64,000 bases of DNA from contig NZ_CP118610.1 in the NCBI RefSeq assembly GCF_028993555.1, positions 2,852,001 through 2,916,000 of the forward strand. Reading direction: 5' to 3'. Source of the DNA: Ensifer adhaerens (GTDB lineage: Bacteria; Pseudomonadota; Alphaproteobacteria; Rhizobiales; Rhizobiaceae). Under the pieces are notes generated by a model that did no database searches, was not told the origin of the DNA, and was given only the letters and a program-made list of their open reading frames with translations. Position 1 is the first letter of the stretch, and each line of letters begins with the position of its first letter. This document shows, piece by piece, positions 1 through 64,000 of this stretch. The position numbers and the translations under genes were made by a program.

Positions 1-2
1 CG

Positions 3-1157
3 GTCGTCAACGTCAACGGCCCGCGCTACGGCGCGATCTGGGGCGCCGACCGCCGGCTGCTCGGCCTCAACAACATCGAGCTCATCACCGACCGCGATCT
101 CTACGTGAACCTGCGCGAAATGAAGCAGGTGAAGATGAACTGGCCGGACCGGGCCTTGATCGCCTCGATCATGGTGCCCTGCGAGGAAGAGGCGTGGAAG
201 GCGATCCTGCCTTTGGTCGAAGAGACCGGCGCCGACGGCATCGAGCTCAACTTCGGCTGTCCGCACGGCATGTCCGAACGCGGCATGGGTGCCGCGGTCG
301 GACAGGTACCCGAGTATATCGAGATGGTCGTGCGCTGGTGCAAGCAGTACACGCGCATGCCCGTCATCACCAAGCTGACGCCGAACATCACCGACATCCG
401 CAAGCCGGCGCGCGCCGCCAAGGCCGGCGGCACCGATGCCGTGTCGCTGATCAACACGATCAACTCGATCGTCTCGGTCGATCTCGACAACTTCGCCCCC
501 AACCCGACGGTCGGCGGCAAGGGCACCCATGGCGGCTATTGCGGCCCGGCGGTCAAGCCGATCGCCCTCAACATGGTTGCCGAGATCGCCCGCGATCCTG
601 AAACCTACGGCCTGCCGATCTCGGGCATCGGCGGCATCACCACCTGGCGCGACGCCGCCGAGTTCCTGGCGCTTGGCGCCGGCAACGTTCAGGTCTGCAC
701 CGCGGCGATGACCTACGGCTTCAAGATCGTCCAGGAGATGATCTCGGGCCTCTCCGACTGGATGGACGCCAAGGGCCACCGCAACCTCGACGACATCACC
801 GGTCGCGCCGTGCCGAACGTCACCGACTGGCAGTATCTGAACCTCAACTACATCGCCAAGGCGAAGATCGATCAGGATGCCTGCATCAAGTGCGGTCGCT
901 GCCACATCGCCTGCGAGGACACTTCGCATCAGGCGATCACGCAGTTCGTCAACGGCGTGCGTCACTTCGAGGTGATGGAAGACGAGTGCGTCGGCTGCAA
1001 TCTCTGCGTCAACGTCTGTCCGGTCGAAAACTGCATCACCATGGAAGAGCTGCCGGTCGGCACGATCGACCAGCGTACCGGCAAGCCGGTTGATCCGAAC
1101 TACGCCAACTGGACGACCCACCCGAACAACCCGATGGCCCGCCAGGCCGCGGAATAA
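3..1157 (+). CDS. preA: NAD-dependent dihydropyrimidine dehydrogenase subunit PreA (5' truncated)
   Basis: The reading frame is open from base 3, so the start lies outside the window; about 50 N-terminal residues are probably missing compared with the usual 410-440. PreA reduces uracil and thymine to dihydropyrimidines together with the flavin/NADH subunit PreT, which would lie further left. The visible part is a dihydroorotate-dehydrogenase-like FMN barrel followed by two [4Fe-4S] ferredoxin motifs, CIKCGRCHIAC (from base 882) and CVGCNLCVNVCP (from base 987). It ends before a strong bidirectional terminator. Genes for the next two pathway steps, hyuC and dihydropyrimidinase, lie 6-7 kb downstream, which supports a catabolic role. 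Cytoplasmic enzyme. Confidence 0.93.
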   Translation, partial: VVNVNGPRYGAIWGADRRLLGLNNIELITDRDLYVNLREMKQVKMNWPDRALIASIMVPCEEEAWKAILPLVEETGADGIELNFGCPHGMSERGMGAAVGQVPEYIEMVVRWCKQYTRMPVITKLTPNITDIRKPARAAKAGGTDAVSLINTINSIVSVDLDNFAPNPTVGGKGTHGGYCGPAVKPIALNMVAEIARDPETYGLPISGIGGITTWRDAAEFLALGAGNVQVCTAAMTYGFKIVQEMISGLSDWMDAKGHRNLDDITGRAVPNVTDWQYLNLNYIAKAKIDQDACIKCGRCHIACEDTSHQAITQFVNGVRHFEVMEDECVGCNLCVNVCPVENCITMEELPVGTIDQRTGKPVDPNYANWTTHPNNPMARQAAE

Positions 1158-1204
1158 GGAAGCCAGCGCGCGGACCGCTCGGATCGCACCTCAACCACTG
1201 AAAA

Positions 1205-1233
1205 ACGCCGCCGGAGCATCAATCCGGCGGCGT
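1205..1233. terminator. Bidirectional rho-independent terminator
   Basis: An 11-bp perfect stem (ACGCCGCCGGA and its complement) with a 7-base loop is flanked by an A run on the left and TTTTCTT on the right. It sits between the converging preA and quinone-oxidoreductase genes and can serve both. Confidence 0.9.
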
Positions 1234-1247
1234 TTTCTTGTCAGCGG

Positions 1248-2270
1248 TCAGAATTCGACTACGACCTTGCCGAACGGTCCGCGGTCGAGGTGGGCCAGCG
1301 CATCCTTGAGCCGCTCGAACGGATAGCGCGCATCGATAACCGGCTTGATCCCGGTGCGATCGATGGCCCTGACCAGATCCTCCAGCGCACGGCGATGGGC
1401 GACGCCGATGCCCTGGATGACAGGTGATTTCAACAGAACCGGCGTCACCGGCGCCGAGATCTCGGCGCCCTCGAATACCCCGATGACCGAGATCCTCCCT
1501 TGCACGGCCACAGCCTGCAGCGACTTGCCGAGATTGGCGCCGCCGGCGATCTCCAGGATATGGTCAGCACCACGATCGCCGGTAATCTCAAGGACGCGTT
1601 CTACCCAATCCTCTCTCACGCGGTCGATGCCGTGGTCGGCACCGAGGGCAAGCGCGCGCTCGAGCTTGTCCTGGCTAGCCGACGTGACGATGACCTCAGC
1701 ACCATGCGCCTTGGCGATCTGCAGACCGAACAGCGATACGCCGCCGGTGCCCTGCACGACGACACGGTCTCCGGCCTTCGGATGGCCCTTCTCGACCAGC
1801 GCAAACCAGGCCGTCACTCCGGCGCAGGGCAATGTGCTTGCCTCACCGTCGTCAAGGCTAGCTGGCGCGGCGACAAACCAGTCCTCAGGGAATGCGACAT
1901 ACTGCGAAGCGACGCCCGGATTGAGGCCGCCAAGCGCAAACGACGTCGGATGACGCGCGGTCCCCGGCTTCTGACCATCGATCCAGGTGGGGTCGAAAAC
2001 GGAAATCACCCGGTCGCCGGGCTGGAACCGTGTCACGCCCCGGCCGGTCCCTTCGACCACGCCGGCCATGTCGGACCCCGGCACGAAGGGGAAGGAAAGT
2101 GGCATGCCCATCCCATTTTCCAGAACCAGCTTGTCGCGGAAATTGAGCGACAGGGCGGTTGTGCGAACGAGCACCTCCCCGGGGCCGACCTCGGGAACGC
2201 GCCGCTCCGTAATTTTGAGGTTTTCCGCTCCAAACGCCTCGATCGTCCATGCCTTCATCAGTCTCGCCAT
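1248..2270 (-). CDS. Zinc-independent NAD(P)H:quinone oxidoreductase / MDR-family alcohol dehydrogenase
   Basis: A 340-residue medium-chain dehydrogenase/reductase. The start at 2270 (MARLMKAW) is chosen because an AAAGGAAC ribosome site lies 6 bases upstream; an extension to 2354 is possible but lacks one. It has an N-terminal GroES-like fold (GPGEVLVRTTALSLNFRD) and a Rossmann segment with GTGGVSLFGLQIAK near residue 165. The zinc-ligand pattern of true alcohol dehydrogenases is absent, so it probably reduces quinones, enones or similar carbonyls with NADPH. It is divergent from a LysR gene that probably regulates it. The physiological substrate is unknown. Confidence 0.85.
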   Translation of the reverse strand: MARLMKAWTIEAFGAENLKITERRVPEVGPGEVLVRTTALSLNFRDKLVLENGMGMPLSFPFVPGSDMAGVVEGTGRGVTRFQPGDRVISVFDPTWIDGQKPGTARHPTSFALGGLNPGVASQYVAFPEDWFVAAPASLDDGEASTLPCAGVTAWFALVEKGHPKAGDRVVVQGTGGVSLFGLQIAKAHGAEVIVTSASQDKLERALALGADHGIDRVREDWVERVLEITGDRGADHILEIAGGANLGKSLQAVAVQGRISVIGVFEGAEISAPVTPVLLKSPVIQGIGVAHRRALEDLVRAIDRTGIKPVIDARYPFERLKDALAHLDRGPFGKVVVEF

Positions 2271-2322
2271 CGTTCGTTCCTTTTCACCGGATTGGGCTGA
2301 TGGAGAAACCATAGCGTTGAAT

Positions 2323-2343
2323 TTATCTCTCCAGTTGCGATAA
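2323..2343. promoter_or_regulatory. Candidate LysR operator between divergent oxidoreductase and lysR
   Basis: The inverted repeat TTATC-N11-GATAA lies in the 108-bp divergent promoter region, 36 bp before the lysR start. Spaced dyads of this kind are typical of LysR-type binding sites. Functional assignment is inferred from position and symmetry only. Confidence 0.5.
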
Positions 2344-2378
2344 GAATTCACCATATTGGTTCTCTGAAGGATACAATT

Positions 2379-3278
2379 ATGGAGCGATTGGGAGGGATTT
2401 CTGCCTTTGTCGAAGCGGCCGAGGCCGGTGGATTTTCCGCCGCAGCCGAGCGGCTCAACCTCTCGCGCTCAGCGGTCGGCAAGACGATTGCCAAGCTCGA
2501 ACAGAGGCTTGGCGTTCGCCTCTTCCATCGGACAACCCGCACCCAGAGCCTGACTGCGGAAGGCCAATTGTTCTACGGGAGCTGCCTCAGGGCGCTTAGC
2601 GAAATCCGTACTGGCGAGGCGCTGCTGGAATCAGGCAAGCAGGAGATCCGAGGGCGGCTTCGCCTGTCCCTGCCTGTGGTTTTCGGGCGCCAATGCATCA
2701 TGCCGCTGCTGTCGGAACTGCTCAGACAGCACCCGCTCCTTGAGCTCGACGTCAACTTCAGCGACCGAAGGGTCGATCTCGTCGAGGACGGCTTCGATCT
2801 TGCCATTCGCACCGGCCCATTGCCTGATGATCCGGATCTGATGGCGCGCAAGATTGCCGACCAGCCAATGACGGTCTGCGCCTCGCCTGCCTATCTCGAA
2901 ACACGCGGCACGCCGCGCAGCATCGACGACCTCCTCGACCATCAGGCAATTCTCTACCGACGCAGCAGCGATGCACTTTCCTGGACTTTCCCGGTCAAGG
3001 GAGCGGCACCACGGCAGGTGACCCCACCGACACGGCTAAAGCTCGACGATCTCACCTCGATTGCCGACGCGGCGGCAGATGGTTTCGGCCTTGCCTGGCT
3101 ACCGTGCTGGCTGGTGCGTGAGCATGTCACCTCCGGGCGGCTCGTCCGAATCCTCGCCGACGTGCCTGCCCTCTCCTTCGCAGCCCACGTGGTCTGGCCG
3201 CGCACGCAGTACATGCCGCCGAAACTTCGGCTGATGATCGACACGCTTGCCGAGCGTCTGGCGCCCTTGATGGAGTGA
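2379..3278 (+). CDS. LysR-family transcriptional regulator
   Basis: A 299-residue regulator. The N-terminal winged helix-turn-helix (residues about 1-60, FVEAAEAGGFSAAAERL) is followed by the periplasmic-binding-like effector domain (about 90-295). The start ATG has AAGGA 8 bases upstream. It is closest in style to the subgroup that controls divergent oxidoreductase genes (residues RLGVRLFHRTTRTQSLT after the recognition helix). It is transcribed away from the MDR oxidoreductase and shares a short promoter region containing a dyad, so it probably regulates that gene and itself. The inducer is unknown. Confidence 0.9.
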   Translation: MERLGGISAFVEAAEAGGFSAAAERLNLSRSAVGKTIAKLEQRLGVRLFHRTTRTQSLTAEGQLFYGSCLRALSEIRTGEALLESGKQEIRGRLRLSLPVVFGRQCIMPLLSELLRQHPLLELDVNFSDRRVDLVEDGFDLAIRTGPLPDDPDLMARKIADQPMTVCASPAYLETRGTPRSIDDLLDHQAILYRRSSDALSWTFPVKGAAPRQVTPPTRLKLDDLTSIADAAADGFGLAWLPCWLVREHVTSGRLVRILADVPALSFAAHVVWPRTQYMPPKLRLMIDTLAERLAPLME

Positions 3279-3540
3279 TCGGCAGGCGGAGGCGACTTTC
3301 GCGGCAACCGTTCGTACTCAGACACCGAATCCCGCTGAATAGCGTTCTCCGCCGATAACGAACAGGACACGAAAACGAAACAGATTGTGTAAAAATGGTA
3401 AGTTGTCGGCCCGCACGATCTGGATAATAAGGGAGAACTCACACGGGGGTGCGCACCGTTCGGTCAGGGATCGGCGGCGCATCTTCCGACGGTTTTGAAA
3501 CTGCGGCCGGACAAAGCTCCGGCAGAGCCGGACCTTCTGC

Positions 3541-5217
3541 TTGACGATCATTTCGGCCAACCGACGCAAGCGAATGCACCTCGTTTCCGGGGCTATACTC
3601 GGTTCGTTCGTGCTGGCCCATTTCCTCAACCATTCGCTCGGTCTCATTTCCATCGAAGCGATGGAAACCGCCCGCAAGGCCTTCAATCTCATCTGGCACA
3701 GCGTTCCCGGTACGGTGCTCCTCTATGGCGCCCTGCTGCTGCATTTCATCATGGCGCTCGAAAGCATTTACCGCCGGCAGACGCTCAGAATGCCGGCACG
3801 CGAGGCGCTGAAGATCATCTTCGGCCTCAGTTTGCCATTCTTGCTGATCGGCCACGTGACCGCCGCACGCGTCGAACCGCTGTTTACAGGCGTCGATACG
3901 GACTATCCGACGATGCTCAAGGCTTTGTGGTCGACCTCGACGAACGCCATCCGGCAGTCGACTGCCCTGTTGCTCGTGTGGGGCCATGGCTGCCTCGGCG
4001 CCTGGTTCTGGATGCGCGGCCGCGCCTGGTTCCCGCGCTATGAAATCCTGCTCTACACAGTCGCAATCCTCGTGCCGATCTTCGCCCTGCTCGGCTTCGT
4101 CAGCGGTGCCCGCTCGATCGAGAGCGACTATGAAGAACATGGCGGCTACGGCGACAGGGCCTACACCAAGCCGGCAGTCGACCTCACGCTTTTCGAGGAT
4201 ATCCGCCTTGGACTCTATATCGGTTTCGGCGGGCTGATCGGTGGCACGTTCCTGCTGCGGGCCATGCCGAAGGGCGGCCGCATCCGCGTGCGTTATCCCG
4301 ACGGCCGGGTCGCCACTGTCAATCTCGGCTTCAGCGTGCTGGAAGCCAGCCGTGCCGCCGGCATCGCGCATGTCTCGGTCTGCGGCGGCCGCGGGCGCTG
4401 CTCGACCTGTCGCGTGCGCGTCATCCAGGGACTGGAGGACCAGCCCGCCCCCGAGGATGCGGAGCTTGCGACACTGACCCGTATCGGCGCGCCGGACAAC
4501 GTCCGTCTCGCCTGCCAGTTCCGCCCCGTTCACAACGTGACCGTCGTGCCCATCCTCGACAGCGACAGCCTCGGCATCAAGAAACAGCTCGGACGCGAGG
4601 GCGGCGAGGGCCGGGAGCGACGGATCGCCGTGCTCTTCTGCGACCTGCGCGGCTTTACCAGCATCGCCGAACACAAGCTGCCCTTCGACACGGTGTTCCT
4701 GCTCAACCGCTACTTCGAGATGGTCGGCGAAGCGGTCGAGGATTCCGGCGGCGTCATCGACAAGTTCATCGGTGACGGGGCGCTCGCGATCTTCGGCCTC
4801 AAGAGTTCTTACACCGAGGCCTGCCGGCAGTCGCTTACCGCCGCCGAGCGGATATCGAAGGGCATCGACACGCTCAACCAAACCTTCCGCGGCGAACTCG
4901 ACGAGCCACTGCGCATCGCGATGGGGCTGCATGCCGGCCCGGCCATCATCGGCGAGATCGGCTATGGCCAGGCGACGTCGCTGACGGCCGTCGGCGATAC
5001 GATCAACACCGCGAGCCGGCTGGAAGGCCTCGCCAAGGAGCACGACGTGCAGCTCGCCGTCTCGGCCGAGCTCGTCAATCGGGCGGGCTTGGCAATGGAA
5101 GGACACGAGCGGCTGGACATCGGCCTCAGAGGTCGGCAGGCAACGCTTGAAACCTGGATCGTTGCGGATGCAGCCCACATCTCCGCAGCCTTGCAGCCAG
5201 TACCGTCGGATGCGTAG
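3541..5217 (+). CDS. cyaC: Membrane-bound class III adenylate cyclase with diheme-B-like anchor and [2Fe-2S] domain (CyaC type)
   Basis: The best start is TTG 3541 (558 residues); ATG 3574 is the alternative, and a stop at 3496 excludes longer forms. Order of domains: six hydrophobic segments (about 14-240) with histidines at 27, 68, 105 and 149 near helices I-IV; a plant-type [2Fe-2S] domain with C281, C287, C290 and C325 (CX5CX2C...C); and a class III cyclase domain with metal aspartates D368 (FCDLRGFTSI) and D412 (KFIGDGALAIFG). This matches Sinorhizobium CyaC, reported as a diheme, iron-sulfur, quinone/redox-responsive adenylate cyclase whose anchor resembles diheme-B succinate:quinone oxidoreductases. 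It should make cAMP at the inner membrane according to respiratory redox state. It is monocistronic, and no heme or partner genes are adjacent. Confidence 0.88.
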   Translation: MTIISANRRKRMHLVSGAILGSFVLAHFLNHSLGLISIEAMETARKAFNLIWHSVPGTVLLYGALLLHFIMALESIYRRQTLRMPAREALKIIFGLSLPFLLIGHVTAARVEPLFTGVDTDYPTMLKALWSTSTNAIRQSTALLLVWGHGCLGAWFWMRGRAWFPRYEILLYTVAILVPIFALLGFVSGARSIESDYEEHGGYGDRAYTKPAVDLTLFEDIRLGLYIGFGGLIGGTFLLRAMPKGGRIRVRYPDGRVATVNLGFSVLEASRAAGIAHVSVCGGRGRCSTCRVRVIQGLEDQPAPEDAELATLTRIGAPDNVRLACQFRPVHNVTVVPILDSDSLGIKKQLGREGGEGRERRIAVLFCDLRGFTSIAEHKLPFDTVFLLNRYFEMVGEAVEDSGGVIDKFIGDGALAIFGLKSSYTEACRQSLTAAERISKGIDTLNQTFRGELDEPLRIAMGLHAGPAIIGEIGYGQATSLTAVGDTINTASRLEGLAKEHDVQLAVSAELVNRAGLAMEGHERLDIGLRGRQATLETWIVADAAHISAALQPVPSDA

Positions 5218-5232
5218 TGCAACCCCTTGAAA

Positions 5233-5320
5233 GCGTGAAACAGTTTTCACGTCCGAAGTCGCATACCTTCAAGGCATTGGATCTTTTCACGGTTTCAATG
5301 AAGCGCTGAAATGATCTAGT
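5233..5320. repeat. Rhizobial intergenic repeat, copy A
   Basis: An 88-bp AT-richer segment between the cyclase and EamA genes aligns over its whole length with 28515-28600. Shared blocks include TTTTCACGGTTTCA-like and TGAAATGATCTAG-like ends. It resembles the short dispersed mosaic elements of Rhizobiaceae. No coding potential is seen. Confidence 0.6.
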
Positions 5321-5367
5321 AGTAGGTATCCTTCCCGCCCTCGCGCCGACCCAATCCGGAAGCCCGC

Positions 5368-6297
5368 ATGAAACAGGACGTATCCCCGAAAACCGCACAC
5401 CAGGTTCATGCAAAGGGCATTGAGAAACTCAAGGCGCATCTGGCGATGATGACCTTTGCCGTCCTCATTGCCGGCTCCTTCTCTTTCGGCGGGCTCGCCA
5501 CCCAGCATATGGGCGCCGGGCCGCTGACGCTCTGGCGCTACCTGTTGACCGTCGTGGTCCTTGGATTGCTCACCTTCGGCTATGCGCGTGTGCGCTTTCA
5601 ATTCCCGAAGCAAGCGTGGCGCTTCGTAATCCTGGGCGGCCTGATCGCCGTCTACATGCTGACGATGTTCAAGGCGCTGGAATTCACCAGCCCTGTTTCG
5701 ACGGGTGCGGTGTTCACCCTCATGCCGCTCTTGAGCGCCGGCTTTGCCTATCTGCTGCTCGGCCAGCGCACGCGCCCAGGGGTGCTTGCGGGTCTGATCA
5801 TTGCGGCACTCGGCGCCGTCTGGGTGATCTTCCGCGCCAATATCCAGGCAATCCTTGCCTTCGACATCGGCCAGGGCGAGCTGATCTTCTTCGTCGGCGT
5901 GGTCTGCCACGCGATCTATGTGCCGCTGATCCGCAAGTTCGGCCGAGAGGAGAGCCCCTTCGCCTTCGGCTTCTGGGTCGCCGTCTTCACCGTTCCCTGG
6001 CTGCTGGTGCCGGGCGGCGTCGGCCTGGTCACGGCCGACTTCGCCAGCCTGCCACCAGTCGTCTGGCTCGCGGTCCTCTATCTGGCGGTGGTCACCACGG
6101 CGATCACCTTCCTGCTCCTGCAATACGCCTCGATGCGGCTGCCGGCATCGAAAGTGCTCGGTTACGGCTACCTCACACCGAGTTTCATCATCCTGCTCGA
6201 AGGCTTGCTCGGCCACGGCTGGACCAGCCTGCCGGTTCTCGCCGGCGCGCTTACCACCGCTTGCGGCCTCTTGCTGATGGCACTCCTGCCCGATTGA
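5368..6297 (+). CDS. EamA/DMT-family permease
   Basis: A 309-residue polytopic inner-membrane protein with about ten hydrophobic segments in two EamA repeats (roughly 25-150 and 165-305). The features are those of drug/metabolite exporters (LEFTSPVSTGAVFTLMPLLSA in repeat 1, YLTPSFIILLEGLLG in repeat 2). Substrates of this family cannot be predicted from sequence; amino acids and metabolites are common. The start is ATG 5368, and the ribosome site is weak. The stop is 12 bp from the end of the converging tetR gene, with no terminator between them. Confidence 0.85.
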   Translation: MKQDVSPKTAHQVHAKGIEKLKAHLAMMTFAVLIAGSFSFGGLATQHMGAGPLTLWRYLLTVVVLGLLTFGYARVRFQFPKQAWRFVILGGLIAVYMLTMFKALEFTSPVSTGAVFTLMPLLSAGFAYLLLGQRTRPGVLAGLIIAALGAVWVIFRANIQAILAFDIGQGELIFFVGVVCHAIYVPLIRKFGREESPFAFGFWVAVFTVPWLLVPGGVGLVTADFASLPPVVWLAVLYLAVVTTAITFLLLQYASMRLPASKVLGYGYLTPSFIILLEGLLGHGWTSLPVLAGALTTACGLLLMALLPD

Positions 6298-6309
6298 TGA
6301 ACGGAAGAT

Positions 6310-6963
6310 CTAGACGGCCGGCTGTTCGCTCACCTGCAGCCCATCCACAAAGAGCCGCTCGAGGAAGCGCGCCGCATCCTCGAAACGCCCTTCGCCGGCA
6401 TTGCCCTGGCCCAGAACGGCACGCACCTGCACATCGAAGTCGGCATAATGTTGGGTGGTCGACCAGATCGCGAAGATCAGGTGGTAGGGGTCGCATTTGG
6501 CGATCTTGCCGGCCTTGGCCCAGGCGCGGATCACCTCCGCCTTCTCGTCGACCAGCGCCTTCAAGGGCCCCTTGAGCTCGTCTTCGATGTGGGGTGCGCC
6601 CTGCAACACCTCGTTGGCGAAGAGCCGACTTTCACGCGGATAGTCGCGGGCCATCTCGAGCTTGCGGCGGATATAGCTGCGGATCTCGGTCACCGGGTTC
6701 CCCTCCGCATCGAATGCGCGCAGCGGATCGAGCCAGGTGTCGAGCACCCGGTCGATCAGCGCCCGGTGCATCGCTTCCTTGGTGCGGAAATAATAGAGCA
6801 GGTTCGGCTTCGACATGCCCGCCACGTCGGCGATCTGGTCGACGGTCGCACCGCGGAAACCGTTGGCCGAGAAGACTTCGAGCGCCGCTTCCAGGATGCG
6901 CTCTTCCTTCTCCTCCTGGATGCGTGTCCGCCTCTGGGTCCTGGCCGCTCTCGGTAGTACCAT
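6310..6963 (-). CDS. rutR: TetR-family regulator, RutR-like
   Basis: A 217-residue regulator starting at 6963, chosen for the AGGGGGA site upstream; a start at 7017 would add an unlikely 18-residue extension. The N-terminal TetR helix-turn-helix (ILEAALEVFSANGFRGATVDQIA, then MSKPNLLYYFRTKE) is followed by a C-terminal ligand domain of the RutR type (RRKLEMARDYPRESRLFANEVL; FAIWSTTQHYADF). RutR proteins sense uracil or thymine and control pyrimidine breakdown. Here the gene is divergent from hyuC and dihydropyrimidinase, and a RutR-like palindrome lies between them. It is probably the local repressor of pyrimidine catabolism. The symbol is by similarity. Confidence 0.8.
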   Translation of the reverse strand: MVLPRAARTQRRTRIQEEKEERILEAALEVFSANGFRGATVDQIADVAGMSKPNLLYYFRTKEAMHRALIDRVLDTWLDPLRAFDAEGNPVTEIRSYIRRKLEMARDYPRESRLFANEVLQGAPHIEDELKGPLKALVDEKAEVIRAWAKAGKIAKCDPYHLIFAIWSTTQHYADFDVQVRAVLGQGNAGEGRFEDAARFLERLFVDGLQVSEQPAV

Positions 6964-7098
6964 CTGTCCCCCTGGCGATCCCCGCGCGCCTCGCCGCGCA
7001 AAGACCGATCTGCCCAAAATCTGGTCTCGCCATCTTCTTGGGCAACAACTTCGTTTTTTTGTTTTTCCGGCTTGAGTGCCGCAATGGAAGCTGTAATG

Positions 7099-7114
7099 TT
7101 TACCAACCGGTCAA
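7099..7114. promoter_or_regulatory. Candidate RutR operator
   Basis: TTTACCAACCGGTCAA (reverse complement TTGACCGGTTGGTAAA) matches the E. coli RutR consensus TTGACCAnnTGGTCAA at 12 of 14 defined positions. It lies in the divergent rutR-hyuC promoter region, 136 bp from the rutR start and 133 bp before hyuC. A further TTGACCA half-site occurs at 7083-7189 region position 7183-7189. Confidence 0.7.
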
Positions 7115-7246
7115 ATTATCAGCCAGTTCACCGCCAAAGGCAACGGCTGATCGAAGGGCACCAGAAAAAACCAAGCCTGGATTTGACCAAGGGAACAGAA
7201 GGGCTCGCCGATTGAGGCAAAGCCCTGAAAAGATGAGGAGACCGCC

Positions 7247-8497
7247 GTGGCTGCACCTGGCGAGAACATGCGCGTCAATTCAGACCGCCTGTGGGATTCA
7301 CTTATGGAGATGGCCAAGATCGGCCCTGGCGTCGCGGGCGGCAACAACCGCCAGACGCTCACCGACGAGGATGCCGAAGGGCGCCGGCTGTTTCAGTCCT
7401 GGTGCGATGCGGCAGGGCTCACCATGGGCGTCGACACCATGGGCAACATGTTCTTCACCCGGCCCGGCACCGACCCGGATGCGCTGCCCGTCTATGTCGG
7501 CTCGCATCTCGACACCCAGCCGACCGGCGGCAAGTATGACGGCGTACTCGGCGTGCTCTCGGGCCTCGAAGTCGTCCGCTCGATGAACGACCTCGGCATC
7601 AAGACCAAGCACCCCATCGTCGTCACCAACTGGACCAATGAGGAAGGCGCGCGCTTCGCGCCAGCCATGCTTGCCTCCGGCGTCTTTGCCGGCGTCCACA
7701 CCCAGGACTTCGCCTATGGCCGCAAGGACCCGGAAGGCAAGACCTTCGGCGACGAGTTGAAGCGCATCGGCTGGGTCGGCGACGAAGAGGTCGGCGCCCG
7801 CAAGATGCACGCCTATTTCGAGTACCATATCGAGCAGGGGCCGATCCTCGAAGCCGAGGGCAAGGACATCGGCGTCGTGACCCACTGTCAGGGCCTGTGG
7901 TGGCTGGAATTCACGCTGACTGGCCGCGAGGCCCATACCGGCTCGACGCCGATGAACATGCGCGTCAACGCCGGGCTTGCCATGGCCCGTATCCTGGAAA
8001 TGGTGCAAGGGGTGGCGATGGAAAACCAGCCGGGCGCCGTCGGCGGCGTCGGCCAGGTGTTCTTCTCGCCCAACTCACGCAACGTGCTGCCGGGCAAGGT
8101 GGTCTTCACCGTCGATATCCGCTCGCCCGACAAGGCCAAACTCGACCGCATGCGCGCCAAGATCGAGGCCGAAGCGCCGAAGATCACCGAGCCGCTGGGT
8201 GTCGGCTGTTCCATCGAGGCGATCGGCCATTTCGAGCCGGTCACCTTCGACCCGAAACTGGTGACGGCAGTGCGGAGTGCCGCCGAACGGCTCGGCTGCA
8301 GCCACATGAACCTCATCTCGGGCGCTGGTCATGACGCCTGCTGGGCCGCCAAGGTGGCGCCGACGACGATGATCATGTGCCCCTGTGTCGGGGGTCTCAG
8401 CCACAACGAGGCGGAGGACATCTCCAGGGAATGGGCCGGCGCCGGCGCTGACGTCCTCTTCCACGCCGTCGTCGAAACGGCCGAAATCGTCGAATGA
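7247..8497 (+). CDS. hyuC: M20-family amidohydrolase, beta-ureidopropionase / N-carbamoyl amino acid hydrolase
   Basis: A 416-residue enzyme with a GTG start preceded by GATGAGGAG. Binuclear zinc-site motifs of the M20 carbamoylase group are present: GSHLDTQPTGGKYDG, TNEEGARF, EYHIEQGPILE and a C-terminal HNEAEDIS. The insert that forms the dimerisation domain lies at about 210-330. It should hydrolyse N-carbamoyl-beta-alanine or N-carbamoyl-beta-aminoisobutyrate to the beta-amino acid, ammonia and CO2, the last step of reductive pyrimidine breakdown. Allantoate amidohydrolase is the main alternative within the family, but dihydropyrimidinase next door and preA nearby favour the pyrimidine role. 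Confidence 0.88.
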   Translation: MAAPGENMRVNSDRLWDSLMEMAKIGPGVAGGNNRQTLTDEDAEGRRLFQSWCDAAGLTMGVDTMGNMFFTRPGTDPDALPVYVGSHLDTQPTGGKYDGVLGVLSGLEVVRSMNDLGIKTKHPIVVTNWTNEEGARFAPAMLASGVFAGVHTQDFAYGRKDPEGKTFGDELKRIGWVGDEEVGARKMHAYFEYHIEQGPILEAEGKDIGVVTHCQGLWWLEFTLTGREAHTGSTPMNMRVNAGLAMARILEMVQGVAMENQPGAVGGVGQVFFSPNSRNVLPGKVVFTVDIRSPDKAKLDRMRAKIEAEAPKITEPLGVGCSIEAIGHFEPVTFDPKLVTAVRSAAERLGCSHMNLISGAGHDACWAAKVAPTTMIMCPCVGGLSHNEAEDISREWAGAGADVLFHAVVETAEIVE

Positions 8498-8503
8498 GTT
8501 TGC

Positions 8504-8530
8504 GGGCGGGACGAAAGTTCCGCCCTTTTT
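8504..8530 (+). terminator. Hairpin with GAAA tetraloop and U tract between hyuC and dihydropyrimidinase
   Basis: The stem GGGCGGGAC/GTTCCGCCC (one G-U pair) with a GAAA loop is followed directly by TTTTT. It lies 7 bp after the hyuC stop and 50 bp before the next start, so it probably reduces read-through and sets the ratio of the two enzymes. Confidence 0.75.
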
Positions 8531-8579
8531 CGTGGCGGCCGCCTGGGCGCCGGAAGCGCAATCGCGAGGATCAAGAACC

Positions 8580-10034
8580 ATGAGCACTGTCATCAAGGGT
8601 GGAACCATCGTCACGGCCGACCTGACCTACAAGGCGGACGTGAAGATCGACGGCGGAAAGATCGTCGAGATCGGCCCCAATCTTTCCGGAACTGAGACGC
8701 TGGACGCGAGTGGCTGTTACATCATGCCCGGCGGCATCGATCCGCATACCCATCTCGAAATGCCTTTCATGGGCACCTATTCCTCGGATGATTTCGAAAG
8801 CGGCACGCGGGCTGCCCTTGCCGGCGGCACGACCATGGTGGTCGATTTCGCGCTCCCCTCGCCCAACCAGTCGCTGCTCGAAGCGCTGACCATGTGGGAC
8901 AACAAGTCGACCCGCGCCAATTGCGACTATTCCTTCCACATGGCGATCACCTGGTGGAGCGAAAAGGTCTTCAACGAGATGGAGACCATCGTCAAGGACA
9001 AGGGCATCAACACCTTCAAGCACTTCATGGCCTATAAGGGCGCGCTGATGGTGGATGACGACGAGATGTTCTCGTCGTTCCAGCGCTGCGCCGCCCTCGG
9101 CGCGCTGCCGCTGGTGCACGCGGAAAACGGCGACGTCGTTGCCCAGCTCCAGGCAAAGCTGCTGTCTGAAGGCAACAACGGACCGGAGGCGCACGCCTAT
9201 TCGCGGCCGGCCGAAGTCGAGGGTGAGGCGACCAACCGGGCGATCATGATCGCCGACATGGCCGGCTGCCCGGTCTATATCGTGCACACCTCCTGCGAAC
9301 AGGCGCATGAGGCGATCCGCCGGGCCCGCTCCAAGGGCATGCGCGTCTTCGGCGAGCCGCTGATCCAGCACCTGACGCTGGATGAGACGGAATATTTCAA
9401 CACGGACTGGGACCATGCCGCCCGCCGCGTGATGTCGCCGCCCTTCCGCAACAAGCTGCATCAGGACTCGCTTTGGGCCGGCCTTGCCTCCGGCTCGCTG
9501 CAAGTGGTGGCAACCGACCATTGCGCCTTCACCTCCGAGCAGAAGCGCTTCGGCGTCGGCGATTTCACCAAGATCCCGAACGGCACCGGCGGCTTGGAAG
9601 ACCGCATGCCGATGCTGTGGACCCACGGCGTCAACACCGGCCGCATCACCATGAACGAGTTCGTGGCGGTGACCTCGACCAACATCGCCAAGATCCTCAA
9701 CATCTACCCGAAAAAGGGCGCGATCCTCGTCGGCGCCGATGCCGACCTCGTCGTCTGGGATCCGAAGCGCACCAAGACCATTTCCGCCAAGAGCCAGCAA
9801 TCGGCGATCGACTACAACGTCTTCGAGGGCAAGGAGGTCAAGGGCCTGCCGCGTTACACGCTGACCCGTGGCGTCGTCGCCATCGAGGAGAGCACGATCA
9901 AGACCCGCGAAGGCCATGGCGAGTTCGTCCGACGCGATCCGTTCCCGGCGGTCAGCTCGGCGCTTTCGACCTGGAAGGAAGTCACCGCTCCCCGCGCCGT
10001 CCAGCGCACCGGCATTCCGGCCACCGGCGTCTGA
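8580..10034 (+). CDS. hydA: Dihydropyrimidinase (D-hydantoinase)
   Basis: A 484-residue cytoplasmic amidohydrolase. ATG 8580 is used (GAGGA upstream, and the sequence MSTVIKGG is the usual family N terminus); the frame is open further up inside the hyuC end but without a ribosome site. Binuclear metal motifs: DPHTHLEMPF, a carbamylated-lysine segment FKHFMAYKG, HAEN, HTSCEQA and ATDHCAF. It opens the dihydrouracil or dihydrothymine ring to the N-carbamoyl beta-amino acid, the substrate of the preceding hyuC. Length and motif order are normal for the family. Confidence 0.93.
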   Translation: MSTVIKGGTIVTADLTYKADVKIDGGKIVEIGPNLSGTETLDASGCYIMPGGIDPHTHLEMPFMGTYSSDDFESGTRAALAGGTTMVVDFALPSPNQSLLEALTMWDNKSTRANCDYSFHMAITWWSEKVFNEMETIVKDKGINTFKHFMAYKGALMVDDDEMFSSFQRCAALGALPLVHAENGDVVAQLQAKLLSEGNNGPEAHAYSRPAEVEGEATNRAIMIADMAGCPVYIVHTSCEQAHEAIRRARSKGMRVFGEPLIQHLTLDETEYFNTDWDHAARRVMSPPFRNKLHQDSLWAGLASGSLQVVATDHCAFTSEQKRFGVGDFTKIPNGTGGLEDRMPMLWTHGVNTGRITMNEFVAVTSTNIAKILNIYPKKGAILVGADADLVVWDPKRTKTISAKSQQSAIDYNVFEGKEVKGLPRYTLTRGVVAIEESTIKTREGHGEFVRRDPFPAVSSALSTWKEVTAPRAVQRTGIPATGV

Positions 10035-10127
10035 GGCCTTATGTTTCGCGGTTTGCATTTTTTCGCGCCGCTCTGTCCCACCGGACATGCCTCGCCACGT
10101 CGGCGAGGCGGTTCGGCGCGGAACGCA

Positions 10128-10541
10128 TCAGGCAGGCACCAGCGCATCGAGCTCGGGCAGAAGCACGACGCTTTCCTGCTCGTTCGGGTCCGTGCGGGCG
10201 ATCACAGCCGAACAGGGCGCGTCCGAAAGGTTTGCCGGCAGATGCGGCACTCCCGCCGGAATGTAGAACATCTCGCCCGCGCGTACGATGACGTGCTCTT
10301 CCAATCGCTCGCCGAACCAGGTGTGAGCCTCGCCCGACAGCACATAGATTGCCGTCTCGTGGCTCTCGTGCAGATGGGCTTTGGCCCGCGCTCCCGGCGG
10401 GATCGTCAACAGGTGCATGCAGATGCCGGTCGAACCGACTGTCTCCGCGGCAATCCCTTCGAAATAGCTGAGCCCCTGCTTTCCGGCGTAGCCGCTGCCG
10501 GGACACACCAACCGACACACAGGATTGGATGATCGAGACAT
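10128..10541 (-). CDS. Cupin-domain protein
   Basis: A 137-residue single-domain cupin. The start at 10541 has CTGGAGAA upstream; longer frames overlap the divergent transporter. The two cupin motifs are visible: HLHESHETAIYVLSG with metal-ligand histidines and glutamate, and FYIPAGVPHLPAN with the last histidine. Proteins like this bind a metal and small ligand or act as small-molecule isomerases or dioxygenases. The gene is divergent from the ABC operon and faces the hydA end, so a link to pyrimidine or hydantoin metabolism is possible but unproven. Confidence 0.75.
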   Translation of the reverse strand: MSRSSNPVCRLVCPGSGYAGKQGLSYFEGIAAETVGSTGICMHLLTIPPGARAKAHLHESHETAIYVLSGEAHTWFGERLEEHVIVRAGEMFYIPAGVPHLPANLSDAPCSAVIARTDPNEQESVVLLPELDALVPA

Positions 10542-10662
10542 GAGCGTTCTCCAGAATTCCCTGAAAAACCAGCAACAAGCGGCTCCGCATGCAAATCCGC
10601 GATTGCATGTTGCCGGTCCGGATAGCAGTCTGACACAGACCAGCCAGAATGAGTATTCACCG

Positions 10663-11454
10663 ATGACGTCCAATACCGCATCCGTGGTTTCGGCCCGGGA
10701 CCTCTGCCTGACCTTCGAGACCGCCGATGGCCCGGTCCACGCCTTGACCGGCGTCAATCTGGACGTCGCCAAGGGCGACTTCGTTTCCTTCATCGGCCCG
10801 TCCGGCTGCGGCAAGACGACGTTCCTGAGGGTGATCGCCGATCTCGAAAAGGCGACCTCCGGCAAGATCAACGTCAACGGCATGTCGCCGGAAGAAGCGC
10901 GCAAGCAACGCGCCTATGGCTACGTGTTCCAGGCGGCAGCGCTTTATCCCTGGCGCACGATCGAAAACAACATCGCCCTGCCGCTCGAGATCATGGGCTA
11001 CTCCAAGGAAGAAAAGAAGGCGCGCATCGAGCGCACGCTCGAACTCGTCAACCTCACGGGCTTTGGCAAGAAGTATCCCTGGCAGCTTTCGGGCGGCATG
11101 CAGCAGCGCGCCTCGATCGCGCGTGCGCTGGCCTTCGATGCCGACCTGCTGTTGATGGACGAGCCCTTCGGCGCCCTCGATGAGATCGTCCGCGATCATC
11201 TGAATGAGCAACTGCTGAAGCTCTGGGCTCGCACCAACAAGACGATCTGTTTCGTCACCCACTCGATCCCGGAGGCGGTCTATCTCTCCACCAAGATCGT
11301 GGTAATGAGCCCGCGGCCCGGCCGGGTCACCGACGTCATCGAATCACCGCTGCCGCGCGAACGGCCGCTCGGCATTCGCGAGACGCCCGAGTTCCTCGAA
11401 ATCGCCCACCGCGTTCGCGAGGGCCTGCGCGCAGGACACAGCTATGACGAATAG
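10663..11454 (+). CDS. ABC transporter ATP-binding protein (nitrate/taurine/pyrimidine-type)
   Basis: A 263-residue ATPase with Walker A GPSGCGKTT, signature LSGGMQQRASIARAL and Walker B LLLMDEPFGALDE, typical of the SsuB/TauB/ThiZ group that works with NMT1-like binding proteins. ATG 10663 is chosen because it matches the family N terminus; upstream ATGs at 10525 and 10540 would add an unlikely leader overlapping the divergent cupin start. It is the first gene of a six-gene operon ending at the terminator near 15102. By context the substrate is likely a pyrimidine or related ring. Confidence 0.9.
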   Translation: MTSNTASVVSARDLCLTFETADGPVHALTGVNLDVAKGDFVSFIGPSGCGKTTFLRVIADLEKATSGKINVNGMSPEEARKQRAYGYVFQAAALYPWRTIENNIALPLEIMGYSKEEKKARIERTLELVNLTGFGKKYPWQLSGGMQQRASIARALAFDADLLLMDEPFGALDEIVRDHLNEQLLKLWARTNKTICFVTHSIPEAVYLSTKIVVMSPRPGRVTDVIESPLPRERPLGIRETPEFLEIAHRVREGLRAGHSYDE

Positions 11455-11908
11455 CGCCGTGATCCGCCCGGCCGAACGGACCGACATGGCCGCCTGCGCC
11501 GGCATCCTCAACCGATGGATCGACGCAACACCTTGGATGCCGCGCGTGCATGATCATGCCGATGTCGAACACTATTACGCCGACACGGTCTTTGCCGAAC
11601 GCAGAGTGCTTCTGGCCGAGGACGCCGGTAAGATCGCCGGTTTCCTGTCGCTCTCCGACGATCACCACGTCACCGCGCTCTATGTGGACGCGTCGCATCG
11701 GGGAGCCGGCATCGGCACCCGACTGATCGAAGCCGCCAAGGCCCTGTCTCCGGACGAACTGAGCCTCTGGACCTTCGAACACAACCGTGAAGCCCAGCTC
11801 TTCTATGAGCATCAGGGCTTCGAAGTCGTGCGGCGCACCGACGGCGACAACGAGGAGCAGCTTCCAGATATCCTCTATCGCTGGCGGACCAAGGAGATAC
11901 AGGCATGA
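11444..11908 (+). CDS. GNAT-family N-acetyltransferase
   Basis: A 154-residue protein with the GNAT acetyl-CoA site (LYVDASHRGAGIGTRLIEAA) and a C-terminal strand ending YEHQGFEVVRRTDG. It overlaps the preceding ATPase by 11 bases and the next gene by 4 (ATGA), so translation is coupled. Its acceptor is unknown. Tight insertion inside an importer operon suggests it acts on the imported compound or a breakdown product such as a beta-amino acid; this is inference. Confidence 0.85.
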   Translation: MTNSAVIRPAERTDMAACAGILNRWIDATPWMPRVHDHADVEHYYADTVFAERRVLLAEDAGKIAGFLSLSDDHHVTALYVDASHRGAGIGTRLIEAAKALSPDELSLWTFEHNREAQLFYEHQGFEVVRRTDGDNEEQLPDILYRWRTKEIQA

Positions 11909-12240
11909 ACCTCGCCTATGCGCTCTGGATGCTGCTGGCAACGACGATCTTCCTCGGTGGCGCCACCGCCTCGCGCGCCTACGTCTCGAACAATCACCTC
12001 GGCATGCTCTTACTCGCTCTCGGGCTCTACGTCATCGGCAACATCATCATGGTGAAGCTGATGCGCGAAGGCGGTCTCGGGCTTGCCATTTCGCTTTCGG
12101 CGATCGTGCAGTTGGTGCTCGTCAACATCATCGCCTTTTCGGTCTTTGGTGAACGGCTGAGCCTCACCCAGGCCGCCGGTGTGCTTCTCGGCATCGTCGC
12201 CATGGGCCTGATGTTGTTGCCCGCAAGCGGAAAGGCCTGA
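11905..12240 (+). CDS. Small four-helix membrane protein, SMR/EamA-like
   Basis: A 111-residue protein with four hydrophobic segments, in the style of small multidrug resistance proteins (residues about 4-24, 33-51, 58-78, 86-105; the last has LTQAAGVLLGIVAMGLMLL). It lacks an obvious early membrane glutamate like E14 of EmrE, so it may not be a classical cation exporter. Translation starts inside the gnat stop, and the next permease starts 3 bp after its stop. It may be an accessory or exporter component of the surrounding importer; function unknown. Confidence 0.75.
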   Translation: MNLAYALWMLLATTIFLGGATASRAYVSNNHLGMLLLALGLYVIGNIIMVKLMREGGLGLAISLSAIVQLVLVNIIAFSVFGERLSLTQAAGVLLGIVAMGLMLLPASGKA

Positions 12241-12242
12241 CC

Positions 12243-13127
12243 ATGCAGGAACCAAGCTTCCTCAGGGACAAATTGCTGCCAGTCGGCACCGTCGTCCTCC
12301 TGTTGATCGCCATCTGGTACATCGCGGTCGTCTTCCTCAACGCGCCCTTCGAGCGCGACACCGCAGCGCGCGCAGGCACCGAGATCAGCTTCTCTGAGAT
12401 CGTGCGCAACACCATGGCGCAGGAACGGCCGGTGCTGCCGGCACCGCACCAGGTGATCGCCGAGATCTGGGACACCACCTTCAACAAGCCAATCACCTCG
12501 AAGCGCAGCCTCGTCTACCATGCCTGGATCACGCTTTCGGCGACCTTGCTCGGCTTCGGCATCGGTGCAGCGCTCGGCATCCTGCTGGCGGTCGGCATCG
12601 TGCATAACCGCGCCATGGACCGCTCACTGATGCCCTGGGTGATCGCCAGCCAGACGATCCCGATCCTGGCGATCGCACCGATGATCATCGTCGTCCTGAA
12701 CGCAATCGGCATCTCCGGCCTCTTGCCGAAGGCGCTGATCTCAACCTACCTCTCCTTCTTCCCCGTGGTTGTCGGCATGGTGAAGGGGCTGCGGAGCCCG
12801 GAGACGATCCAGCTTGACCTGATGCACACCTACAACGCCTCCTCGGCCCAGGCCTTCTGGAAGCTGCGCTGGCCCTCGTCGATGCCCTATCTCTTCACCT
12901 CGCTGAAGGTTGCCGTCGCCATCTCGCTTGTCGGCGCCATCGTCGGCGAACTGCCGACCGGCGCCGTTGCCGGCCTCGGCGCCCGTCTGCTGGCCGGCTC
13001 CTATTACGGCCAGACGGTGCAGATCTGGGCGGCGCTCTTCATGGCAGCAGCCCTTGCCGCAGTCCTCGTCATGATTGTCGGTTTTGCCCACACCGCCGTC
13101 CTGAAGCGCATGGGAGCCAAGCCATGA
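12243..13127 (+). CDS. ABC transporter permease 1
   Basis: A 294-residue inner-membrane permease of the binding-protein-dependent type. A long periplasmic segment follows the first helix (about 30-90); then come five helices with the EAA-type coupling loop near residue 205 (AFWKLRWPSSMPYLFTSLKVA). It pairs with the next permease, with which it overlaps by four bases. It is related to the SsuC/TauC family. Substrate as for the operon: probably a pyrimidine-like ring. Confidence 0.88.
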   Translation: MQEPSFLRDKLLPVGTVVLLLIAIWYIAVVFLNAPFERDTAARAGTEISFSEIVRNTMAQERPVLPAPHQVIAEIWDTTFNKPITSKRSLVYHAWITLSATLLGFGIGAALGILLAVGIVHNRAMDRSLMPWVIASQTIPILAIAPMIIVVLNAIGISGLLPKALISTYLSFFPVVVGMVKGLRSPETIQLDLMHTYNASSAQAFWKLRWPSSMPYLFTSLKVAVAISLVGAIVGELPTGAVAGLGARLLAGSYYGQTVQIWAALFMAAALAAVLVMIVGFAHTAVLKRMGAKP

Positions 13128-13993
13128 ACCTGCCCGTTCTTGCCGCTGCGATCATTTTCTGGCTCGCCGCCTGGGCCTTCAACGAGTGGCTGGTGCGCCA
13201 GAACTTCCAGAGTGAAGCTGCCAAGGCCGCTGCGCGCTTTGCCGTGCCGTTGATCTTCGGCATCACGATCCTCGTCCTGTGGGAAGGCATCGTGCGTGGC
13301 TTCTCGGTCCCCTCCGTGCTGCTGCCGGCACCCTCCATGATCTGGCAGAAGCTGATCAACTCGCTGCCGACGCTCGGCGCCGACTTCCGCCAGACCTTCC
13401 TGAAGGCGGTGTTGATCGGCTATGCGCTCGGCTGCGGCCTCGGCTTCGCCGTCGCGATCCTGATCGACCGCTCGCCCTTCCTGCAGAAGGGTCTCTTGCC
13501 GCTCGGCAATTTCGTCTCGGCGCTGCCGGTCATCGGTGTCGCGCCAATCATGGTCATGTGGTTCGGCTTCGACTGGCAGTCGAAGGTCGCGGTCGTCGTG
13601 ATCATGACCTTCTTCCCGATGTTGGTGAATACGGTCGCCGGCCTTGCCGCCGCCAGCCACATGGAGCGCGACCTGATGCGCACCTATGCCGCCTCCTGGT
13701 GGCAGACGCTCGTCAAGCTGCGCTTGCCGGCTGCCTGGCCGTTCATCTTCAACGCACTCAAGATCAATTCGACGCTGGCGCTGATCGGCGCCATCGTCGC
13801 CGAGTTCTTCGGGACCCCCATCGTCGGCATGGGGTTCCGGATTTCCACGGAGGTGGGACGCATGAATGTCGACATGGTCTGGGCCGAGATCGCCGTCGCG
13901 GCGGTGGCTGGCTCTGCATTCTACGGGGTGGTCGCTCTGATCGAGCGCGCCGTCACCTTCTGGCACCCTTCCATCCGAGGAGGGCGCGCCTGA
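13124..13993 (+). CDS. ABC transporter permease 2
   Basis: A 289-residue permease starting in an ATGA overlap with permease 1. About six helices and a coupling loop WWQTLVKLRLPAAWPFIFNALKI near residue 195 place it in the same SsuC-like family. The presence of two different permeases predicts a heterodimeric membrane channel served by the single ATPase at 10663. Confidence 0.88.
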   Translation: MNLPVLAAAIIFWLAAWAFNEWLVRQNFQSEAAKAAARFAVPLIFGITILVLWEGIVRGFSVPSVLLPAPSMIWQKLINSLPTLGADFRQTFLKAVLIGYALGCGLGFAVAILIDRSPFLQKGLLPLGNFVSALPVIGVAPIMVMWFGFDWQSKVAVVVIMTFFPMLVNTVAGLAAASHMERDLMRTYAASWWQTLVKLRLPAAWPFIFNALKINSTLALIGAIVAEFFGTPIVGMGFRISTEVGRMNVDMVWAEIAVAAVAGSAFYGVVALIERAVTFWHPSIRGGRA

Positions 13994-14089
13994 AAACGAG
14001 CGGATCAAATCCGGGAAAAGCGGAAGGCGTCTTAGCGTCCGGAGTTGCGCAGTCGAAATAAAATGAAACAAAAACAAGAGGGAACTGAC

Positions 14090-15082
14090 ATGAACAAAAG
14101 ACTTGCATCGCTTCTCGCCGCAGGCGTCTTTTCGCTCGCAGCGTTCCAGGCTGAAGCGGCCGAGAAGGTGACGCTGCAGCTGAAATGGGTGACCCAGGCG
14201 CAATTTGCCGGCTACTATGTGGCCAAGGATAAGGGCTTCTACGAAGAGGAAGGCCTCGACGTCGACATCAAGCCCGGCGGTCCTGATATCGCACCCGCTC
14301 AGGTGATCGCCGGCGGCGGCGCCGATGTGATCGTCGACTGGATGCCGTCTGCCCTTGCCACCCGCGAAAAAGGTGTCGCGCTCGTCAACATCGCCCAGCC
14401 GTTCAAGAAGTCGGGCATGATGCTCACCTGCCTCAAGGAAACCGGCGTCACCAGCCCCGACAAGTTCAAGGGCCAGACCCTCGGTGTCTGGTTCTTCGGC
14501 AACGAGTATCCGTTCCTCTCCTGGATGGCGCACCTGAAGATCCCGACGGACGGCGGCCCGAACGGCGTGACGGTCTTGAAACAAGGCTTCAACGTCGACC
14601 CCCTGATCCAGAAGCAGGCGGCCTGCATCTCGACCATGACCTACAACGAGTATTGGCAGGTGATCGACGCCGGCATCAAGCCGGACGACCTCGTCACCTT
14701 CAAGTATGAGGACCAGGGCGTGGCGACGCTGGAAGACGGTCTCTACGTGCTTCAGGACAAGCTGAAGGATGCGGCCTTCAAGGAAAAGATGGTCAAGTTC
14801 GTGCGCGCCTCGATGAAGGGCTGGAAATACGCCGAGCAGAACCCGGATGAAGCGGCCGGCATCGTGCTTGAGAACGATTCCACCGGCGCCCAGACGGAAA
14901 AGCACCAGAAGCGCATGATGGGCGAAGTTGCCAAGCTCACCGCCGGCTCGAACGGCGCGCTCGACGAGGCCGACTACAAGCGAACGGTGCAATCGCTGCT
15001 CGCGGGCGGCTCCGATCCCGTGATCTCCAAGGAGCCGGAAGGCGCCTGGACGCACGAAATCACCGATGCGGCGCTGAAGTAG
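14090..15082 (+). CDS. NMT1/THI5-like periplasmic substrate-binding protein
   Basis: A 330-residue protein with a signal peptide (MNKRLASLLAAGVFSLAAFQAEAA, cleavage likely after about residue 23). Start ATG 14090 has AGAGGGA upstream. The mature start KVTLQLKWVTQAQFAGYYVAK is the NMT1/THI5 signature shared by binding proteins for pyrimidine moieties, riboflavin and sulfonates. Together with rutR, hydA, hyuC and preA nearby this argues for pyrimidine or pyrimidine-derivative uptake. It is the last gene before the operon terminator. Confidence 0.88.
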   Translation: MNKRLASLLAAGVFSLAAFQAEAAEKVTLQLKWVTQAQFAGYYVAKDKGFYEEEGLDVDIKPGGPDIAPAQVIAGGGADVIVDWMPSALATREKGVALVNIAQPFKKSGMMLTCLKETGVTSPDKFKGQTLGVWFFGNEYPFLSWMAHLKIPTDGGPNGVTVLKQGFNVDPLIQKQAACISTMTYNEYWQVIDAGIKPDDLVTFKYEDQGVATLEDGLYVLQDKLKDAAFKEKMVKFVRASMKGWKYAEQNPDEAAGIVLENDSTGAQTEKHQKRMMGEVAKLTAGSNGALDEADYKRTVQSLLAGGSDPVISKEPEGAWTHEITDAALK

Positions 15083-15101
15083 ACGATCGCTCGAACGTCA
15101 A

Positions 15102-15131
15102 AAGAGGGGCGCACGATCGTGCGGCCCTCTT
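15102..15131 (+). terminator. Rho-independent terminator of the ABC operon
   Basis: A 15-bp stem with one mismatch (AAGAGGGGCGCACGA and partner) is followed by CCGTTTTC, starting 19 bp after the stop of the binding-protein gene. Confidence 0.8.
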
Positions 15132-15599
15132 CCGTTTTCTCGGCGGCCGTTCGCATCCGCCAAGTTGTCGCCGGGTACCGGGCGTGGGGGTGGCAACCCG
15201 ACTGACAACGGCGCTACCCTTGCTTGCCATTGTCAAGATCGTGTCAAGATCGCAACCATAACCGCAGAACAGCTTGAATATTGAGGCACCATCGCTTCAT
15301 GCACTCTTGTAAGCGTCAAGGGCCGAGATTACATAGGCCCCGATGTTTGTTGGAGGCAGGCATGGTGGAGGGCACCCTTTTCCCGATGCATTGCCTGCGG
15401 TAACCGGTCCCAGTTCCGCCCGCGTCTACGGTCTGATACCGTGCACGCGGAGCGCGAAATGAGGAAAGCGCAGTCTTCTGTCCCCGCGCAATCCGCCGGG
15501 ACGAGATGTCGGCGTGATAAAATCGCCTGATTGCCCGTGGATCCTGCCGCAAGCGGTGATCCGCTCTATGTTGTTTCCATTGCCGGGACTGTGAAGCCG
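15132..15599 (+). other. Long non-coding gap before the RND genes, with a structured leader-like segment
   Basis: No convincing gene is seen. A tandem GTCAAGATCG repeat lies at about 15232-15252. At 15356-15398 GCAGGCA pairs with TGCCTGC around an inner GGTG/CACC stem. Inside it ATG 15362, with a GGAGG site just upstream, opens a 13-codon frame ending at 15403. It could be a leader peptide or small RNA ahead of the efflux operon, or chance. Confidence 0.3.
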
Positions 15600-16787
15600 A
15601 TGGCTCTAAAAGTACTGCCCGTTCTCAGCGTGTGCGCTGCGATGACCTTTGGATCGCTTTCGTCCGCCTGGGCGGAGGAAGCGGTGCAACCGAAGCCGAC
15701 GCAAAGCTTGCCCTCCATCGTTGTCACCACGGCGGTCAACCAGTCGATCAGCGACCGCGTCGTTGCGACCGGCACGATCCAGGCGGTCGAGCAGGTCTAT
15801 GTCGCCCCGATGGTCGACGGTCTCTCCATCCGTACGCTCAATGTCGATGTCGGCGACAAGGTCGAAGCCGGCAGCGTGCTCGTGGTCCTGAACGACGACG
15901 CGCTTCGCCTGCAAAAGAGCGAACTTGAAGCGTCGCTTGCCAAAGCAGAAGCCGGGCTTGCTCAGTTGAACGCACAGCTCAGCGAAACCAGGGCCAACGC
16001 GGACGAGGCCAAGCGTGTCAGCGACCGCGCCGCCGAACTCTCCAAGAACGGCACCGTTTCGACGGCCGAGGCCGACCGGGTGCGGGCGCTGGCGATTGCG
16101 ACGCAGGCACGTGTCCTCTCGGCGGAACAGGCCGTCGCCGTCGCCAATGCCGATATCAAGGTGGCGGAAGCGCAGATCGACGACATCGACCTTCGCCTCG
16201 CCCGAACCGAGGTCAAGGCGCCTGTCGCCGGGGTGATCTCCGCCAAGAACGCCAAGGTCGGCGCGATCGCCACCGGCAATGGCGAACCGCTCTTCGCCAT
16301 GATCCGCGATGGTGCCATCGAGATGAAGGCCGACGTCGCCGAAGCCGACATCATCAAGCTCGCTGTTGGCCAGCCCGCAGTCGTGACGCTTGCCGGCGGC
16401 AACACCAAGGTCGAGGGCACGATCCGCCTGATCGCGCCGACGGTCGACCCCGTCAGTCGCCTCGGAACCGTGTTCATCAGCCTGGCGGATACCGAGAAGG
16501 CACGCGCCGGCATGTATGCAAGCGCGCTGATCACCGCCGAACAGAAGCAGACAGTGGTTCTGCCGCAAACCGCCGTTACCAATGAGAACGGCCGCACAAT
16601 CGTCCGCAAGGTCGAAAACGGCGTCATCCGTATCCTCCCGGTCAAGACGGGGATTTCCGACGGCAAGTTCATCGAAGTCCTCGAAGGCCTGAAGCCTGGC
16701 GAGGAAGTGGTGGCTAGGGCCGGAGCCTATGTGCGCGACGGCGACCGTATCAACCCCGTCAAGTCCGCTGCACCAGCGACCAACTGA
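15600..16787 (+). CDS. RND efflux periplasmic adaptor (membrane fusion protein)
   Basis: A 395-residue protein. The start at 15600 puts a signal peptide (MALKVLPVLSVCAAMTFGSLSSAWA) at the N terminus. Two lipoyl half-motifs (near 75-95 and 210-235, APVAGVISAKNAKVG) surround an alpha-helical hairpin (about 105-200, rich in Ala/Glu/Gln). Beta-barrel and membrane-proximal domains follow. It connects the RND pump at 16802 to an outer-membrane channel, which is not encoded nearby. No regulator is adjacent upstream. Substrate unknown. Confidence 0.9.
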   Translation: MALKVLPVLSVCAAMTFGSLSSAWAEEAVQPKPTQSLPSIVVTTAVNQSISDRVVATGTIQAVEQVYVAPMVDGLSIRTLNVDVGDKVEAGSVLVVLNDDALRLQKSELEASLAKAEAGLAQLNAQLSETRANADEAKRVSDRAAELSKNGTVSTAEADRVRALAIATQARVLSAEQAVAVANADIKVAEAQIDDIDLRLARTEVKAPVAGVISAKNAKVGAIATGNGEPLFAMIRDGAIEMKADVAEADIIKLAVGQPAVVTLAGGNTKVEGTIRLIAPTVDPVSRLGTVFISLADTEKARAGMYASALITAEQKQTVVLPQTAVTNENGRTIVRKVENGVIRILPVKTGISDGKFIEVLEGLKPGEEVVARAGAYVRDGDRINPVKSAAPATN

Positions 16788-16801
16788 CAGGAACCGTGAC
16801 C

Positions 16802-19800
16802 ATGAACTTCTCTGCCTGGTCAATACGCAATCCGATCGCTCCGATCCTCTTCTTCGTCGTGCTGATGGTGCTGGGCTACCAGTCCTTCGTGTCGCTGCCG
16901 ATCACCCGCTTCCCCAATATCGACGTGCCGATCGTCTCGATCAGCGTTGCGCAAAGCGGCGCGTCGCCGGCCGAGCTTGAAACACAGGTCACCAAGGAGA
17001 TCGAGGACGCGGTCGCCAGTGTCACCGGCGTCGACCATATCCAGTCGACGATCAATGACGGCACGTCGACGACCGCCGTCATCTTCCGCATGGAAGTGCC
17101 GACCACCCAGGCGGTGCAGGACGTCAAGGACGCGATCGACCGCATCCGCAGCGACCTGCCGACCTCGATCGAGGAGCCGATCGTCTCCAAGGTCGATGTC
17201 GAGGGCCAAGCGATCCAGACCTTCTCCGTCTCCGCCCCCGGCATGTCGCTGGAAGAGCTCTCCTGGTTCGTCGATGACGTCATCAAGCGCGAGATCCAGG
17301 GCAAGAAGGGCATCGGCCGTGTCGACCGCTATGGCGGCGCCGACCGCGAGGTTCGCGTCGAGCTCAACGAAGACAAACTGAATTCGCTCGGCATCACCGC
17401 CGCCGACGTCAACGGCCAGCTGCGCCGCATGAACATGGACCTCGGCTCCGGCCGCGGCCAGGTCGGCGGCAGCGAGCAGGCGATCCGCACGCTCGGCGAC
17501 CGGCGTAACGTCGACCAGCTCGCCAATACGATGATCTCGGTGCCGAGCGGTCGCTTCGTGCGCCTCTCCGATCTCGGCACGGTCACCGACACCTATGAGG
17601 AGCCGCGCTCGTTCTCGCGCTTCAACGGCAATCCCGGCGTGACCTTCGCGGTCTTTCGCGCCAAGGGCGCCAGCGAAGTCAGCGTCGCCGAGACGGTCTC
17701 AAAGTCGCTCGAAATGATCCGTGCGGCGAACCCCGACGTCACCATCGAGATGGTCGACGATTCCGTCTACTTCACCTACGGCAACTACGAGGCGGCGCTG
17801 CACACGCTGATGGAAGGCGCGCTGCTCGCCGTCATCGTCGTCATGCTTTTCCTGCGCAACTGGCGCGCCACGCTGATCTCGGCCGTGGCACTGCCGCTGT
17901 CGGCGATCCCGACCTTCTGGGTCATGGATCTGCTCGGCTTCTCGCTGAACCTTGTCAGCTTCCTCGCGATGACGCTCGCGACCGGTATCCTAGTCGACGA
18001 CGCGATCGTCGAGATCGAGAACATCGAGCGGCACATCCACATGGGCAAATCGCCCTATCGCGCCGCGATCGAGGCAGCGGATGAGATCGGTCTGGCGGTT
18101 ATCGCAACGACCTTCACGATCATCGCGGTCTTCGTGCCCGTATCCTTCATGCCGGGCATTCCGGGCCAATACTTCATCCAGTTCGGTCTGACTGTTGCCG
18201 TTGCAGTGTTCTTCTCGCTGCTCGTCGCCCGCCTGATCACGCCTGTCATGGCTGCCTACCTGATGCGCCCCGCAGATGCTGGTGCGGGTCACCACGGCAA
18301 TGACGGCTTCATGATGCGCAACTACACGCGCCTCGTGCAGATCACGACCAAACATTGGTACACGCGTTACCTGACGCTGCTTGCCGCAATCGCCTTCTCG
18401 GTCGGGTCCGTCTTCGCGTTGATCCTCTATGTTCCGGGCAGCTTCCTGCCGCCGGAAGACGCATCGCGCGTCAGCCTGTCGATCGAGCTGCCGCCGGACG
18501 CCATGCTCGAGGACACCGACCGGACCACCACCGAGATCTACAACCGGATCAAGGGTATCGAAGGGGTCGACAACATTTTCGTCCTCGGCGGCGCCTCGCC
18601 GAAGGGCGATCTGGAGCTGCGCCGAGCCACGGTGACGGTGCTTCTGAAGAAGCTCGACCACTCGCTCGTGAACAGGGTCGTCAATGATGTCATCGGCCGC
18701 ACGCCGCTGATCGGCCCTTACCTGCCGAAGATGGCCCCGGCTGGTCGCATCATCCCGCAGTCGCAGATCGAGAAAGAGATCTTCGCCCGCGTCCGCGACA
18801 TACCGGATGTCCGGGTCATCAAGCTCAACGACCGCGGTGAGCGCGATCTCGCCTTCAACCTGCTGTCCAAAAGCGAGGCCGATCTCGACCAGGCGGTGGC
18901 GACGTTGGAAGGCAAGCTGCGGAGCGATCCGCTGCTGGCCAATGTCAGCCCGGACGGGGCGCTTCCGCGTCCGGAACTGCAGATCCGTCCGCGTGACGAG
19001 CAGATGTCGCGCCTCGGCATCACCACGGCGCAGATCTCCGAAGTGATCCGTGTGGCGACCATCGGCGATATCGATGCGGCTTTGACAAAGATCGCGCTCG
19101 ACGGTCGTCTGATCCCGATCCGTGTGCAGATCAACCGTGATTTCCGCACGGACATCGCCGCGATCCGCAACCTCAAGATCACCACGGCCTCGGGCACGAC
19201 GGTGCCGCTCTCGAGCGTCGCCGACATCAACTATTCGGAAGGCCCGAGCTCGATCAAGCGCTACGACCGCAACCGCGTCGTGACGCTAGGGGCGGATCTG
19301 CCGGTCGGCGTCGCTCTGAATACCGCCTCGGACCGCTTCAAGCAGATCGCCGGTCAGGCCGGCTTGCCGAAGTCCGTTGAGTTCCTCGAAAGCGGTGACG
19401 CTGAAGTTCAGGCGGAGATGCAGCAGAGCTTCGGCAACGCCATGTTGCTCGGCCTGATGCTGGTTCTTGTCGTGTTGATCCTGCTCTTCAAGGATGTGAT
19501 CCAGCCGTTCACCATCCTGTTCTCGCTGCCACTTGCCATCGGCGGCGTCGCCGCGGCTCTGATCCTCACGCAGAACGCGCTGTCGATGCCGGTTCTGATC
19601 GGCATTCTGATGCTGATGGGCATCGTGACGAAGAATGCGATCCTGCTCGTCGATTTCGGTATCGAGATGATGCACCACGGCATGGATCGGCAGATGGCGA
19701 TGATCGAAGCGGGCCGCAAGCGTGCCCGCCCGATCATCATGACCTCGATCGCCATGTCGGCGGGCATGTTGCCCTCAGCGCTCGGCGTCGGCGAAGGTGG

Positions 19801-20119
19801 TTCCTTCCGCGCGCCGATGGCGACTGCCGTGATCGGCGGTATCATCGTCTCGACGGTGCTGAGCCTTGTGATCGTCCCGTCGTTCTTCCTGATCATGGAC
19901 GACCTCTCGCGGCTGCTCGCCCGCATCTTCGGGCGCTTCGTCGGCCAGAAGGACGAGGAGAACTTGCCGCTCGACCGCGAAGCCTTGACGGGTCTGGTGC
20001 ACGAGCAGAGCAAGACGATCGAAGGCCTGGAAGACCGGCTGAAGATGCTGGAATCGGACCAGACCAAGGGACGATCCGGCAGCAAGGTCATCAACCACCC
20101 GGCGCTCGCCGCCGAATAG
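16802..20119 (+). CDS. RND-family efflux permease (AcrB/HAE1 type)
   Basis: A 1105-residue inner-membrane proton antiporter. ATG 16802 has AGGAA 8 bases upstream; GTG 16796 is less well placed. Twelve helices are in the usual 1+5 and 1+5 arrangement around two large periplasmic loops. The proton-relay acidic pair is present in ATGILVDDAIVEIEN, and its partner lysine in GIVTKNAILLVDF. The C-terminal cytoplasmic tail (about 55 residues with a coiled-coil-like stretch LVHEQSKTIEGLEDRLKMLE) is longer than in AcrB. It is co-transcribed with the adaptor. Confidence 0.92.
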   Translation: MNFSAWSIRNPIAPILFFVVLMVLGYQSFVSLPITRFPNIDVPIVSISVAQSGASPAELETQVTKEIEDAVASVTGVDHIQSTINDGTSTTAVIFRMEVPTTQAVQDVKDAIDRIRSDLPTSIEEPIVSKVDVEGQAIQTFSVSAPGMSLEELSWFVDDVIKREIQGKKGIGRVDRYGGADREVRVELNEDKLNSLGITAADVNGQLRRMNMDLGSGRGQVGGSEQAIRTLGDRRNVDQLANTMISVPSGRFVRLSDLGTVTDTYEEPRSFSRFNGNPGVTFAVFRAKGASEVSVAETVSKSLEMIRAANPDVTIEMVDDSVYFTYGNYEAALHTLMEGALLAVIVVMLFLRNWRATLISAVALPLSAIPTFWVMDLLGFSLNLVSFLAMTLATGILVDDAIVEIENIERHIHMGKSPYRAAIEAADEIGLAVIATTFTIIAVFVPVSFMPGIPGQYFIQFGLTVAVAVFFSLLVARLITPVMAAYLMRPADAGAGHHGNDGFMMRNYTRLVQITTKHWYTRYLTLLAAIAFSVGSVFALILYVPGSFLPPEDASRVSLSIELPPDAMLEDTDRTTTEIYNRIKGIEGVDNIFVLGGASPKGDLELRRATVTVLLKKLDHSLVNRVVNDVIGRTPLIGPYLPKMAPAGRIIPQSQIEKEIFARVRDIPDVRVIKLNDRGERDLAFNLLSKSEADLDQAVATLEGKLRSDPLLANVSPDGALPRPELQIRPRDEQMSRLGITTAQISEVIRVATIGDIDAALTKIALDGRLIPIRVQINRDFRTDIAAIRNLKITTASGTTVPLSSVADINYSEGPSSIKRYDRNRVVTLGADLPVGVALNTASDRFKQIAGQAGLPKSVEFLESGDAEVQAEMQQSFGNAMLLGLMLVLVVLILLFKDVIQPFTILFSLPLAIGGVAAALILTQNALSMPVLIGILMLMGIVTKNAILLVDFGIEMMHHGMDRQMAMIEAGRKRARPIIMTSIAMSAGMLPSALGVGEGGSFRAPMATAVIGGIIVSTVLSLVIVPSFFLIMDDLSRLLARIFGRFVGQKDEENLPLDREALTGLVHEQSKTIEGLEDRLKMLESDQTKGRSGSKVINHPALAAE

Positions 20120-20170
20120 GCCGGCGGCCGAAGCGACGCTTCGCCCGGAACCGCCACAATTCAAGAAAGA

Positions 20171-20198
20171 GCCCGCGCCCTGCAAGCGCGGGCTTTTT
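20171..20198 (+). terminator. Rho-independent terminator of the RND operon
   Basis: The perfect 8-bp stem GCCCGCGC/GCGCGGGC with a 7-base loop is followed by TTTTT, 52 bp after the RND stop. Confidence 0.9.
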
Positions 20199-20209
20199 GT
20201 GATTCTTAT

Positions 20210-20223
20210 TTGATCGAGGTCAA
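20210..20223 (+). promoter_or_regulatory. FNR/FixK-type box upstream of crp-like gene
   Basis: TTGATCGAGGTCAA matches the FNR/FixK consensus TTGATnnnnATCAA in 9 of 10 defined positions. Its centre lies about 39 bp before a plausible start point set by TATTAA at 20243-20248, the spacing of class II activation sites. The gene start follows 57 bp downstream. Confidence 0.7.
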
Positions 20224-20280
20224 ACCACGTTCCACCAAGCTTTATTAACTTGCACTTGGGTTTTACTCAGGACGGGTGTG

Positions 20281-20961
20281 ATGAAGACGTTGCGATTGAA
20301 CTCGAACGATAGGGCGGTGCTGCTCGGCTCTTGCTTCTTCGAGAAGCTGCCGATGGCGGCGACGAACGCAATTCTGGACGATGTGGTGGTTTCGACCCAC
20401 GAAGAGCACGATATCCTCTTTGGCCACGGCGAGCCGCTCGATCACGTATTCTTTGTTCTTTCCGGCCTGGTACGTCTCTACCGGTTGGGCAAGGACGGGC
20501 GCGAGGCAGATATCGCCGTGTTTCCGAGAGGCGAGCTCTTCGGTGAAAGCGCCATGTTCCTCGGAAACCGCGCCACCGCCAACGCCCAGACGATCGAGAC
20601 GACGATGCTCGCCCGTATCGACAGCCGCAAGCTGCGCAGGCTCGCCGAGCAGACACCCGAAATCGCCGACGCGCTGATGCAGCTCCTGTGCCGACACGCG
20701 CAGATGGCGGAAGACTGCCTCGCGGAAGATCGGTTGCTGACGGCCCCGCAACGCGTCGCGAGCTATATTCTCGGGAACTGCCCGGACGGCATCACGAACT
20801 TTTCCTTCCGCCTGCCCTTCCAGAAGAATGTGCTGGCCGGCAAGCTGGGCCTGGCACCGGAAGCCCTGTCGCGCGCCTTCTCGGCACTTCGCCGCTCGGG
20901 CGTCACAGTCAAGGGCCGCGTGATCGAGATCCACGACCGGCAGGCGCTCGAACGCTTCTGA
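20281..20961 (+). CDS. Crp/Fnr-family transcriptional regulator
   Basis: A 226-residue regulator (ATG 20281; GTG 20278 possible). It has a cyclic-nucleotide-binding-like beta barrel (about 35-125, FVLSGLVRLYRLGKDGREADIAVFPRGELFGE), a dimer helix, and a C-terminal winged helix (PFQKNVLAGKLGLAPEALSRAFSALRRSGV). No N-terminal cysteine cluster for an iron-sulfur switch is seen, so it is not a classical FNR. The upstream FNR/FixK box suggests it is itself induced under low oxygen or by nitric oxide. The recognition helix (LAPEALSRAFSALR) resembles the FNR/DNR branch E..SR pattern. Targets unknown. Confidence 0.85.
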   Translation: MKTLRLNSNDRAVLLGSCFFEKLPMAATNAILDDVVVSTHEEHDILFGHGEPLDHVFFVLSGLVRLYRLGKDGREADIAVFPRGELFGESAMFLGNRATANAQTIETTMLARIDSRKLRRLAEQTPEIADALMQLLCRHAQMAEDCLAEDRLLTAPQRVASYILGNCPDGITNFSFRLPFQKNVLAGKLGLAPEALSRAFSALRRSGVTVKGRVIEIHDRQALERF

Positions 20962-21000
20962 CGCGCCGACAAAGGTTTGGCTGTCCGAAGCCCGCAAGCG

Positions 21001-21612
21001 TCACAACCCACCGTGCAGCGTCAGGAAATCGACGATCCGGTTGACGCCGTCGCCGCGTTTCATGTCCGTGAACACGAAGGGCTTTTCCGCCCGCATCCGG
21101 GTCGCGTCCCGCTGCATCACGTCGAGATCGGCTCCGACATAGGGGGCAAGGTCCTTCTTGTTGATCACAAGCAGATCCGACTTGGTGATGCCCGGCCCGC
21201 CCTTGCGCGGGATTTCCTCGCCCTGGCAGACGGAAATGACATAGATCGTCAGATCAGCAAGGTCAGGTGAAAAGGTCGCAGCAAGGTTGTCGCCACCGGA
21301 TTCGATGAAGACGACGTCGAGGTCGGGAATGCGCCGGTTGAGGTCGGCGATTGCCTGAAGATTGATCGTGGCGTCTTCGCGGATCGCCGTATGCGGGCAG
21401 CCGCCGGTCTCCACACCGACGATGCGATCGGACGGCAGGGCCTGCATGCGCACCAGTGCTTCGGCATCCTCCTTGGTATAGATATCGTTGGTGACGACGG
21501 CGACGGAATATTTCTCCCGCATCGCCTTGCACAGCTTGTCGGTCAGCGCCGTCTTGCCCGAGCCCACCGGCCCACCGATGCCGATGCGAAGGGGACCGTT
21601 CTTCGATGCCAT
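21001..21612 (-). CDS. ureG: Urease accessory GTPase UreG
   Basis: A 203-residue SIMIBI-class GTPase with P-loop [11 protein letters not shown], nickel-linked CPH motif ([12 protein letters not shown]), switch [11 protein letters not shown] and base-recognition NKKD. It drives nickel insertion into apo-urease with UreD, UreF and UreE. It is the last gene of the minus-strand urease region, 26 bp after ureF. Full length and well conserved. Confidence 0.97.
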
Positions 21613-21638
21613 CTGTCTGTCCTTTCGAGGGCCTCTTC

Positions 21639-22310
21639 CTAGGATCGGAAGAGCCGAGAATGCAGGGTTTCGTGTTTCAAAGCCGAAATGTCCGCCATGA
21701 TCGTGGCCGAGCCAAGATCGTCGAGCGAGGCGGCGACGGCTCGCTTTGCGGTAGCCGCGATGATCGGCTCCAGCGCCGCGATCACGCCCACGCCGTCACG
21801 CTGGCCGGTCACGCCGCAGCGGATCGCCACCGAAACGGCGTTCGAAACGGCAGCGTTGAGAAAGGCGGCAAGCGCAGGCTCAAGACCGGTAGCATGAGCA
21901 CCGGCGACGGCACCGACAGCCACGGGATAGGCTGCCATCTCATTGAGCGCATCGAATACCGAATGTGGCCACGACCGGGCCGCCGCCAGAAAGGCCTGGC
22001 CTTGCTGCATGGTTTCGGTGTGCCGTTCGCGGCTTCCTGCTAGGGCTTCGGCCAGTTCTGCGACCGCAGCGAGCCGACCAGCATCACCCGACGCTCGATA
22101 GCTCTCGGCAAGAAGCAGTGCATCGTTCCAGCCGGAGCCGTGGCAGATGACTGTCTCCAACCAGGAGCGAAGCTCCACCTCGTCCGTCACCAATTGATCG
22201 TGAACTGCCTGTTCAAGCCCGCTGGAATAGGCGAAAGCACCGACCGGGAAGGCCGGGGACATCCAGGTCACCAGGCGAAGCAGAGCCTGCGTATCGACCC
22301 GCTCAGCCAT
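21639..22310 (-). CDS. ureF: Urease accessory protein UreF
   Basis: A 223-residue all-helical protein. The start at 22310 (MAERVDTQ) overlaps the ureE stop (ATGGCTGA arrangement), giving translational coupling and normal family length. Family features include [19 protein letters not shown] near the N terminus and a C-terminal helical region. It works with UreD as the GTPase-regulating scaffold for UreG during nickel-site assembly. Confidence 0.94.
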
Positions 22311-22776
22311 GATCGTGATGGCTGTGGCCATGGTTGTGACCACCGGCGTGGTAGGCGCCCCGCAGCGGCTGGAAGGGTTCCGAAACCTCCGTCACCTCCG
22401 CACCCAGGCCTTCGAGCATCTGGCGGATGACCGGATCGCGGCCAATCAGGACGCGACTGGTCTCGATCTGCGCCGGCAGATGGCGATTGCCGAGATGCCA
22501 GGCAAGCTCGATCAGATGCAGCGGATCGCGCGGGCGGATCTCATAAAGCGCCTCGGGTGCCGCAAGGATCCGGATATAGCCGCCGCCTTCAAGCACCAGC
22601 AGGTCGCCGTCGGCCAGCATCACGGCTTCCTTGAGGTCGAGCATCACCACGTCGTCGTTCTCAAGATGTAGCAGCTTGCGCCGCAGATGCCGCGCGTCGT
22701 GCGCAAGCGTCACGCTGTGAAGCGGCGCCTTGTCCTTCGGACCAGGAGACAAAACCTCTGTCGAGCGATACGGCAT
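22303..22776 (-). CDS. ureE: Urease nickel metallochaperone UreE
   Basis: A 157-residue protein with an N-terminal peptide-binding domain, a C-terminal metal domain ([12 protein letters not shown] with the conserved histidine) and a His-rich tail ([11 protein letters not shown]) that can store or buffer nickel. It delivers nickel to the UreDFG complex. It overlaps ureF by 8 bases and follows the ABM gene by 2 bp, so these form one transcript. Confidence 0.95.
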
Positions 22777-22778
22777 CT

Positions 22779-23075
22779 TCAGAGCACCTCGACTTTGTCC
22801 GGTGTCACAAGCTCGATGCGCGCTTCGATGAGCAGGTTCGCCATGGCCGCCTGGAAGGCTTTCAGATGCGGCTCTTCGAAATGCGCATCGACAGCCGCCT
22901 TGTCCTTCCAGGTCTCGACGAACACCAGCGCGTCCGGATCACCGGGCTTTCGATAGAGGTCGTAGGTGATGCAGCCGGCCTCGCGGCGCGTCGCCTCGAT
23001 CAGCGGTTCCGCAAGGACGACCACGTCATCTCCCTTGCCCTTGTGCGCGGTCAGGTAGGCGATAATGTAAACCAT
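22779..23075 (-). CDS. Antibiotic-biosynthesis-monooxygenase (ABM/YgiN-like) protein
   Basis: A 98-residue single ABM domain starting at 23075. The ferredoxin-like fold signature is [24 protein letters not shown] and the conserved histidine-containing end is [11 protein letters not shown]. Proteins of this size act as cofactor-free quinol monooxygenases or as small-molecule-binding proteins. It ends 2 bp before ureE and so is probably transcribed with ureEFG. A role in urease assembly is not known. Confidence 0.82.
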
Positions 23076-23182
23076 TGAACCCTCGATATCTTTTTGGCCT
23101 GACAGTGTATCAAGAAATAGCCTCGGCGCCAGTCGGAGCGCGGGTTTTCGGGCGGTCAACACGCCCGCCTCGAACAACAAAA

Positions 23183-23212
23183 AGCCCGAAGACCGGATCC
23201 GATCTTCGGGCT
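23183..23212 (-). terminator. Rho-independent terminator after peroxiredoxin gene
   Basis: A 10-bp perfect stem (AGCCCGAAGA and complement) is followed on the minus strand by TTTTTGTTG. It separates the peroxiredoxin gene from the ABM-ureEFG unit, which must therefore have its own promoter within about 107 bp. Confidence 0.88.
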
Positions 23213-23246
23213 CTCTCAATTCAGGAACGGGTACGTTCTTGTCGCA

Positions 23247-23786
<540 letters not shown>

Positions 23787-24076
23787 CGTCATCTCCTTTG
23801 GATCACGATGAAATTGGATCGGCTCGACCCAAAATCATACGCGATCACATCCATCAAGTTAGAGCGGGATGCCGGCGGAAAACCGCAAACACGTTACCTC
23901 ACCCTGCGCTCATACGGCTCTCGGTCGGCAAGTCTTGGGAGGGTTTCTGACAACCGAGAACAATCAGCCGCTTTCCTATCGGATATTGCGCTGCGGCGCA
24001 GCACGAAAGGCCCCGATTCACATGCGAGCATGGCAGCCATGCGATGACCGCATGGCTGCTGTTCAATGCGAAGACC
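23787..24076. other. 290-bp intergenic region
   Basis: No supported gene. An 11-bp perfect inverted repeat lies at 24034-24044 and 24050-24060 (GCAGCCATGCG, loop ATGAC). It is 17 bp beyond the stop of the DUF2459 gene on the minus strand but lacks a U tract, so it may be a transcript-end stabiliser rather than a clear terminator. The rest should hold the peroxiredoxin promoter, which I cannot place. Confidence 0.5.
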
Positions 24077-24748
24077 TCAATTGTGGATGCGCAAGGATAG
24101 TCCGAGACTTGGCGGAACCGGGTTCCACAGACCGGTTCTCAAGCCCGCCTCGCGGAGCGCCCGCGCTGTCCATGTGTTGCAGCCGAAAAGCGCGTTGAAA
24201 CTGCCTTCGGCTTCGAAGAAGCGGTCATTGCCATTATAGGAGTAGCCGTCTATCGGCAGCACAGCGCCGGCGTCGCGTGCAAAACTCTTGGCAATGAAGC
24301 CAAGCAGTCGTTCATATCCCGCTGCGTCCAGTTCGAGGCCGGCAACGGAGGCTTGCGGTTCGACGATCCGGCCGGCGATATCCACATGCATGACCGAGCG
24401 ATCGAGCGTCAGCGCCTTGAAGACCGGCATGGCCTTCAGCTCCGACCAGGTCGGCGTTTCCAGATAGAAGGAACGCCCGCCCCAGCCGAAAATCAGCCAT
24501 TGTGCCTGCGAGTGCGCCAACGGCACGCCAGCCGCTTCGATGAAGCCGAACCGCGCCCTCGTCTCCTCCGTCAAGGGCACGGCGATATCCGTATGGATAG
24601 GGCCTGAAAGTACCAGAATACGCGTCCCCGCTGCTCCGGCCGCAGAGGCGGAAACAGGCAAGAGCGGCCGCGGCAGCAGCGTTCCGAAAACGACCGCGAG
24701 CACTGCAGCCAGCAGGCCGCAGAAGACCCATTTCAGGCCGCGCTTCAT
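24077..24748 (-). CDS. Urease-region DUF2459 (TIGR02117) protein
   Basis: A 223-residue protein with an N-terminal membrane anchor or signal (about 7-30, WVFCGLLAAVLAVVFGTLL). The periplasmic part has the family segments HTDIAVPL near 55 and [14 protein letters not shown] near 195, with a conserved cysteine and histidine that could be catalytic. The family is known mainly from urease neighbourhoods; no function is established to my knowledge. It lies 16 bp downstream of ureC and is probably co-transcribed with it. Confidence 0.82.
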   Translation of the reverse strand: MKRGLKWVFCGLLAAVLAVVFGTLLPRPLLPVSASAAGAAGTRILVLSGPIHTDIAVPLTEETRARFGFIEAAGVPLAHSQAQWLIFGWGGRSFYLETPTWSELKAMPVFKALTLDRSVMHVDIAGRIVEPQASVAGLELDAAGYERLLGFIAKSFARDAGAVLPIDGYSYNGNDRFFEAEGSFNALFGCNTWTARALREAGLRTGLWNPVPPSLGLSLRIHN

Positions 24749-24764
24749 CCTATGCCTTGCTCGC

Positions 24765-26477
24765 TCAGAACAGGAAGTAGCGCTGTGCCATCGGCACGAC
24801 CGTCGCCGGCTCGCAGGTCAGAAGCTCGCCATCGGCGCGCACCTCGTAGGTTTCCGGATCAACCTCGATATGCGGTAGCAGGCTGTTGTGGATCATCGAC
24901 GCCTTGCCGATGCCGCCACGGGTGTTCCTGACCGCAACGAGCTGCTTGGCAACGCCAAGCTTGGCGGCAAGCCCTGCATCGAGCGAGGCCTGAGACACGA
25001 AGGTGACGGAAGAACTCGTGCGGTTCTTGCCGTAGGCGGCAAACATCGGCCGGTAATGCACCGGCTGCGGCGTCGGAATGGAGGCGTTCGGGTCGCCCAT
25101 CGGCGCCATGGCGATCGAGCCGCCGAGAAGCACGAAGTCCGGCTTCACCCCGAAAAAGGCCGGGTTCCAGATGACGATATCGGCACGCTTGCCGACCTCA
25201 AGCGAGCCGATCTCGTGGCTGAGACCATGGGCGATCGCCGGATTGATCGTGTATTTGGCGATGTAGCGCTTCACCCGGAAATTGTCGTTGTCGCCGGTTT
25301 CCTGCGGCAGCGGCCCGCGCTGGCGCTTCATCTTGTCGGCGGTCTGCCAGGTGCGGATCGCCACCTCGCCGACGCGGCCCATGGCCTGGCTGTCAGACGA
25401 GATGATCGAGAAGGCACCGATGTCATGCAGGATATCCTCGGCGGCGATCGTTTCCTTGCGGATCCGGCTTTCGGCAAAGGCGATATCTTCGGGGATCGAC
25501 GGCGACAGGTGATGGCAGACCATCAGCATATCCAGGTGTTCGGCAAGCGTGTTCTTGGTGTAAGGCCGGGTCGGATTGGTCGAGGACGGAATGACATTCG
25601 GCTGGCCGCAGATCTTGATGATGTCCGGCGCATGGCCGCCGCCCGCCCCTTCAGTGTGGAAGGCATGGATCGTGCGGCCCTTGATCGCAGCGATCGTGTC
25701 CTCGACGAAGCCACTCTCGTTCAGGGTGTCGGTGTGGATCATCACCTGCACGTCGTACTCGTCGGCGACGCCGAGGCAGCAATCGATCGCCGCCGGCGTC
25801 GAGCCCCAGTCCTCGTGCAGCTTCAGCGACGTGGCACCGGCAAGCACCATTTCCGCCAGCGCCCCGGGCCGCGACGCATTGCCCTTGCCGGCAAAGGCGA
25901 TGTTCATCGGGAAGCCATCGGCCGCCTCGATCATGCGGGCCAGATGCCAGGGGCCTGAGGTGCAGGTAGTGGCAAGCGTGCCATGTCCCGGCCCCGCGCC
26001 GCCGCCGAGCATGCAGGTGAGGCCGCTCACCAGCGCCTCCTCGATCTGCTGCGGGCAGATGTAGTGGATGTGGCTGTCCATGCCGCCAGCGGTGACGATC
26101 TTGCCTTCGCCGGCAATCACTTCCGTTCCCGGGCCGACGACTATGGTGACGCCGGCTTGCGTATCCGGATTGCCGGCCTTGCCGATCCCGGCGATCCGCC
26201 CCTCCTTGAGACCGATATCGGCCTTGACGATGCCCCAATGGTCGACGATCAGCGCATTGGTGATGACCGTGTCGACCGCACCTTCGGCGCGTGTCGCCTG
26301 GCTCTGCCCCATACCGTCGCGAATGACCTTGCCACCCCCGAACTTCACCTCTTCGCCATAGGTGGTGAAGTCCTTCTCGACCTCGATGAAGAGCTCGGTA
26401 TCCGCAAGCCGCACCTTGTCGCCGACCGTTGGGCCGAACATGTTGGCATAGGCCGCGCGCGACATCTTGTAAGGCAT
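24765..26477 (-). CDS. ureC: Urease alpha subunit
   Basis: A 570-residue catalytic subunit that hydrolyses urea to ammonia and carbamate. Nickel-site motifs: [14 protein letters not shown] (HxH), carbamylated lysine in [19 protein letters not shown] and [15 protein letters not shown]. The mobile-flap/active-site histidines are in [13 protein letters not shown], and C-terminal length is normal. It assembles with UreA and UreB encoded upstream and is activated by UreDEFG. It lies 3 bp after the GT29-like gene. Confident assignment. Confidence 0.98.
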
Positions 26478-26480
26478 GGT

Positions 26481-27125
26481 TCAGGCTCCTTGGGACGAAG
26501 AAGAAAGTGGATGGAGGCGGCGAAGGCGGCCGCCTGCTGCCAGCGCGTCGACATAGCGGCGCTCGGCATCAAAGGGGTGCCACTCCCAGCCGACATGGCC
26601 GAAGCCGGCAAGAACGACGTCGTCATCGGCTGTCGCGATATTGGACAGGATGTCGGCGATGACGATCAGGCCGCTGGACGGAACGACGTAGGGATTGGGC
26701 GAGAAGCCGGCGAGATCACGATCCAGCTGGTCATGCACCGCCGCGGACACGATGCGGACATGGCGGCCTGTCGAGCGGCTGAAGCTCTCGAAGCCGACGG
26801 TATAGTCGTCACAGAAATCGTCGAGATCCGGATGCGTTTCGGCAAGACCGACCCGCATCGCGGCAAACTTCGCACCGGAGCGGACGCACCAGATTTCGCG
26901 CGCCTGACGCACGGGCGCGCTCGTCTTCCAACGGCCGCCGCCGAGCATGGCGAGCCCCGGGCGGCCAGTGTTGCAGACGGCGACGATATCGGTCTTGTGG
27001 CCACCGGAACCGACGGAACGGCAATCGTTGAAACGCACGACAATATCGGCAGCGTCGATCGATACGGAAGCTCCGTCAGGCACTTCGCCATTGCCCACGA
27101 TCATGATGGTACGGCTGCCGCTCAA
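26481..27125 (-). CDS. GT29 (sialyltransferase)-like 'urease operon accessory' protein
   Basis: A 214-residue protein with a TTG start at 27125 (GACGGA upstream; ATG 27104 is the alternative). The N-terminal half resembles sialylmotif L of GT29 enzymes: IMIVGNGEVPDG, ADIVVRFNDC, GHKTDIVAVC. A motif-S-like PSSGLIVIADIL lies near 150 and a terminal GFGHVGWEWHPFDAERRYV near 178. No signal peptide or membrane helix is seen, so it is cytoplasmic, unlike Golgi enzymes. It lies between lprI-like and ureC with gaps of 3 bp on each side, so it is firmly in the urease operon. Enzymatic activity and link to urease are unknown; similar proteins in rhizobia carry the label 'urease operon accessory protein'. 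Confidence 0.72.
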   Translation of the reverse strand: MSGSRTIMIVGNGEVPDGASVSIDAADIVVRFNDCRSVGSGGHKTDIVAVCNTGRPGLAMLGGGRWKTSAPVRQAREIWCVRSGAKFAAMRVGLAETHPDLDDFCDDYTVGFESFSRSTGRHVRIVSAAVHDQLDRDLAGFSPNPYVVPSSGLIVIADILSNIATADDDVVLAGFGHVGWEWHPFDAERRYVDALAAGGRLRRLHPLSSSSQGA

Positions 27126-27128
27126 GGT

Positions 27129-27548
27129 CTAGTTTCCGTCAGGCTCGACAATGGCCTGGAGTTCCTTCGTCCGGGCTCTCGTCAACTCGGTGAGGCAACC
27201 GGAAACAAGCATCGGCTCCATCGAGCCCCCGCGGGCTTCGAAGCCCGAAAGCTCGCACTGACCGTCCCGGTAACCGATCCAGGCGCGCTGGGCCTTCTTC
27301 AGTGCCTCTTCCGCACCAACGTAGTTCGCATCGATCTCGGCAAGCTCCTTGTCCTGCGCCTTTGTCGCTGCGAGTGCCAGCTTATAGACCTTGTTCAGTT
27401 CCGCGTCGGCCGCCTCATAGTCCTTGTTGGCGCAGATATTCATGTCCATCTGCGTGACGGCGTTCTGGCAGTCGACCTTGTCTTCCTGCGCCAAGGCCGG
27501 CACAAGCGGCAAAACGACAGCGACGGCAAGTACAGCGAGGCGGTTCAT
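27129..27548 (-). CDS. LprI/DUF1311-family periplasmic protein
   Basis: A 139-residue protein with a signal peptide ([20 protein letters not shown]). The mature part has the LprI-like pattern: [14 protein letters not shown], then [13 protein letters not shown] and [25 protein letters not shown] with a late cysteine in GCLTEL. The four cysteines probably form two disulfides. Some family members inhibit lysozyme. It overlaps ureB by 4 bases and leads into the GT29-like gene. Why a periplasmic protein sits in a urease operon is unclear. Confidence 0.85.
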
Positions 27549-27850
27549 AGCTTACCCATCACTTGCTGGCGGAAGCCATAGACTTCGCGCTTGCCGGAAA
27601 GAGGGATCAGCGTCACCTGGCGCGTCTGGCCGGGCTCGAAACGCACAGCTGTGCCAGCCGGTATATCCAGGCGCCGGCCGTAGGCGGCCTTCCGGTCAAA
27701 CTGCAGCCCGGCATTGGTTTCGGCGAAATGGTAGTGGCTGCCGACCTGAATCGGCCGATCGCCGGTGTTCGCAACCTCGATGGTTGTCGTGTCGAGGCCG
27801 GCATTGAGCTCGAGCTCTCCGGCGGCGGCGATGATTTCTCCTGGGATCAT
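27545..27850 (-). CDS. ureB: Urease beta subunit
   Basis: A 101-residue subunit with start 27850 (MIPGEIIAA, the standard N terminus); an earlier in-frame ATG at 27877 would overlap the gap after DUF1272. Contains the typical [19 protein letters not shown] and [15 protein letters not shown] segments. It forms the (UreABC)3 complex with UreA and UreC. Its stop overlaps the start of the lprI-like gene. Confidence 0.97.
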
Positions 27851-27860
27851 GGTTCTCTCC

Positions 27861-28115
27861 TCAAGCCGCCTTCGCACCGGCGCAGCTCAGTGGCTTCAGC
27901 ACCCGCTCAGTGGAGGCCGGGTATCTTTCAAGCAGGGCGGCCGGACGCACCGGGCGGCGCGTGAATTCGCCGCCGCAATTCGGGCAGGTGCCATCGAGCT
28001 TTCCATCGACACAATCGACGCAGAAGGTGCATTCGAAGGTACAGATCATCGCCTCGCGGCTATCCGGCGGCAGATCCTTGTCGCAGCACTCGCAATTGGG
28101 GCGCAAAGCCAGCAT
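27861..28115 (-). CDS. DUF1272 cysteine-rich zinc-ribbon-like protein
   Basis: An 84-residue protein with eight cysteines in the first 50 residues: [21 protein letters not shown] and CPNCGGEF, the DUF1272 pattern, very likely binding zinc in a treble-clef or RING-like fold. The C-terminal tail is variable. It lies between ureA and ureB, 10 bp before ureB. The family has no known function; it could bind metal relevant to nickel handling, but this is speculation. Confidence 0.85.
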
Positions 28116-28170
28116 GCTTGCCTCCTGGAGGGGTGGACGGATACGGCCGGAAAGGCCGCGCTTCCCTCGT

Positions 28171-28473
28171 TTAGCGGATCGGTTCGTGAACGGTGACGAG
28201 CTTGGTGCCGTCGGGGAACGTCGCTTCGATCTGGATGTCGTGGATCATCTCGGGGATGCCCTCCATCACCTGCTCGCGCGTCAGCACCTGCGCCCCCGCC
28301 TCCATCAGTTCGGCCACCGAGCGCCCGTCGCGGGCACCTTCGACGACGAAATCAGTGATCAGCGCGATCGCCTCTGGGTGGTTGAGCTTCACACCGCGCT
28401 CCAAGCGCCGCCGCGCGACCATGGCCGCCATCGAAATCAGCAATTTGTCCTTTTCGCGTGGGGTAAGATTCAT
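28171..28473 (-). CDS. ureA: Urease gamma subunit
   Basis: A 100-residue subunit beginning [27 protein letters not shown], with HPEAIALI and [26 protein letters not shown], all standard for UreA. It is separated from ureD by a 122-bp gap that contains a dispersed repeat, and from DUF1272 by 55 bp. Confidence 0.97.
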
Positions 28474-28514
28474 GCGTCGCCACCGGTTGTTCGTGAAGCA
28501 ATTCCCAGGAAATC

Positions 28515-28600
28515 TGCGAAGCGGTTTTCCGTCAGGAACTGCGAAGTTTCAACGTGTTAGATCATTTCACTGTTTCAAGAAAAACATGAGATGACCTAGA
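28515..28600. repeat. Rhizobial intergenic repeat, copy B
   Basis: It aligns with 5233-5320 over its whole length (GCGAAGCGGTTTTCCGTC and ATTTCACTGTTTCA blocks). It fills most of the ureD-ureA gap, and its GACCTAG end supplies the ureD stop codon (28596-28598). It resembles short mosaic elements common in Rhizobiaceae. Confidence 0.6.
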
Positions 28601-29429
28601 GAACCCAGACTTTCGGCACTGTCTTCTGCTTACGCAAGCGCGAAATAATGGGGATGAGGATTTTTCTGAGCGCGAACCCGTCCGACGCCACGAAGCGGGC
28701 AACCAGCTTGTCGCGGCCATCGACCTGAAAATGGCTTAGACCGACACCAGCCTCGCCATCGACGAGCGATCGAAGACGCGGCAACAGGGGCTCGCAATCA
28801 GGGCCGACATAGAGGAGCGTGGCAAAGGCGGCCCCGCCATCAAGCACCGCCCGGCGCTGGCCAAGGCTGGCGACCTCTCCGGCAAGCGCCAGATTGTCCG
28901 CATGCAGCAGCTTTCCTTCGATCCGAACGCGCCAGCGATCGCGAAAGAGCCCGGCATGCACCGCCTCCCCCATCGCCTTGCGGCCGAGCAGAACCGCTTC
29001 CACCGCCAGGAACGTCGCGTCCGCGGCAAGTTCCACGTCCAGCGAACGCGACAGCGAAGCACGGTCGAAGAGGATCGTTTCCTGCGGCAGCCAATCGACG
29101 CGCGCGCCCGCGGCCACCTCGATACGCGTGGCCACCCCGACGGTATCGGCGCTCGCCTTGTAGATCTTCTCGCAGGCCTGTGTCGTCACAGTCACATCGG
29201 TTCCGGCCCCTGCCGCAACCTCCCACCCCATGCGGTCACCGCCGGTGAGGCCGCCGGAGGAATTGATCAGCACCGCTTCCATGGAGGTGTCGAAGGTCTT
29301 CGGCAGCCGGATCTTGGCGCAGCCCTCTTGATAAAGCTCGGCAATGCGGCTCTGGCCGAGCGCCATCTTGGCGACCAGCCGACCCTTCCCCCAGGCCCGT
29401 TGCGGAGCGATGCTTGCTGCCTTGTTCAT
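28596..29429 (-). CDS. ureD: Urease accessory protein UreD
   Basis: A 277-residue scaffold protein. Family features: [20 protein letters not shown] near 60, [11 protein letters not shown], and [23 protein letters not shown]. It binds apo-urease and recruits UreF and UreG. It is the first gene of the minus-strand urease region; the promoter should lie in 29430-29604, where I could not place one confidently. The C-terminal codons run into the repeat element. Confidence 0.95.
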
Positions 29430-29604
29430 GTTTCGACCGCCGAGCGGTACCCTTCGATTCCTGGCGCCGTACCTGATGGGCCGATCACCTTACATTCGCG
29501 ATATCGTCTGCATCGCGGCACGACAAGTCAAGTTATTGTTTTGCAAAGAAAATCGCCAGAGTGCTGCATTTCCGTGCAAGCGCTGCGCGAAAAACAGGCA
29601 GCCG

Positions 29605-30579
29605 CTACGCCACCCGATCCGGCGGCTCGCGGCCCTCGAAGAAGGTGGTGACGTTGTCGACCACCTTCATGCCCATGGCAACACGCGTTTCCTCCGTGGC
29701 ACTGCCGAGATGCGGCAGCAGCACGACATTTTCAAGCTTGCGCAGACGCTCCGGCACATTCGGTTCCGCCTCGAAAACATCGAGGCCGGCACCGCGGATG
29801 ACACCATTTTCGAGAGCGGCAACCAGAGCCGCTTCATCGATGACATCGCCGCGCGCCGTATTGACGAGGTAGGCACCCGGTTTCATCAGGGCCAGGCGTT
29901 CCGCATTGATCAGATGCCGGTTTTCCCCGCCACCCGGGCAATGCAGTGACACGAAATCCGCCACCTTCAAGACGTCTTCGACCGTGTCGAGCTGGCAGGC
30001 GCCATAGCGACTTGCCTCCGCCGGGTCAATGCGCGAGCGGTTGTAGAAGACGACATCCATGTCGAAGCCGAAATGACAGCGCTTGGCCATGGCCTTGCCG
30101 ATGCGGCCGAAGCCGATGATGCCAAGTGTTTTGCCCGTGACCTTGCTGCCGATCATGTGGGTCGGTCGCCAGCCGGTCCATTCGCCGGCGCGGACCTGTC
30201 GCTCGCCCTCGCCCGCCCGGCGGGCGACCGAAAGCAGCAGCGTCATGGCAATGTCGGCGGTGCAATCGGTCAGGACACCAGGCGTATTGGTGACGACAAT
30301 ATTGGCGGCCTTGGCGGCCGCGACATCGATATGGTTGTAGCCGACGCCATAATTGCCAAGGATCTTCGCCCTCAGGCCGCCGCCGGCAAAGAGTTCGACC
30401 GGAAGCCGATCGGATACGGTTGGGAGAACGGCATCATAGGTTCGAAGCGCCTTGGCCAGCCTTTCGGCCGTCATCGGCACGTCGCGTTCGTTCAGGGTGA
30501 CATCGAAGCGCTCGGCAAGCACCTGTTCCACCGCCGTCGGCCAGCGGCGGGTGACAAGAATGCGGGGTTTCGAGCTCAT
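29605..30579 (-). CDS. D-2-hydroxyacid dehydrogenase (glyoxylate/hydroxypyruvate reductase type)
   Basis: A 324-residue NAD(P)H-dependent enzyme. The catalytic domain (1-100, 290-324) encloses a Rossmann domain with GIIGFGRIGKAMAKR near 155. Active-site residues: arginine in NTARGDVIDE, glutamate in DVFEAEPNVPE, and histidine in LLPHLGSATEET. It most resembles glyoxylate reductases (GNYGVGYNHIDV). It would reduce glyoxylate to glycolate or hydroxypyruvate to glycerate. It is upstream of ureD on the same strand with a 175-bp gap, so probably separate. Confidence 0.88.
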   Translation of the reverse strand: MSSKPRILVTRRWPTAVEQVLAERFDVTLNERDVPMTAERLAKALRTYDAVLPTVSDRLPVELFAGGGLRAKILGNYGVGYNHIDVAAAKAANIVVTNTPGVLTDCTADIAMTLLLSVARRAGEGERQVRAGEWTGWRPTHMIGSKVTGKTLGIIGFGRIGKAMAKRCHFGFDMDVVFYNRSRIDPAEASRYGACQLDTVEDVLKVADFVSLHCPGGGENRHLINAERLALMKPGAYLVNTARGDVIDEAALVAALENGVIRGAGLDVFEAEPNVPERLRKLENVVLLPHLGSATEETRVAMGMKVVDNVTTFFEGREPPDRVA

Positions 30580-30675
30580 GACTGCCTCCGGAACAGAATC
30601 GTCGGGAGATAGTGCACGAAACGGCGCGACGCGACAGCTATCTCGACGGGCGAAACACCTATCATGAAAAGCAAA

Positions 30676-30703
30676 GAAGAGGCGCCGTTACCGGCACCTC
30701 TTC
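30676..30703 (-). terminator. Rho-independent terminator after the alpha/beta hydrolase gene
   Basis: The 12-bp stem GAAGAGGTGCCG/CGGCGCCTCTTC (one G-U) on the minus strand is followed by TTTGCTTTTC, starting 17 bp after the stop. Confidence 0.8.
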
Positions 30704-30720
30704 CCTTGACTTCAAACACA

Positions 30721-31746
30721 TCAGGCCTTGGCGAAGGCGAGCAGGTCGGCGTTGAGCTGGTCCTTGTGCGTATCGGTGATGCCGTGCGGCGCGCCGGCAT
30801 AGACCTTGAGCTCGGCATGCGGGACGAGCGTCTTGGAGGCTCTGGCGGCCGCGTCGATCGGCACGATCTGGTCGTCGTCGCCGTGGATGATCAGCGTCGG
30901 TACGTCGAACTTCTTCAGGTCCTCGGTGAAGTCGGTCTGCGAGAAGGCGACGATCGAGTCATAGGTGTTCTTGTGGCCGCCCATCATGCCCTGCAGCCAG
31001 AAACTGTCGATCATGCCCCGGGAAGCAACCGCACCCGGGCGGTTGAAGCCGAAGAACGGACCCGAGGCGATGTCGCGGTAGAGCTTCGAGCGATCCTTGA
31101 GACTGGCCGCCTGCAGGCCGTCGAACACCTCCTTCGGCAGGCCGCCGGGGTTGTTGTCGGTCTTGACCATCAGCGGTGGCACCGCCGAGATCAGCCCGGC
31201 CTTGGCAACGCGGCTAGTTCCGTGGCGGCCGATATAGCGACTGATCTCGCCGCCACCGGTGGAAAAGCCGGCAAGGAAGATGTCCTTCAGATCGAGCGCG
31301 TTGATGAGATCGGCGAGATCGTCGGCATAGTGATCCATGTCGTTGCCGTCCCAGGGCTGCGACGAGCGGCCATGGCCGCGGCGGTCATGGGTGACGACGC
31401 GGAAGCCATTGTTGGCGAGATGGAACGCCTGCGCTTCCCAGCTGTCCGACGACAGCGGCCAGCCGTGGCTGAGCACGACGACCGGACCATCCTTGCGACC
31501 CCAGTCCTTGTAATAGATCTCGACGCCATCGCGGGTGATGATGCGGCTGCCCGAAATCCCCGCCGCTTGCGAACCGGCGCCGACCTGGTTGGCCTGATTG
31601 GCGCTTGCCGCTGATGCTTCGGCGGCCCTGGCCGGGCTGTTGATGGCCGATACGGCTGCAGCGGTCGCCGCAGCGCCAAAGGCGGCCGAAAGGACATCAC
31701 GGCGGGAGATGCTGGTGGTTTCGGTCTTACTGACTGCCTTGCTCAT
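30721..31746 (-). CDS. Tat-exported alpha/beta hydrolase (non-heme chloroperoxidase/esterase type)
   Basis: A 341-residue protein with AAGGAG 7 bases upstream of its start. The N terminus carries a twin-arginine signal ([22 protein letters not shown]). The catalytic domain is the cofactor-free perhydrolase type, with the serine elbow GFSTGGGE, aspartate in HGDDDQIVP and histidine in [10 protein letters not shown]. Such enzymes are esterases that can form peracids. It is divergent from an OhrR-like regulator, which suggests induction by organic peroxides or related electrophiles. Natural substrate unknown. Confidence 0.88.
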
Positions 31747-31797
31747 GGAAACGCTCCTTCTTCCCTGCGGTCACGCCGCATTGACAATAGATAACTA

Positions 31798-31917
31798 GCG
31801 ATTAAATCGTGTGCGACATATGTAGATTTATATCGCTATCGATTAAATCGTGCACAAAGCATTATATTGCGACCGGATGCCTGTCAATGCCTTGCGATTA
31901 TATCGTGAGCGATTTAT
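31798..31917. promoter_or_regulatory. Repeated operator-like sites in the hydrolase/marR divergent promoter
   Basis: CGATTAAATCGTG occurs at 31799-31811 and 31840-31852, and CGATTATATCGTG at 31895-31907. The first and third copies extend into dyads (ATCGTGTGCGAC and ATCGTGAGCGAT). Three spaced copies of one motif in an otherwise AT-rich 197-bp promoter region are consistent with cooperative binding of the adjacent MarR/OhrR-like regulator to both promoters. Confidence 0.65.
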
Positions 31918-31943
31918 TTTTGAGCATGGGACAGGAGAAGAAC

Positions 31944-32393
31944 ATGGCTGCCACCGAGAACGATAACGACGAGATGCTGACGCTCGACAGTTTTCTCTGC
32001 TTTGCGGTCTATTCCGCAAACCATGCCTTCACGCGCATCTACAAGCCGCTGCTGGAAGAGCTCGACCTCACCTACCCGCAATATCTCGTGATGGTGTTGC
32101 TATGGGAGAAGGACGACCAGACCGTTGGCAGCCTGGGCGAACGGCTCTTCCTGGAATCGAGCACGCTGACTCCAATGCTCAAGCGCCTCGAGGCCGCCGG
32201 TTATATCGCCCGCGTGCGGGACAAGTCAGACGAGCGCCAGGTCCGGGTGCAATTGACCGACCTGGGCAAGGCACTGCGCCAGAAGGCGGTCGATGTGCCG
32301 CGCGGCCTCACCGCGGCAACAAAACTCGGCGCCGATGACCTCCAGCGAATGCGTGCCGAGGTCTCGTCGCTGAGAGACACTTTGCTGAAGTAG
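31944..32393 (+). CDS. MarR-family regulator, OhrR-like
   Basis: A 149-residue regulator; ATG 31944 is chosen for AGGAGA upstream, and longer frames run into the operator region. The winged helix ([47 protein letters not shown] in residues about 40-85) matches OhrR. The peroxide-sensing cysteine is at residue 19 ([10 protein letters not shown]), with Y23 and, further on, the tyrosine of YKPLL nearby. OhrR proteins are inactivated by organic hydroperoxides. No ohr gene is adjacent; the likely target is the divergent Tat hydrolase. Confidence 0.87.
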
Positions 32394-32535
32394 CCGATCG
32401 CCGCGCGCCAAAACCCCATCGCCAGATGAACGCGGAAGGGATGCTTTAGCCCGTTGCTTCCAGCCGTCTTTCCGCTTCCGGCGGCCCCACGTGAGAGCGG
32501 GGTTCTCGCCGCATCGCCCAAGAGACCAAAAGAAA

Positions 32536-32559
32536 AGCCCGGCGATCGCTCGCCGGGCT
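32536..32559 (-). terminator. Rho-independent terminator after livK
   Basis: The 10-bp perfect stem AGCCCGGCGA and complement is followed on the minus strand by TTTTCTTTT, 32 bp beyond the binding-protein stop. Confidence 0.88.
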
Positions 32560-32591
32560 CAACAGATCGGACGTAAGGTCCGAAATCAGAA

Positions 32592-33710
32592 CTACTGGTT
32601 CTGGAAGTAGGTGTACTTGCCGTCGTCGCCCTTCTTCCAGGTGTACATGACGTAGTCCGGGCGGGTGATGTCGCCCTTTTCGTTATAGCCGAGTTCGCCG
32701 ATCGCGGTCTTGAACGGACCCTTGGCCTTGATCGCTTCGGCAACCGCCTGCGCATCGGTCGTGCCGCCAGCCTTCGCAGCTTCGGCGATGACCTGGAGAG
32801 CGGCGTAGGAATAGAGCGTGTAGGCTTCCGGTTCGAAGCCGGCAGCGCGGAACTTCTCGACGAGTTCCTTGGAAGCCGGGTTCTTGCGCGGATCCGGCGC
32901 GAAGGTCATCAGCGTGCCGTCAACGGCGTCGCCGGCGATCGAGGCCAGTTCGTTCGAAACGATACCGTCACCCGACATCATCGTTGCTTTCAGGCCCTGG
33001 TCCTTCATCTGGCGCATGATGAGGCCGGCCTCGGTGTGCAGACCGCCCCAGTAGACGACCGAAACGCCGGCTTCCTTCATCTTGGCGATCAGTGCGGAGA
33101 AGTCCTTGTCGCCGATGTTGACACCTTCATAGAGGGCTTCGGTCAGGCCGGCTTCGTTCATCGATTTCTTGGTTTCATCGGCAAGGCCCTGGCCATAGGG
33201 GGTCTTGTCGTGAATGACGGCGATCTTCGCGTCCTTGAAGTTGGCAGCGAGGTAAGCGCCGGCAACCGCACCCTGCTGGTCGTCACGGCCGCAGGTGCGG
33301 AACGTGTTCCACAGGCCGCGCTCGGTGAACTGAGGGTTGGTCGCAGACGGCGTGATCTCCAGGATGCCGTTTTCGGCATAGACTTCCGATGCCGGGATCG
33401 ACACACCGGAGTTGAAGTGACCAACGACGAACTTCACACCGTCAGCGACGAACTTGTTGGCGACCGAGATGCCCTGCTTCGGGTCCGAAACGTCGTCGCC
33501 GAGCACAAGCTTGATCTGTTCCCCGTTGATACCGCCGGCGGCGTTGATGTCGGCAGCGGCCTGTTCGGCACCTTTCTGGAGCTGCGCACCGAAGGCGGCG
33601 TTCGGGCCAGTCAGCGGGCCGGCGACACCAACGAGAATATCAGCCCAGGCGCTGCCGCTGAAGGCGACCATCGCCGTCAGCGCAACGGCCGACAGAAGAG
33701 ATTTTTTCAT
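32592..33710 (-). CDS. livK: Branched-chain amino acid ABC transporter substrate-binding protein
   Basis: A 372-residue periplasmic protein. The start at 33710 gives a signal peptide ([23 protein letters not shown]) and has GGAG 8 bases upstream. The mature start [20 protein letters not shown] and [14 protein letters not shown] are typical of the LivJ/LivK (type I peripla_BP_6) family. It is the last gene of the livHMGF-DUF6867-livK block, 116 bp after the DUF6867 gene, so it may have extra promoter or processing control. Confidence 0.92.
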
Positions 33711-33826
33711 TCTTGTTACTCCCAAATATCCGAGCGGGTCTCGTTACCAACCTGCGCAATGCCCACCATAGTTGCGCCGGTGTTTCCTTCGCACCGGCCG
33801 CGGCGGACCGGCGCGCGCTGTTCCCT

Positions 33827-34171
33827 TTATTTGGTCTTCCAGGAGAAGGGTGAAGCCTTCTCGTAGAGCCAGTAGTAGATTTTGGTCATTTGCTTGGTCC
33901 GATAGTACCGGAAAGCTACGGCAGCAAACAACAAAAGCACGATCGTGTCCACGATATAGTATTGCAGGCTGAACATCGTGCCGGCGAAGAGGGCGTGATG
34001 GATGAAACGGATCGCCAGCCCGAGCAACGCAACGTAGAGCAACAGGCGTGGCATGCCTTCCCAGCTTTCGGCCACGCTCTTGCCCGTGCGCCAGGCGGTC
34101 CAGCCGCCAAGCACGCAGCTTATGAAAAGAAACTGCCAGATCGACGCTTCTTCGTAGAGAATTCCCTGCAT
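33827..34171 (-). CDS. Small membrane protein of the liv operon (DUF6867-like)
   Basis: A 114-residue protein with three or four hydrophobic segments (about 10-27, 42-62, 70-88) and an aromatic, basic C terminus (YYRTKQMTKIYYWLYEKASPF). It lies between livF and livK, 24 bp after livF. It matches a small protein I recall from rhizobial liv loci (DUF6867). It may modulate the transporter; function not known. Confidence 0.7.
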   Translation of the reverse strand: MQGILYEEASIWQFLFISCVLGGWTAWRTGKSVAESWEGMPRLLLYVALLGLAIRFIHHALFAGTMFSLQYYIVDTIVLLLFAAVAFRYYRTKQMTKIYYWLYEKASPFSWKTK

Positions 34172-34195
34172 GTCACTTGCTCCAGATGCGGCCGA

Positions 34196-34921
34196 TCAAT
34201 GACGGCCGCCTTCGAGATAGGCCGCGCGCACTTCCGGATTGGCGAGCAGATCCCTGCCGCTGCCGCTCATCGTCACCCGTCCGTTGACCATCACATAGCC
34301 GCGGTCCGAAAGCTTGAGCGCACCGAAGGCGTTCTGCTCGACGAGGAAGACGGTCAGGCCTTCCTCCTTGTTGAGTTTCTTGATCGCTTCGAAGATGCCC
34401 TTGACGATCAGCGGCGCGAGACCGAGCGACGGCTCGTCGAGAAGCAACAGCTTCGGCCGGGCCATCAGCGCGCGGCCGATCGACAGCATCTGCTGCTCGC
34501 CGCCGGAAAGGGTGCCACCGCGCTGCGTCTGGCGCTCCTTGAGCCGGGGAAAGAGCCTGAAGATCTTTTCCACGTCCTCGTCGAAATGCTTCAGGTTGTC
34601 GAGGCTCGCCCCCATCTGCAGGTTTTCGAAAACCGTCATGCGCGGGAAGATGCGGCGGCCTTCCGGCGACTGGGCAATCCTCATACGCGCGATTTCGTGG
34701 GTCGGCAGGCGCGTGATGTCATGGCCGTCGAACATCACCGTGCCGGTGCGCGCCTGCGGGCTGCCGCAGATCGTCATCATCAATGTCGACTTGCCGGCGC
34801 CGTTGGCACCGATCAGCGAAACGATTTCTCCGCGATGGACCTCGACATCGACGCCGCTCAGCGCCCGAATGTTGCCGTAGTAGGTTTCGACGGCTTTCAC
34901 TTGCAGCAGCGGCGCAGTCAT
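34196..34921 (-). CDS. livF: Branched-chain amino acid ABC transporter ATPase LivF
   Basis: A 241-residue ATPase with Walker A GANGAGKST, signature LSGGEQQMLSIGRAL and Walker B LLLLDEPSLGLAP. The size and the short C terminus are LivF-like. It overlaps livG by 4 bases and forms the ATPase heterodimer with it. Confidence 0.95.
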   Translation of the reverse strand: MTAPLLQVKAVETYYGNIRALSGVDVEVHRGEIVSLIGANGAGKSTLMMTICGSPQARTGTVMFDGHDITRLPTHEIARMRIAQSPEGRRIFPRMTVFENLQMGASLDNLKHFDEDVEKIFRLFPRLKERQTQRGGTLSGGEQQMLSIGRALMARPKLLLLDEPSLGLAPLIVKGIFEAIKKLNKEEGLTVFLVEQNAFGALKLSDRGYVMVNGRVTMSGSGRDLLANPEVRAAYLEGGRH

Positions 34922-35805
34922 TGCTTGGTGCCTCCCTGCCCGCCTTCGATTTCCTCGATTTGTTCGATCACCTGTTCAACCTCTTCATCCTCGACACCCA
35001 GATAGGCCGCGATGACCCTTGGATCGTTCTTCACGAAATCCGGGGTGCCGTCGGAGATCTTCTGCCCATATTCGAGCACGACGACATGGTCCGATATCTC
35101 CATGACCACGGACATGTCATGCTCGATCAGCAGGATGGAGGTGCCGGTGTCGCTGCGGATGCCCTGCAACAGTTCATTGAGGGCATGCGATTCGCGCGGA
35201 TTGAGGCCAGCCGCAGGCTCATCGAGGCACAGCAACTCCGGTCCCGTGCACATGGCACGAGCAATCTCCAACCGCCGCTGCGCGCCGTAGGGCAAGTCCC
35301 CGGCCGGGTCGTCTGCCCGGTCGATCAGCGATGCCTTTTCGAGCCAATGCTTGGCGAGTTCAGTCGCCTCCCTGGAGGCCTGCCGGTAGGCAGGAAATCC
35401 AAGGAGCCCGAGCACGGTATAGCCCGACGCCAGCATCAGCTTGTTGTGCTGCGCGACCAGCAGGTTCTCGAGCACGGTCATGCCGGAGAACATCCGGATG
35501 TTCTGGAACGTACGCGCCACCTTTGCATGTTTGGTGATCTCGAAGTCCGGCAGCCGCTCGAGGAGATACTCCTTGCCGGACTTCTGCTTCATCGTGATCA
35601 TGCCCATCGTCGGCTTGTAGAAGCCGGTGACGCAGTTGAACACCGTGGTCTTGCCCGCTCCGTTCGGGCCAATCAGCGCGGTTATGTCGCCGCGATAGGC
35701 TTCGAACGAGAAGTCGTTGATGGCCATGAGACCGCCGAAGCGCATCGACAGGTGCTCAACCTTGAGAATGGGGTCTTTTGTCATTGTCGTTGTCTCGCGG
35801 GCCAT
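34918..35805 (-). CDS. livG: Branched-chain amino acid ABC transporter ATPase LivG
   Basis: A 295-residue ATPase with Walker A GPNGAGKTT, the LivG-type insertion (VARTFQNIRMFSGMTVLENLLVAQH), a signature replaced by LPYGAQRRLEIARAM, and Walker B LLCLDEPAAGLNP. The C-terminal extension is acidic (EDEEVEQVIEQIEEIEGG), longer than in E. coli LivG. The start shares one base with the livM stop (TGATG). Confidence 0.94.
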   Translation of the reverse strand: MARETTTMTKDPILKVEHLSMRFGGLMAINDFSFEAYRGDITALIGPNGAGKTTVFNCVTGFYKPTMGMITMKQKSGKEYLLERLPDFEITKHAKVARTFQNIRMFSGMTVLENLLVAQHNKLMLASGYTVLGLLGFPAYRQASREATELAKHWLEKASLIDRADDPAGDLPYGAQRRLEIARAMCTGPELLCLDEPAAGLNPRESHALNELLQGIRSDTGTSILLIEHDMSVVMEISDHVVVLEYGQKISDGTPDFVKNDPRVIAAYLGVEDEEVEQVIEQIEEIEGGQGGTKQ

Positions 35806-37190
35806 CAGCCGTGCCCTTCTTTGGTGAAGCTGCCGGAGACTGCCTTGCGTTCGCGCAGGAAGGCTGTCGGTTCGCGCGATCCGACAAAGCCGCGCGGCTT
35901 CCAGACCATGACGACGACCATGGCCAGGCCAAAGATCAGCATGCGGTAGAGTTCAGGGGTGAAGTCCTCTCCGAAGATGGTCTTCAGGAAGGAAAGTTCG
36001 CGCAGGATTTCGGTGCCGCCGATCATCACCACCGCGGCGACTGCGATACCGGTGAGCGAGCCCATGCCACCGAGAACCACGATGGCCAGAATGACCGCCG
36101 ATTCCAGGAAGACGAAGGATTCGGGCGACACGAAGCCCTGGCGCACCGCGAAGAACGAGCCGGCGATACCGCCGAACATCGCACCCGTCGCAAAGGCGGT
36201 GAGCTTGGTCGTCACGGTATTGATACCGAGCGAGCGGCAGGCGATCTCGTCCTCGCGCAGCGCTTCCCAGGCGCGGCCGATCGGCATGCGGCGCAGCCGG
36301 ATCGTGACGAAGGCCGTCAGCAGGCAAAGGCCGAGGATCAGATAAAACAGGAAGATCTTGTAGTAGGCCGACGATATCGGCAGGCCCATCAGTGCCGCGA
36401 AACCGTCCTTCGAGGCATCAAACTTGATGCCGAAAAGAGTTGCCTTGGCGATGCCGGATACGCCGAACGTACCCTTGGTCACTTCGGTCCAGTTGATCAG
36501 CACAAGTCGGATGATTTCACCGAAGGCAAGCGTCACGATCGCCAGATAGTCACCGCGCAGACGCAGCACCGGGAAGCCGAGGATTGTGCCCCAGCACGCG
36601 GAGAGGATGCCGGCGACCGGCAAGAGGACCCAGAAAGACAGGCCGAAATAGGTCGACAACAGAGCGTAGGAGTAGGCGCCGACCGCATAAAAGGCGACAT
36701 AACCCAGGTCCAGAAGACCGGCCAGACCGACCACGATGTTCAGGCCCCAGGCCAGCATCACGTAGATGAGGATCTGGATACCGAAGTTGTCGACCCACTT
36801 CAGCGAGCCCTGGACGCCGAAGATCGTGACGATGATCGGCGGATAGACGAGCAGGAACGCAATCGCGATCTTCGAGAAGTTGCGGCTGAAGAAGGTTTCC
36901 TCCTTCGCCACGTCCTCGGCTTCGGCCTTGGCGGCCTTGCGGCGGGCCAGTGCCGGCTGGACATAGGCAACCATCACGAACCGGCCGACAGCCGCAACGA
37001 TCACGAAGATCGCCAGCAGCCCCCAGCGTTGATTGAGGATCAGTTCGTTGCGGATGTTCTGGTCGGACTTGAGACCGACGAACAGCACGAAAAGACCGAG
37101 GGAGATCAGGCCCGCGAAGACAGCCTCGCGCAGGGCCCGCGCCGTCACGTCAGTGCCGGCGCTTGCAGTTGTAGAAGCAATGTTTGCCAT
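35805..37190 (-). CDS. livM: Branched-chain amino acid ABC transporter permease LivM
   Basis: A 461-residue permease with about ten helices and a charged loop around residues 95-110 ([16 protein letters not shown]). The conserved core includes [29 protein letters not shown] and [20 protein letters not shown], the coupling motif of LivM proteins. It starts 4 bp after livH. It is the larger of the two permeases forming the membrane channel. Confidence 0.94.
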
Positions 37191-37194
37191 GGAA

Positions 37195-38097
37195 TTATAC
37201 CTTCTCGACTTCCGGTCGTCCGAGAATGCCAGACGGCTTGAAGATCAGGACGATGGCGAGAATGGAGAAGGTCGCGACGTCCTTGTAGTCGATGGTGAAA
37301 TAGGCCGACCAGAGGGACTCGATGAGCCCGATCAACAGTCCGCCGAGAACAGCGCCCGGCAGCGATCCGATGCCGCCGAGAACGGCCGCGGTGAACGCCT
37401 TGACGCCAGGGACGAAACCGTCGGTGAAGACGACGACGCCATAGTACATCAGATACATCGTGCCGGCGACGGCGGCGAGCGCCGCACCCATGATGAAGGT
37501 CACCGAGATGGTGCGATCGACGTCGACGCCGAGCAGGGCCGCCATCTTGCGATCCTGTTCGGTTGCACGCTGCGCACGTCCGAGTGGCGTCTTGTTGACG
37601 ATGTACCAGAAGATCGAAAGCAGGATCGCCGTGATGATGATGATGATGATCTGCTTCAGCGAAATGGTAATGCCGAAGACGTCATAGACCGAGGAAACGA
37701 GCGGCGGGATCGGCTTGTTGCGCGGGCCCTGTGTCACCTGGATGAAGTTCGACAGCGCGATCGACATACCGATCGCCGTGATCAGTGGCGCAAGACGGAA
37801 CGAACCGCGCAGCGGCCGGTAGGCCACCTTCTCGATCGTCCAGTTCCAGAGCCCTGCGGTCAGCATGCCGACGATCATCATCAGCAGCAGCGCAAGTACA
37901 ACCGGGACGCCCCCGATGAATGTTGTGAGAATCAGAAAGACAATCAATGCGGCGAAACCGCCAAGCATGAAGATATCGCCGTGGGCGAAGTTAATCATGC
38001 CAATGATGCCATAGACCATGGTATAACCAATAGCGATCATACCATAAATAGACCCAAGAGTCAGCCCGTTGACGAGCTGCTGGACGAAATACTCCAT
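37195..38097 (-). CDS. livH: Branched-chain amino acid ABC transporter permease LivH
   Basis: A 300-residue permease. The start at 38097 ([19 protein letters not shown]) has AGGGGAAG upstream and matches the family N terminus; the frame is open further but without support. Eight or so helices, with [25 protein letters not shown] as the coupling loop near 190. First gene of the liv operon. Confidence 0.95.
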
Positions 38098-38388
38098 CAA
38101 TCTTCCCCTGGACCAGATCCTTAAAGGTCCGGTCTCTTGTTTTTTGAGCTCATTGTTGAGCGCTGTGTTTGGTCGATTCCATACCTCTTTCAAACGAAAA
38201 GGAAAGCTAAAAAACGCGGGATCGGCAAAATCTTCATCGATAAAATCGATTTGGCGCTTTTAAAGCCAGAAAAATCAAATTTTCCGCAGCTTTCGCCCGC
38301 GAAATCATCAACTTTAGTCGTAAATCCCCGAGGGGTCCGCTTGCCGGTATGGTCACCAAATGGCCAGACCGGCGCACTGCTTCGCTGC
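38098..38388 (-). other. AT-rich liv operon leader/promoter region
   Basis: This 291-bp stretch between the dimethylglycine-dehydrogenase-like gene and livH is clearly AT-richer than its surroundings (38170-38330). It holds ATCGATAAAATCGAT and GGCGCTTTTAAAGCC dyads at about 38235-38266. It is presumably the promoter and 5' leader of liv. I see no gene and no good terminator for the upstream gene. Confidence 0.5.
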
Positions 38389-40815
38389 TCAGGTGCGCAT
38401 CCGTTGCCCATTTGCATCGAACAAGGGATTCGGCTGCGGACGTGCCGGCAAGATCTCGCCGAGCAGTTCGATCGACCAGCCATCGCTGCGATCGGCGATC
38501 TCCTTCGGCACGTAGCCCATGGCCACCGAGACACCGCTCGTGTGTGCGTAGCCACCCGATGTCACCCACCCGCGCACGACGCCGTCGAGATAGATCGGCT
38601 CGTCGCCGATGACGTCGGCATCCCTAGCTTCGACGACGAAGGTCCTCAGGCGCAGCGCGCCACCATCCGCCTTCTCCTTCATTGCCGCCGCCTTGCCGAT
38701 AAAGTCCGCACCCTTACCTGTCGCAACGAAGCGGCCGAGACCGGCCTCGACCGGGCCATAAAGCGGGCGGTACTCGCGCGCCCAGCTACCGAAGGATTTC
38801 TCGACGCGCAGCGCATTCAGCGCCCTGAGGCCGAACAACCGGATCCCGGACGCTGCCCCCTTCTCCATCAGCAGCTCGAAGAGATAGCGCTGGTACTCGG
38901 GCTTCATCCATATCTCGTAGCCGAGATCACCCGTGTAGCTGACACGGCCGACGATGGCGGGTGCCATCCCGAGGTCCATCCGCCGGATGTCCATGAACGG
39001 GAACGCCGTATCAGAAACGTCGAGGTGGGTGAGGCCCGCAAGCACGTCACGCGCCTTGGGCCCAGCGATCGACAGGCCCACCAATTCCAGCTTCAAGGCC
39101 TTCAGCGAAACTGACCCATCCTCGGGCAGATGCGCCTCGAACCAGCGCATGTGGTAATCCTCGGCGATGCCCGAGCCGATCAACAGGAAATCTTCCTCCC
39201 CGAGCTTTGCCAGCGTGAAGTCGCCGATCAGCTTGCCGTCGTCCTTCAGCATCGGCGCCAGCGTCATGCGCCCCACCGCAGGGATGCGGCAGGCGAGCAA
39301 CCGGTCGAGCCAGGCTTCGGCGCCCTTGCCGGTGATCGCATATTTGGCAAAGCCCGAGGTTTCCATCAGGCCGACGCCCTCGCGCACGGCACGGGCTTCC
39401 GCGCCCACCGTCTCGAAATCCGTCGAGCGCCGCCAGGAGAAGGCGTCCTTCACGCCTTCGGGCGCGAACCACAACGGCGTTTCGAGACCGTAGGAGGCGC
39501 CGAAGACGGCACCTGCCGCCTTGAGCTGGTCGTAGATCGGCGTCGTCAGCAGCGGCCGCGCACCCGGCAGTTCCTCGTTCGGATAGCGGATCGAGAAGCG
39601 GCGCGAATAGTTTTCGCGCACCTTGGCATTGGTATAGGCAAGCGTCGCGAAATCGCCGTAACGGGAAACGTCCATGGCAAAGACGTCGAAGCCGGGGTCG
39701 CCATGGATCATCCAGTTGGCAAGCGCCAGTCCGACGCCGCCGCCCTGACTGAAACCGGCCATGACGGCGCAGGCCGACCAGAAGTTCCTGAGGCCCCGCA
39801 CCGGACCGACCAGCGGGTTGCCATCAGGCGAGAAGGTGAAGGGACCGTTGATGATCTTCTTGATGCCGGCCCTGTTGAAGGCCGGGAAGTGCCGGAAGCC
39901 CACTTCGAGCTCCGGCGAAATGCGGTCGATGTCCTCGGCCAGCAGTTCGTGGCCGAAGTCCCAGGGTGTCGAGATCGGCGACCACGGGCGGCAGGCCTTC
40001 TCATAGGTGCCCATCAGCATGCCGTTGCGCTCCTGGCGCAGATAGATTTCGCCGTCGAAATCGACGCAATGCATCAGTTCCTTGCCGCGCGTCTGGTTGA
40101 ACTCGATCACCTCGAGCATGTCCTCGGTGATGAGATACATGTGCTCCATGGCGAGCACGGGCAGTTCGAGGCCGACCATGCGGCCGACTTCGCGCGCCCA
40201 GAGCCCGGCAGCATTGACAACGTGCTCGGCGATGATTTCGCCCTGGTTGGTGATCACCCGCCAGGAGCCATCCTCGCGCTGCACCAGGTCCTCGACCTTG
40301 GTGTGCAGGTAGATCTCGGCCCCATTCTTCTTGGCCGATTTGGCATAGGCGTGCGTCGTGCCATAGGGATCGAGATGCCCCTCGACCGGATCGAAGACCG
40401 CGCCGACGAACTGGTCAGGATCGAGCAACGGCATCAGGTCGTGCGCTTCCTTCGGCGTCAGCAGCTCGGCCTCGAGCCCCATGTAGCGGCCCTTGGCAAG
40501 AATCGACTTCATCCAGTCGAAGCGCTCCTTGGTGGCTGCAAGCATCATGCCCGACGTCATGTGCAGGCCGACATCCTGGCCGGAGAATTCCTCAATCTCC
40601 TTATAGAGCTCGACCGTATATTTCTGCAGCTTGGCGACGTTCGGGTCGCCGTTGATCGTGTGCATGCCGCCGGCCGCATGCCAGGTCGAGCCGGACGTGA
40701 GCTCCGATCGTTCGAGCAGGACAGCATCGGTCCAACCGAACTTCGTCAGGTGATAGAGCACCGAGCAACCGACGACACCGCCTCCGATAACGACGACCTT
40801 GGCATGGCTTTTCAT
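38389..40815 (-). CDS. FAD-dependent dimethylglycine/sarcosine dehydrogenase-like protein with GcvT domains
   Basis: An 808-residue enzyme (start 40815, MKSHAKVVVIGGG). N-terminal DAO-type FAD domain with VVVIGGGVVGCSVLYHL and the GSTWHAAGG segment, whose histidine carries covalent FAD in dimethylglycine dehydrogenase. A middle FAO_M-like domain is followed by tetrahydrofolate-binding GcvT and GcvT-C domains (about 425-800; FGLRALNALRVEKSFGSW). It should oxidatively demethylate N,N-dimethylglycine or a similar N-methyl amine, passing formaldehyde units to tetrahydrofolate. It is downstream of soxBDAG on the same strand, fitting glycine-betaine breakdown. Exact substrate not certain. Confidence 0.87.
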   Translation of the reverse strand: MKSHAKVVVIGGGVVGCSVLYHLTKFGWTDAVLLERSELTSGSTWHAAGGMHTINGDPNVAKLQKYTVELYKEIEEFSGQDVGLHMTSGMMLAATKERFDWMKSILAKGRYMGLEAELLTPKEAHDLMPLLDPDQFVGAVFDPVEGHLDPYGTTHAYAKSAKKNGAEIYLHTKVEDLVQREDGSWRVITNQGEIIAEHVVNAAGLWAREVGRMVGLELPVLAMEHMYLITEDMLEVIEFNQTRGKELMHCVDFDGEIYLRQERNGMLMGTYEKACRPWSPISTPWDFGHELLAEDIDRISPELEVGFRHFPAFNRAGIKKIINGPFTFSPDGNPLVGPVRGLRNFWSACAVMAGFSQGGGVGLALANWMIHGDPGFDVFAMDVSRYGDFATLAYTNAKVRENYSRRFSIRYPNEELPGARPLLTTPIYDQLKAAGAVFGASYGLETPLWFAPEGVKDAFSWRRSTDFETVGAEARAVREGVGLMETSGFAKYAITGKGAEAWLDRLLACRIPAVGRMTLAPMLKDDGKLIGDFTLAKLGEEDFLLIGSGIAEDYHMRWFEAHLPEDGSVSLKALKLELVGLSIAGPKARDVLAGLTHLDVSDTAFPFMDIRRMDLGMAPAIVGRVSYTGDLGYEIWMKPEYQRYLFELLMEKGAASGIRLFGLRALNALRVEKSFGSWAREYRPLYGPVEAGLGRFVATGKGADFIGKAAAMKEKADGGALRLRTFVVEARDADVIGDEPIYLDGVVRGWVTSGGYAHTSGVSVAMGYVPKEIADRSDGWSIELLGEILPARPQPNPLFDANGQRMRT

Positions 40816-40989
40816 GCGTACACTCCGTCTTCCCATGCTCCTGCCGGAGGCATGGCCAAATTGTCAGGAAGAAAATCAAGCACGGCGACCGCTTGCCTTC
40901 GGGACAAAGGCACAGGCGGCGAGTGATGGCAGCCTAGTCAGAAAGGCGGCGCCGATAAAGACACGGCTGCGAAGGACGCTTGTCCATTT

Positions 40990-41039
40990 CCGCCGTTTGC
41001 TGGCGGATCGGCGACCCATTTGCGGCATTTCATGCCGCA
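40990..41039. promoter_or_regulatory. Tandem palindromes between soxG and the dehydrogenase gene
   Basis: TGCGGCAT-TTC-ATGCCGCA (41021-41039) is a perfect 8-bp dyad; CCGCC/GGCGG at 40991-41006 is a second, weaker one. They lie 30-80 bp beyond the soxG stop and about 200 bp before the next start, with no U tract. They may be an operator or a transcript-processing hairpin. Confidence 0.4.
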
Positions 41040-41068
41040 TTTGTTTTCGGCCTCTCGAAAGAGACCGT

Positions 41069-41623
41069 TCAGTCTGAGAAGGCGGCTGTGAGATCGAACG
41101 CCTGTCCCATCCGCATCAGGTCATCGAAGAGCGATTCCGCATAGCTTCGCGGCACGATCAGTTCAAAAGTATCCTCGTCCGTCCGGGCGATATTGACCGG
41201 GACGTGGCCGCACAGGACGTTGGCAGCGCCGCCAAGCGAAAAGGTCGCGGGATGAAGATCGACACCGATACCCTTGGCAAGGATGCTGCGCACGTTCGAG
41301 CCGGCGAGCCGGAAGACCACACGCCCATCGCTTTGGTCGACGACATAGGCGCGGCTGTCGCACAGCTCTTCCAGGCGACGCACGAGCCCGCTCGGCGCCT
41401 CCACTTCGGAGACCACCAGCCATTCCCCGGGGCCTGAAAAACGTAGCGAGAGCTCGGGCACCGAAGCAATCGCCTGCCGCACAGCCTCCTCCTGCCCGGC
41501 ACGGGCAAGAACCGTCGCCACCGTACGCCAGTGGCCGACCAACAGGTGATCGGCGGCTGCGGGTGTCGGCGCAGAGCGCAGTTTCTGTTCCAGTGCATGG
41601 CGGTTGTTATAGTCGCGAACCAT
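41069..41623 (-). CDS. soxG: Sarcosine oxidase gamma subunit
   Basis: A 184-residue subunit. ATG 41623 is chosen with GAGGAGG upstream; GTG 41626 is possible. It shares the GcvT-like fold of SoxG proteins (LSLRFSGPGEWLVVSE; VLCGHVPVNIARTDEDTFELIVPRSYAESL). It is the last gene of soxBDAG, 10 bp after soxA. It contributes to the heterotetramer that oxidises sarcosine to glycine. Confidence 0.92.
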   Translation of the reverse strand: MVRDYNNRHALEQKLRSAPTPAAADHLLVGHWRTVATVLARAGQEEAVRQAIASVPELSLRFSGPGEWLVVSEVEAPSGLVRRLEELCDSRAYVVDQSDGRVVFRLAGSNVRSILAKGIGVDLHPATFSLGGAANVLCGHVPVNIARTDEDTFELIVPRSYAESLFDDLMRMGQAFDLTAAFSD

Positions 41624-41633
41624 CACCGCCTCC

Positions 41634-44591
41634 TCAGGCCTTCAGTTTCATGTTTTGCGGATCGACGAAGACCGGATCGCAGACCTCGGCCACGATCTCC
41701 TGATCGCGCAGCTTGTCAAAAACGATGACCTTCTCGCCGTAGCGCTCGCGTCCCGACTTCAGGAAGGCGAGCGCAATCGCGTGCCCGAGCACGGGCGAGA
41801 ACCCGGCCGAGCTTACCCAGCCCTGATCGTTGAGCGTCGAAGGCTTCGTTCCTTCCTTCAGCAGATGGGCGCCGGCGCGTATGTCCTTGTCGGTATCGAC
41901 GGGCTTCAGCCCGACGAGCTGCATGCGATCGGCCGCCGTCAACCCGTAGCGCGTCGACAGCCGCTTGCCGACGAAGTCGGCTTTCTGCATCGACAGCATC
42001 CGGCCGAGCCCGGCGTCGTCGGGTGTCACGCGGCCATCGAATTCGGCATGCGTCAGCAGTCCCTTTTCCAGCCGCAGCACGTTGAGCGCCTCGACGCCAT
42101 AGGCACAGATATCGTGGGGTCGGCCGGCCTCCATGATCTGGTCCGCCACCGCTTCACCGTAACCGGCCGGTACCGCCAGTTCGAAGGCCAGCTCCCCGGA
42201 GAAGGAGATGCGGAAGATCCGTGCGGACACGCCATTTTTCAGAACGATCTTCCGGGCCGATAGGAAGGGAAATGCGCCGTCGGAAATGTCGCCGTCGACA
42301 ATCTGCTGCAACACCGCGCGGGCCTTCGGGCCGGCAATCGCCATCTGCGCCCATTGATCGCTCGAGGAGGTGAAGCGGACTTCGAGCTCCGGCCAGAGCG
42401 CCTGGGCGCAATATTCCATGTGCGCCATGACCGGGCCGGCCATCGCCGTCGTCGTCGTCACGAAGAAATGGGCCTCGTCGAACCGGCTCACCGTGCCGTC
42501 GTCGAAAACGAACCCGTCCTCGCGCAGCATCAGCCCGTAGCGCGCCTTGCCGACCGGAAGCTTCAGGACCGGGTTGCAGTAGAGCCGGTTGAGGAACTCC
42601 GCGGCGTCAGGGCCGAAAACTTCGATCTTGCCGAGCGTCGAGACGTCGCAGAGGCCGACATTGGCTCGCACGTTCAGTACTTCGCGATCGACGCTTTCGC
42701 GCCAGGACTTCTCGCCGGCACGCGGGAACCAGGCAGAGCGATGCCAGAGCCCCGCCTCGACGAAGGTCGCACCGTTCTTCATCGCCCAGCCATGCAGCGG
42801 CGACTTTCGTGCCGGCGCCGCATGCTGGTCGCGAGCCATTCCGGCAAGCGCACCAAAGGAAACCGGTGTGTAGAACGGCCGGAACGTCGTGGTGCCGACT
42901 TCGGCCGGACCGACGCCGCGCATGCCGGCAAGAATGCCGACGGCGTTGATGTTGGAAAGCTTGCCCTGATCGGTCGCCATGCCGTTGGTCGTATAGCGCT
43001 TGGCATGCTCCACATGGCCGAAGCCTTCGCGAAGCGCGAGACCAAGATCCTTCGCGTGCACATCGTTCTGGAAATCGACGAAGGCCTTCGACTTGGCGCC
43101 CGGCACATACCAGAGCGCCGTGAAGGAAGAGGCTTCTTCACCATCGACAACCGGCATCGTTGCCGCGATGGAGGTGAAACCGAGATCCGCCGCAATCGCT
43201 GCGGCCTTTGCTGCACCATCAGACAGGCAGGCGGCCAGCTTATAGATACCGTTGGCAGCGCCGACGGGACGCAGACCACCGCCGACATCGGGGGCAGCGA
43301 ATGCCTTCAAGTCCTCCGACCAGACCGGTCTTGCGCCACGCTGGCAGGCAAGATGCACGACCGGGCTCCAGCCGCCGGACATGCCGAGCGCATCGCAGGC
43401 GATCAGTTCCTCGAAGCCGGAGCGCTCGACGACGATACCCTTGAGGCGCTGTCTTCCCTTGGTATCGACGATCGAGGCCGAACGGATGACCCTGATACCA
43501 TCGGGCGCCTGATCGCCCGCTTCCGCCCTGGCGTCGACGATCGCTGTGATCGCTATTCCCTTCGCAGAAAGTGCCCGCGCCGTGCGATAGCCGCCGCTGC
43601 CGCTGGTGAAGATCGCGACCGCCTTGCCGGCGGCCACGCCGTAGCGTTCGGCATAGGTGGTCATGGCACCGGCCATCATCACGCCAGGGCGATCATTGCC
43701 GCCGAAGACCAGCGGGCGTTCCTCGGCACCGGTTGCCATCAGCGCGCGCTTGGCAACGATGCGCCAGACGCGTTCGCTCACAAGCTTCGACGACGGCTCG
43801 GCGACGTGCTTCTGCACGCGTTCGACCGCGCCGAAGACGTTATCGTCGTACCAGCCGAAAACCGTGGTGCGCGAAAGCAGCGTGACGTTGGGCAGTGATT
43901 GCAGTTCCGCGACCGTGCGGTCGGCGAAGATGGAAGCCGGTGCGCCGTCGATCGTCTCTCCGGTGGAAAGCAGCGAACCGCCGAGCCGGAAATCCTCGTC
44001 CGCGACGATAACGCGGAGGCCGGCGCGGCCGGCCGTCAGCGCGGCCATCAGACCGGACGGACCGGCACCGACAACGAGCAGGTCGCAGAAGGCCCAGGAT
44101 TTCTCATAGGTCTCGGGATCGCGCTCCAGCACGGCCCGGCCGAGGCCGGCGGCGCTCCGGATGAAGGGCTCGTAGACCCGCTCCCAGAACTGCTTCGGCC
44201 ACATGAAGGTCTTGTAGTAGAAGCCGGCCCCGAGGAAGGGTGACAGCAAGCCGTTGACGGCTCCGACATCGAAGCCGAGCGACGGCCAGCGGTTCTGGCT
44301 TTTGGCCGTCAATCCGCCGTAGAGTTCAGCGACGGTCGCCTTGGTGTTCGCATCGGTACGGGCACCGGAGCCGATGGTGACGAGCGCGTTCGGCTCGGAA
44401 GGGCCGGCGCTGACGATGCCGCGCGGCCGATGGTACTTGAAGCTGCGGCCGACAAGCAGCTTGTCGTTGGCAAGCAGCGCCGAGGCGAGCGTATCGCCGG
44501 CAAAGCCGCGCAATGGACTGCCGTCGAAGGTGAAGCTCAGGGTTTTGCTGCGATCGACGAGGCCGCCGGAGGATAGACGATAGCCGGTCAT
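41634..44591 (-). CDS. soxA: Sarcosine oxidase alpha subunit
   Basis: A 985-residue subunit. The N-terminal Fer2_4-like segment (SFTFDGSPLRGFAGDTLASALLAN) is followed by an NAD-binding Rossmann motif (LLVVGAGPSGLMAALTAGRAGL near 175), a central pyridine-nucleotide-disulfide oxidoreductase-like region, and C-terminal tetrahydrofolate-binding GcvT domains (about 610-985). It transfers the methyl group removed from sarcosine to tetrahydrofolate. It overlaps soxD by 4 bases. Length and domain order are normal. Confidence 0.96.
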   Translation of the reverse strand: MTGYRLSSGGLVDRSKTLSFTFDGSPLRGFAGDTLASALLANDKLLVGRSFKYHRPRGIVSAGPSEPNALVTIGSGARTDANTKATVAELYGGLTAKSQNRWPSLGFDVGAVNGLLSPFLGAGFYYKTFMWPKQFWERVYEPFIRSAAGLGRAVLERDPETYEKSWAFCDLLVVGAGPSGLMAALTAGRAGLRVIVADEDFRLGGSLLSTGETIDGAPASIFADRTVAELQSLPNVTLLSRTTVFGWYDDNVFGAVERVQKHVAEPSSKLVSERVWRIVAKRALMATGAEERPLVFGGNDRPGVMMAGAMTTYAERYGVAAGKAVAIFTSGSGGYRTARALSAKGIAITAIVDARAEAGDQAPDGIRVIRSASIVDTKGRQRLKGIVVERSGFEELIACDALGMSGGWSPVVHLACQRGARPVWSEDLKAFAAPDVGGGLRPVGAANGIYKLAACLSDGAAKAAAIAADLGFTSIAATMPVVDGEEASSFTALWYVPGAKSKAFVDFQNDVHAKDLGLALREGFGHVEHAKRYTTNGMATDQGKLSNINAVGILAGMRGVGPAEVGTTTFRPFYTPVSFGALAGMARDQHAAPARKSPLHGWAMKNGATFVEAGLWHRSAWFPRAGEKSWRESVDREVLNVRANVGLCDVSTLGKIEVFGPDAAEFLNRLYCNPVLKLPVGKARYGLMLREDGFVFDDGTVSRFDEAHFFVTTTTAMAGPVMAHMEYCAQALWPELEVRFTSSSDQWAQMAIAGPKARAVLQQIVDGDISDGAFPFLSARKIVLKNGVSARIFRISFSGELAFELAVPAGYGEAVADQIMEAGRPHDICAYGVEALNVLRLEKGLLTHAEFDGRVTPDDAGLGRMLSMQKADFVGKRLSTRYGLTAADRMQLVGLKPVDTDKDIRAGAHLLKEGTKPSTLNDQGWVSSAGFSPVLGHAIALAFLKSGRERYGEKVIVFDKLRDQEIVAEVCDPVFVDPQNMKLKA

Positions 44592-44866
44592 TGCTCCGCC
44601 CTCCGCACAAACTCGGCGGCATCGACGACGGAATAGACCGCGTGTGTGGCCGTATCACGCTCGACGACAAGGAAGCGGCGACAGCCGGCGACGTGATGCC
44701 AATGCTCCAGGGTGCGCCCGCGCGGATTGGCGCGCACATACACATAGTCGTGCCAGGCTTCGTCCGTATCCATCGGCTCCGGGCGACCGCGTGAGGCGTC
44801 GCCGCGGATCGTAAATTCTTCCTTCGGTCGGACCCCGCAATGCGGGCAGGTAATCAGGCTTGCCAT
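44588..44866 (-). CDS. soxD: Sarcosine oxidase delta subunit
   Basis: A 92-residue zinc-binding subunit starting at 44866. The ligands are visible in CPHCGVRP near the N terminus and HWHHVAGCRRF near 60, the usual SoxD pattern. It follows soxB by 74 bp and overlaps soxA by 4 bases. Confidence 0.94.
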   Translation of the reverse strand: MASLITCPHCGVRPKEEFTIRGDASRGRPEPMDTDEAWHDYVYVRANPRGRTLEHWHHVAGCRRFLVVERDTATHAVYSVVDAAEFVRRAEQ

Positions 44867-44940
44867 CGTCGTCCATGTCCTGAAGCCGCGCTTCGGCTTC
44901 CTGTTCATTTCATGCGGGGCCGGGCTCCGGCCGCGTGCTG

Positions 44941-46191
44941 TCAGTGAAGGTTGGGCTGCGGGCCGGCACCGGCCTCGTCGACGGCATAGCCGCGGGCGAA
45001 GCGATCCAGCCTGAGGGCACGCGCCACTGGATGGGTATCGTTCTTGGCGATCAGGTGGGCGAAACAGTAACCGGAGGCGGGCGTCGCCTTGAAGCCGCCA
45101 TAGCACCAGCCGCAATTGAGGTAGAGGTTGTCGATCGAGGTGCGATCGATGATCGGCGAACCGTCCATGCTCATGTCCATGACGCCGCCCCAGGCGCGCA
45201 GCACCCGAACGCGTGACAGGCCGGGGATCATCGTCACCCCCTCCTCCATCACGTGTTCCGCCGTCGCGAGATTGCCGCGCTGGGCGTAAGAAGAATAGCC
45301 ATCGATCTCGGCTCCGAAGACGAGGCCGCCCTTGTCCGACTGCGAGATGTAGAAGTGGCCGCCGCCATAGACGATCACGTGGTCGATGCAGGGCTTCAGC
45401 CCCTCGGTCACGAAGGCCTGAAGCACATGGCTTTCGAGCGGCAGCTTGAGGTCCGCCATTTCGCCGACGCGAGAGGTATTGCCGGCCGCAGCCAGCGCCA
45501 GCTTGCCGCAGCCGATGAAGCCCTTGGTGGTCTCGACGCCCATGACGACACCGTTTTCACGGCGGATGCCGGTGACTTCGCAATGTTCGATGATGTCGAC
45601 GCCATGCTGGTCGGCACCGCGCGCATAGCCCCAGGCGACCGCATCGTGCCTCGCCGTGCCGGCGCGCCGTTGCAGCAGTCCACCGAGGATCGGATATCGC
45701 GCGTGATCGTAGTTGAGGAAGGGGATCATCTTCTTCAACTGTTCACGCTCGATGAGTTCGGCCGCCACCCCCTCCATCCACATCGCGTTGCCGCGCCGGA
45801 CATAGGCGTCGCGCTGGCCGTCGCTGTGGTAAAGCATGATGACGCCGCGCTGCGAGAGCATCACATTGTAGTTGAGGTCCTGCTCCAGCCCTTCCCAGAG
45901 CTTCATCGAAAACTCGTAGAAAGGCTCGTTGCCGGGCAACATGTAGTTGGAGCGCACGATCGTCGTGTTGCGGCCGACATTGCCGGAACCGAGATAGCTC
46001 TTCTCCAGCACCGCGACGTTCTTCACGCCGAATTCCTTGGCGAGGTAATAGGCGGTCGAAAGACCATGCCCGCCACCACCGACGATGATGACGTCATAGT
46101 GCGGTTTCGGCTGCGGCTGGCGCCATTGCGGCTTCCAATTCAGGTTTCCGGAAAGGGCGTTCCTGACGAGCGAGAAGGCGGAATAACGCAT
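44941..46191 (-). CDS. soxB: Sarcosine oxidase beta subunit
   Basis: A 416-residue flavoprotein with start 46191 (MRYSAFSLVRNALSG, the standard N terminus); the longer frame to 46272 lacks support. FAD site VIIVGGGGHGLSTAYYLAKEFG near 35; the oxidase core includes VLEKSYLGSGNVGRNTTIVRSNY and the C-terminal CGWCYGGFKATPASGYCFAHL. It holds the sarcosine-oxidising site and the covalent flavin of the heterotetramer. First gene of soxBDAG; promoter not identified in 46192-46390. Confidence 0.95.
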   Translation of the reverse strand: MRYSAFSLVRNALSGNLNWKPQWRQPQPKPHYDVIIVGGGGHGLSTAYYLAKEFGVKNVAVLEKSYLGSGNVGRNTTIVRSNYMLPGNEPFYEFSMKLWEGLEQDLNYNVMLSQRGVIMLYHSDGQRDAYVRRGNAMWMEGVAAELIEREQLKKMIPFLNYDHARYPILGGLLQRRAGTARHDAVAWGYARGADQHGVDIIEHCEVTGIRRENGVVMGVETTKGFIGCGKLALAAAGNTSRVGEMADLKLPLESHVLQAFVTEGLKPCIDHVIVYGGGHFYISQSDKGGLVFGAEIDGYSSYAQRGNLATAEHVMEEGVTMIPGLSRVRVLRAWGGVMDMSMDGSPIIDRTSIDNLYLNCGWCYGGFKATPASGYCFAHLIAKNDTHPVARALRLDRFARGYAVDEAGAGPQPNLH

Positions 46192-46390
46192 GAAGGCATC
46201 CAGTTCAGTTGCGTCGGCACATTTGCACAGCCGTGAGGCGGAAGCAAAGACGCAAGCCTGTCGCAGATGCAAAAAACCATTCGCCGGCTCAGCAGGCGTC
46301 CTGCTGCCGGGCGGAACGGATCGATGTTAGTCTTGAGTAGAATGCACCTACCGCCAAAAGCATTAGGTACCTTCCCGTTCTCAATATGCT

Positions 46391-47200
46391 ATGGGCTTGA
46401 TGACAGACGGAAAGTTGGGGCGAATGCTGGAAATACTGCAACAATCGGCGATATCAGCGGGTCGGGCCATTCTCGACATCTATAACGCCGGCCCGGAAGT
46501 CACCTACAAGCCGGACTGTTCGCCGGTCACCGACGCCGATGCCTGCGCCGAGCGCATCATCCTGGCGGACCTCGCCCGCGCCTTTCCGGACGTTCCTGTT
46601 GTTGCCGAAGAGGCGGTCGCCGCCGGCTTCGTGCCTGACATCGCCGGAAAATCCTTCTTCCTTGTCGATCCTCTCGATGGCACGAAGGAATTCATCGGCC
46701 GGCATGACGACTTTACCGTCAACATCGCATTGATCGAAAACGGCGCGCCCGTGGCCGGCGTCGTCTATGCACCAGCGCTCGGCATCCTCTATGCGGCGAA
46801 CCACGGCAAGGCCGTGAAGGCGGTCATCGACGAGACCTTCCGCCTCGACCATGAGACGATCATTGGTTGCCGCAGCTGCGGCGATCGCATGGTGGGTCTG
46901 GCGAGCCGTTCGCACAACAGCGCCGAGACCTTGGCCTACCTCACCGAGCACGGCATAGCCGACTACACAGCGGTCGGTTCGTCCCTGAAATTCTGTCTTC
47001 TCGCCGAAGGGCTCGCCGACGTCTATCCGCGCTTCAGCCGCACGATGGAATGGGATACGGCCGCGGGCGATGCCATCCTTCGGGCAGCCGGCGGCGAAAC
47101 GCTGACGATGGACGGTGCGCCGCTCACCTACGGCAAGCGCAATCAGAAGGACGACAGCGATTTCGCCAACCCCTGGTTCGTTTCCCGCGGCAAGCCGTAG
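46391..47200 (+). CDS. cysQ: 3'(2'),5'-bisphosphate nucleotidase CysQ
   Basis: A 269-residue member of the inositol-monophosphatase superfamily; ATG 46391, with ATG 46403 (MTDGKLG) also possible. Metal-site motifs: AEEAVAAG-type first ligand, DPLDGTKEF, and WDTAAGDAIL near the C terminus. CysQ removes the 3'-phosphate from PAP formed in sulfation and sulfate assimilation and recycles AMP. It stands alone, and its end faces the response regulator with a 23-bp gap. Confidence 0.92.
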   Translation: MGLMTDGKLGRMLEILQQSAISAGRAILDIYNAGPEVTYKPDCSPVTDADACAERIILADLARAFPDVPVVAEEAVAAGFVPDIAGKSFFLVDPLDGTKEFIGRHDDFTVNIALIENGAPVAGVVYAPALGILYAANHGKAVKAVIDETFRLDHETIIGCRSCGDRMVGLASRSHNSAETLAYLTEHGIADYTAVGSSLKFCLLAEGLADVYPRFSRTMEWDTAAGDAILRAAGGETLTMDGAPLTYGKRNQKDDSDFANPWFVSRGKP

Positions 47201-47223
47201 CCGCCTTTCGGCCGAGCCGGCGC

Positions 47224-47604
47224 CTACGCCTCGCCCTTCTGCGTCCCAGCGGCGATCAATTGGCCAATGGTCCTTTCATTGAAAGGTTTGTCGATCCGCG
47301 GAATGTGCCTGAGATAAACTGGGAAAAGCTCCACATCCCCATATCCGCTCGTAAAACCGAACGGCAGGCCGCGGGCAAGCATGACGTCGGCTACGCCGAA
47401 GCTCGTGTGATCGCCGAGATTGGCATCGAGAATCGCAAAATCAAAGGTCTGCAGGGCCAGAAGCTCCATCGCCTGGTCCGCATTTGTGGCGATCGTGACC
47501 TGCGGGATCCCGAGCGAAGCCAGGATCTCCTCGGCATCCATGGCGATGATGAAATTATCCTCTATGACGAGAACGGTCCGGATAAGCGGAGAAACGTCAG
47601 GCAT
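47224..47604 (-). CDS. Stand-alone response-regulator receiver protein
   Basis: A 126-residue single REC domain (start 47604, MPDVSPL; ATG at 47610 or 47619 possible). The acidic pocket is LVIEDNF, the phospho-acceptor aspartate is in FAILDANLGD, the serine/threonine is in GFTSGYGD and the lysine is in RIDKPF. No output domain follows. It resembles the single-domain receivers, often annotated as response regulators, that are abundant in rhizobia. No kinase is nearby. Confidence 0.85.
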   Translation of the reverse strand: MPDVSPLIRTVLVIEDNFIIAMDAEEILASLGIPQVTIATNADQAMELLALQTFDFAILDANLGDHTSFGVADVMLARGLPFGFTSGYGDVELFPVYLRHIPRIDKPFNERTIGQLIAAGTQKGEA

Positions 47605-47822
47605 TCCCATGCACTCCATCTTTCACTTGGGGCAAAGCTGCCCCGTTCGTCTCCGCGCCTCGTTGGAATGGTGAAGTGGTCGAGACCTTTTCCTGTGACG
47701 CGAATCGGGGCGGAGAACCTTCACGCGTTCTGGGGTGCGCGGCTGCGCGGACACGCCGAGCTTAAGTCTGCTCGCCCTACCCTGGCATTTAAAAAAGACA
47801 TGTGGCGGCTGCATATGCGACC

Positions 47823-47847
47823 GGAACAACCGCCCCGCCGCAGCGTT
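47823..47847 (+). promoter_or_regulatory. EcfG (RpoE2)-type general stress promoter of dps
   Basis: GGAAC, then 16 bases, then CGTT: an exact match to the alphaproteobacterial EcfG consensus GGAAC-N16/17-CGTT. It lies 67 bp upstream of the dps start in the right orientation. Confidence 0.75.
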
Positions 47848-47914
47848 CAACACAAGCGGCCGCCCCCCTGCCGCATTCGCTCGACGTTTTCAAAGACAGA
47901 ACTGGAGCAGGAGA

Positions 47915-48427
47915 ATGAAACAGACAGCTGCCGTGCTGAAGCCCAAGGTCAGGGACGAGGAATTCGATATCGGCCTGACCAAGGCCTACCGCCAACAGAT
48001 GGCCGCAGCGCTTTCCGATATCCTGGCCGACACCTACAAGCTGGTGATCAAGAGCCACATCTACCACTGGAATGTGGTTGGCCCGCTCTTCAAGCCGCTG
48101 CACGAACTGACCGAAGAGCACTACAACGCGTTGTTCAAGGCGACCGACATCATCGCCGAACGCATCCGTGCGCTTGGTCATCCTGCCCCGGCAAAACTTG
48201 CCGAAGCCAAGACGTTCGCGCCCAGTGCGGACTCGGTCAATCACACGACAGCGGCCGAAATGGTGGCAGACCTGATTGCCGATCACGAAGCGGCTGCACG
48301 CCGCATGCGCGAGGCCGGCACCAAGGCTGATGACAACGGCGACCTCGTCACGACAGACATGCTGACCGAACGCCTCGACTTCCATGAAAAGGCACTATGG
48401 ATGCTGCGCGCGATCATCGCCGCCTGA
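47915..48427 (+). CDS. dps: Dps-family DNA-binding ferritin-like protein
   Basis: A 170-residue protein; ATG 47915 has GAGCAGGAGA upstream. Ferroxidase ligands at the dimer interface are in KSHIYHWNVVGPLFKPLHELTEEHYNALFKATDIIAERI (His, Asp, Glu). The N terminus is lysine-poor but charged, with a short DNA-binding tail (MKQTAAVLKPKVRDE). It stores iron and protects DNA in starvation and peroxide stress. The perfect EcfG promoter upstream places it in the general stress response. Confidence 0.94.
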   Translation: MKQTAAVLKPKVRDEEFDIGLTKAYRQQMAAALSDILADTYKLVIKSHIYHWNVVGPLFKPLHELTEEHYNALFKATDIIAERIRALGHPAPAKLAEAKTFAPSADSVNHTTAAEMVADLIADHEAAARRMREAGTKADDNGDLVTTDMLTERLDFHEKALWMLRAIIAA

Positions 48428-48446
48428 TCCGATCGGAGCATGGCAT

Positions 48447-48471
48447 CGATGCGGCGACGTGCGCCGCATCG
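48447..48471. terminator. Hairpin between converging dps and crp genes
   Basis: The perfect 10-bp stem CGATGCGGCG/CGCCGCATCG with a 5-base loop is without a clear U tract on either strand. It probably ends or stabilises the transcripts of the converging genes. Confidence 0.5.
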
Positions 48472-48505
48472 GAAAGGAAAGCATAAGACGCCTTTCGACG
48501 GCATG

Positions 48506-49261
48506 TCAGATGAAGGGCCGCTTGGGTTCATTGAGCCCTTCCCAGCCAGAGATCGCAAGCAGTCCGTCGATATCGCGGACATTGCAGCCCTTGTCCGCCC
48601 AGCGGATCAGGTCGCGCTCGGCCAGCTTCTTCAACGTCTTGTTGGTATGGACGATCGAAAGACCCAGCGTATCGGCCACATGCTGCTGGGTGACCGGAAT
48701 GGCCACGCGACTGCCGCTGAAAAGATCGAGCGCCTTTGCGCGCTGGTAGAGAAAGGCAAGCAGGTAGGCGGCCCGCTCCAGCGCCGAGCGGCGGCCGATG
48801 CTCAAGAGGTTCTCATCCAGAATGCGCTCCTCGCGTGCTGCTATCCAGGTAAGGTCATAGGCGAGCTCGGGATAGTTGGCGAACAGGCGGCTCAGCTTGC
48901 CGCGTTCGAAAACGCACAGCGTGACGGGCGACAGCGCTTCGATCGAATGCTGCATCTCGCCCATCAGGCTGCCTTGCAGGCCGATCAGGTCGCCCGGCAT
49001 CACATAATTCAGGATCTGGCGGCGCCCGTCATCGAGCATCTTGTAGCGAAAGCCCCAGCCGGAAAGCACCGTGAAGAGGTGGGCGCTATGCGCACCTTCG
49101 ACGAGGATGGTTGCGCCGCCATCGACCGCGAGTTCACCGGTCTTGAATTGCGAAACGAAGGCTAGCTCCTCGTTCGTAAAGGCGCGGAAATGATCGAGCT
49201 TGCGCAAGGGACAGCTTTCACAAGGCGTGCGTTTTTCGTTTCGAGTTGCCGTTCCGTTCAT
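48506..49261 (-). CDS. Crp/Fnr-family transcriptional regulator
   Basis: A 251-residue regulator with start 49261 (MNGTATRNEKR). N-terminal CESCPLRKLDHFR has only two cysteines, so it is not an iron-sulfur FNR. The cyclic-nucleotide-binding-like domain (about 40-150, LSGWGFRYKMLDDGRRQILNYVMPGDLIGLQG) is followed by a winged helix (PVTQQHVADTLGLSIVHTNKTLKKLAERDLI). It resembles the rhizobial Crp/Fnr proteins with a CxxC lead (FixK-like outgroup). It is divergent from the SDR gene at 49450. Targets unknown. Confidence 0.88.
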   Translation of the reverse strand: MNGTATRNEKRTPCESCPLRKLDHFRAFTNEELAFVSQFKTGELAVDGGATILVEGAHSAHLFTVLSGWGFRYKMLDDGRRQILNYVMPGDLIGLQGSLMGEMQHSIEALSPVTLCVFERGKLSRLFANYPELAYDLTWIAAREERILDENLLSIGRRSALERAAYLLAFLYQRAKALDLFSGSRVAIPVTQQHVADTLGLSIVHTNKTLKKLAERDLIRWADKGCNVRDIDGLLAISGWEGLNEPKRPFI

Positions 49262-49449
49262 CGTTCCATCCGCGAAAATGTCTTCGGCCGGGTGTTCAAT
49301 ACAAAACTGCAAGTAGCGCCCGTGCTATCAGGGACAAGGGACGCCATTGAAAACACATGGTTTTCAGGAGCATCTCGCCAAGACGTCAATGGACAGGCGG
49401 TCTTTGGCGCCCTATCTCTTGCACGCGATCCCGCCACAGGAGTTCCGTC

Positions 49450-50307
49450 ATGTCGCATCCTGCCTTCGCCACCAACAATCTTGCCGTTATCACCGGCGCC
49501 GCTTCCGGCATCGGTCTGGCCGCCGCCCGCCACTTCGCCTCGCTCGGCATGCGCGTCGTGCTCGCCGACCTTGCGGGCGAGAAACTGGAGAAGGCAGCAG
49601 CCGAAGTCGCGGCGCTCGCGACCGCGGGCACGGCGTCCGTCGCAGCGATCGCGACCGACGTATCTCGCATCGACCAGATCGAAGCTCTCGAACGCACGGC
49701 GCGCGAGCGGTTCGGCGACGTTCACGTGCTGATGAACAACGCCGGTATCCAGCCCGGCAGCGCGATCCTCGGACCCTTGGTCGCCTGGGAGGCAACTCTC
49801 GGCGTCAATCTCTGGAGCGTGATCAACGGGTCTCGCGTCTTCGCGTCCGCAATGATCGCTCACGGCAAGCCGGCCGTCATCATCAACACCGGCTCGAAGC
49901 AGGGCATCACCACACCGCCCGGTGACCCCGCCTATAATGTCTCCAAGGCAGGCGTGAAGGTCTTCACCGAGGCGCTCGAACATGAGCTGCGCAACACGAC
50001 GGGAAGCCAGGTTCACGCTCACCTGCTGATCCCCGGCTTCGTCTACACCGGGATGACGGGTGGTGGCCGCACGGAAAAGCCCGCCGGCGCCTGGACCTCG
50101 GAACAGACGGTCGAGTTCATGATGGAGAGCCTGGCACGCGGCGACTTCTACATCCTTTGCCCGGACAACGACGTGCCGCGCGCAACCGATGAGCGCCGCA
50201 TCCTCTGGGCTGCCGGCGACATCGTCGAGAACCGGCCGCCGCTATCGCGCTGGCATCCGAAATATGCCGACGCCTTCAAGGCGTTCCTGGAGAAGAACCG
50301 CGACTGA
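49450..50307 (+). CDS. Short-chain dehydrogenase/reductase
   Basis: A 285-residue enzyme; ATG 49450 (MSHPAFATNN). Coenzyme site TGAASGIG near 16-23, acidic residue after strand 2 (LADLAG) predicting NAD preference, NNAG near 97, and catalytic Tyr/Lys in YNVSK with serine in INTGSKQG. The C-terminal part is longer than in minimal SDRs. Substrate not predictable. It is the first gene on its strand after the divergent crp, and a repeat follows it. Confidence 0.88.
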   Translation: MSHPAFATNNLAVITGAASGIGLAAARHFASLGMRVVLADLAGEKLEKAAAEVAALATAGTASVAAIATDVSRIDQIEALERTARERFGDVHVLMNNAGIQPGSAILGPLVAWEATLGVNLWSVINGSRVFASAMIAHGKPAVIINTGSKQGITTPPGDPAYNVSKAGVKVFTEALEHELRNTTGSQVHAHLLIPGFVYTGMTGGGRTEKPAGAWTSEQTVEFMMESLARGDFYILCPDNDVPRATDERRILWAAGDIVENRPPLSRWHPKYADAFKAFLEKNRD

Positions 50308-50319
50308 TCTCTGCTGCAC

Positions 50320-50415
50320 AATTCCTTAGATCGGCATCGATTTAAGGGTGAAAATATGCAGCTTTAAAGCGGTACAGCGTCCTTAGCGCGTCTTGAAAGA
50401 CGCGCGGCGCTGTAG
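50320..50415. repeat. Rhizobial palindromic intergenic element
   Basis: Nested inverted repeats: TACAGCG/CGCTGTA outside and GCGCGTCT/AGACGCGC inside with a TGAA loop, preceded by TCGATTTAAGG and ATATGCAG blocks. This combination is a dispersed element I recall from many Rhizobium/Sinorhizobium intergenic regions. It separates the SDR gene from the VOC-hydrolase gene. Confidence 0.7.
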
Positions 50416-50500
50416 CCCGTAAACACAGCGTTCTCGCCAGCGCTTCTGGCGCCGGCGCGACGCTTCGTGTTTTGTGAGGCAAATCAATGAGGAAATGACA

Positions 50501-52057
50501 ATGACGAGCGGCATCCACCACATCACCCTGATTGCCCGGAAGGTCCAGGCGAACGTCGATTTCTATGTCGGCTTCCTGGGGCTGAGACTCGTCAAAAGGA
50601 CCGGCGGCTACGAGGATGCCAACCAGTTGCACCTCTTCTACGGTGATGCCGAGGGATCGCCCGGGTCGCTCGTCACCTTCCTGATGTGGGAGGATGGCGG
50701 ACGCGGCCGGGTGGGTCACAGCCAGCCGAGCGAGATCGCCTTCGCCATTCGGCCGGAGAGCATCGGCTTCTGGCTGACCCGCGCGCTGCAATTCAACATC
50801 GCGACATCAGGGCCGTCGCAGGAGTTCGGCGAACCCGTGCTGCGCCTCAAGGATCCGGATGGCGTCATCGTCAAGCTCGTCGGCACTGAGGCAGTCTCGG
50901 CCACGGCCCCCTGGAGCGCGCGCGATATTTCGGAGGAAGATGCGATCCGTCGCCTGCGCGGCGCGACGATCCTCACCGAAAAACCGGAAGAATCCGTTCG
51001 CTTCCTGAAAACCCATTTCGGCTACAGCGAAACGGCCTCCAACGACACGATCCGTCGCCTGACGTCCACCTCTGGCGACGTCATCGACGTACGCGATGCG
51101 ACCGGCTTCTGGACGTCGGCGCCCGGAACTGGAACGATCGACCACATTGCCTTTCGTGCTCCGGATCGCGCCGCCGTGGAACGGGTGCACGGCGACCTGC
51201 AACGCGATGGCGCGGGCGCCATCAATGCGCATGACCGCAAATACTTCTATTCTCTCTACGTACGCGAACCCGGCGGCTCACTCTACGAACTGGCAAGCGA
51301 CGTGCCCGGTTTCATGGTCGACGAGCCGAAGGAAACGCTCGGTACTGAACTCTTCGTGCCTGCGCATTTCAGCACTGCCAGGGAAGAAATGCTGCTCGCC
51401 ATGCCGCAGTTCGCGCTGCCGGGAGAACCGCGGCTGACCGAACGCGACCTGCCCTTCGTGCATCGCTTCTACCATCCGGAGACGCTTGACGACCGCACCT
51501 TCATGCTGCTGCACGGCAGCGGCGCCAATGAGACACAGCTCCTGCACCTGGCCCACCAGGTCGACCGGCAAGCGACACTCGTCGGCATTCGCGGCCGATC
51601 GAACGAGGAAGGAACGCCACGCTGGTTCCGCCGCTATTCGCCGACGACCTTCGACCAGAGGGATGTGCGCTCGGAAGCCGAAGCCTTCGCCGCCTTCGTT
51701 GAAGGCGCCCGCGATGGCTACCGCATCGACCTCGAGAAAACCGTGTTCATCGGCTACTCCAACGGTGCAAACCTGCTGGTGGCCATGATGCTCCTGCACC
51801 CGGGACTTCTTCGCAATGTCGTGCTGATGCGCTCGATGCTCGTGCTCGACGACGTGCCGCCGCCGGATCTCTCGGGCACGAACATCCTGCTGCTGACGGG
51901 CCAACATGACAGCTATGGCGAATTCGCGCCGCGCCTGAAGGCGGAGCTTTCCCGCACCGGTGCGAATCTGGCAACGGTCGAACTCGACATGGGGCATGAG
52001 ATCGGCGCGCCGGATATTGCGGCGATACAGAAGTGGCTGGAAGAAAAGGGGCTCTGA
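50501..52057 (+). CDS. Fusion of ring-cleaving-dioxygenase-like VOC domains and alpha/beta hydrolase (MhqO-MhqD-like)
   Basis: A 518-residue protein; ATG 50501 (MTSGIHHITLIARK) has GAGGA 8 bases upstream. Two VOC (glyoxalase-like) modules fill about 1-275 (GIHHITLIA, then GTIDHIAFRA) with metal-ligand histidines and a glutamate in REPGGSLYELA. A carboxylesterase/phospholipase-type hydrolase follows (about 325-518) with serine elbow GYSNGANLL, aspartate in TGQHDSYG and histidine in DMGHEIG. In Bacillus, separate MhqO dioxygenase and MhqD hydrolase detoxify quinones; here one polypeptide carries both. A flavin reductase and second VOC dioxygenase are next door. Confidence 0.82.
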   Translation: MTSGIHHITLIARKVQANVDFYVGFLGLRLVKRTGGYEDANQLHLFYGDAEGSPGSLVTFLMWEDGGRGRVGHSQPSEIAFAIRPESIGFWLTRALQFNIATSGPSQEFGEPVLRLKDPDGVIVKLVGTEAVSATAPWSARDISEEDAIRRLRGATILTEKPEESVRFLKTHFGYSETASNDTIRRLTSTSGDVIDVRDATGFWTSAPGTGTIDHIAFRAPDRAAVERVHGDLQRDGAGAINAHDRKYFYSLYVREPGGSLYELASDVPGFMVDEPKETLGTELFVPAHFSTAREEMLLAMPQFALPGEPRLTERDLPFVHRFYHPETLDDRTFMLLHGSGANETQLLHLAHQVDRQATLVGIRGRSNEEGTPRWFRRYSPTTFDQRDVRSEAEAFAAFVEGARDGYRIDLEKTVFIGYSNGANLLVAMMLLHPGLLRNVVLMRSMLVLDDVPPPDLSGTNILLLTGQHDSYGEFAPRLKAELSRTGANLATVELDMGHEIGAPDIAAIQKWLEEKGL

Positions 52058-52116
52058 GGGGCCTCAGGGCGTGTCTTGCGCGCGCCTCCGGGAAAGCCAG
52101 CCGCTCCCTTTCTCCG

Positions 52117-52200
52117 TCATGCTCGGGCTTGACCCGAGCATCCACACCCAACACGGGAGGCTCACGGATTTTGGATCCTCGGGTCAAGCCCGAGGATGAC
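52117..52200. repeat. Large inverted repeat (alphaproteobacterial palindromic element)
   Basis: The arms GTCATGCTCGGGCTTGACCC.. (52117-52143) and ..GGGTCAAGCCCGAGGATGAC (52173-52200) are near-perfect complements, and each arm is itself palindromic (CTCGGGCTTGACCCGAG, CTCGGGTCAAGCCCGAG). It lies between converging genes and may act as a transcript terminator or stabiliser. Confidence 0.75.
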
Positions 52201-52229
52201 TGGAGCGGCCTTGGCACGCCATTGGCAGT

Positions 52230-52793
52230 CTACCAAGCCCGCTCAGCCGCCGCAAAATCCGCGAACGCCTTGACGAAGGCGGCAAGCCGATCGCGCGCGG
52301 CCTCATCCGTCAGCTTGCCCTCGGCATCAAACAACGTATCGGCCTTGGGCAACATCAGCCGCTTGCCCGACCAGAGCTCGGCACCGAGCGTGTGCATGAC
52401 CGGCAGCCAGGCGTTCTGGCTGAGGATGGTGCCGAAATTGCCGGGCGACGTGCCGGCAAGCGCAAAGGGTCGGCCGCGAAACACCTTGGCGATATCGGCG
52501 GACGGCCGGCTCATCCAGTCGATCGCGTTCTTGAACACGCCGGGGATGGAGTTGTTGTATTCGGGCGTGAACAGGATAACGCCATCGGCAGCCATCACCT
52601 TGCGCTTGAGCGCTGTCACCGCCTCCGGAACACCGCTCTCGGCCTCGAGATCACCGTCATAAAGCGGAATGCCGTGCAGCGTCGCGGTCTCGAACTCGAT
52701 CCCTTCAGGCAGGTCTCCGGCTGCCGCCCGCATCAGGCCGGTGTTGAACGATGCCTTGCGCAGGCTGCCGGATATGCCGAGGATTTTTGTCAT
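52230..52793 (-). CDS. NAD(P)H-dependent FMN reductase / quinone reductase
   Basis: A 187-residue flavodoxin-like protein; start 52793 (MTKILGISGSLRKASFN), an FMN phosphate-binding loop. The family motif PEYNNSIPGVFKNAIDW lies near 75. It matches the ChrR/YieF-type reductases that carry out two-electron reduction of quinones and chromate. It lies between two VOC genes, which supports a quinone detoxification role. Confidence 0.9.
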   Translation of the reverse strand: MTKILGISGSLRKASFNTGLMRAAAGDLPEGIEFETATLHGIPLYDGDLEAESGVPEAVTALKRKVMAADGVILFTPEYNNSIPGVFKNAIDWMSRPSADIAKVFRGRPFALAGTSPGNFGTILSQNAWLPVMHTLGAELWSGKRLMLPKADTLFDAEGKLTDEAARDRLAAFVKAFADFAAAERAW

Positions 52794-52912
52794 TGCATCT
52801 GATCCCTTCAATCTGCGTGTCGCTCGATGCGTCCGCTTCGAACGCATAACGCTTGTGCCATCATCATGGGTTCGCGCCGATCTTTAAACAGGATCAGTGA
52901 GATAAGAAGAAA

Positions 52913-52936
52913 GAAGCCGGGGAAATCCCCGGCTTC
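52913..52936 (-). terminator. Rho-independent terminator after VOC dioxygenase gene
   Basis: The 11-bp perfect stem GAAGCCGGGGA/TCCCCGGCTTC is followed on the minus strand by TTTCTTCTT, 11 bp after the stop. Confidence 0.88.
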
Positions 52937-52946
52937 TTCGTCACGT

Positions 52947-53900
52947 TTATCTGAGTGGCTTCAGGCGCGCCTCGATCTGGGCCCGCTTCGGCTCCAGGAA
53001 CGGCGGCAGCGACAGGCTCTCGCCGAGCGTCTCCATCGGTTCGTCGACCGCAAAACCGGGACCGTCGGTGGCGATCTCGAAGAGAACGCCGTTCGGCTCA
53101 CGGAAGTAGAGCGAGCGGAAGTAGAAACGCTCGACCTCGCCGCTCGACGGCAGGTGGAAACCGTTGAGCCGCTCTGTCCATTCCGTTAGCGCCGCATTGT
53201 CAGGGGCGCGGAAGGCGACGTGGTGCACGGCGCCGGCACCCTGGCGAGCGATCGGCAACCCCGGCTGGACGGCGACGTGCAGTTCCGCCGCAGGACCGCC
53301 CTCGCCCATTATGAACACATGGACCTCGCCCTGGCCGTCCGGCGACGGATAGGTGCGTGCCTCGCTCATGTTCATCACATGCGTCAGGACAAGCTGCGTG
53401 TTGGTGATGTCGGGCACGCTGATGGTGATCGGTCCGAGGCCCTTGATCTGGTGCTCGGCCGCAACCAGGCTTTTCTCCCAAGGGTGCGAAGGCTCAAGTC
53501 CGCCGTCATCGATCAGCCGGAACCGCTGGCCCTCGCCATCCTCGAAGTCGAGCGAGACGCGGCCATCGATCTCGACGACGTCGCCCGCTGTGACCTTCAG
53601 GTCATCGAAGCGATGCTTCCACCATTGCACGCTCGCAGCACTGCCAACCCGAAGGCCCGTGCGCGAGATGCTGTGCGTGCCGCGCCCCTCGGGCCCGACA
53701 GGCCAGTCGAAGAAGGTCAGGTCGGTTCCGGGCGTGGCGCGCCCATCGGCATAAAAGAGGTGATAGGCGGTGGTGTCATCCTGGTTGACGGTCTTCTTGA
53801 CCAGTCGCAGCCCGAGCACCTCGGTATAGAAGTGCAGGTTTTCCGGTGCGTTGGCGGTGATCGCCGTCAGGTGATGGATCCCGGTCAGTTGCAAGCTCAT
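52947..53900 (-). CDS. Ring-cleaving dioxygenase-like VOC protein (MhqO-like)
   Basis: A 317-residue protein; start 53900 ([19 protein letters not shown]) with GGAGG upstream. Two VOC modules (about 5-140 and 150-300): [10 protein letters not shown], then [14 protein letters not shown] and [17 protein letters not shown] supply the metal ligands (His, His, Glu). Family members open hydroquinone rings. It is related to the N-terminal part of the fusion at 50501. It ends at a strong terminator and so is separate from the reductase gene. Confidence 0.88.
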
Positions 53901-53924
53901 GATTGCCTCCAAAGCGTGGCATTA

Positions 53925-53998
53925 CTGTTGAGCACAATATGGGATGGCGCATCGTTTCCGACAGTGGATCAATAAAGAACGGAACGTTCCTGTTGAGC
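53925..53998. promoter_or_regulatory. Repeat/dyad cluster upstream of the VOC dioxygenase
   Basis: CTGTTGAGC occurs as a direct repeat at 53925-53933 and 53990-53998, and the 10-bp palindrome GGAACGTTCC lies at 53981-53990. All are within 100 bp upstream of the VOC start, so they may bind its regulator; no regulator gene is adjacent. Confidence 0.4.
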
Positions 53999-54081
53999 GA
54001 ACAATCCTCAGGTATCGTCGCTGACAAAATCATCCGCTTCATGGTTGCCGCCAACGGGATCGGGCAGCAACCCGCGTCGCC

Positions 54082-54861
54082 TCAACGTCGATTGAGATCG
54101 CCGAGATAGGTGTTTTCAAGGCGGGAGATGGCATAGACCGACGGGTCGATATCGACGAGCAACAGGGTTTCCTGCCCCGCCCCCGCCTTGGCGAGCAACT
54201 GGCCGTCGGGTGCTGCGATGCGCGACAGACCCGCGAAGGAGAACAGCGGGTCCGAACCGTGATGATTGATATAGGCGACGAACACTTGATTTTCGAAGGC
54301 GCGTGTCTGGATCATGTGCTCGGCGATGAAATCGCCGGACCAGCCGGCCGGTAGTGCCGTCGGCACCAGCACGGCCTCTGCACCGGCGAGCGCCAGCCGT
54401 CGCACGTTCTCGGGAAACTCGACGTCGTAGCAGATCAGCATGCCGCAGGTGACGCCGCGATGCACGAAGAGCCGGGTCGACGGTTCCGGCGCCCGGAAGA
54501 TCGCGCGCTCGTAATCGCCGTAGAGATGGGACTTGCGATAGACGACCGGTGCAGTTTCGCCGTCGACATAGACGGCGCTGTTATAGACGTCCTTGCCGTC
54601 ACGCTCGGCAAAGCCGGCGATAACAGCAATGCCGGTCTCTACCGAAATCGCCTTGAGGCGTTGAACGATCGCACCATCAGGCGCTTCGGCAAGCGCCGCT
54701 AGCGCCTCGCCGGCGCCGTAGCCGGTGACGCCGAGTTCCGGCGTCATCAGCAGCGTCGCCCCTTCAGCCGCGGCTTCCGCCGCAGCACGTGCGATCCGGT
54801 CGAGATTGGCAGCGACATCCCCCGCCACCGATTGCATCTGGAGGGCGGCGAGCTTCATCAT
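54082..54861 (-). CDS. Carbon-nitrogen hydrolase (nitrilase superfamily)
   Basis: A 259-residue enzyme. ATG 54861 overlaps the permease stop (ATGA), so it is coupled to the transporter; 54858 is equally possible. The Glu-Lys-Cys catalytic triad is visible: MTPELGVTGYG, YRKSHLYGDYE and MLICYDVEFPE. Members hydrolyse amides such as N-carbamoylputrescine or omega-amides. Length is usual for the single-domain family. Placement after a polyamine-type importer and with a ureohydrolase suggests an amide or carbamoyl intermediate of amine breakdown. Confidence 0.88.
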   Translation of the reverse strand: MMKLAALQMQSVAGDVAANLDRIARAAAEAAAEGATLLMTPELGVTGYGAGEALAALAEAPDGAIVQRLKAISVETGIAVIAGFAERDGKDVYNSAVYVDGETAPVVYRKSHLYGDYERAIFRAPEPSTRLFVHRGVTCGMLICYDVEFPENVRRLALAGAEAVLVPTALPAGWSGDFIAEHMIQTRAFENQVFVAYINHHGSDPLFSFAGLSRIAAPDGQLLAKAGAGQETLLLVDIDPSVYAISRLENTYLGDLNRR

Positions 54862-55658
54862 TTTCCATCCGACGACATGGCGCCGAGCAGCTTCGGCAGG
54901 TCGCCGAAGCGGGCGACGAGGCCGAAGATCACCGCAGCCGTCGTGACGAAGAGAACCGTCACCGACGCCATGGTCGGCGTATAGCCGTAGCGCAGCGCAT
55001 TGAAGATCTTGATCGGCAGGGTTTCGACCGTGAAGCCGACCGTCATGTAGGCAACGATGTATTCGTTGAGCGACAACACGAAGGCGAAGGCATAGCCGGA
55101 GACGATATAGGGCAGGATCAAAGGCAGCACGACGGTGCGGAAGATCGTGCGCTCGTCGGCCCCCATGGTCGAGGCTGCCTCGACCAGCGAGCGATCGATC
55201 GAGGTGAAGCCGAGCGACAGCGTCACCAGCGGCAGCGTCACGAAGAAGATCGCGTGGCTGACGACCGCCGTCCAGGGCTGGCCGTAAAAGCCGACCGTCG
55301 CCCAGAAGGTGAGCATGCCGAGCGCGGTGATGACGGGCGGCAGCGTGAACGGTGCGACGCCGAGAAGCTGGAAGATGTTCGCCCAGGGCGCAATCCGGCG
55401 CCACAGGAACCAGGAAAGCGGCAGGGCGATCGCAACCGCAAGTGCTGCCGAAAGCACGGCGAGCGTTACCGAGGCGAAGAGCGCATTGCGCCATTCCGGA
55501 TTGAGGAAGATCTCGCCGTACCAGGAGAGCGAAAAGCCCTGCGGCGGAAAGGCGAGCGTCTGCTTCTGGTTGACCGAGACGCCGGCAACGACGATCAGTG
55601 GCAGCGACAGGAACAGACCGATCAGGAAGAAATAGGCCTTGCGGAAGATCGAGGTCAT
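54858..55658 (-). CDS. Polyamine-type ABC transporter permease (PotC-like)
   Basis: A 266-residue permease with six helices and coupling loop VEAASTMGADERTIFRTVVLPLILPYI near 160, typical of PotC/PotI. It overlaps the preceding permease gene by 4 bases and the nitrilase gene by 4. Works with the partner permease at 55655 and the ATPase at 56506. Confidence 0.9.
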   Translation of the reverse strand: MTSIFRKAYFFLIGLFLSLPLIVVAGVSVNQKQTLAFPPQGFSLSWYGEIFLNPEWRNALFASVTLAVLSAALAVAIALPLSWFLWRRIAPWANIFQLLGVAPFTLPPVITALGMLTFWATVGFYGQPWTAVVSHAIFFVTLPLVTLSLGFTSIDRSLVEAASTMGADERTIFRTVVLPLILPYIVSGYAFAFVLSLNEYIVAYMTVGFTVETLPIKIFNALRYGYTPTMASVTVLFVTTAAVIFGLVARFGDLPKLLGAMSSDGK

Positions 55659-56509
55659 GCCGCTTCTCCCTTGCGTCCGGCAATCACGGTGAGCGCCACG
55701 AGCCCCAGCGTCACGAGCACGAGGAACACGGCCATGGCGGCCGCGAACGGCATGTTCGACTGGTAGATCGCCTGGTCGGTGATCAGCACCGACAGTGTCC
55801 AGTGCTGCGGCCGGCCGAGAAGCTGCGGCAAAAGATAGGAGCCGAGCGCGAAGATGAAGACCATGATCAGGGTAGCGGTAATGGTGTTGCGCAGCGCCGG
55901 CACGACCACCGTGAAGAAGGCCTTGAGCGGCGAGGCACCGAGCGTGCGAGCCGCTTCCGTCAGCGTCGGATCGAGGCGGACGAGCGCCGGGAAGAGCACC
56001 AGCACCGTATAGGGGAAGGCTTGGTAGACCATACCGGTCAGAACGGCGCCGAAGCTCGGCGTCAAAGCCTTGGCCTCGGCCATGATGCCGAGCGCGACCA
56101 GAATGTTGGTGATGCCGGCGGTGCGCGAAAACAGCGTCGACCAGGCAAAGCCGATAATGACTTCCGAGAGCGACAGGATCGACAGCAGCGCCACCAGCCA
56201 GACCACCTGCACCTTCCGCGCCATGCGCGTCAGCATGTAGGTGAAGGGCAGCGCAAGCACGACGCAGCAGATCGCAACGGTGATGGCGAGCATCAGCGAG
56301 AAGCCGAGCACCCCGCCGAAGAAGACCGAGAGGAAGCGGGCGTAATTGTCGAAGACGAAGGCCGGCGTATAGAAGCCGCCCTGCTGGCGCTGGAAGAAGC
56401 TGACGGCGATCATCGTGCCGAAGGGCACGACGAAGAAGATCGTCAGCATCGCTGCGGGAAAGAGGAGCGGCGCGTAATCGCCAAGGGTCTGGGGCGGTTC
56501 GCGTCTCAT
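55655..56509 (-). CDS. Polyamine-type ABC transporter permease (PotB-like)
   Basis: A 284-residue permease; six helices and coupling loop TEAARTLGASPLKAFFTVVVPALRNTI near 190. It overlaps the ATPase by 4 bases (start ATGA) and the next permease by 4. Likely the larger partner of the transmembrane pair. Confidence 0.9.
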   Translation of the reverse strand: MRREPPQTLGDYAPLLFPAAMLTIFFVVPFGTMIAVSFFQRQQGGFYTPAFVFDNYARFLSVFFGGVLGFSLMLAITVAICCVVLALPFTYMLTRMARKVQVVWLVALLSILSLSEVIIGFAWSTLFSRTAGITNILVALGIMAEAKALTPSFGAVLTGMVYQAFPYTVLVLFPALVRLDPTLTEAARTLGASPLKAFFTVVVPALRNTITATLIMVFIFALGSYLLPQLLGRPQHWTLSVLITDQAIYQSNMPFAAAMAVFLVLVTLGLVALTVIAGRKGEAA

Positions 56510-57543
56510 TTCTTCAGCACCACGCAGACATCGGGAGTGAGCGCGATGCCGACCTCCTGGCCGACGGAAACGTCGGGCCGGGCGCGCGGCGTGGAGACGG
56601 CGACGATCTGGCGGCCGGCGATGTCGACGAAGGTTTCGATCGTGCCGCCGAGATCGCGCACGAAGGTGACCTTACCGGTGAGCGCTCCGGCGCCAGGGGC
56701 CGTCAGATGCACGTCTTCGGGGCGGACCGACAGCGTGCCCTTGTTGGAGCCGGCCGGCAGGTTAAGGCCAGGGACGACATGACCGAGCACCTCGGCGCGG
56801 CCGGCGCTGTCGGCCTGAACCTCGAGCAGGTTGGTCTGGCCGATGAAGTCGGCGACGAAGCTGTCGGCCGGGCGGCGATAGATCTCGATCGGCGACGCGG
56901 CCTGGCGGATTTCGCCGCCGCTCATGACGACGACGGTGTCGGCCATGGTCATCGCTTCGCGCTGGTCGTGGGTGACGACGATGGTGGTGATGCCGAGCTG
57001 CTGTTGCAGCTGGCGCAGTTCCACCTGCATTGCCTCGCGCAGCTTGGCGTCGAGTGCCGACAGCGGTTCGTCGAGCAGGAAGAGTTTCGGCGAGATCGAA
57101 AGCGCCCGGGCAATCGCCACGCGCTGACGCTGGCCGCCCGAGAGCTTGGCGACCGGACGGTCGGCATAGCCGGAAAGATGGATCATCGCGAGGAGTTCGT
57201 CGACGCGCTTCTTCTGGTCTTCCTTGGCCACGCCGCGGATACGCAGCGGATAGGCGATGTTTTCGCCGACAGTCAGGTGCGGAAACAGCGCTAGCGACTG
57301 GAACACCATGCCGAGATTGCGCTTGTGCGTCGGAACCCGAGTGATGTCCTCATTGTCGAGCCGGATTGCCCCGCCGGTCGGCAGATCGAGGCCGGCGATC
57401 ATGCGGAGCAGCGTGGTCTTGCCGCAACCGGACGGTCCGAGCATGCAGACGAAGGTGCCGTGCGGCACGGTCAGGTCAACATTGTTGACGGCCCTGAAGG
57501 CTCCGAATTCCTTGACGACGTTTTGAAGGGCAAGTCCGGACAT
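56506..57543 (-). CDS. Polyamine-type ABC transporter ATPase (PotA-like)
   Basis: A 345-residue ATPase with Walker A LGPSGCGKTT, signature LSGGQRQRVAIARAL and Walker B LFLLDEPLSALDAKLREAM. A C-terminal TOBE domain follows (about 265-345, LSVRPEDVHL). It is the only ATPase in the 54-62 kb block. It starts 120 bp after the binding-protein gene, across two hairpins. Confidence 0.93.
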   Translation of the reverse strand: MSGLALQNVVKEFGAFRAVNNVDLTVPHGTFVCMLGPSGCGKTTLLRMIAGLDLPTGGAIRLDNEDITRVPTHKRNLGMVFQSLALFPHLTVGENIAYPLRIRGVAKEDQKKRVDELLAMIHLSGYADRPVAKLSGGQRQRVAIARALSISPKLFLLDEPLSALDAKLREAMQVELRQLQQQLGITTIVVTHDQREAMTMADTVVVMSGGEIRQAASPIEIYRRPADSFVADFIGQTNLLEVQADSAGRAEVLGHVVPGLNLPAGSNKGTLSVRPEDVHLTAPGAGALTGKVTFVRDLGGTIETFVDIAGRQIVAVSTPRARPDVSVGQEVGIALTPDVCVVLKK

Positions 57544-57563
57544 TGTGTCTCCGCGAGGATGGT

Positions 57564-57653
57564 CCCCTCCACCTCATGGAGGGGTTCAGGCGGGGAGTTG
57601 CCGGTGGCCCCTCCCCGTCGTTACGCTTCTTGTTCTCCCCGGTTGCCGGGGAG
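57564..57653 (-). other. Two intercistronic hairpins between binding-protein and ATPase genes
   Basis: CCCCTCCA-CCTCA-TGGAGGGG (57564-57584) and CTCCCCGG-TTG-CCGGGGAG (57635-57653) are perfect stems without U tracts. Such hairpins downstream of a binding-protein gene usually stabilise its mRNA and make it more abundant than the membrane components. Confidence 0.6.
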
Positions 57654-57662
57654 CCGTCAGGA

Positions 57663-58742
57663 TCAGCCGACGATCAGCTCGGTCCACTTCTGGTTCAGCC
57701 AATCCGACTTGGTCTGGTAGAGATCGTAGCGCGGGATGATCGGCTCGATGTCGGACGAAACGGCTGCGAACTCCTTGTCGGTGAGATCGGTCACCTCGCG
57801 CTTGACGGTCGGCGACGTTCCGACCTTGCGCGACAAGGTCGCCTGGATCGAGGGCTGGCACATATAGTCGATGAAGATGTGCGCCTCTTCCGACTTCTGC
57901 GAGGCACGCGATAGCGCCCAGCAACCGGAATCCTGAATGCCGCCTTCCTTCGGGAAGGTCGAGCGCACCGGATGGCCGTCGGCGGCGGCAAGGCCGGTCA
58001 CGTCATGATAGTACTGGCCCATCGGAATTTCGCCCGACTTCAGCGACTGCTCGAACTGGGCTTCGTCGCGGTACCACAGGCGAACATTCGGCTTCACCTC
58101 GGCAAGCTTGTCGAACGCCTTCAGCAGACCCTCTTCCGTGTCGAGCGCATTGGTGCCGCCCATGAAGGTCTTGGCCGTCACTTCGAGCAGGAAGGAGTTG
58201 GAGACGAGTGCGAGCAGGCCCAGCTTGTCGGCGTTTGCCGGATCCCAGAAGGCCGACCAGGAGGTCGGTGCTTCCTTGTAGACGTCGGTATTGGTCACCA
58301 GCGTGATGTACCAGGAGACGGCACCGATACCGGCAATGCGGCCATCCGGATACTTGTTGACGAAGCGATCGAGAAGGTTCGAGGCGTTCTTGATCTTGGC
58401 GGTGTCGAGCGGCGTCCAGAGGTCGGTCGACTGGCCCTTCAGCATCGCCACCTGCGACATCATCGAGACGTCGGCCGGGGCCTGGCCGGCGCGAGCGGCC
58501 TGCTCGAGCTGGACAAGCCAGGCTTCACCGGTCGGCTCCGCAATCGACTCGACCGCGATGCCCGTCGCCTTGGTGAATTCCGGGAAGATGTTCTTGTCGA
58601 ACGAATCCTTGAAGTAGCCGCCGTAGACGCCGACCTTCAGCGACTTGTCCTGCGCGCGAAGGATCGAAGGCATTGCCAGCATCGAGGCGCCGGCAAGACC
58701 GGCACCGAGCAGCGTCCGGCGTTTGATGGGAGTGGTGATCAT
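57663..58742 (-). CDS. Polyamine-type extracellular substrate-binding protein (PotD-like)
   Basis: A 359-residue protein with a signal region carrying twin arginines (IKRRTLLGAGLAGASMLAMPSILRA), so possibly Tat-exported. The mature part begins DKSLKVGVYGGYFKDSFDK and has the SBP_bac_6/8 layout of polyamine and iron-type binding proteins. Specificity cannot be read from sequence; a guanidino or polyamine ligand fits the agmatinase. First gene of the PotDABC-nitrilase set. Confidence 0.88.
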   Translation of the reverse strand: MITTPIKRRTLLGAGLAGASMLAMPSILRAQDKSLKVGVYGGYFKDSFDKNIFPEFTKATGIAVESIAEPTGEAWLVQLEQAARAGQAPADVSMMSQVAMLKGQSTDLWTPLDTAKIKNASNLLDRFVNKYPDGRIAGIGAVSWYITLVTNTDVYKEAPTSWSAFWDPANADKLGLLALVSNSFLLEVTAKTFMGGTNALDTEEGLLKAFDKLAEVKPNVRLWYRDEAQFEQSLKSGEIPMGQYYHDVTGLAAADGHPVRSTFPKEGGIQDSGCWALSRASQKSEEAHIFIDYMCQPSIQATLSRKVGTSPTVKREVTDLTDKEFAAVSSDIEPIIPRYDLYQTKSDWLNQKWTELIVG

Positions 58743-58849
58743 TCTCGTTCTCCTTTGTTTCGGCGTTGCCCGCCTCGTTCCCTGTTGTATTTGATTCCTT
58801 ACATGTTTTTAGTCTCGGGCGCGATCAGCTCGCGCCCAAAATCCATAGC

Positions 58850-59497
58850 CTAATGCGCCGGCGCCCGCCGCTCGAGCATGCGCGCATATTGTGTCAGCGG
58901 ATAACACAGCACGAAGAAGATCACCGCGACCAGCCCATAGACCGTGAAAGGTTCGAAGGTGGCATTATTGATCGCATTGGCGGTTCTGAGAAGCTCTTCG
59001 AAACCGATGATCGAGGTGAGCGCGGTGCTCTTGATCAGCTGCACGAGGAAGCCAACGGCGGCCGGCCGGGTGATGGCGAAAGCCTGTGGCAGGATGACGA
59101 GCCGCAGCTCCTGCAGGCGATGCAGCCCGAGGCTCGCGCCGGCGTCCCACTGCCCGCGCGGCAGCGCTTCCACCCCGCCGCGCCAGATCTCGGCGAGATA
59201 GGCGCTGGCATAAAACGTCAGGCCCAATGCCGCCGCCGTCCACGGCTCGATCCGAAACCCGAGCATCGGCAGGCCGAAGAACATCAGGAACAGCTGCATC
59301 AAAAGCGGCGTGCCCTGAAAGAGCGCGATGTAGCCGGAACCAAAGCGGCGCAGCCAAGGGCGTTCGGAGATGCGGGCGGCGAGCATCGCAAGCCCGACCG
59401 CAGCACCACCGGCAAAGGCGACGATCGACAGAAGCACCGTCCAGCGGGTGGCAAAGATCAGGTTGCGCAGGATATCCCAGAAGGTGAATTCGATCAT
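58850..59497 (-). CDS. Polar amino acid ABC transporter permease
   Basis: A 215-residue permease of the His/Glu/Gln/Arg/opine family (HisM/GlnP). The coupling region EIWRGGVEALPRGQWDAGASLGLHRLQELRLVILPQA near 105 is typical. It overlaps the next upstream permease by 4 bases. No ATPase of its own is encoded in the block. Confidence 0.9.
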   Translation of the reverse strand: MIEFTFWDILRNLIFATRWTVLLSIVAFAGGAAVGLAMLAARISERPWLRRFGSGYIALFQGTPLLMQLFLMFFGLPMLGFRIEPWTAAALGLTFYASAYLAEIWRGGVEALPRGQWDAGASLGLHRLQELRLVILPQAFAITRPAAVGFLVQLIKSTALTSIIGFEELLRTANAINNATFEPFTVYGLVAVIFFVLCYPLTQYARMLERRAPAH

Positions 59498-60162
59498 GAC
59501 ACGCCCGCTCCAAGCACTCGGCGGCCGCCAGCCACAAAGAGCCGCCGCACGGCCATCGACAGGCCGAGATAGATCAGGGTTACGACGAAATAGGTTTCGA
59601 ACGAGCGGAACGTCCGTGCCTGCAGCAGGTCTGCCTCATGCGCCAGCTCGCGCACGGCGATCTGCGAGACGACGGCCGATTCCAGCATCATGATGATCAC
59701 CTGGCTGGTGAGCGCCGGGAAGATCACCTTCAACGCCTGCGGCAGGATGATCTTGACGAAGACCTGCCGCGGTTTCAGCCCGAGTGCAAACGCCGCTTCG
59801 CTCTGCCCCTTCGGCACCGCGTCCAGTCCGGCGCCGACGATCTCGGTCGTATAGGCTGCCATGTTGAGCGTCATTGCGACGATGGCCGCAACGATCGGGT
59901 CAAGCCTAATGCCGAGGCTCGGCAGGCCGAAATAGATGAAGAACAGCTGCACCAGAAACGGCGTGTTCCTGACGACTTCGACATAGACGGCCACCGCCTT
60001 GCGCAGCACCGTATAGCGGCTGCGGCGGGCGGCGGCGAAGAGAATGCTGATCAGGATGCCGAGCACCGTGGTGCAGGCGATCAGGAACACGGTCATGGCG
60101 GCGCCATGGGCGATCGCACCCGCGGCATCCTTGAGCCAACCGAAGCTGAGGCCGTAGCCCAT
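59494..60162 (-). CDS. Polar amino acid ABC transporter permease
   Basis: A 222-residue partner permease with EIVGAGLDAVPKGQSEAAFALGLKPRQVFVKIILPQALK near 115, the family coupling loop. It is 59 bp after the binding-protein gene, across a hairpin. Confidence 0.9.
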   Translation of the reverse strand: MGYGLSFGWLKDAAGAIAHGAAMTVFLIACTTVLGILISILFAAARRSRYTVLRKAVAVYVEVVRNTPFLVQLFFIYFGLPSLGIRLDPIVAAIVAMTLNMAAYTTEIVGAGLDAVPKGQSEAAFALGLKPRQVFVKIILPQALKVIFPALTSQVIIMMLESAVVSQIAVRELAHEADLLQARTFRSFETYFVVTLIYLGLSMAVRRLFVAGGRRVLGAGVS

Positions 60163-60184
60163 CGTCGCAACCTTTCCTCAAGCG

Positions 60185-60211
60185 GGCCGCGAGGGGATTG
60201 CCCTCGCGGCC
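60185..60211 (-). other. Intercistronic hairpin after amino acid binding-protein gene
   Basis: GGCCGCGAGGG/CCCTCGCGGCC, an 11-bp perfect stem with a 5-base loop and no U tract, lies between the binding-protein stop and the permease start. It probably stabilises the upstream message. Confidence 0.65.
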
Positions 60212-60221
60212 ACCAGGGCTG

Positions 60222-61016
60222 TTAGTCCTTGAGGTTCTCGGGGTTGAGCGGCGTCTTCAGCCAGGACTCGGAGCTTGCGTTCAGCTTGCCATCGGCGAGC
60301 ATCTTGGCGACCACGTCGTTGACCGCGGTCTTCAGGCCCTCTTCGTTCTTGTTGAGGCCGATATGCGACGGCGAGGTCAGAAGCTGGAACTTCTGCTCCG
60401 GCTTCAAGGCTTCCTGCCGCGCCAGCACCTGGGCGCCGACGTCGTTGCCGACGACCATCAGCTGCGTCTGGCCGGAGATGAAGGCCTGGATCACCGCATT
60501 GTAGTTGTCGAAGCGCTGGATGTCCGCATTGGCCGGTGCCGCTTCGGTGAGCGAGGTGTCTTCCAGCGTGCCGCGGTTGACGGCGATGGTCTTCTCCGCA
60601 AGGTCTTCCTTGCCGGCGACCTTCAGCTCCGCCGGGCCGATCACCGCGATGTAATAAGGGGCGTAAGCCGCAGCGAAGTCGATCACCTCGGCGCGTTCCT
60701 TGGAGAAGCCGACGCTCATCAGGATGTCGACGCGCTTGTCGTTGAGATAAGGAATGCGGTTCTGGCCGGTTACGCTGACGAGGTTGAGCTTGACGCCGAG
60801 GCTATCGGCAATCTGCTGCGCCACGTCGACGTCATAGCCCTTGATGCTCATGTCGGCGCTGGCCGAGGAGAAGGGCGGGAAGTCGGAGAAGATGCCGACA
60901 TTGATCTGGCCGGCCGATTTGATATCGGCGAGCGCATCGGCCTTGGCGATGCCGGCGGCAGCCCCGAGCATCAGGGCGGCGGCGAAAGCTGTCTTCAGTT
61001 TCGAATGGATCGTCAT
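60222..61016 (-). CDS. Polar amino acid ABC transporter substrate-binding protein
   Basis: A 264-residue protein with a signal peptide (MTIHSKLKTAFAAALMLGAAAGIAKADA). The mature part is SBP_bac_3 type (INVGIFSDFPPFSSASADMSIKGYDVDVAQQIADSLG; later AEVIDFAAAYAPYYIAVIGP). It serves the two permeases downstream. Directly after the agmatinase-family gene, so it may bind arginine or a guanidino compound. Confidence 0.9.
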   Translation of the reverse strand: MTIHSKLKTAFAAALMLGAAAGIAKADALADIKSAGQINVGIFSDFPPFSSASADMSIKGYDVDVAQQIADSLGVKLNLVSVTGQNRIPYLNDKRVDILMSVGFSKERAEVIDFAAAYAPYYIAVIGPAELKVAGKEDLAEKTIAVNRGTLEDTSLTEAAPANADIQRFDNYNAVIQAFISGQTQLMVVGNDVGAQVLARQEALKPEQKFQLLTSPSHIGLNKNEEGLKTAVNDVVAKMLADGKLNASSESWLKTPLNPENLKD

Positions 61017-61060
61017 TGGTATTCCCCTACCCGGAAGCTTTGTGATTGTGACGTCTGGTG

Positions 61061-61091
61061 GTCGGCTGCCGTTTCCGGTCCGGCAGCCGAC
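61061..61091 (-). other. Intercistronic hairpin between speB-like gene and binding-protein gene
   Basis: GTCGGCTGCCG/CGGCAGCCGAC, 11-bp perfect arms around a 9-base loop, without a U tract, lies 18 bp after the ureohydrolase stop. Confidence 0.6.
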
Positions 61092-61108
61092 AAACCTGTT
61101 GTCCGTCG

Positions 61109-62170
61109 TCAGGCGGACTTGCCCGTGATCGCCGGGCTGAAGACCATGAGGCTCAGGATCTCGAAGAGCACCTGGGCGCCGGCATGGGCCGTGTTGGTGG
61201 TCGAGTCGTATTGTGGCGCAACTTCCACGACGTCGCCGCCGACGAGATTGATGCCCTTGAGGCCGCGGATCAACTCTAGTACCTCGCGGGTCGTCAGACC
61301 GCCGACTTCCGGCGTACCGGTGCCAGGTGCGAAGGACGGATCAAGGCTGTCGATGTCGAAGGAGAGATAGGTCGGGCCATCGCCGACGATCTTCTTCGCC
61401 TTCTCGATGATCGCGGGAATGCCGAGACCGGTCACTTCCTCCGCATGGATGACAGTCATGCCGGACTCGTAGGAGAACTCCCAGAGATATTCGGCCGAGC
61501 CGCGAATGCCGATCTGCACCACGCGGGTCGGGTCGAGCACGCCGTCGAGTACGGCGTTGCGGAACGGGCCGCCGTGGTGGAACTTGGTGAGATCGTAGGC
61601 ACCGCCGGTGTCACAGTGGGCGTCGATGTGGATCATGCCGACCGGACGTTCCCTGCCGACCGCCTTCAGGATCGGATGGGTGATCGAATGGTCGCCGCCG
61701 ACCGAGAGCGGCAGAACGCCGGCATCGACGATCTGGTTGATGCGCTTTTCGATATCCTCATGGCTGAGCTCCAGCCGGTAGCGGCTCTGGAACGGCACGT
61801 CGCCGATGTCGGCGACACGGAGTTCCTGCACCGGGGTGCAGCCGAGCACGTGGTTGTAGGGGCCGATGCGCTCGATCGAACGCAGCGCCCGCGGTCCGAA
61901 GCGCGAGCCCGGGCGGTTGGTGACGCCGAGATCCATGGGAATGCCGACGATCGCCACCTGCAGATTGCCGAAATCCGGATTCTCCGCGTCAACCGGCATA
62001 TGCGGCGCGGTGAGGAAGGTCGGGATGCCCGAATAGGGCGCAAGCCGCGTGCCGCTCTTGTTGAAGATCTTGTCGGCAACCTTGCGGAAGGTCGGATCGA
62101 ACAGCTCGCCGCCGTGGCTCTCGCCGTATTTCGCCTTCAGTTCGGCAAGCTTGTTGTCGTTCCAGGCCAT
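61109..62170 (-). CDS. speB: Agmatinase-family ureohydrolase
   Basis: A 353-residue enzyme with the binuclear manganese motifs GGDHSITHP, HIDAHCDTGGAYD and SFDIDSLDPSFAPGTGTPE. The N-terminal extension of about 65 residues before the core (FRKVADKIFNKSGTRLAPYSGIPTF) is longer than in E. coli SpeB. It releases urea from a guanidino substrate; agmatine is the default annotation, but guanidinobutyrate, guanidinopropionate or guanidine hydrolases share the fold. First gene of a long minus-strand run with two importers and a C-N hydrolase, divergent from lysR. Urea could feed the urease in this window. Confidence 0.88.
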   Translation of the reverse strand: MAWNDNKLAELKAKYGESHGGELFDPTFRKVADKIFNKSGTRLAPYSGIPTFLTAPHMPVDAENPDFGNLQVAIVGIPMDLGVTNRPGSRFGPRALRSIERIGPYNHVLGCTPVQELRVADIGDVPFQSRYRLELSHEDIEKRINQIVDAGVLPLSVGGDHSITHPILKAVGRERPVGMIHIDAHCDTGGAYDLTKFHHGGPFRNAVLDGVLDPTRVVQIGIRGSAEYLWEFSYESGMTVIHAEEVTGLGIPAIIEKAKKIVGDGPTYLSFDIDSLDPSFAPGTGTPEVGGLTTREVLELIRGLKGINLVGGDVVEVAPQYDSTTNTAHAGAQVLFEILSLMVFSPAITGKSA

Positions 62171-62349
62171 TGGTGTGGTCCTCCGTCATCCATAGCCCGG
62201 GCATGCGCTTGAAAGCGCCACAGATTTCTCACTGCGGATGAAGCCGGTTCGTCCGGCGCGATCATGTTCCCCAGGCGTTTTCGCCTTTGTTGATGAATAT
62301 TAGGCGGCAAATCCTCTGGAAAATCAATTGACATTGTTATAGCGTTTCG

Positions 62350-62366
62350 TGTGAGAAAAATTCACA
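62350..62366. promoter_or_regulatory. Candidate LysR operator between speB and lysR
   Basis: TGTGA-GAAAAAT-TCACA is an interrupted perfect palindrome containing a T-N11-A core (LysR box), 28 bp before the lysR start in the 223-bp divergent region. The rest of this region is AT-rich and holds TTGACA at 62328, without a well-spaced -10 that I could see. Confidence 0.6.
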
Positions 62367-62393
62367 TTCTGAAATCTGCCGGAACCCGACGAT

Positions 62394-63440
62394 TTGTCCA
62401 GCCGCCTGCCTCCCTTGAACCCTTTGCGCGCCTTCGAAGCGACGGCGCGGCGGGGCTCCGTATCGGCTGCCGCGCGCGAACTGAACGTCACCCATGGCGC
62501 GATCAGCCACCAGATCCGGGCGCTGGAACTCTCGGTCAAAGCGGCCCTGTTCGAGCGTGGCGGTAAGCGGCTGAAGCTGACGCCGCAGGGCGCACTGCTT
62601 TTGCCGGCCGTCACCCATGCCTTTGCCGAGATTGCGGCGGCAACCGCGGCGATGACACGGCCGACGACGAGCGGCGAACTCCGGATCACCTGCGTCCCGG
62701 CGCTGCTTTCCTTCTGGTTGATCCCGCGGCTGCATCTCTTCACCGAACAATATCCGGACGTGCGGCTGACGCTGATCGCCTCCAACGACGAAGCCTATCT
62801 GCATTCGCCCGATGTCGACGTCTGCCTGATCTATGGCGACGGCAACTGGTCGGGCGCCTGGGCCAAGCTCTGGAGCCGGCTGGAGCTCTTCCCGGTCGTC
62901 AGTCCGACGCTGCTCAACATGCGGCCCTTGCGCTCGGTGCGCGACCTGCGCGACCACGTGATGCTGCATGGCGACGACGGCCGCGAGTGGAACACCTGGC
63001 TGGCGGCGGCCGACGCCAGCGACCTGCAACGCGGCCAGCAGCATTTCATGAGCGACGCACGGCTTTCGACCGAGGCAGCACTTCACAACCAGGGCGTCGC
63101 GCTCGGCGACACCATTACCGCTGGCAGCCTGATCGCGCGCGGCGAGCTGATCGCGCCCTTCGACCTGACGGTGCCGGCCAACGACGCCTTCTTCGTCGCC
63201 TGCCGCAACGAGGTACTGGCCGCACCGATCGTGCGCATTTTCATCGACTGGATGTTCGCGGCACTCGAAAGCGATCCGATGCCGGAACTCCAGACTTCGG
63301 CGCGCACGATTATTCGCAGCCGCACCTCGAAATCCGAGCCGACAGATCGTAAATCGGGCAAGGACAACTTTCAGCCGGTCTCGGCGCCGAGCAGTGCCCG
63401 CCGCACCGATCGCCCGCAGAAACGCAAAGCCAAGGCCTAA
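62394..63440 (+). CDS. LysR-family transcriptional regulator (GcvA-like) with basic tail
   Basis: A 348-residue regulator with a TTG start (GGAA 9 bases upstream; a stop at 62370 limits upstream choices and no ATG is near). N-terminal winged helix (NPLRAFEATARRGSVSAAAREL) and effector domain (about 90-300). The last 45 residues are unusual: serine-, arginine- and lysine-rich (SARTIIRSRTSKSE, ending RPQKRKAKA). It is divergent from the ureohydrolase and 18 bp before an aminotransferase, both likely targets. Confidence 0.88.
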   Translation: MSSRLPPLNPLRAFEATARRGSVSAAARELNVTHGAISHQIRALELSVKAALFERGGKRLKLTPQGALLLPAVTHAFAEIAAATAAMTRPTTSGELRITCVPALLSFWLIPRLHLFTEQYPDVRLTLIASNDEAYLHSPDVDVCLIYGDGNWSGAWAKLWSRLELFPVVSPTLLNMRPLRSVRDLRDHVMLHGDDGREWNTWLAAADASDLQRGQQHFMSDARLSTEAALHNQGVALGDTITAGSLIARGELIAPFDLTVPANDAFFVACRNEVLAAPIVRIFIDWMFAALESDPMPELQTSARTIIRSRTSKSEPTDRKSGKDNFQPVSAPSSARRTDRPQKRKAKA

Positions 63441-63458
63441 CCTACAGGAATACCCGCC

Positions 63459-64000
63459 ATGCCGCATTTCAATCCGCTCGTCGAAAAGCTCTCGCCGCCG
63501 CCAGTTCCCTCGGTGTTGGCCTGGGCGAAATCCTACGACGGTTCCCGTGGCCCGCTCATCGACCTGTCACAGGCCGTGCCCGGCTATCCCGCGCATCCGG
63601 ACATGCTTTCCTGGCTCGGCGAAGCCGCCGCGTCCACGGCCTATACCGGCTACGGCGCGATCGAGGGCGAAGCGGTGCTGCGTGACGCCTACGCCGCCCA
63701 TGTCGCCGAGCTTTACGGCGCGACGGTGGCGGCCGACAACATCCACATCACCTCGGGCTGCAACCAGGCTTTCATCTGCACGGCAATGGCGATCGCCGGC
63801 GCAGGCGACACGATCCTGATGACCAACCCCTATTACTTCAACCAGGAAACGACGCTGTCGATGCTCGGCATCAATGTCGAGCTCGTACCCTGCGACGCCG
63901 GCGCCGGCTTCTTGCCCGAAGTCGACGCGATTGCCGCAGCGCTTCGGCCGGGCATCCGGGCGCTGGCACTCGTCTCGCCGAACAATCCCACCGGCGCGGT
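63459..64000 (+). CDS. PLP-dependent aminotransferase class I/II (3' truncated)
   Basis: About 180 residues are visible from ATG 63459 before the window ends; full enzymes are about 380-400. The class I/II fold is shown by YTGYGAIEGEAVLRDAYAAH, ITSGCNQAFICTAMA, TNPYYFNQETTLSMLG and SPNNPTGA (part of the cofactor pocket). The lysine of the PLP site lies beyond the edge. It follows lysR by 18 bp and is probably co-transcribed. It may transaminate the amino acid produced by the ureohydrolase pathway. Confidence 0.85.
   Translation, partial: MPHFNPLVEKLSPPPVPSVLAWAKSYDGSRGPLIDLSQAVPGYPAHPDMLSWLGEAAASTAYTGYGAIEGEAVLRDAYAAHVAELYGATVAADNIHITSGCNQAFICTAMAIAGAGDTILMTNPYYFNQETTLSMLGINVELVPCDAGAGFLPEVDAIAAALRPGIRALALVSPNNPTGA

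Follow-up and report, generated by a model that had tools for sequence, protein, structure and literature searches.

Bacterial members of the GT29 glycosyltransferase family are already known: the passages of a 2018 account that treat them (PMC5811610) describe mostly alphaproteobacterial proteins that have neither a transmembrane domain nor conserved disulfide cysteines. Transfer by GT29 enzymes is described, in an extract of PMC10225777, as inverting and metal-independent, with a histidine acting as the base. In plants, RCKT1/MGP2 is presented in the corresponding part of PMC11288761 as a Golgi-localised GT29 candidate acting on pectin, with CMP-Kdo as the proposed donor and in an organism containing little if any sialic acid. 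The main text of PMC5811610 contains none of the terms 'Rhizob', 'urease' and 'Bradyrhizobium', while its supplementary accessions may overlap with the proteins considered here. In the literature searched, no paper joined sialyltransferase, Rhizobium and urease, and there was no mention of 'urease operon accessory protein', the positional name under which the gene studied here is already known in databases.

This gene, termed gt, lies in a 64,000-nucleotide stretch of Ensifer adhaerens DNA, the window. Its product resembles the bacterial GT29 proteins of PMC5811610, as characterized in those same passages, in being alphaproteobacterial and in having no transmembrane domain and no conserved disulfide cysteines. 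Compared with the GT29 enzymes ST3Gal1, ST6GALNAC2, ST6Gal1 and ST8SiaIII (PF00777), it is compact, at 213 residues without the start residue, and has no visible anchor segment. One of motifs III and VS seems to be missing, and gt differs from these enzymes further in an acidic stretch specific to its orthologs and in a host genome without NeuB. RCKT1/MGP2 is a candidate of the plant Golgi, whereas gt is bacterial.

The gt gene within the urease operon

The operon reads ureD, ureA, DUF1272, ureB, lprI, gt, ureC, DUF2459, peroxiredoxin, ABM, ureE and ureF (Table 1), in a source genome of 7.77 Mb in 4 contigs; for DUF1272, this gene order matches the annotated S. meliloti operon record. An open reading frame 3 bp from ureC inside a urease operon had been proposed in the initial annotation, and the coordinates agree with this together with the Pfam-identified ureC, ureB, ureA and ureD. 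The segments quoted there as sialylmotif-like, VVRFNDC, GHKTDIVAV and PSSGLIVIADIL, are all located in the gt translation. As judged from its sequence, gt is confirmed as a genuine conserved gene, its relatives and purifying selection (dN/dS of 0.20 against Ensifer sp. Root278) ruling out a chance reading frame. The lprI product scores far under the cut-off of the NCBIfam UmoC subfamily. The DUF2459/TIGR02117 gene is found in some relatives of the operon and is missing from others.

Table 1. Features of the urease operon in the window
Feature	Coordinates	Strand	Details and basis
Peroxiredoxin-, antibiotic-monooxygenase (ABM)-, ureE- and ureF-like genes	21639..23792	(-)	ORF coordinates; homology with the annotated S. 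meliloti operon of like order
DUF2459/TIGR02117 urease-region hypothetical protein	24077..24748	(-)	PF09601 7.6e-46; TIGR02117 chp_urease_rgn 9.7e-76
ureC, urease alpha subunit	24765..26477	(-)	PF00449 1.5e-57; PF01979 7.5e-79
Spacer, gt stop to ureC ATG	26478..26480	(-)	3 bp; ORF coordinates
gt, compact GT29-type glycosyltransferase-like gene	26481..27125	(-)	214 aa, TTG start; family, profile and fold evidence
Spacer, lprI stop to gt start	27126..27128	(-)	3 bp; ORF coordinates
lprI, LprI family, signal-like N-terminus by inspection	27129..27548	(-)	PF07007 E 2.6e-28
ureB, urease beta subunit	27545..27877	(-)	PF00699 8.8e-46
DUF1272 gene	27861..28115	(-)	tblastn homology to a gene of Shinella with a PF06906-matching product (6e-29)
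ureA, urease gamma subunit	28171..28473	(-)	PF00547 5.7e-48
ureD, accessory protein	28596..29429	(-)	PF01774 1.9e-50

Fold and sequence motifs

Taken alone, the gt protein matches no GT29 family model; its sole family-model match is to DUF6207 (E 0.05, under the cut-off of that model), and a PF00777 search across the whole source genome gave zero matches. The link to GT29 is visible solely through relatives, profiles and the predicted fold, never through the lone sequence, so that a single-sequence test would wrongly reject it. The family alignment holds 92 of 94 non-redundant rows, the long L077 and the fusion L122 being omitted and the window sequence replacing L001, and L045, L155 and L156 had been removed ahead of the 94-row set. 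PF00777 is matched at E<=1 by 74 of these 92 members, with a best value of 4.9e-8, and 4 of 10 distant cousins scanned exceed the Pfam gathering threshold (23 bits). Against GT29 crystal-structure chains, the family profile finds ST3Gal1 at 2.7e-4; HMMER aligns the motif L region with ST3Gal1 and ST6GALNAC2 and the motif S region with ST3Gal1. Sequence-profile searches with the family matched no chain of the GT42 enzymes CstII and Cst-I.

The structure predicted for gt (pLDDT 94.5) has the GT-A variant fold of GT29. In a Foldseek search with this model, ranks 1-35 are all GT29 or CstI/CstII sialyltransferases, with moderate TM-scores of 0.47-0.59 by query length for the rows through rank 35; GT29 comes first, the other sialyltransferases, GT42 enzymes included, come next, and any other fold comes after. 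The resemblance to GT29 sialylmotifs noticed in the initial annotation is thus upheld by the PF00777 matches, the profile match and the 35 top-ranked structures, and the comparison with GT29 folds suggested there returned a confident model with GT29 on top. This evidence supports the identification of gt as a compact bacterial GT29-type protein.

Eleven residues are invariant in all 92 rows: G10, N11, R30, N32, G151, G173, F174, G178, W179, H182 and E187 (the numbering omits the start residue). The first four form the GN and RxN elements of sialylmotif L, and sialylmotif S is present as G151, G173 and F174 together with P148 and S149, each of the latter two in 91 of 92 rows. Motif VS reads HxxxxE, and H182 and E187 make up such a pair. 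H182 is also the sole histidine invariant across the 92 rows; it lies 8 positions from GF and is the one such residue that remains after GF when motif III is sought. The HMMER alignment brings H182 to motif III of ST3Gal1, whereas the ends of the structural range (206 with 343 of 2wnf), if the range is ungapped, would put H182 and E187 at His319 and Glu324, both of which are named in the docking account of ST3Gal1 in an extract of PMC8433944. Sequence alignment and structural end points thus disagree on whether H182 belongs to motif VS or motif III, and its catalytic role is tentative. PDB alignments of the family contain a single C-terminal motif, a profile restricted to the C-terminal part matched no GT29 chain among the structure chains, and gt seems to lack either motif III or motif VS as an element of its own. 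Both motifs are missing in two of three Arabidopsis GT29-like proteins, according to the relevant passage of PMC5811610. In animal members a cysteine bridge connects motifs L and S, whereas the gt S region has no cysteine; this is compatible with bacterial GT29, which is reported in the same passages to be without the bridge.

Distribution, linkage to urease and persistence without it

At E<=0.001, gt matches occur in 51 of 151 family genomes, and orthologs (at least 47% identity) in 25. The distribution is patchy, since in a looser order-wide sample the whole-family profile was matched in 34 of 397 genomes; phage records searched with gt yielded nothing at E<=1e-5. In named genomes 126 relatives came up, and among the best 80 of these 126, which were analysed, the closest four are from Ensifer strains (84-87% identity). 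Urease-linked copies make up 21 of the 25 family orthologs and 73 of the best 80 of 126 named-genome loci, where five further loci have lprI without adjacent urease genes and two have neither. In 95 of 95 typed urease-linked loci (some genomes twice), gt is flanked by ureB and ureC, all three on one strand, and in 80 of them its stop is 2-6 bp from the ureC match.

This constancy of place is not matched by constancy of occurrence. PF00449 (ureC) was matched in 132 of 151 family genomes, and 124 are taken as ureC genomes, the eight with weak matches alone (E above 1e-10) being uncounted. An ortholog of gt is carried by 24 of these 124 and is missing from 100, and gt is found in 1 of 27 family genomes outside the set; the enrichment is weak, with urease in 24 of 25 gt genomes versus 100 of 126 others (p=0.049). 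Of ten genomes checked in which gt lies away from urease (G075 and G153, apparently one genome, enter as one), seven carry a further urease at another site, and the remaining three, G050, G155 and G156, show no intact urease. Thus gt is neither needed by urease nor always present with it. Of the co-occurrence with urease operons suggested in the initial annotation, the fixed ureB-ureC place stands and the regular pairing does not, and the connection to urease, nickel or urea considered there is not supported in view of the same 100 genomes and of the retention of gt where urease was lost.

A PF00547 search found nothing in G050 and in G156, a metagenome assembly that is possibly incomplete, and gave a 42-residue match in G155 at the site of ureA and ureB relics. 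In the latter genome, Shinella zoogloeoides PQ7 (locus L072, 5967-6563), ureA and ureB survive in their original places as internally shortened relics, next to which DUF1272, lprI and gt align over almost their full length. Locus L063 retains a scrap of ureD, a weak scrap of ureA, and ureE. Values of dN/dS are 0.15-0.26 for five pairs without adjacent urease and 0.11-0.20 for nine linked pairs, some pairs sharing genomes, and purifying selection on gt is, by this sequence measure, similar with or without adjacent urease, dN/dS being slightly higher without. The gt tree needs five changes of linkage, four of them forced by starred branches, and by itself gives these changes no direction; a first tree omitted L155, L156 and L200, a second comprises 66 hand-picked rows, and long-branch rows, L191, L192, L193, L196, L198 and L199 among them, are of unsure placement. 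Loss of urease with retention of gt amounts to a natural test against a urease role.

The site itself was compared in 40 urease operons without gt, taken down the list (37 of the 100 ortholog-free urease genomes and 3 with gt elsewhere). Both ureB and ureC were found in 38 of the 40, spaced by at least 467 bp in 27 and by less than 200 bp in 11, and lprI is present in 12 of the 40 ureB-ureC regions. Eight of ten gap-gene representatives scanned matched families (cyclase, LysE, GFA, LPG-synthase TM, CMD, MazE-like, HD and LprI) and two matched none; the HD gene sits between ureA and ureB rather than ureB and ureC, and some gap reading frames appear to be wrong-frame artefacts. The ureB-ureC and ureA-ureB gaps (L203-L242) hold assorted unrelated genes among the rhizobial urease structural genes, and an early R. 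meliloti urease paper reportedly found further reading frames interspersed among the structural genes. The gaps between rhizobial urease structural genes are a recurrent cargo site.

Donor, acceptor and alternative roles

A search of the source genome for NeuB (PF03102) did not find it, and the PF02348 matches there are limited to KdsB and a GlmU-like protein. In the family genomes NeuB is unassociated with gt (6 of 25 gt genomes versus 25 of 126 others, p=0.60). A sialic acid donor was dropped as the leading idea on these grounds. With KdsB present and no NeuB, CMP-Kdo is the likeliest donor; judging from gene content, it appears to be the sole CMP-ulosonate that the source genome can make, and plant RCKT1, in the part of PMC11288761 cited above, offers a precedent. 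As for the acceptor, an acidic stretch at about residues 100-108 is common to 63 orthologs, with L100, D102 and D106 invariant, and reads LDDFCDDYT in the window protein, whereas LPS-cluster cousins are mostly basic there; this difference suggests that the acceptor of gt is probably not that of the LPS group. The 95 urease-linked rows have a median pI of 5.9, compared with 7.0 in the 12 orthologs not next to urease and 9.1 in the 18 LPS/GT8-group rows, but the 11 S6PP-group rows are also low, at 5.8.

We favour, with a probability of roughly 0.6, the reading that gt encodes an independent CMP-sugar transferase of GT29 type, probably with CMP-Kdo as donor, carried as cargo in the urease operon. 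The gene would have been inserted between ureB and ureC, next to lprI, in an ancestral urease operon of rhizobia, and would be expressed together with urease while acting independently of it. The putatively active enzyme would draw on CMP-Kdo, with His182 as catalytic base in an inverting mechanism that needs no metal, like the one outlined for GT29 in PMC10225777, and its acceptor may be either soluble or an envelope glycan. Relatedness to GT29, the modelled fold, the invariant residues of the motifs, a fixed place wherever gt is linked and its survival where urease was lost carry this reading; in particular, a gene that outlives the loss of the surrounding urease genes is probably a passenger with a sugar-transfer job of its own. 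Some benefit from co-expression with urease is possible, as gt is weakly enriched in urease genomes and the short gt-ureC spacing is kept across many species. The further urease in seven of the ten genomes with unlinked gt and the slightly higher dN/dS of copies not next to urease also weigh somewhat against the favoured reading.

That gt is instead a true accessory or regulatory factor of urease, through modification, for instance, of the enzyme itself, of a nickel chaperone or of a small ligand, would fit its invariable position and tight spacing, the weak enrichment in urease genomes and its database name, 'Urease operon accessory protein'. This role is nonetheless unlikely given the 100 urease genomes that lack an ortholog, the three that keep gt without an intact urease, the purifying selection acting where urease is not adjacent, and plasmid copies that lack any urease gene over a distance of about 7 kb. 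The name itself is positional: plasmid entries that bear it belong to the gt family, it stands on 12 of the 33 matches listed, and four copies so named have no urease gene within that same distance, so that the present results correct a label being copied to genes without nearby urease. A somewhat less improbable alternative is a repurposed, non-catalytic GT29 fold, a pseudoenzyme or ligand binder, as gt seems not to have both motif III and motif VS. The mere 8 positions between GF and the sole invariant histidine, the single C-terminal motif, the C-terminal profile that finds no GT29 chain and the loss of several invariant residues in plasmid copy L249 agree with it; the strong fold match and the eleven motif-region residues, invariant even in the distant cousins, argue against it. 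Least probable, and indeed very doubtful, is that gt truly transfers sialic or another nonulosonic acid from CMP-Neu5Ac, CMP-Leg or CMP-Pse: the closest structural relatives are sialyltransferases, but NeuB is missing from the source genome and unassociated with gt in the family, and KdsB and the GlmU-like protein account for all PF02348 matches. A small bacterial GT29-type protein in a NeuB-free genome provides a tractable system for GT29 roles apart from sialylation.

Relatives of gt away from urease

Distant cousins, 23-30% identical to the window protein, belong to glycan gene clusters, which speaks for a sugar-transfer role. Some have GT8-like, GT25, GT2 and polysaccharide deacetylase genes as neighbours, others S6PP/GT4 and GT28-like genes. 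In L122 (5066-6430) a GT29-like and a GT8-like domain are joined in one fusion, whereas other genomes, L132 for example, have them as separate neighbours. Within the ortholog clade, L024, L244, L245 and L246 form a group (support 100/99) located close to folE, SDR, amine oxidoreductase and DUF3429 genes or to a subset of these; the gt locus of L245 (5511-10521) also has an ECF sigma factor and a ChrR-cupin protein, and folE and SDR genes lie by gt in L247. No urease genes occur in the 12-15 kb around gt of L152 (for L024), L243-L247, L249 and L250. TspO, lipocalin and CFA synthase genes are found at the L246 and L247 loci.

In Rhodobacter sphaeroides, folE2, an SDR gene and genes for cyclopropane fatty acids belong to the RpoE regulon, according to a portion of PMC7074977. 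A stress link of the folE-side copies, whose loci resemble an RpoE-ChrR stress locus and lie mostly on rhizobial plasmids, is therefore plausible. More speculatively, and with little expectation on our part, the orthologs might form a distinct soluble GT29 clade that transfers Kdo onto a non-LPS, perhaps small, acceptor and is deployed with stress or nitrogen operons. Its settings would, just as tentatively, be the urease operon and, for the nested group with its near-identical acidic stretch, the FolE-SDR/amine-oxidoreductase-DUF3429 locus, which in L245, with its ECF sigma and ChrR, recalls the RpoE-ChrR singlet-oxygen regulon; pterin glycosylation at the folE-side loci is conceivable.

Two plasmid copies of gt are decaying, one in L249 (about 7001-7573), with several invariant residues lost, and one in L250 (about 7001-7583), matched in two pieces. 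In two genomes of one genus, a gene for a Tlde1-domain protein adjoins lprI and gt (L153, 4668-6973; L154, 6587-8921), and this neighbour hints at a peptidoglycan enzyme as a possible partner of LprI.
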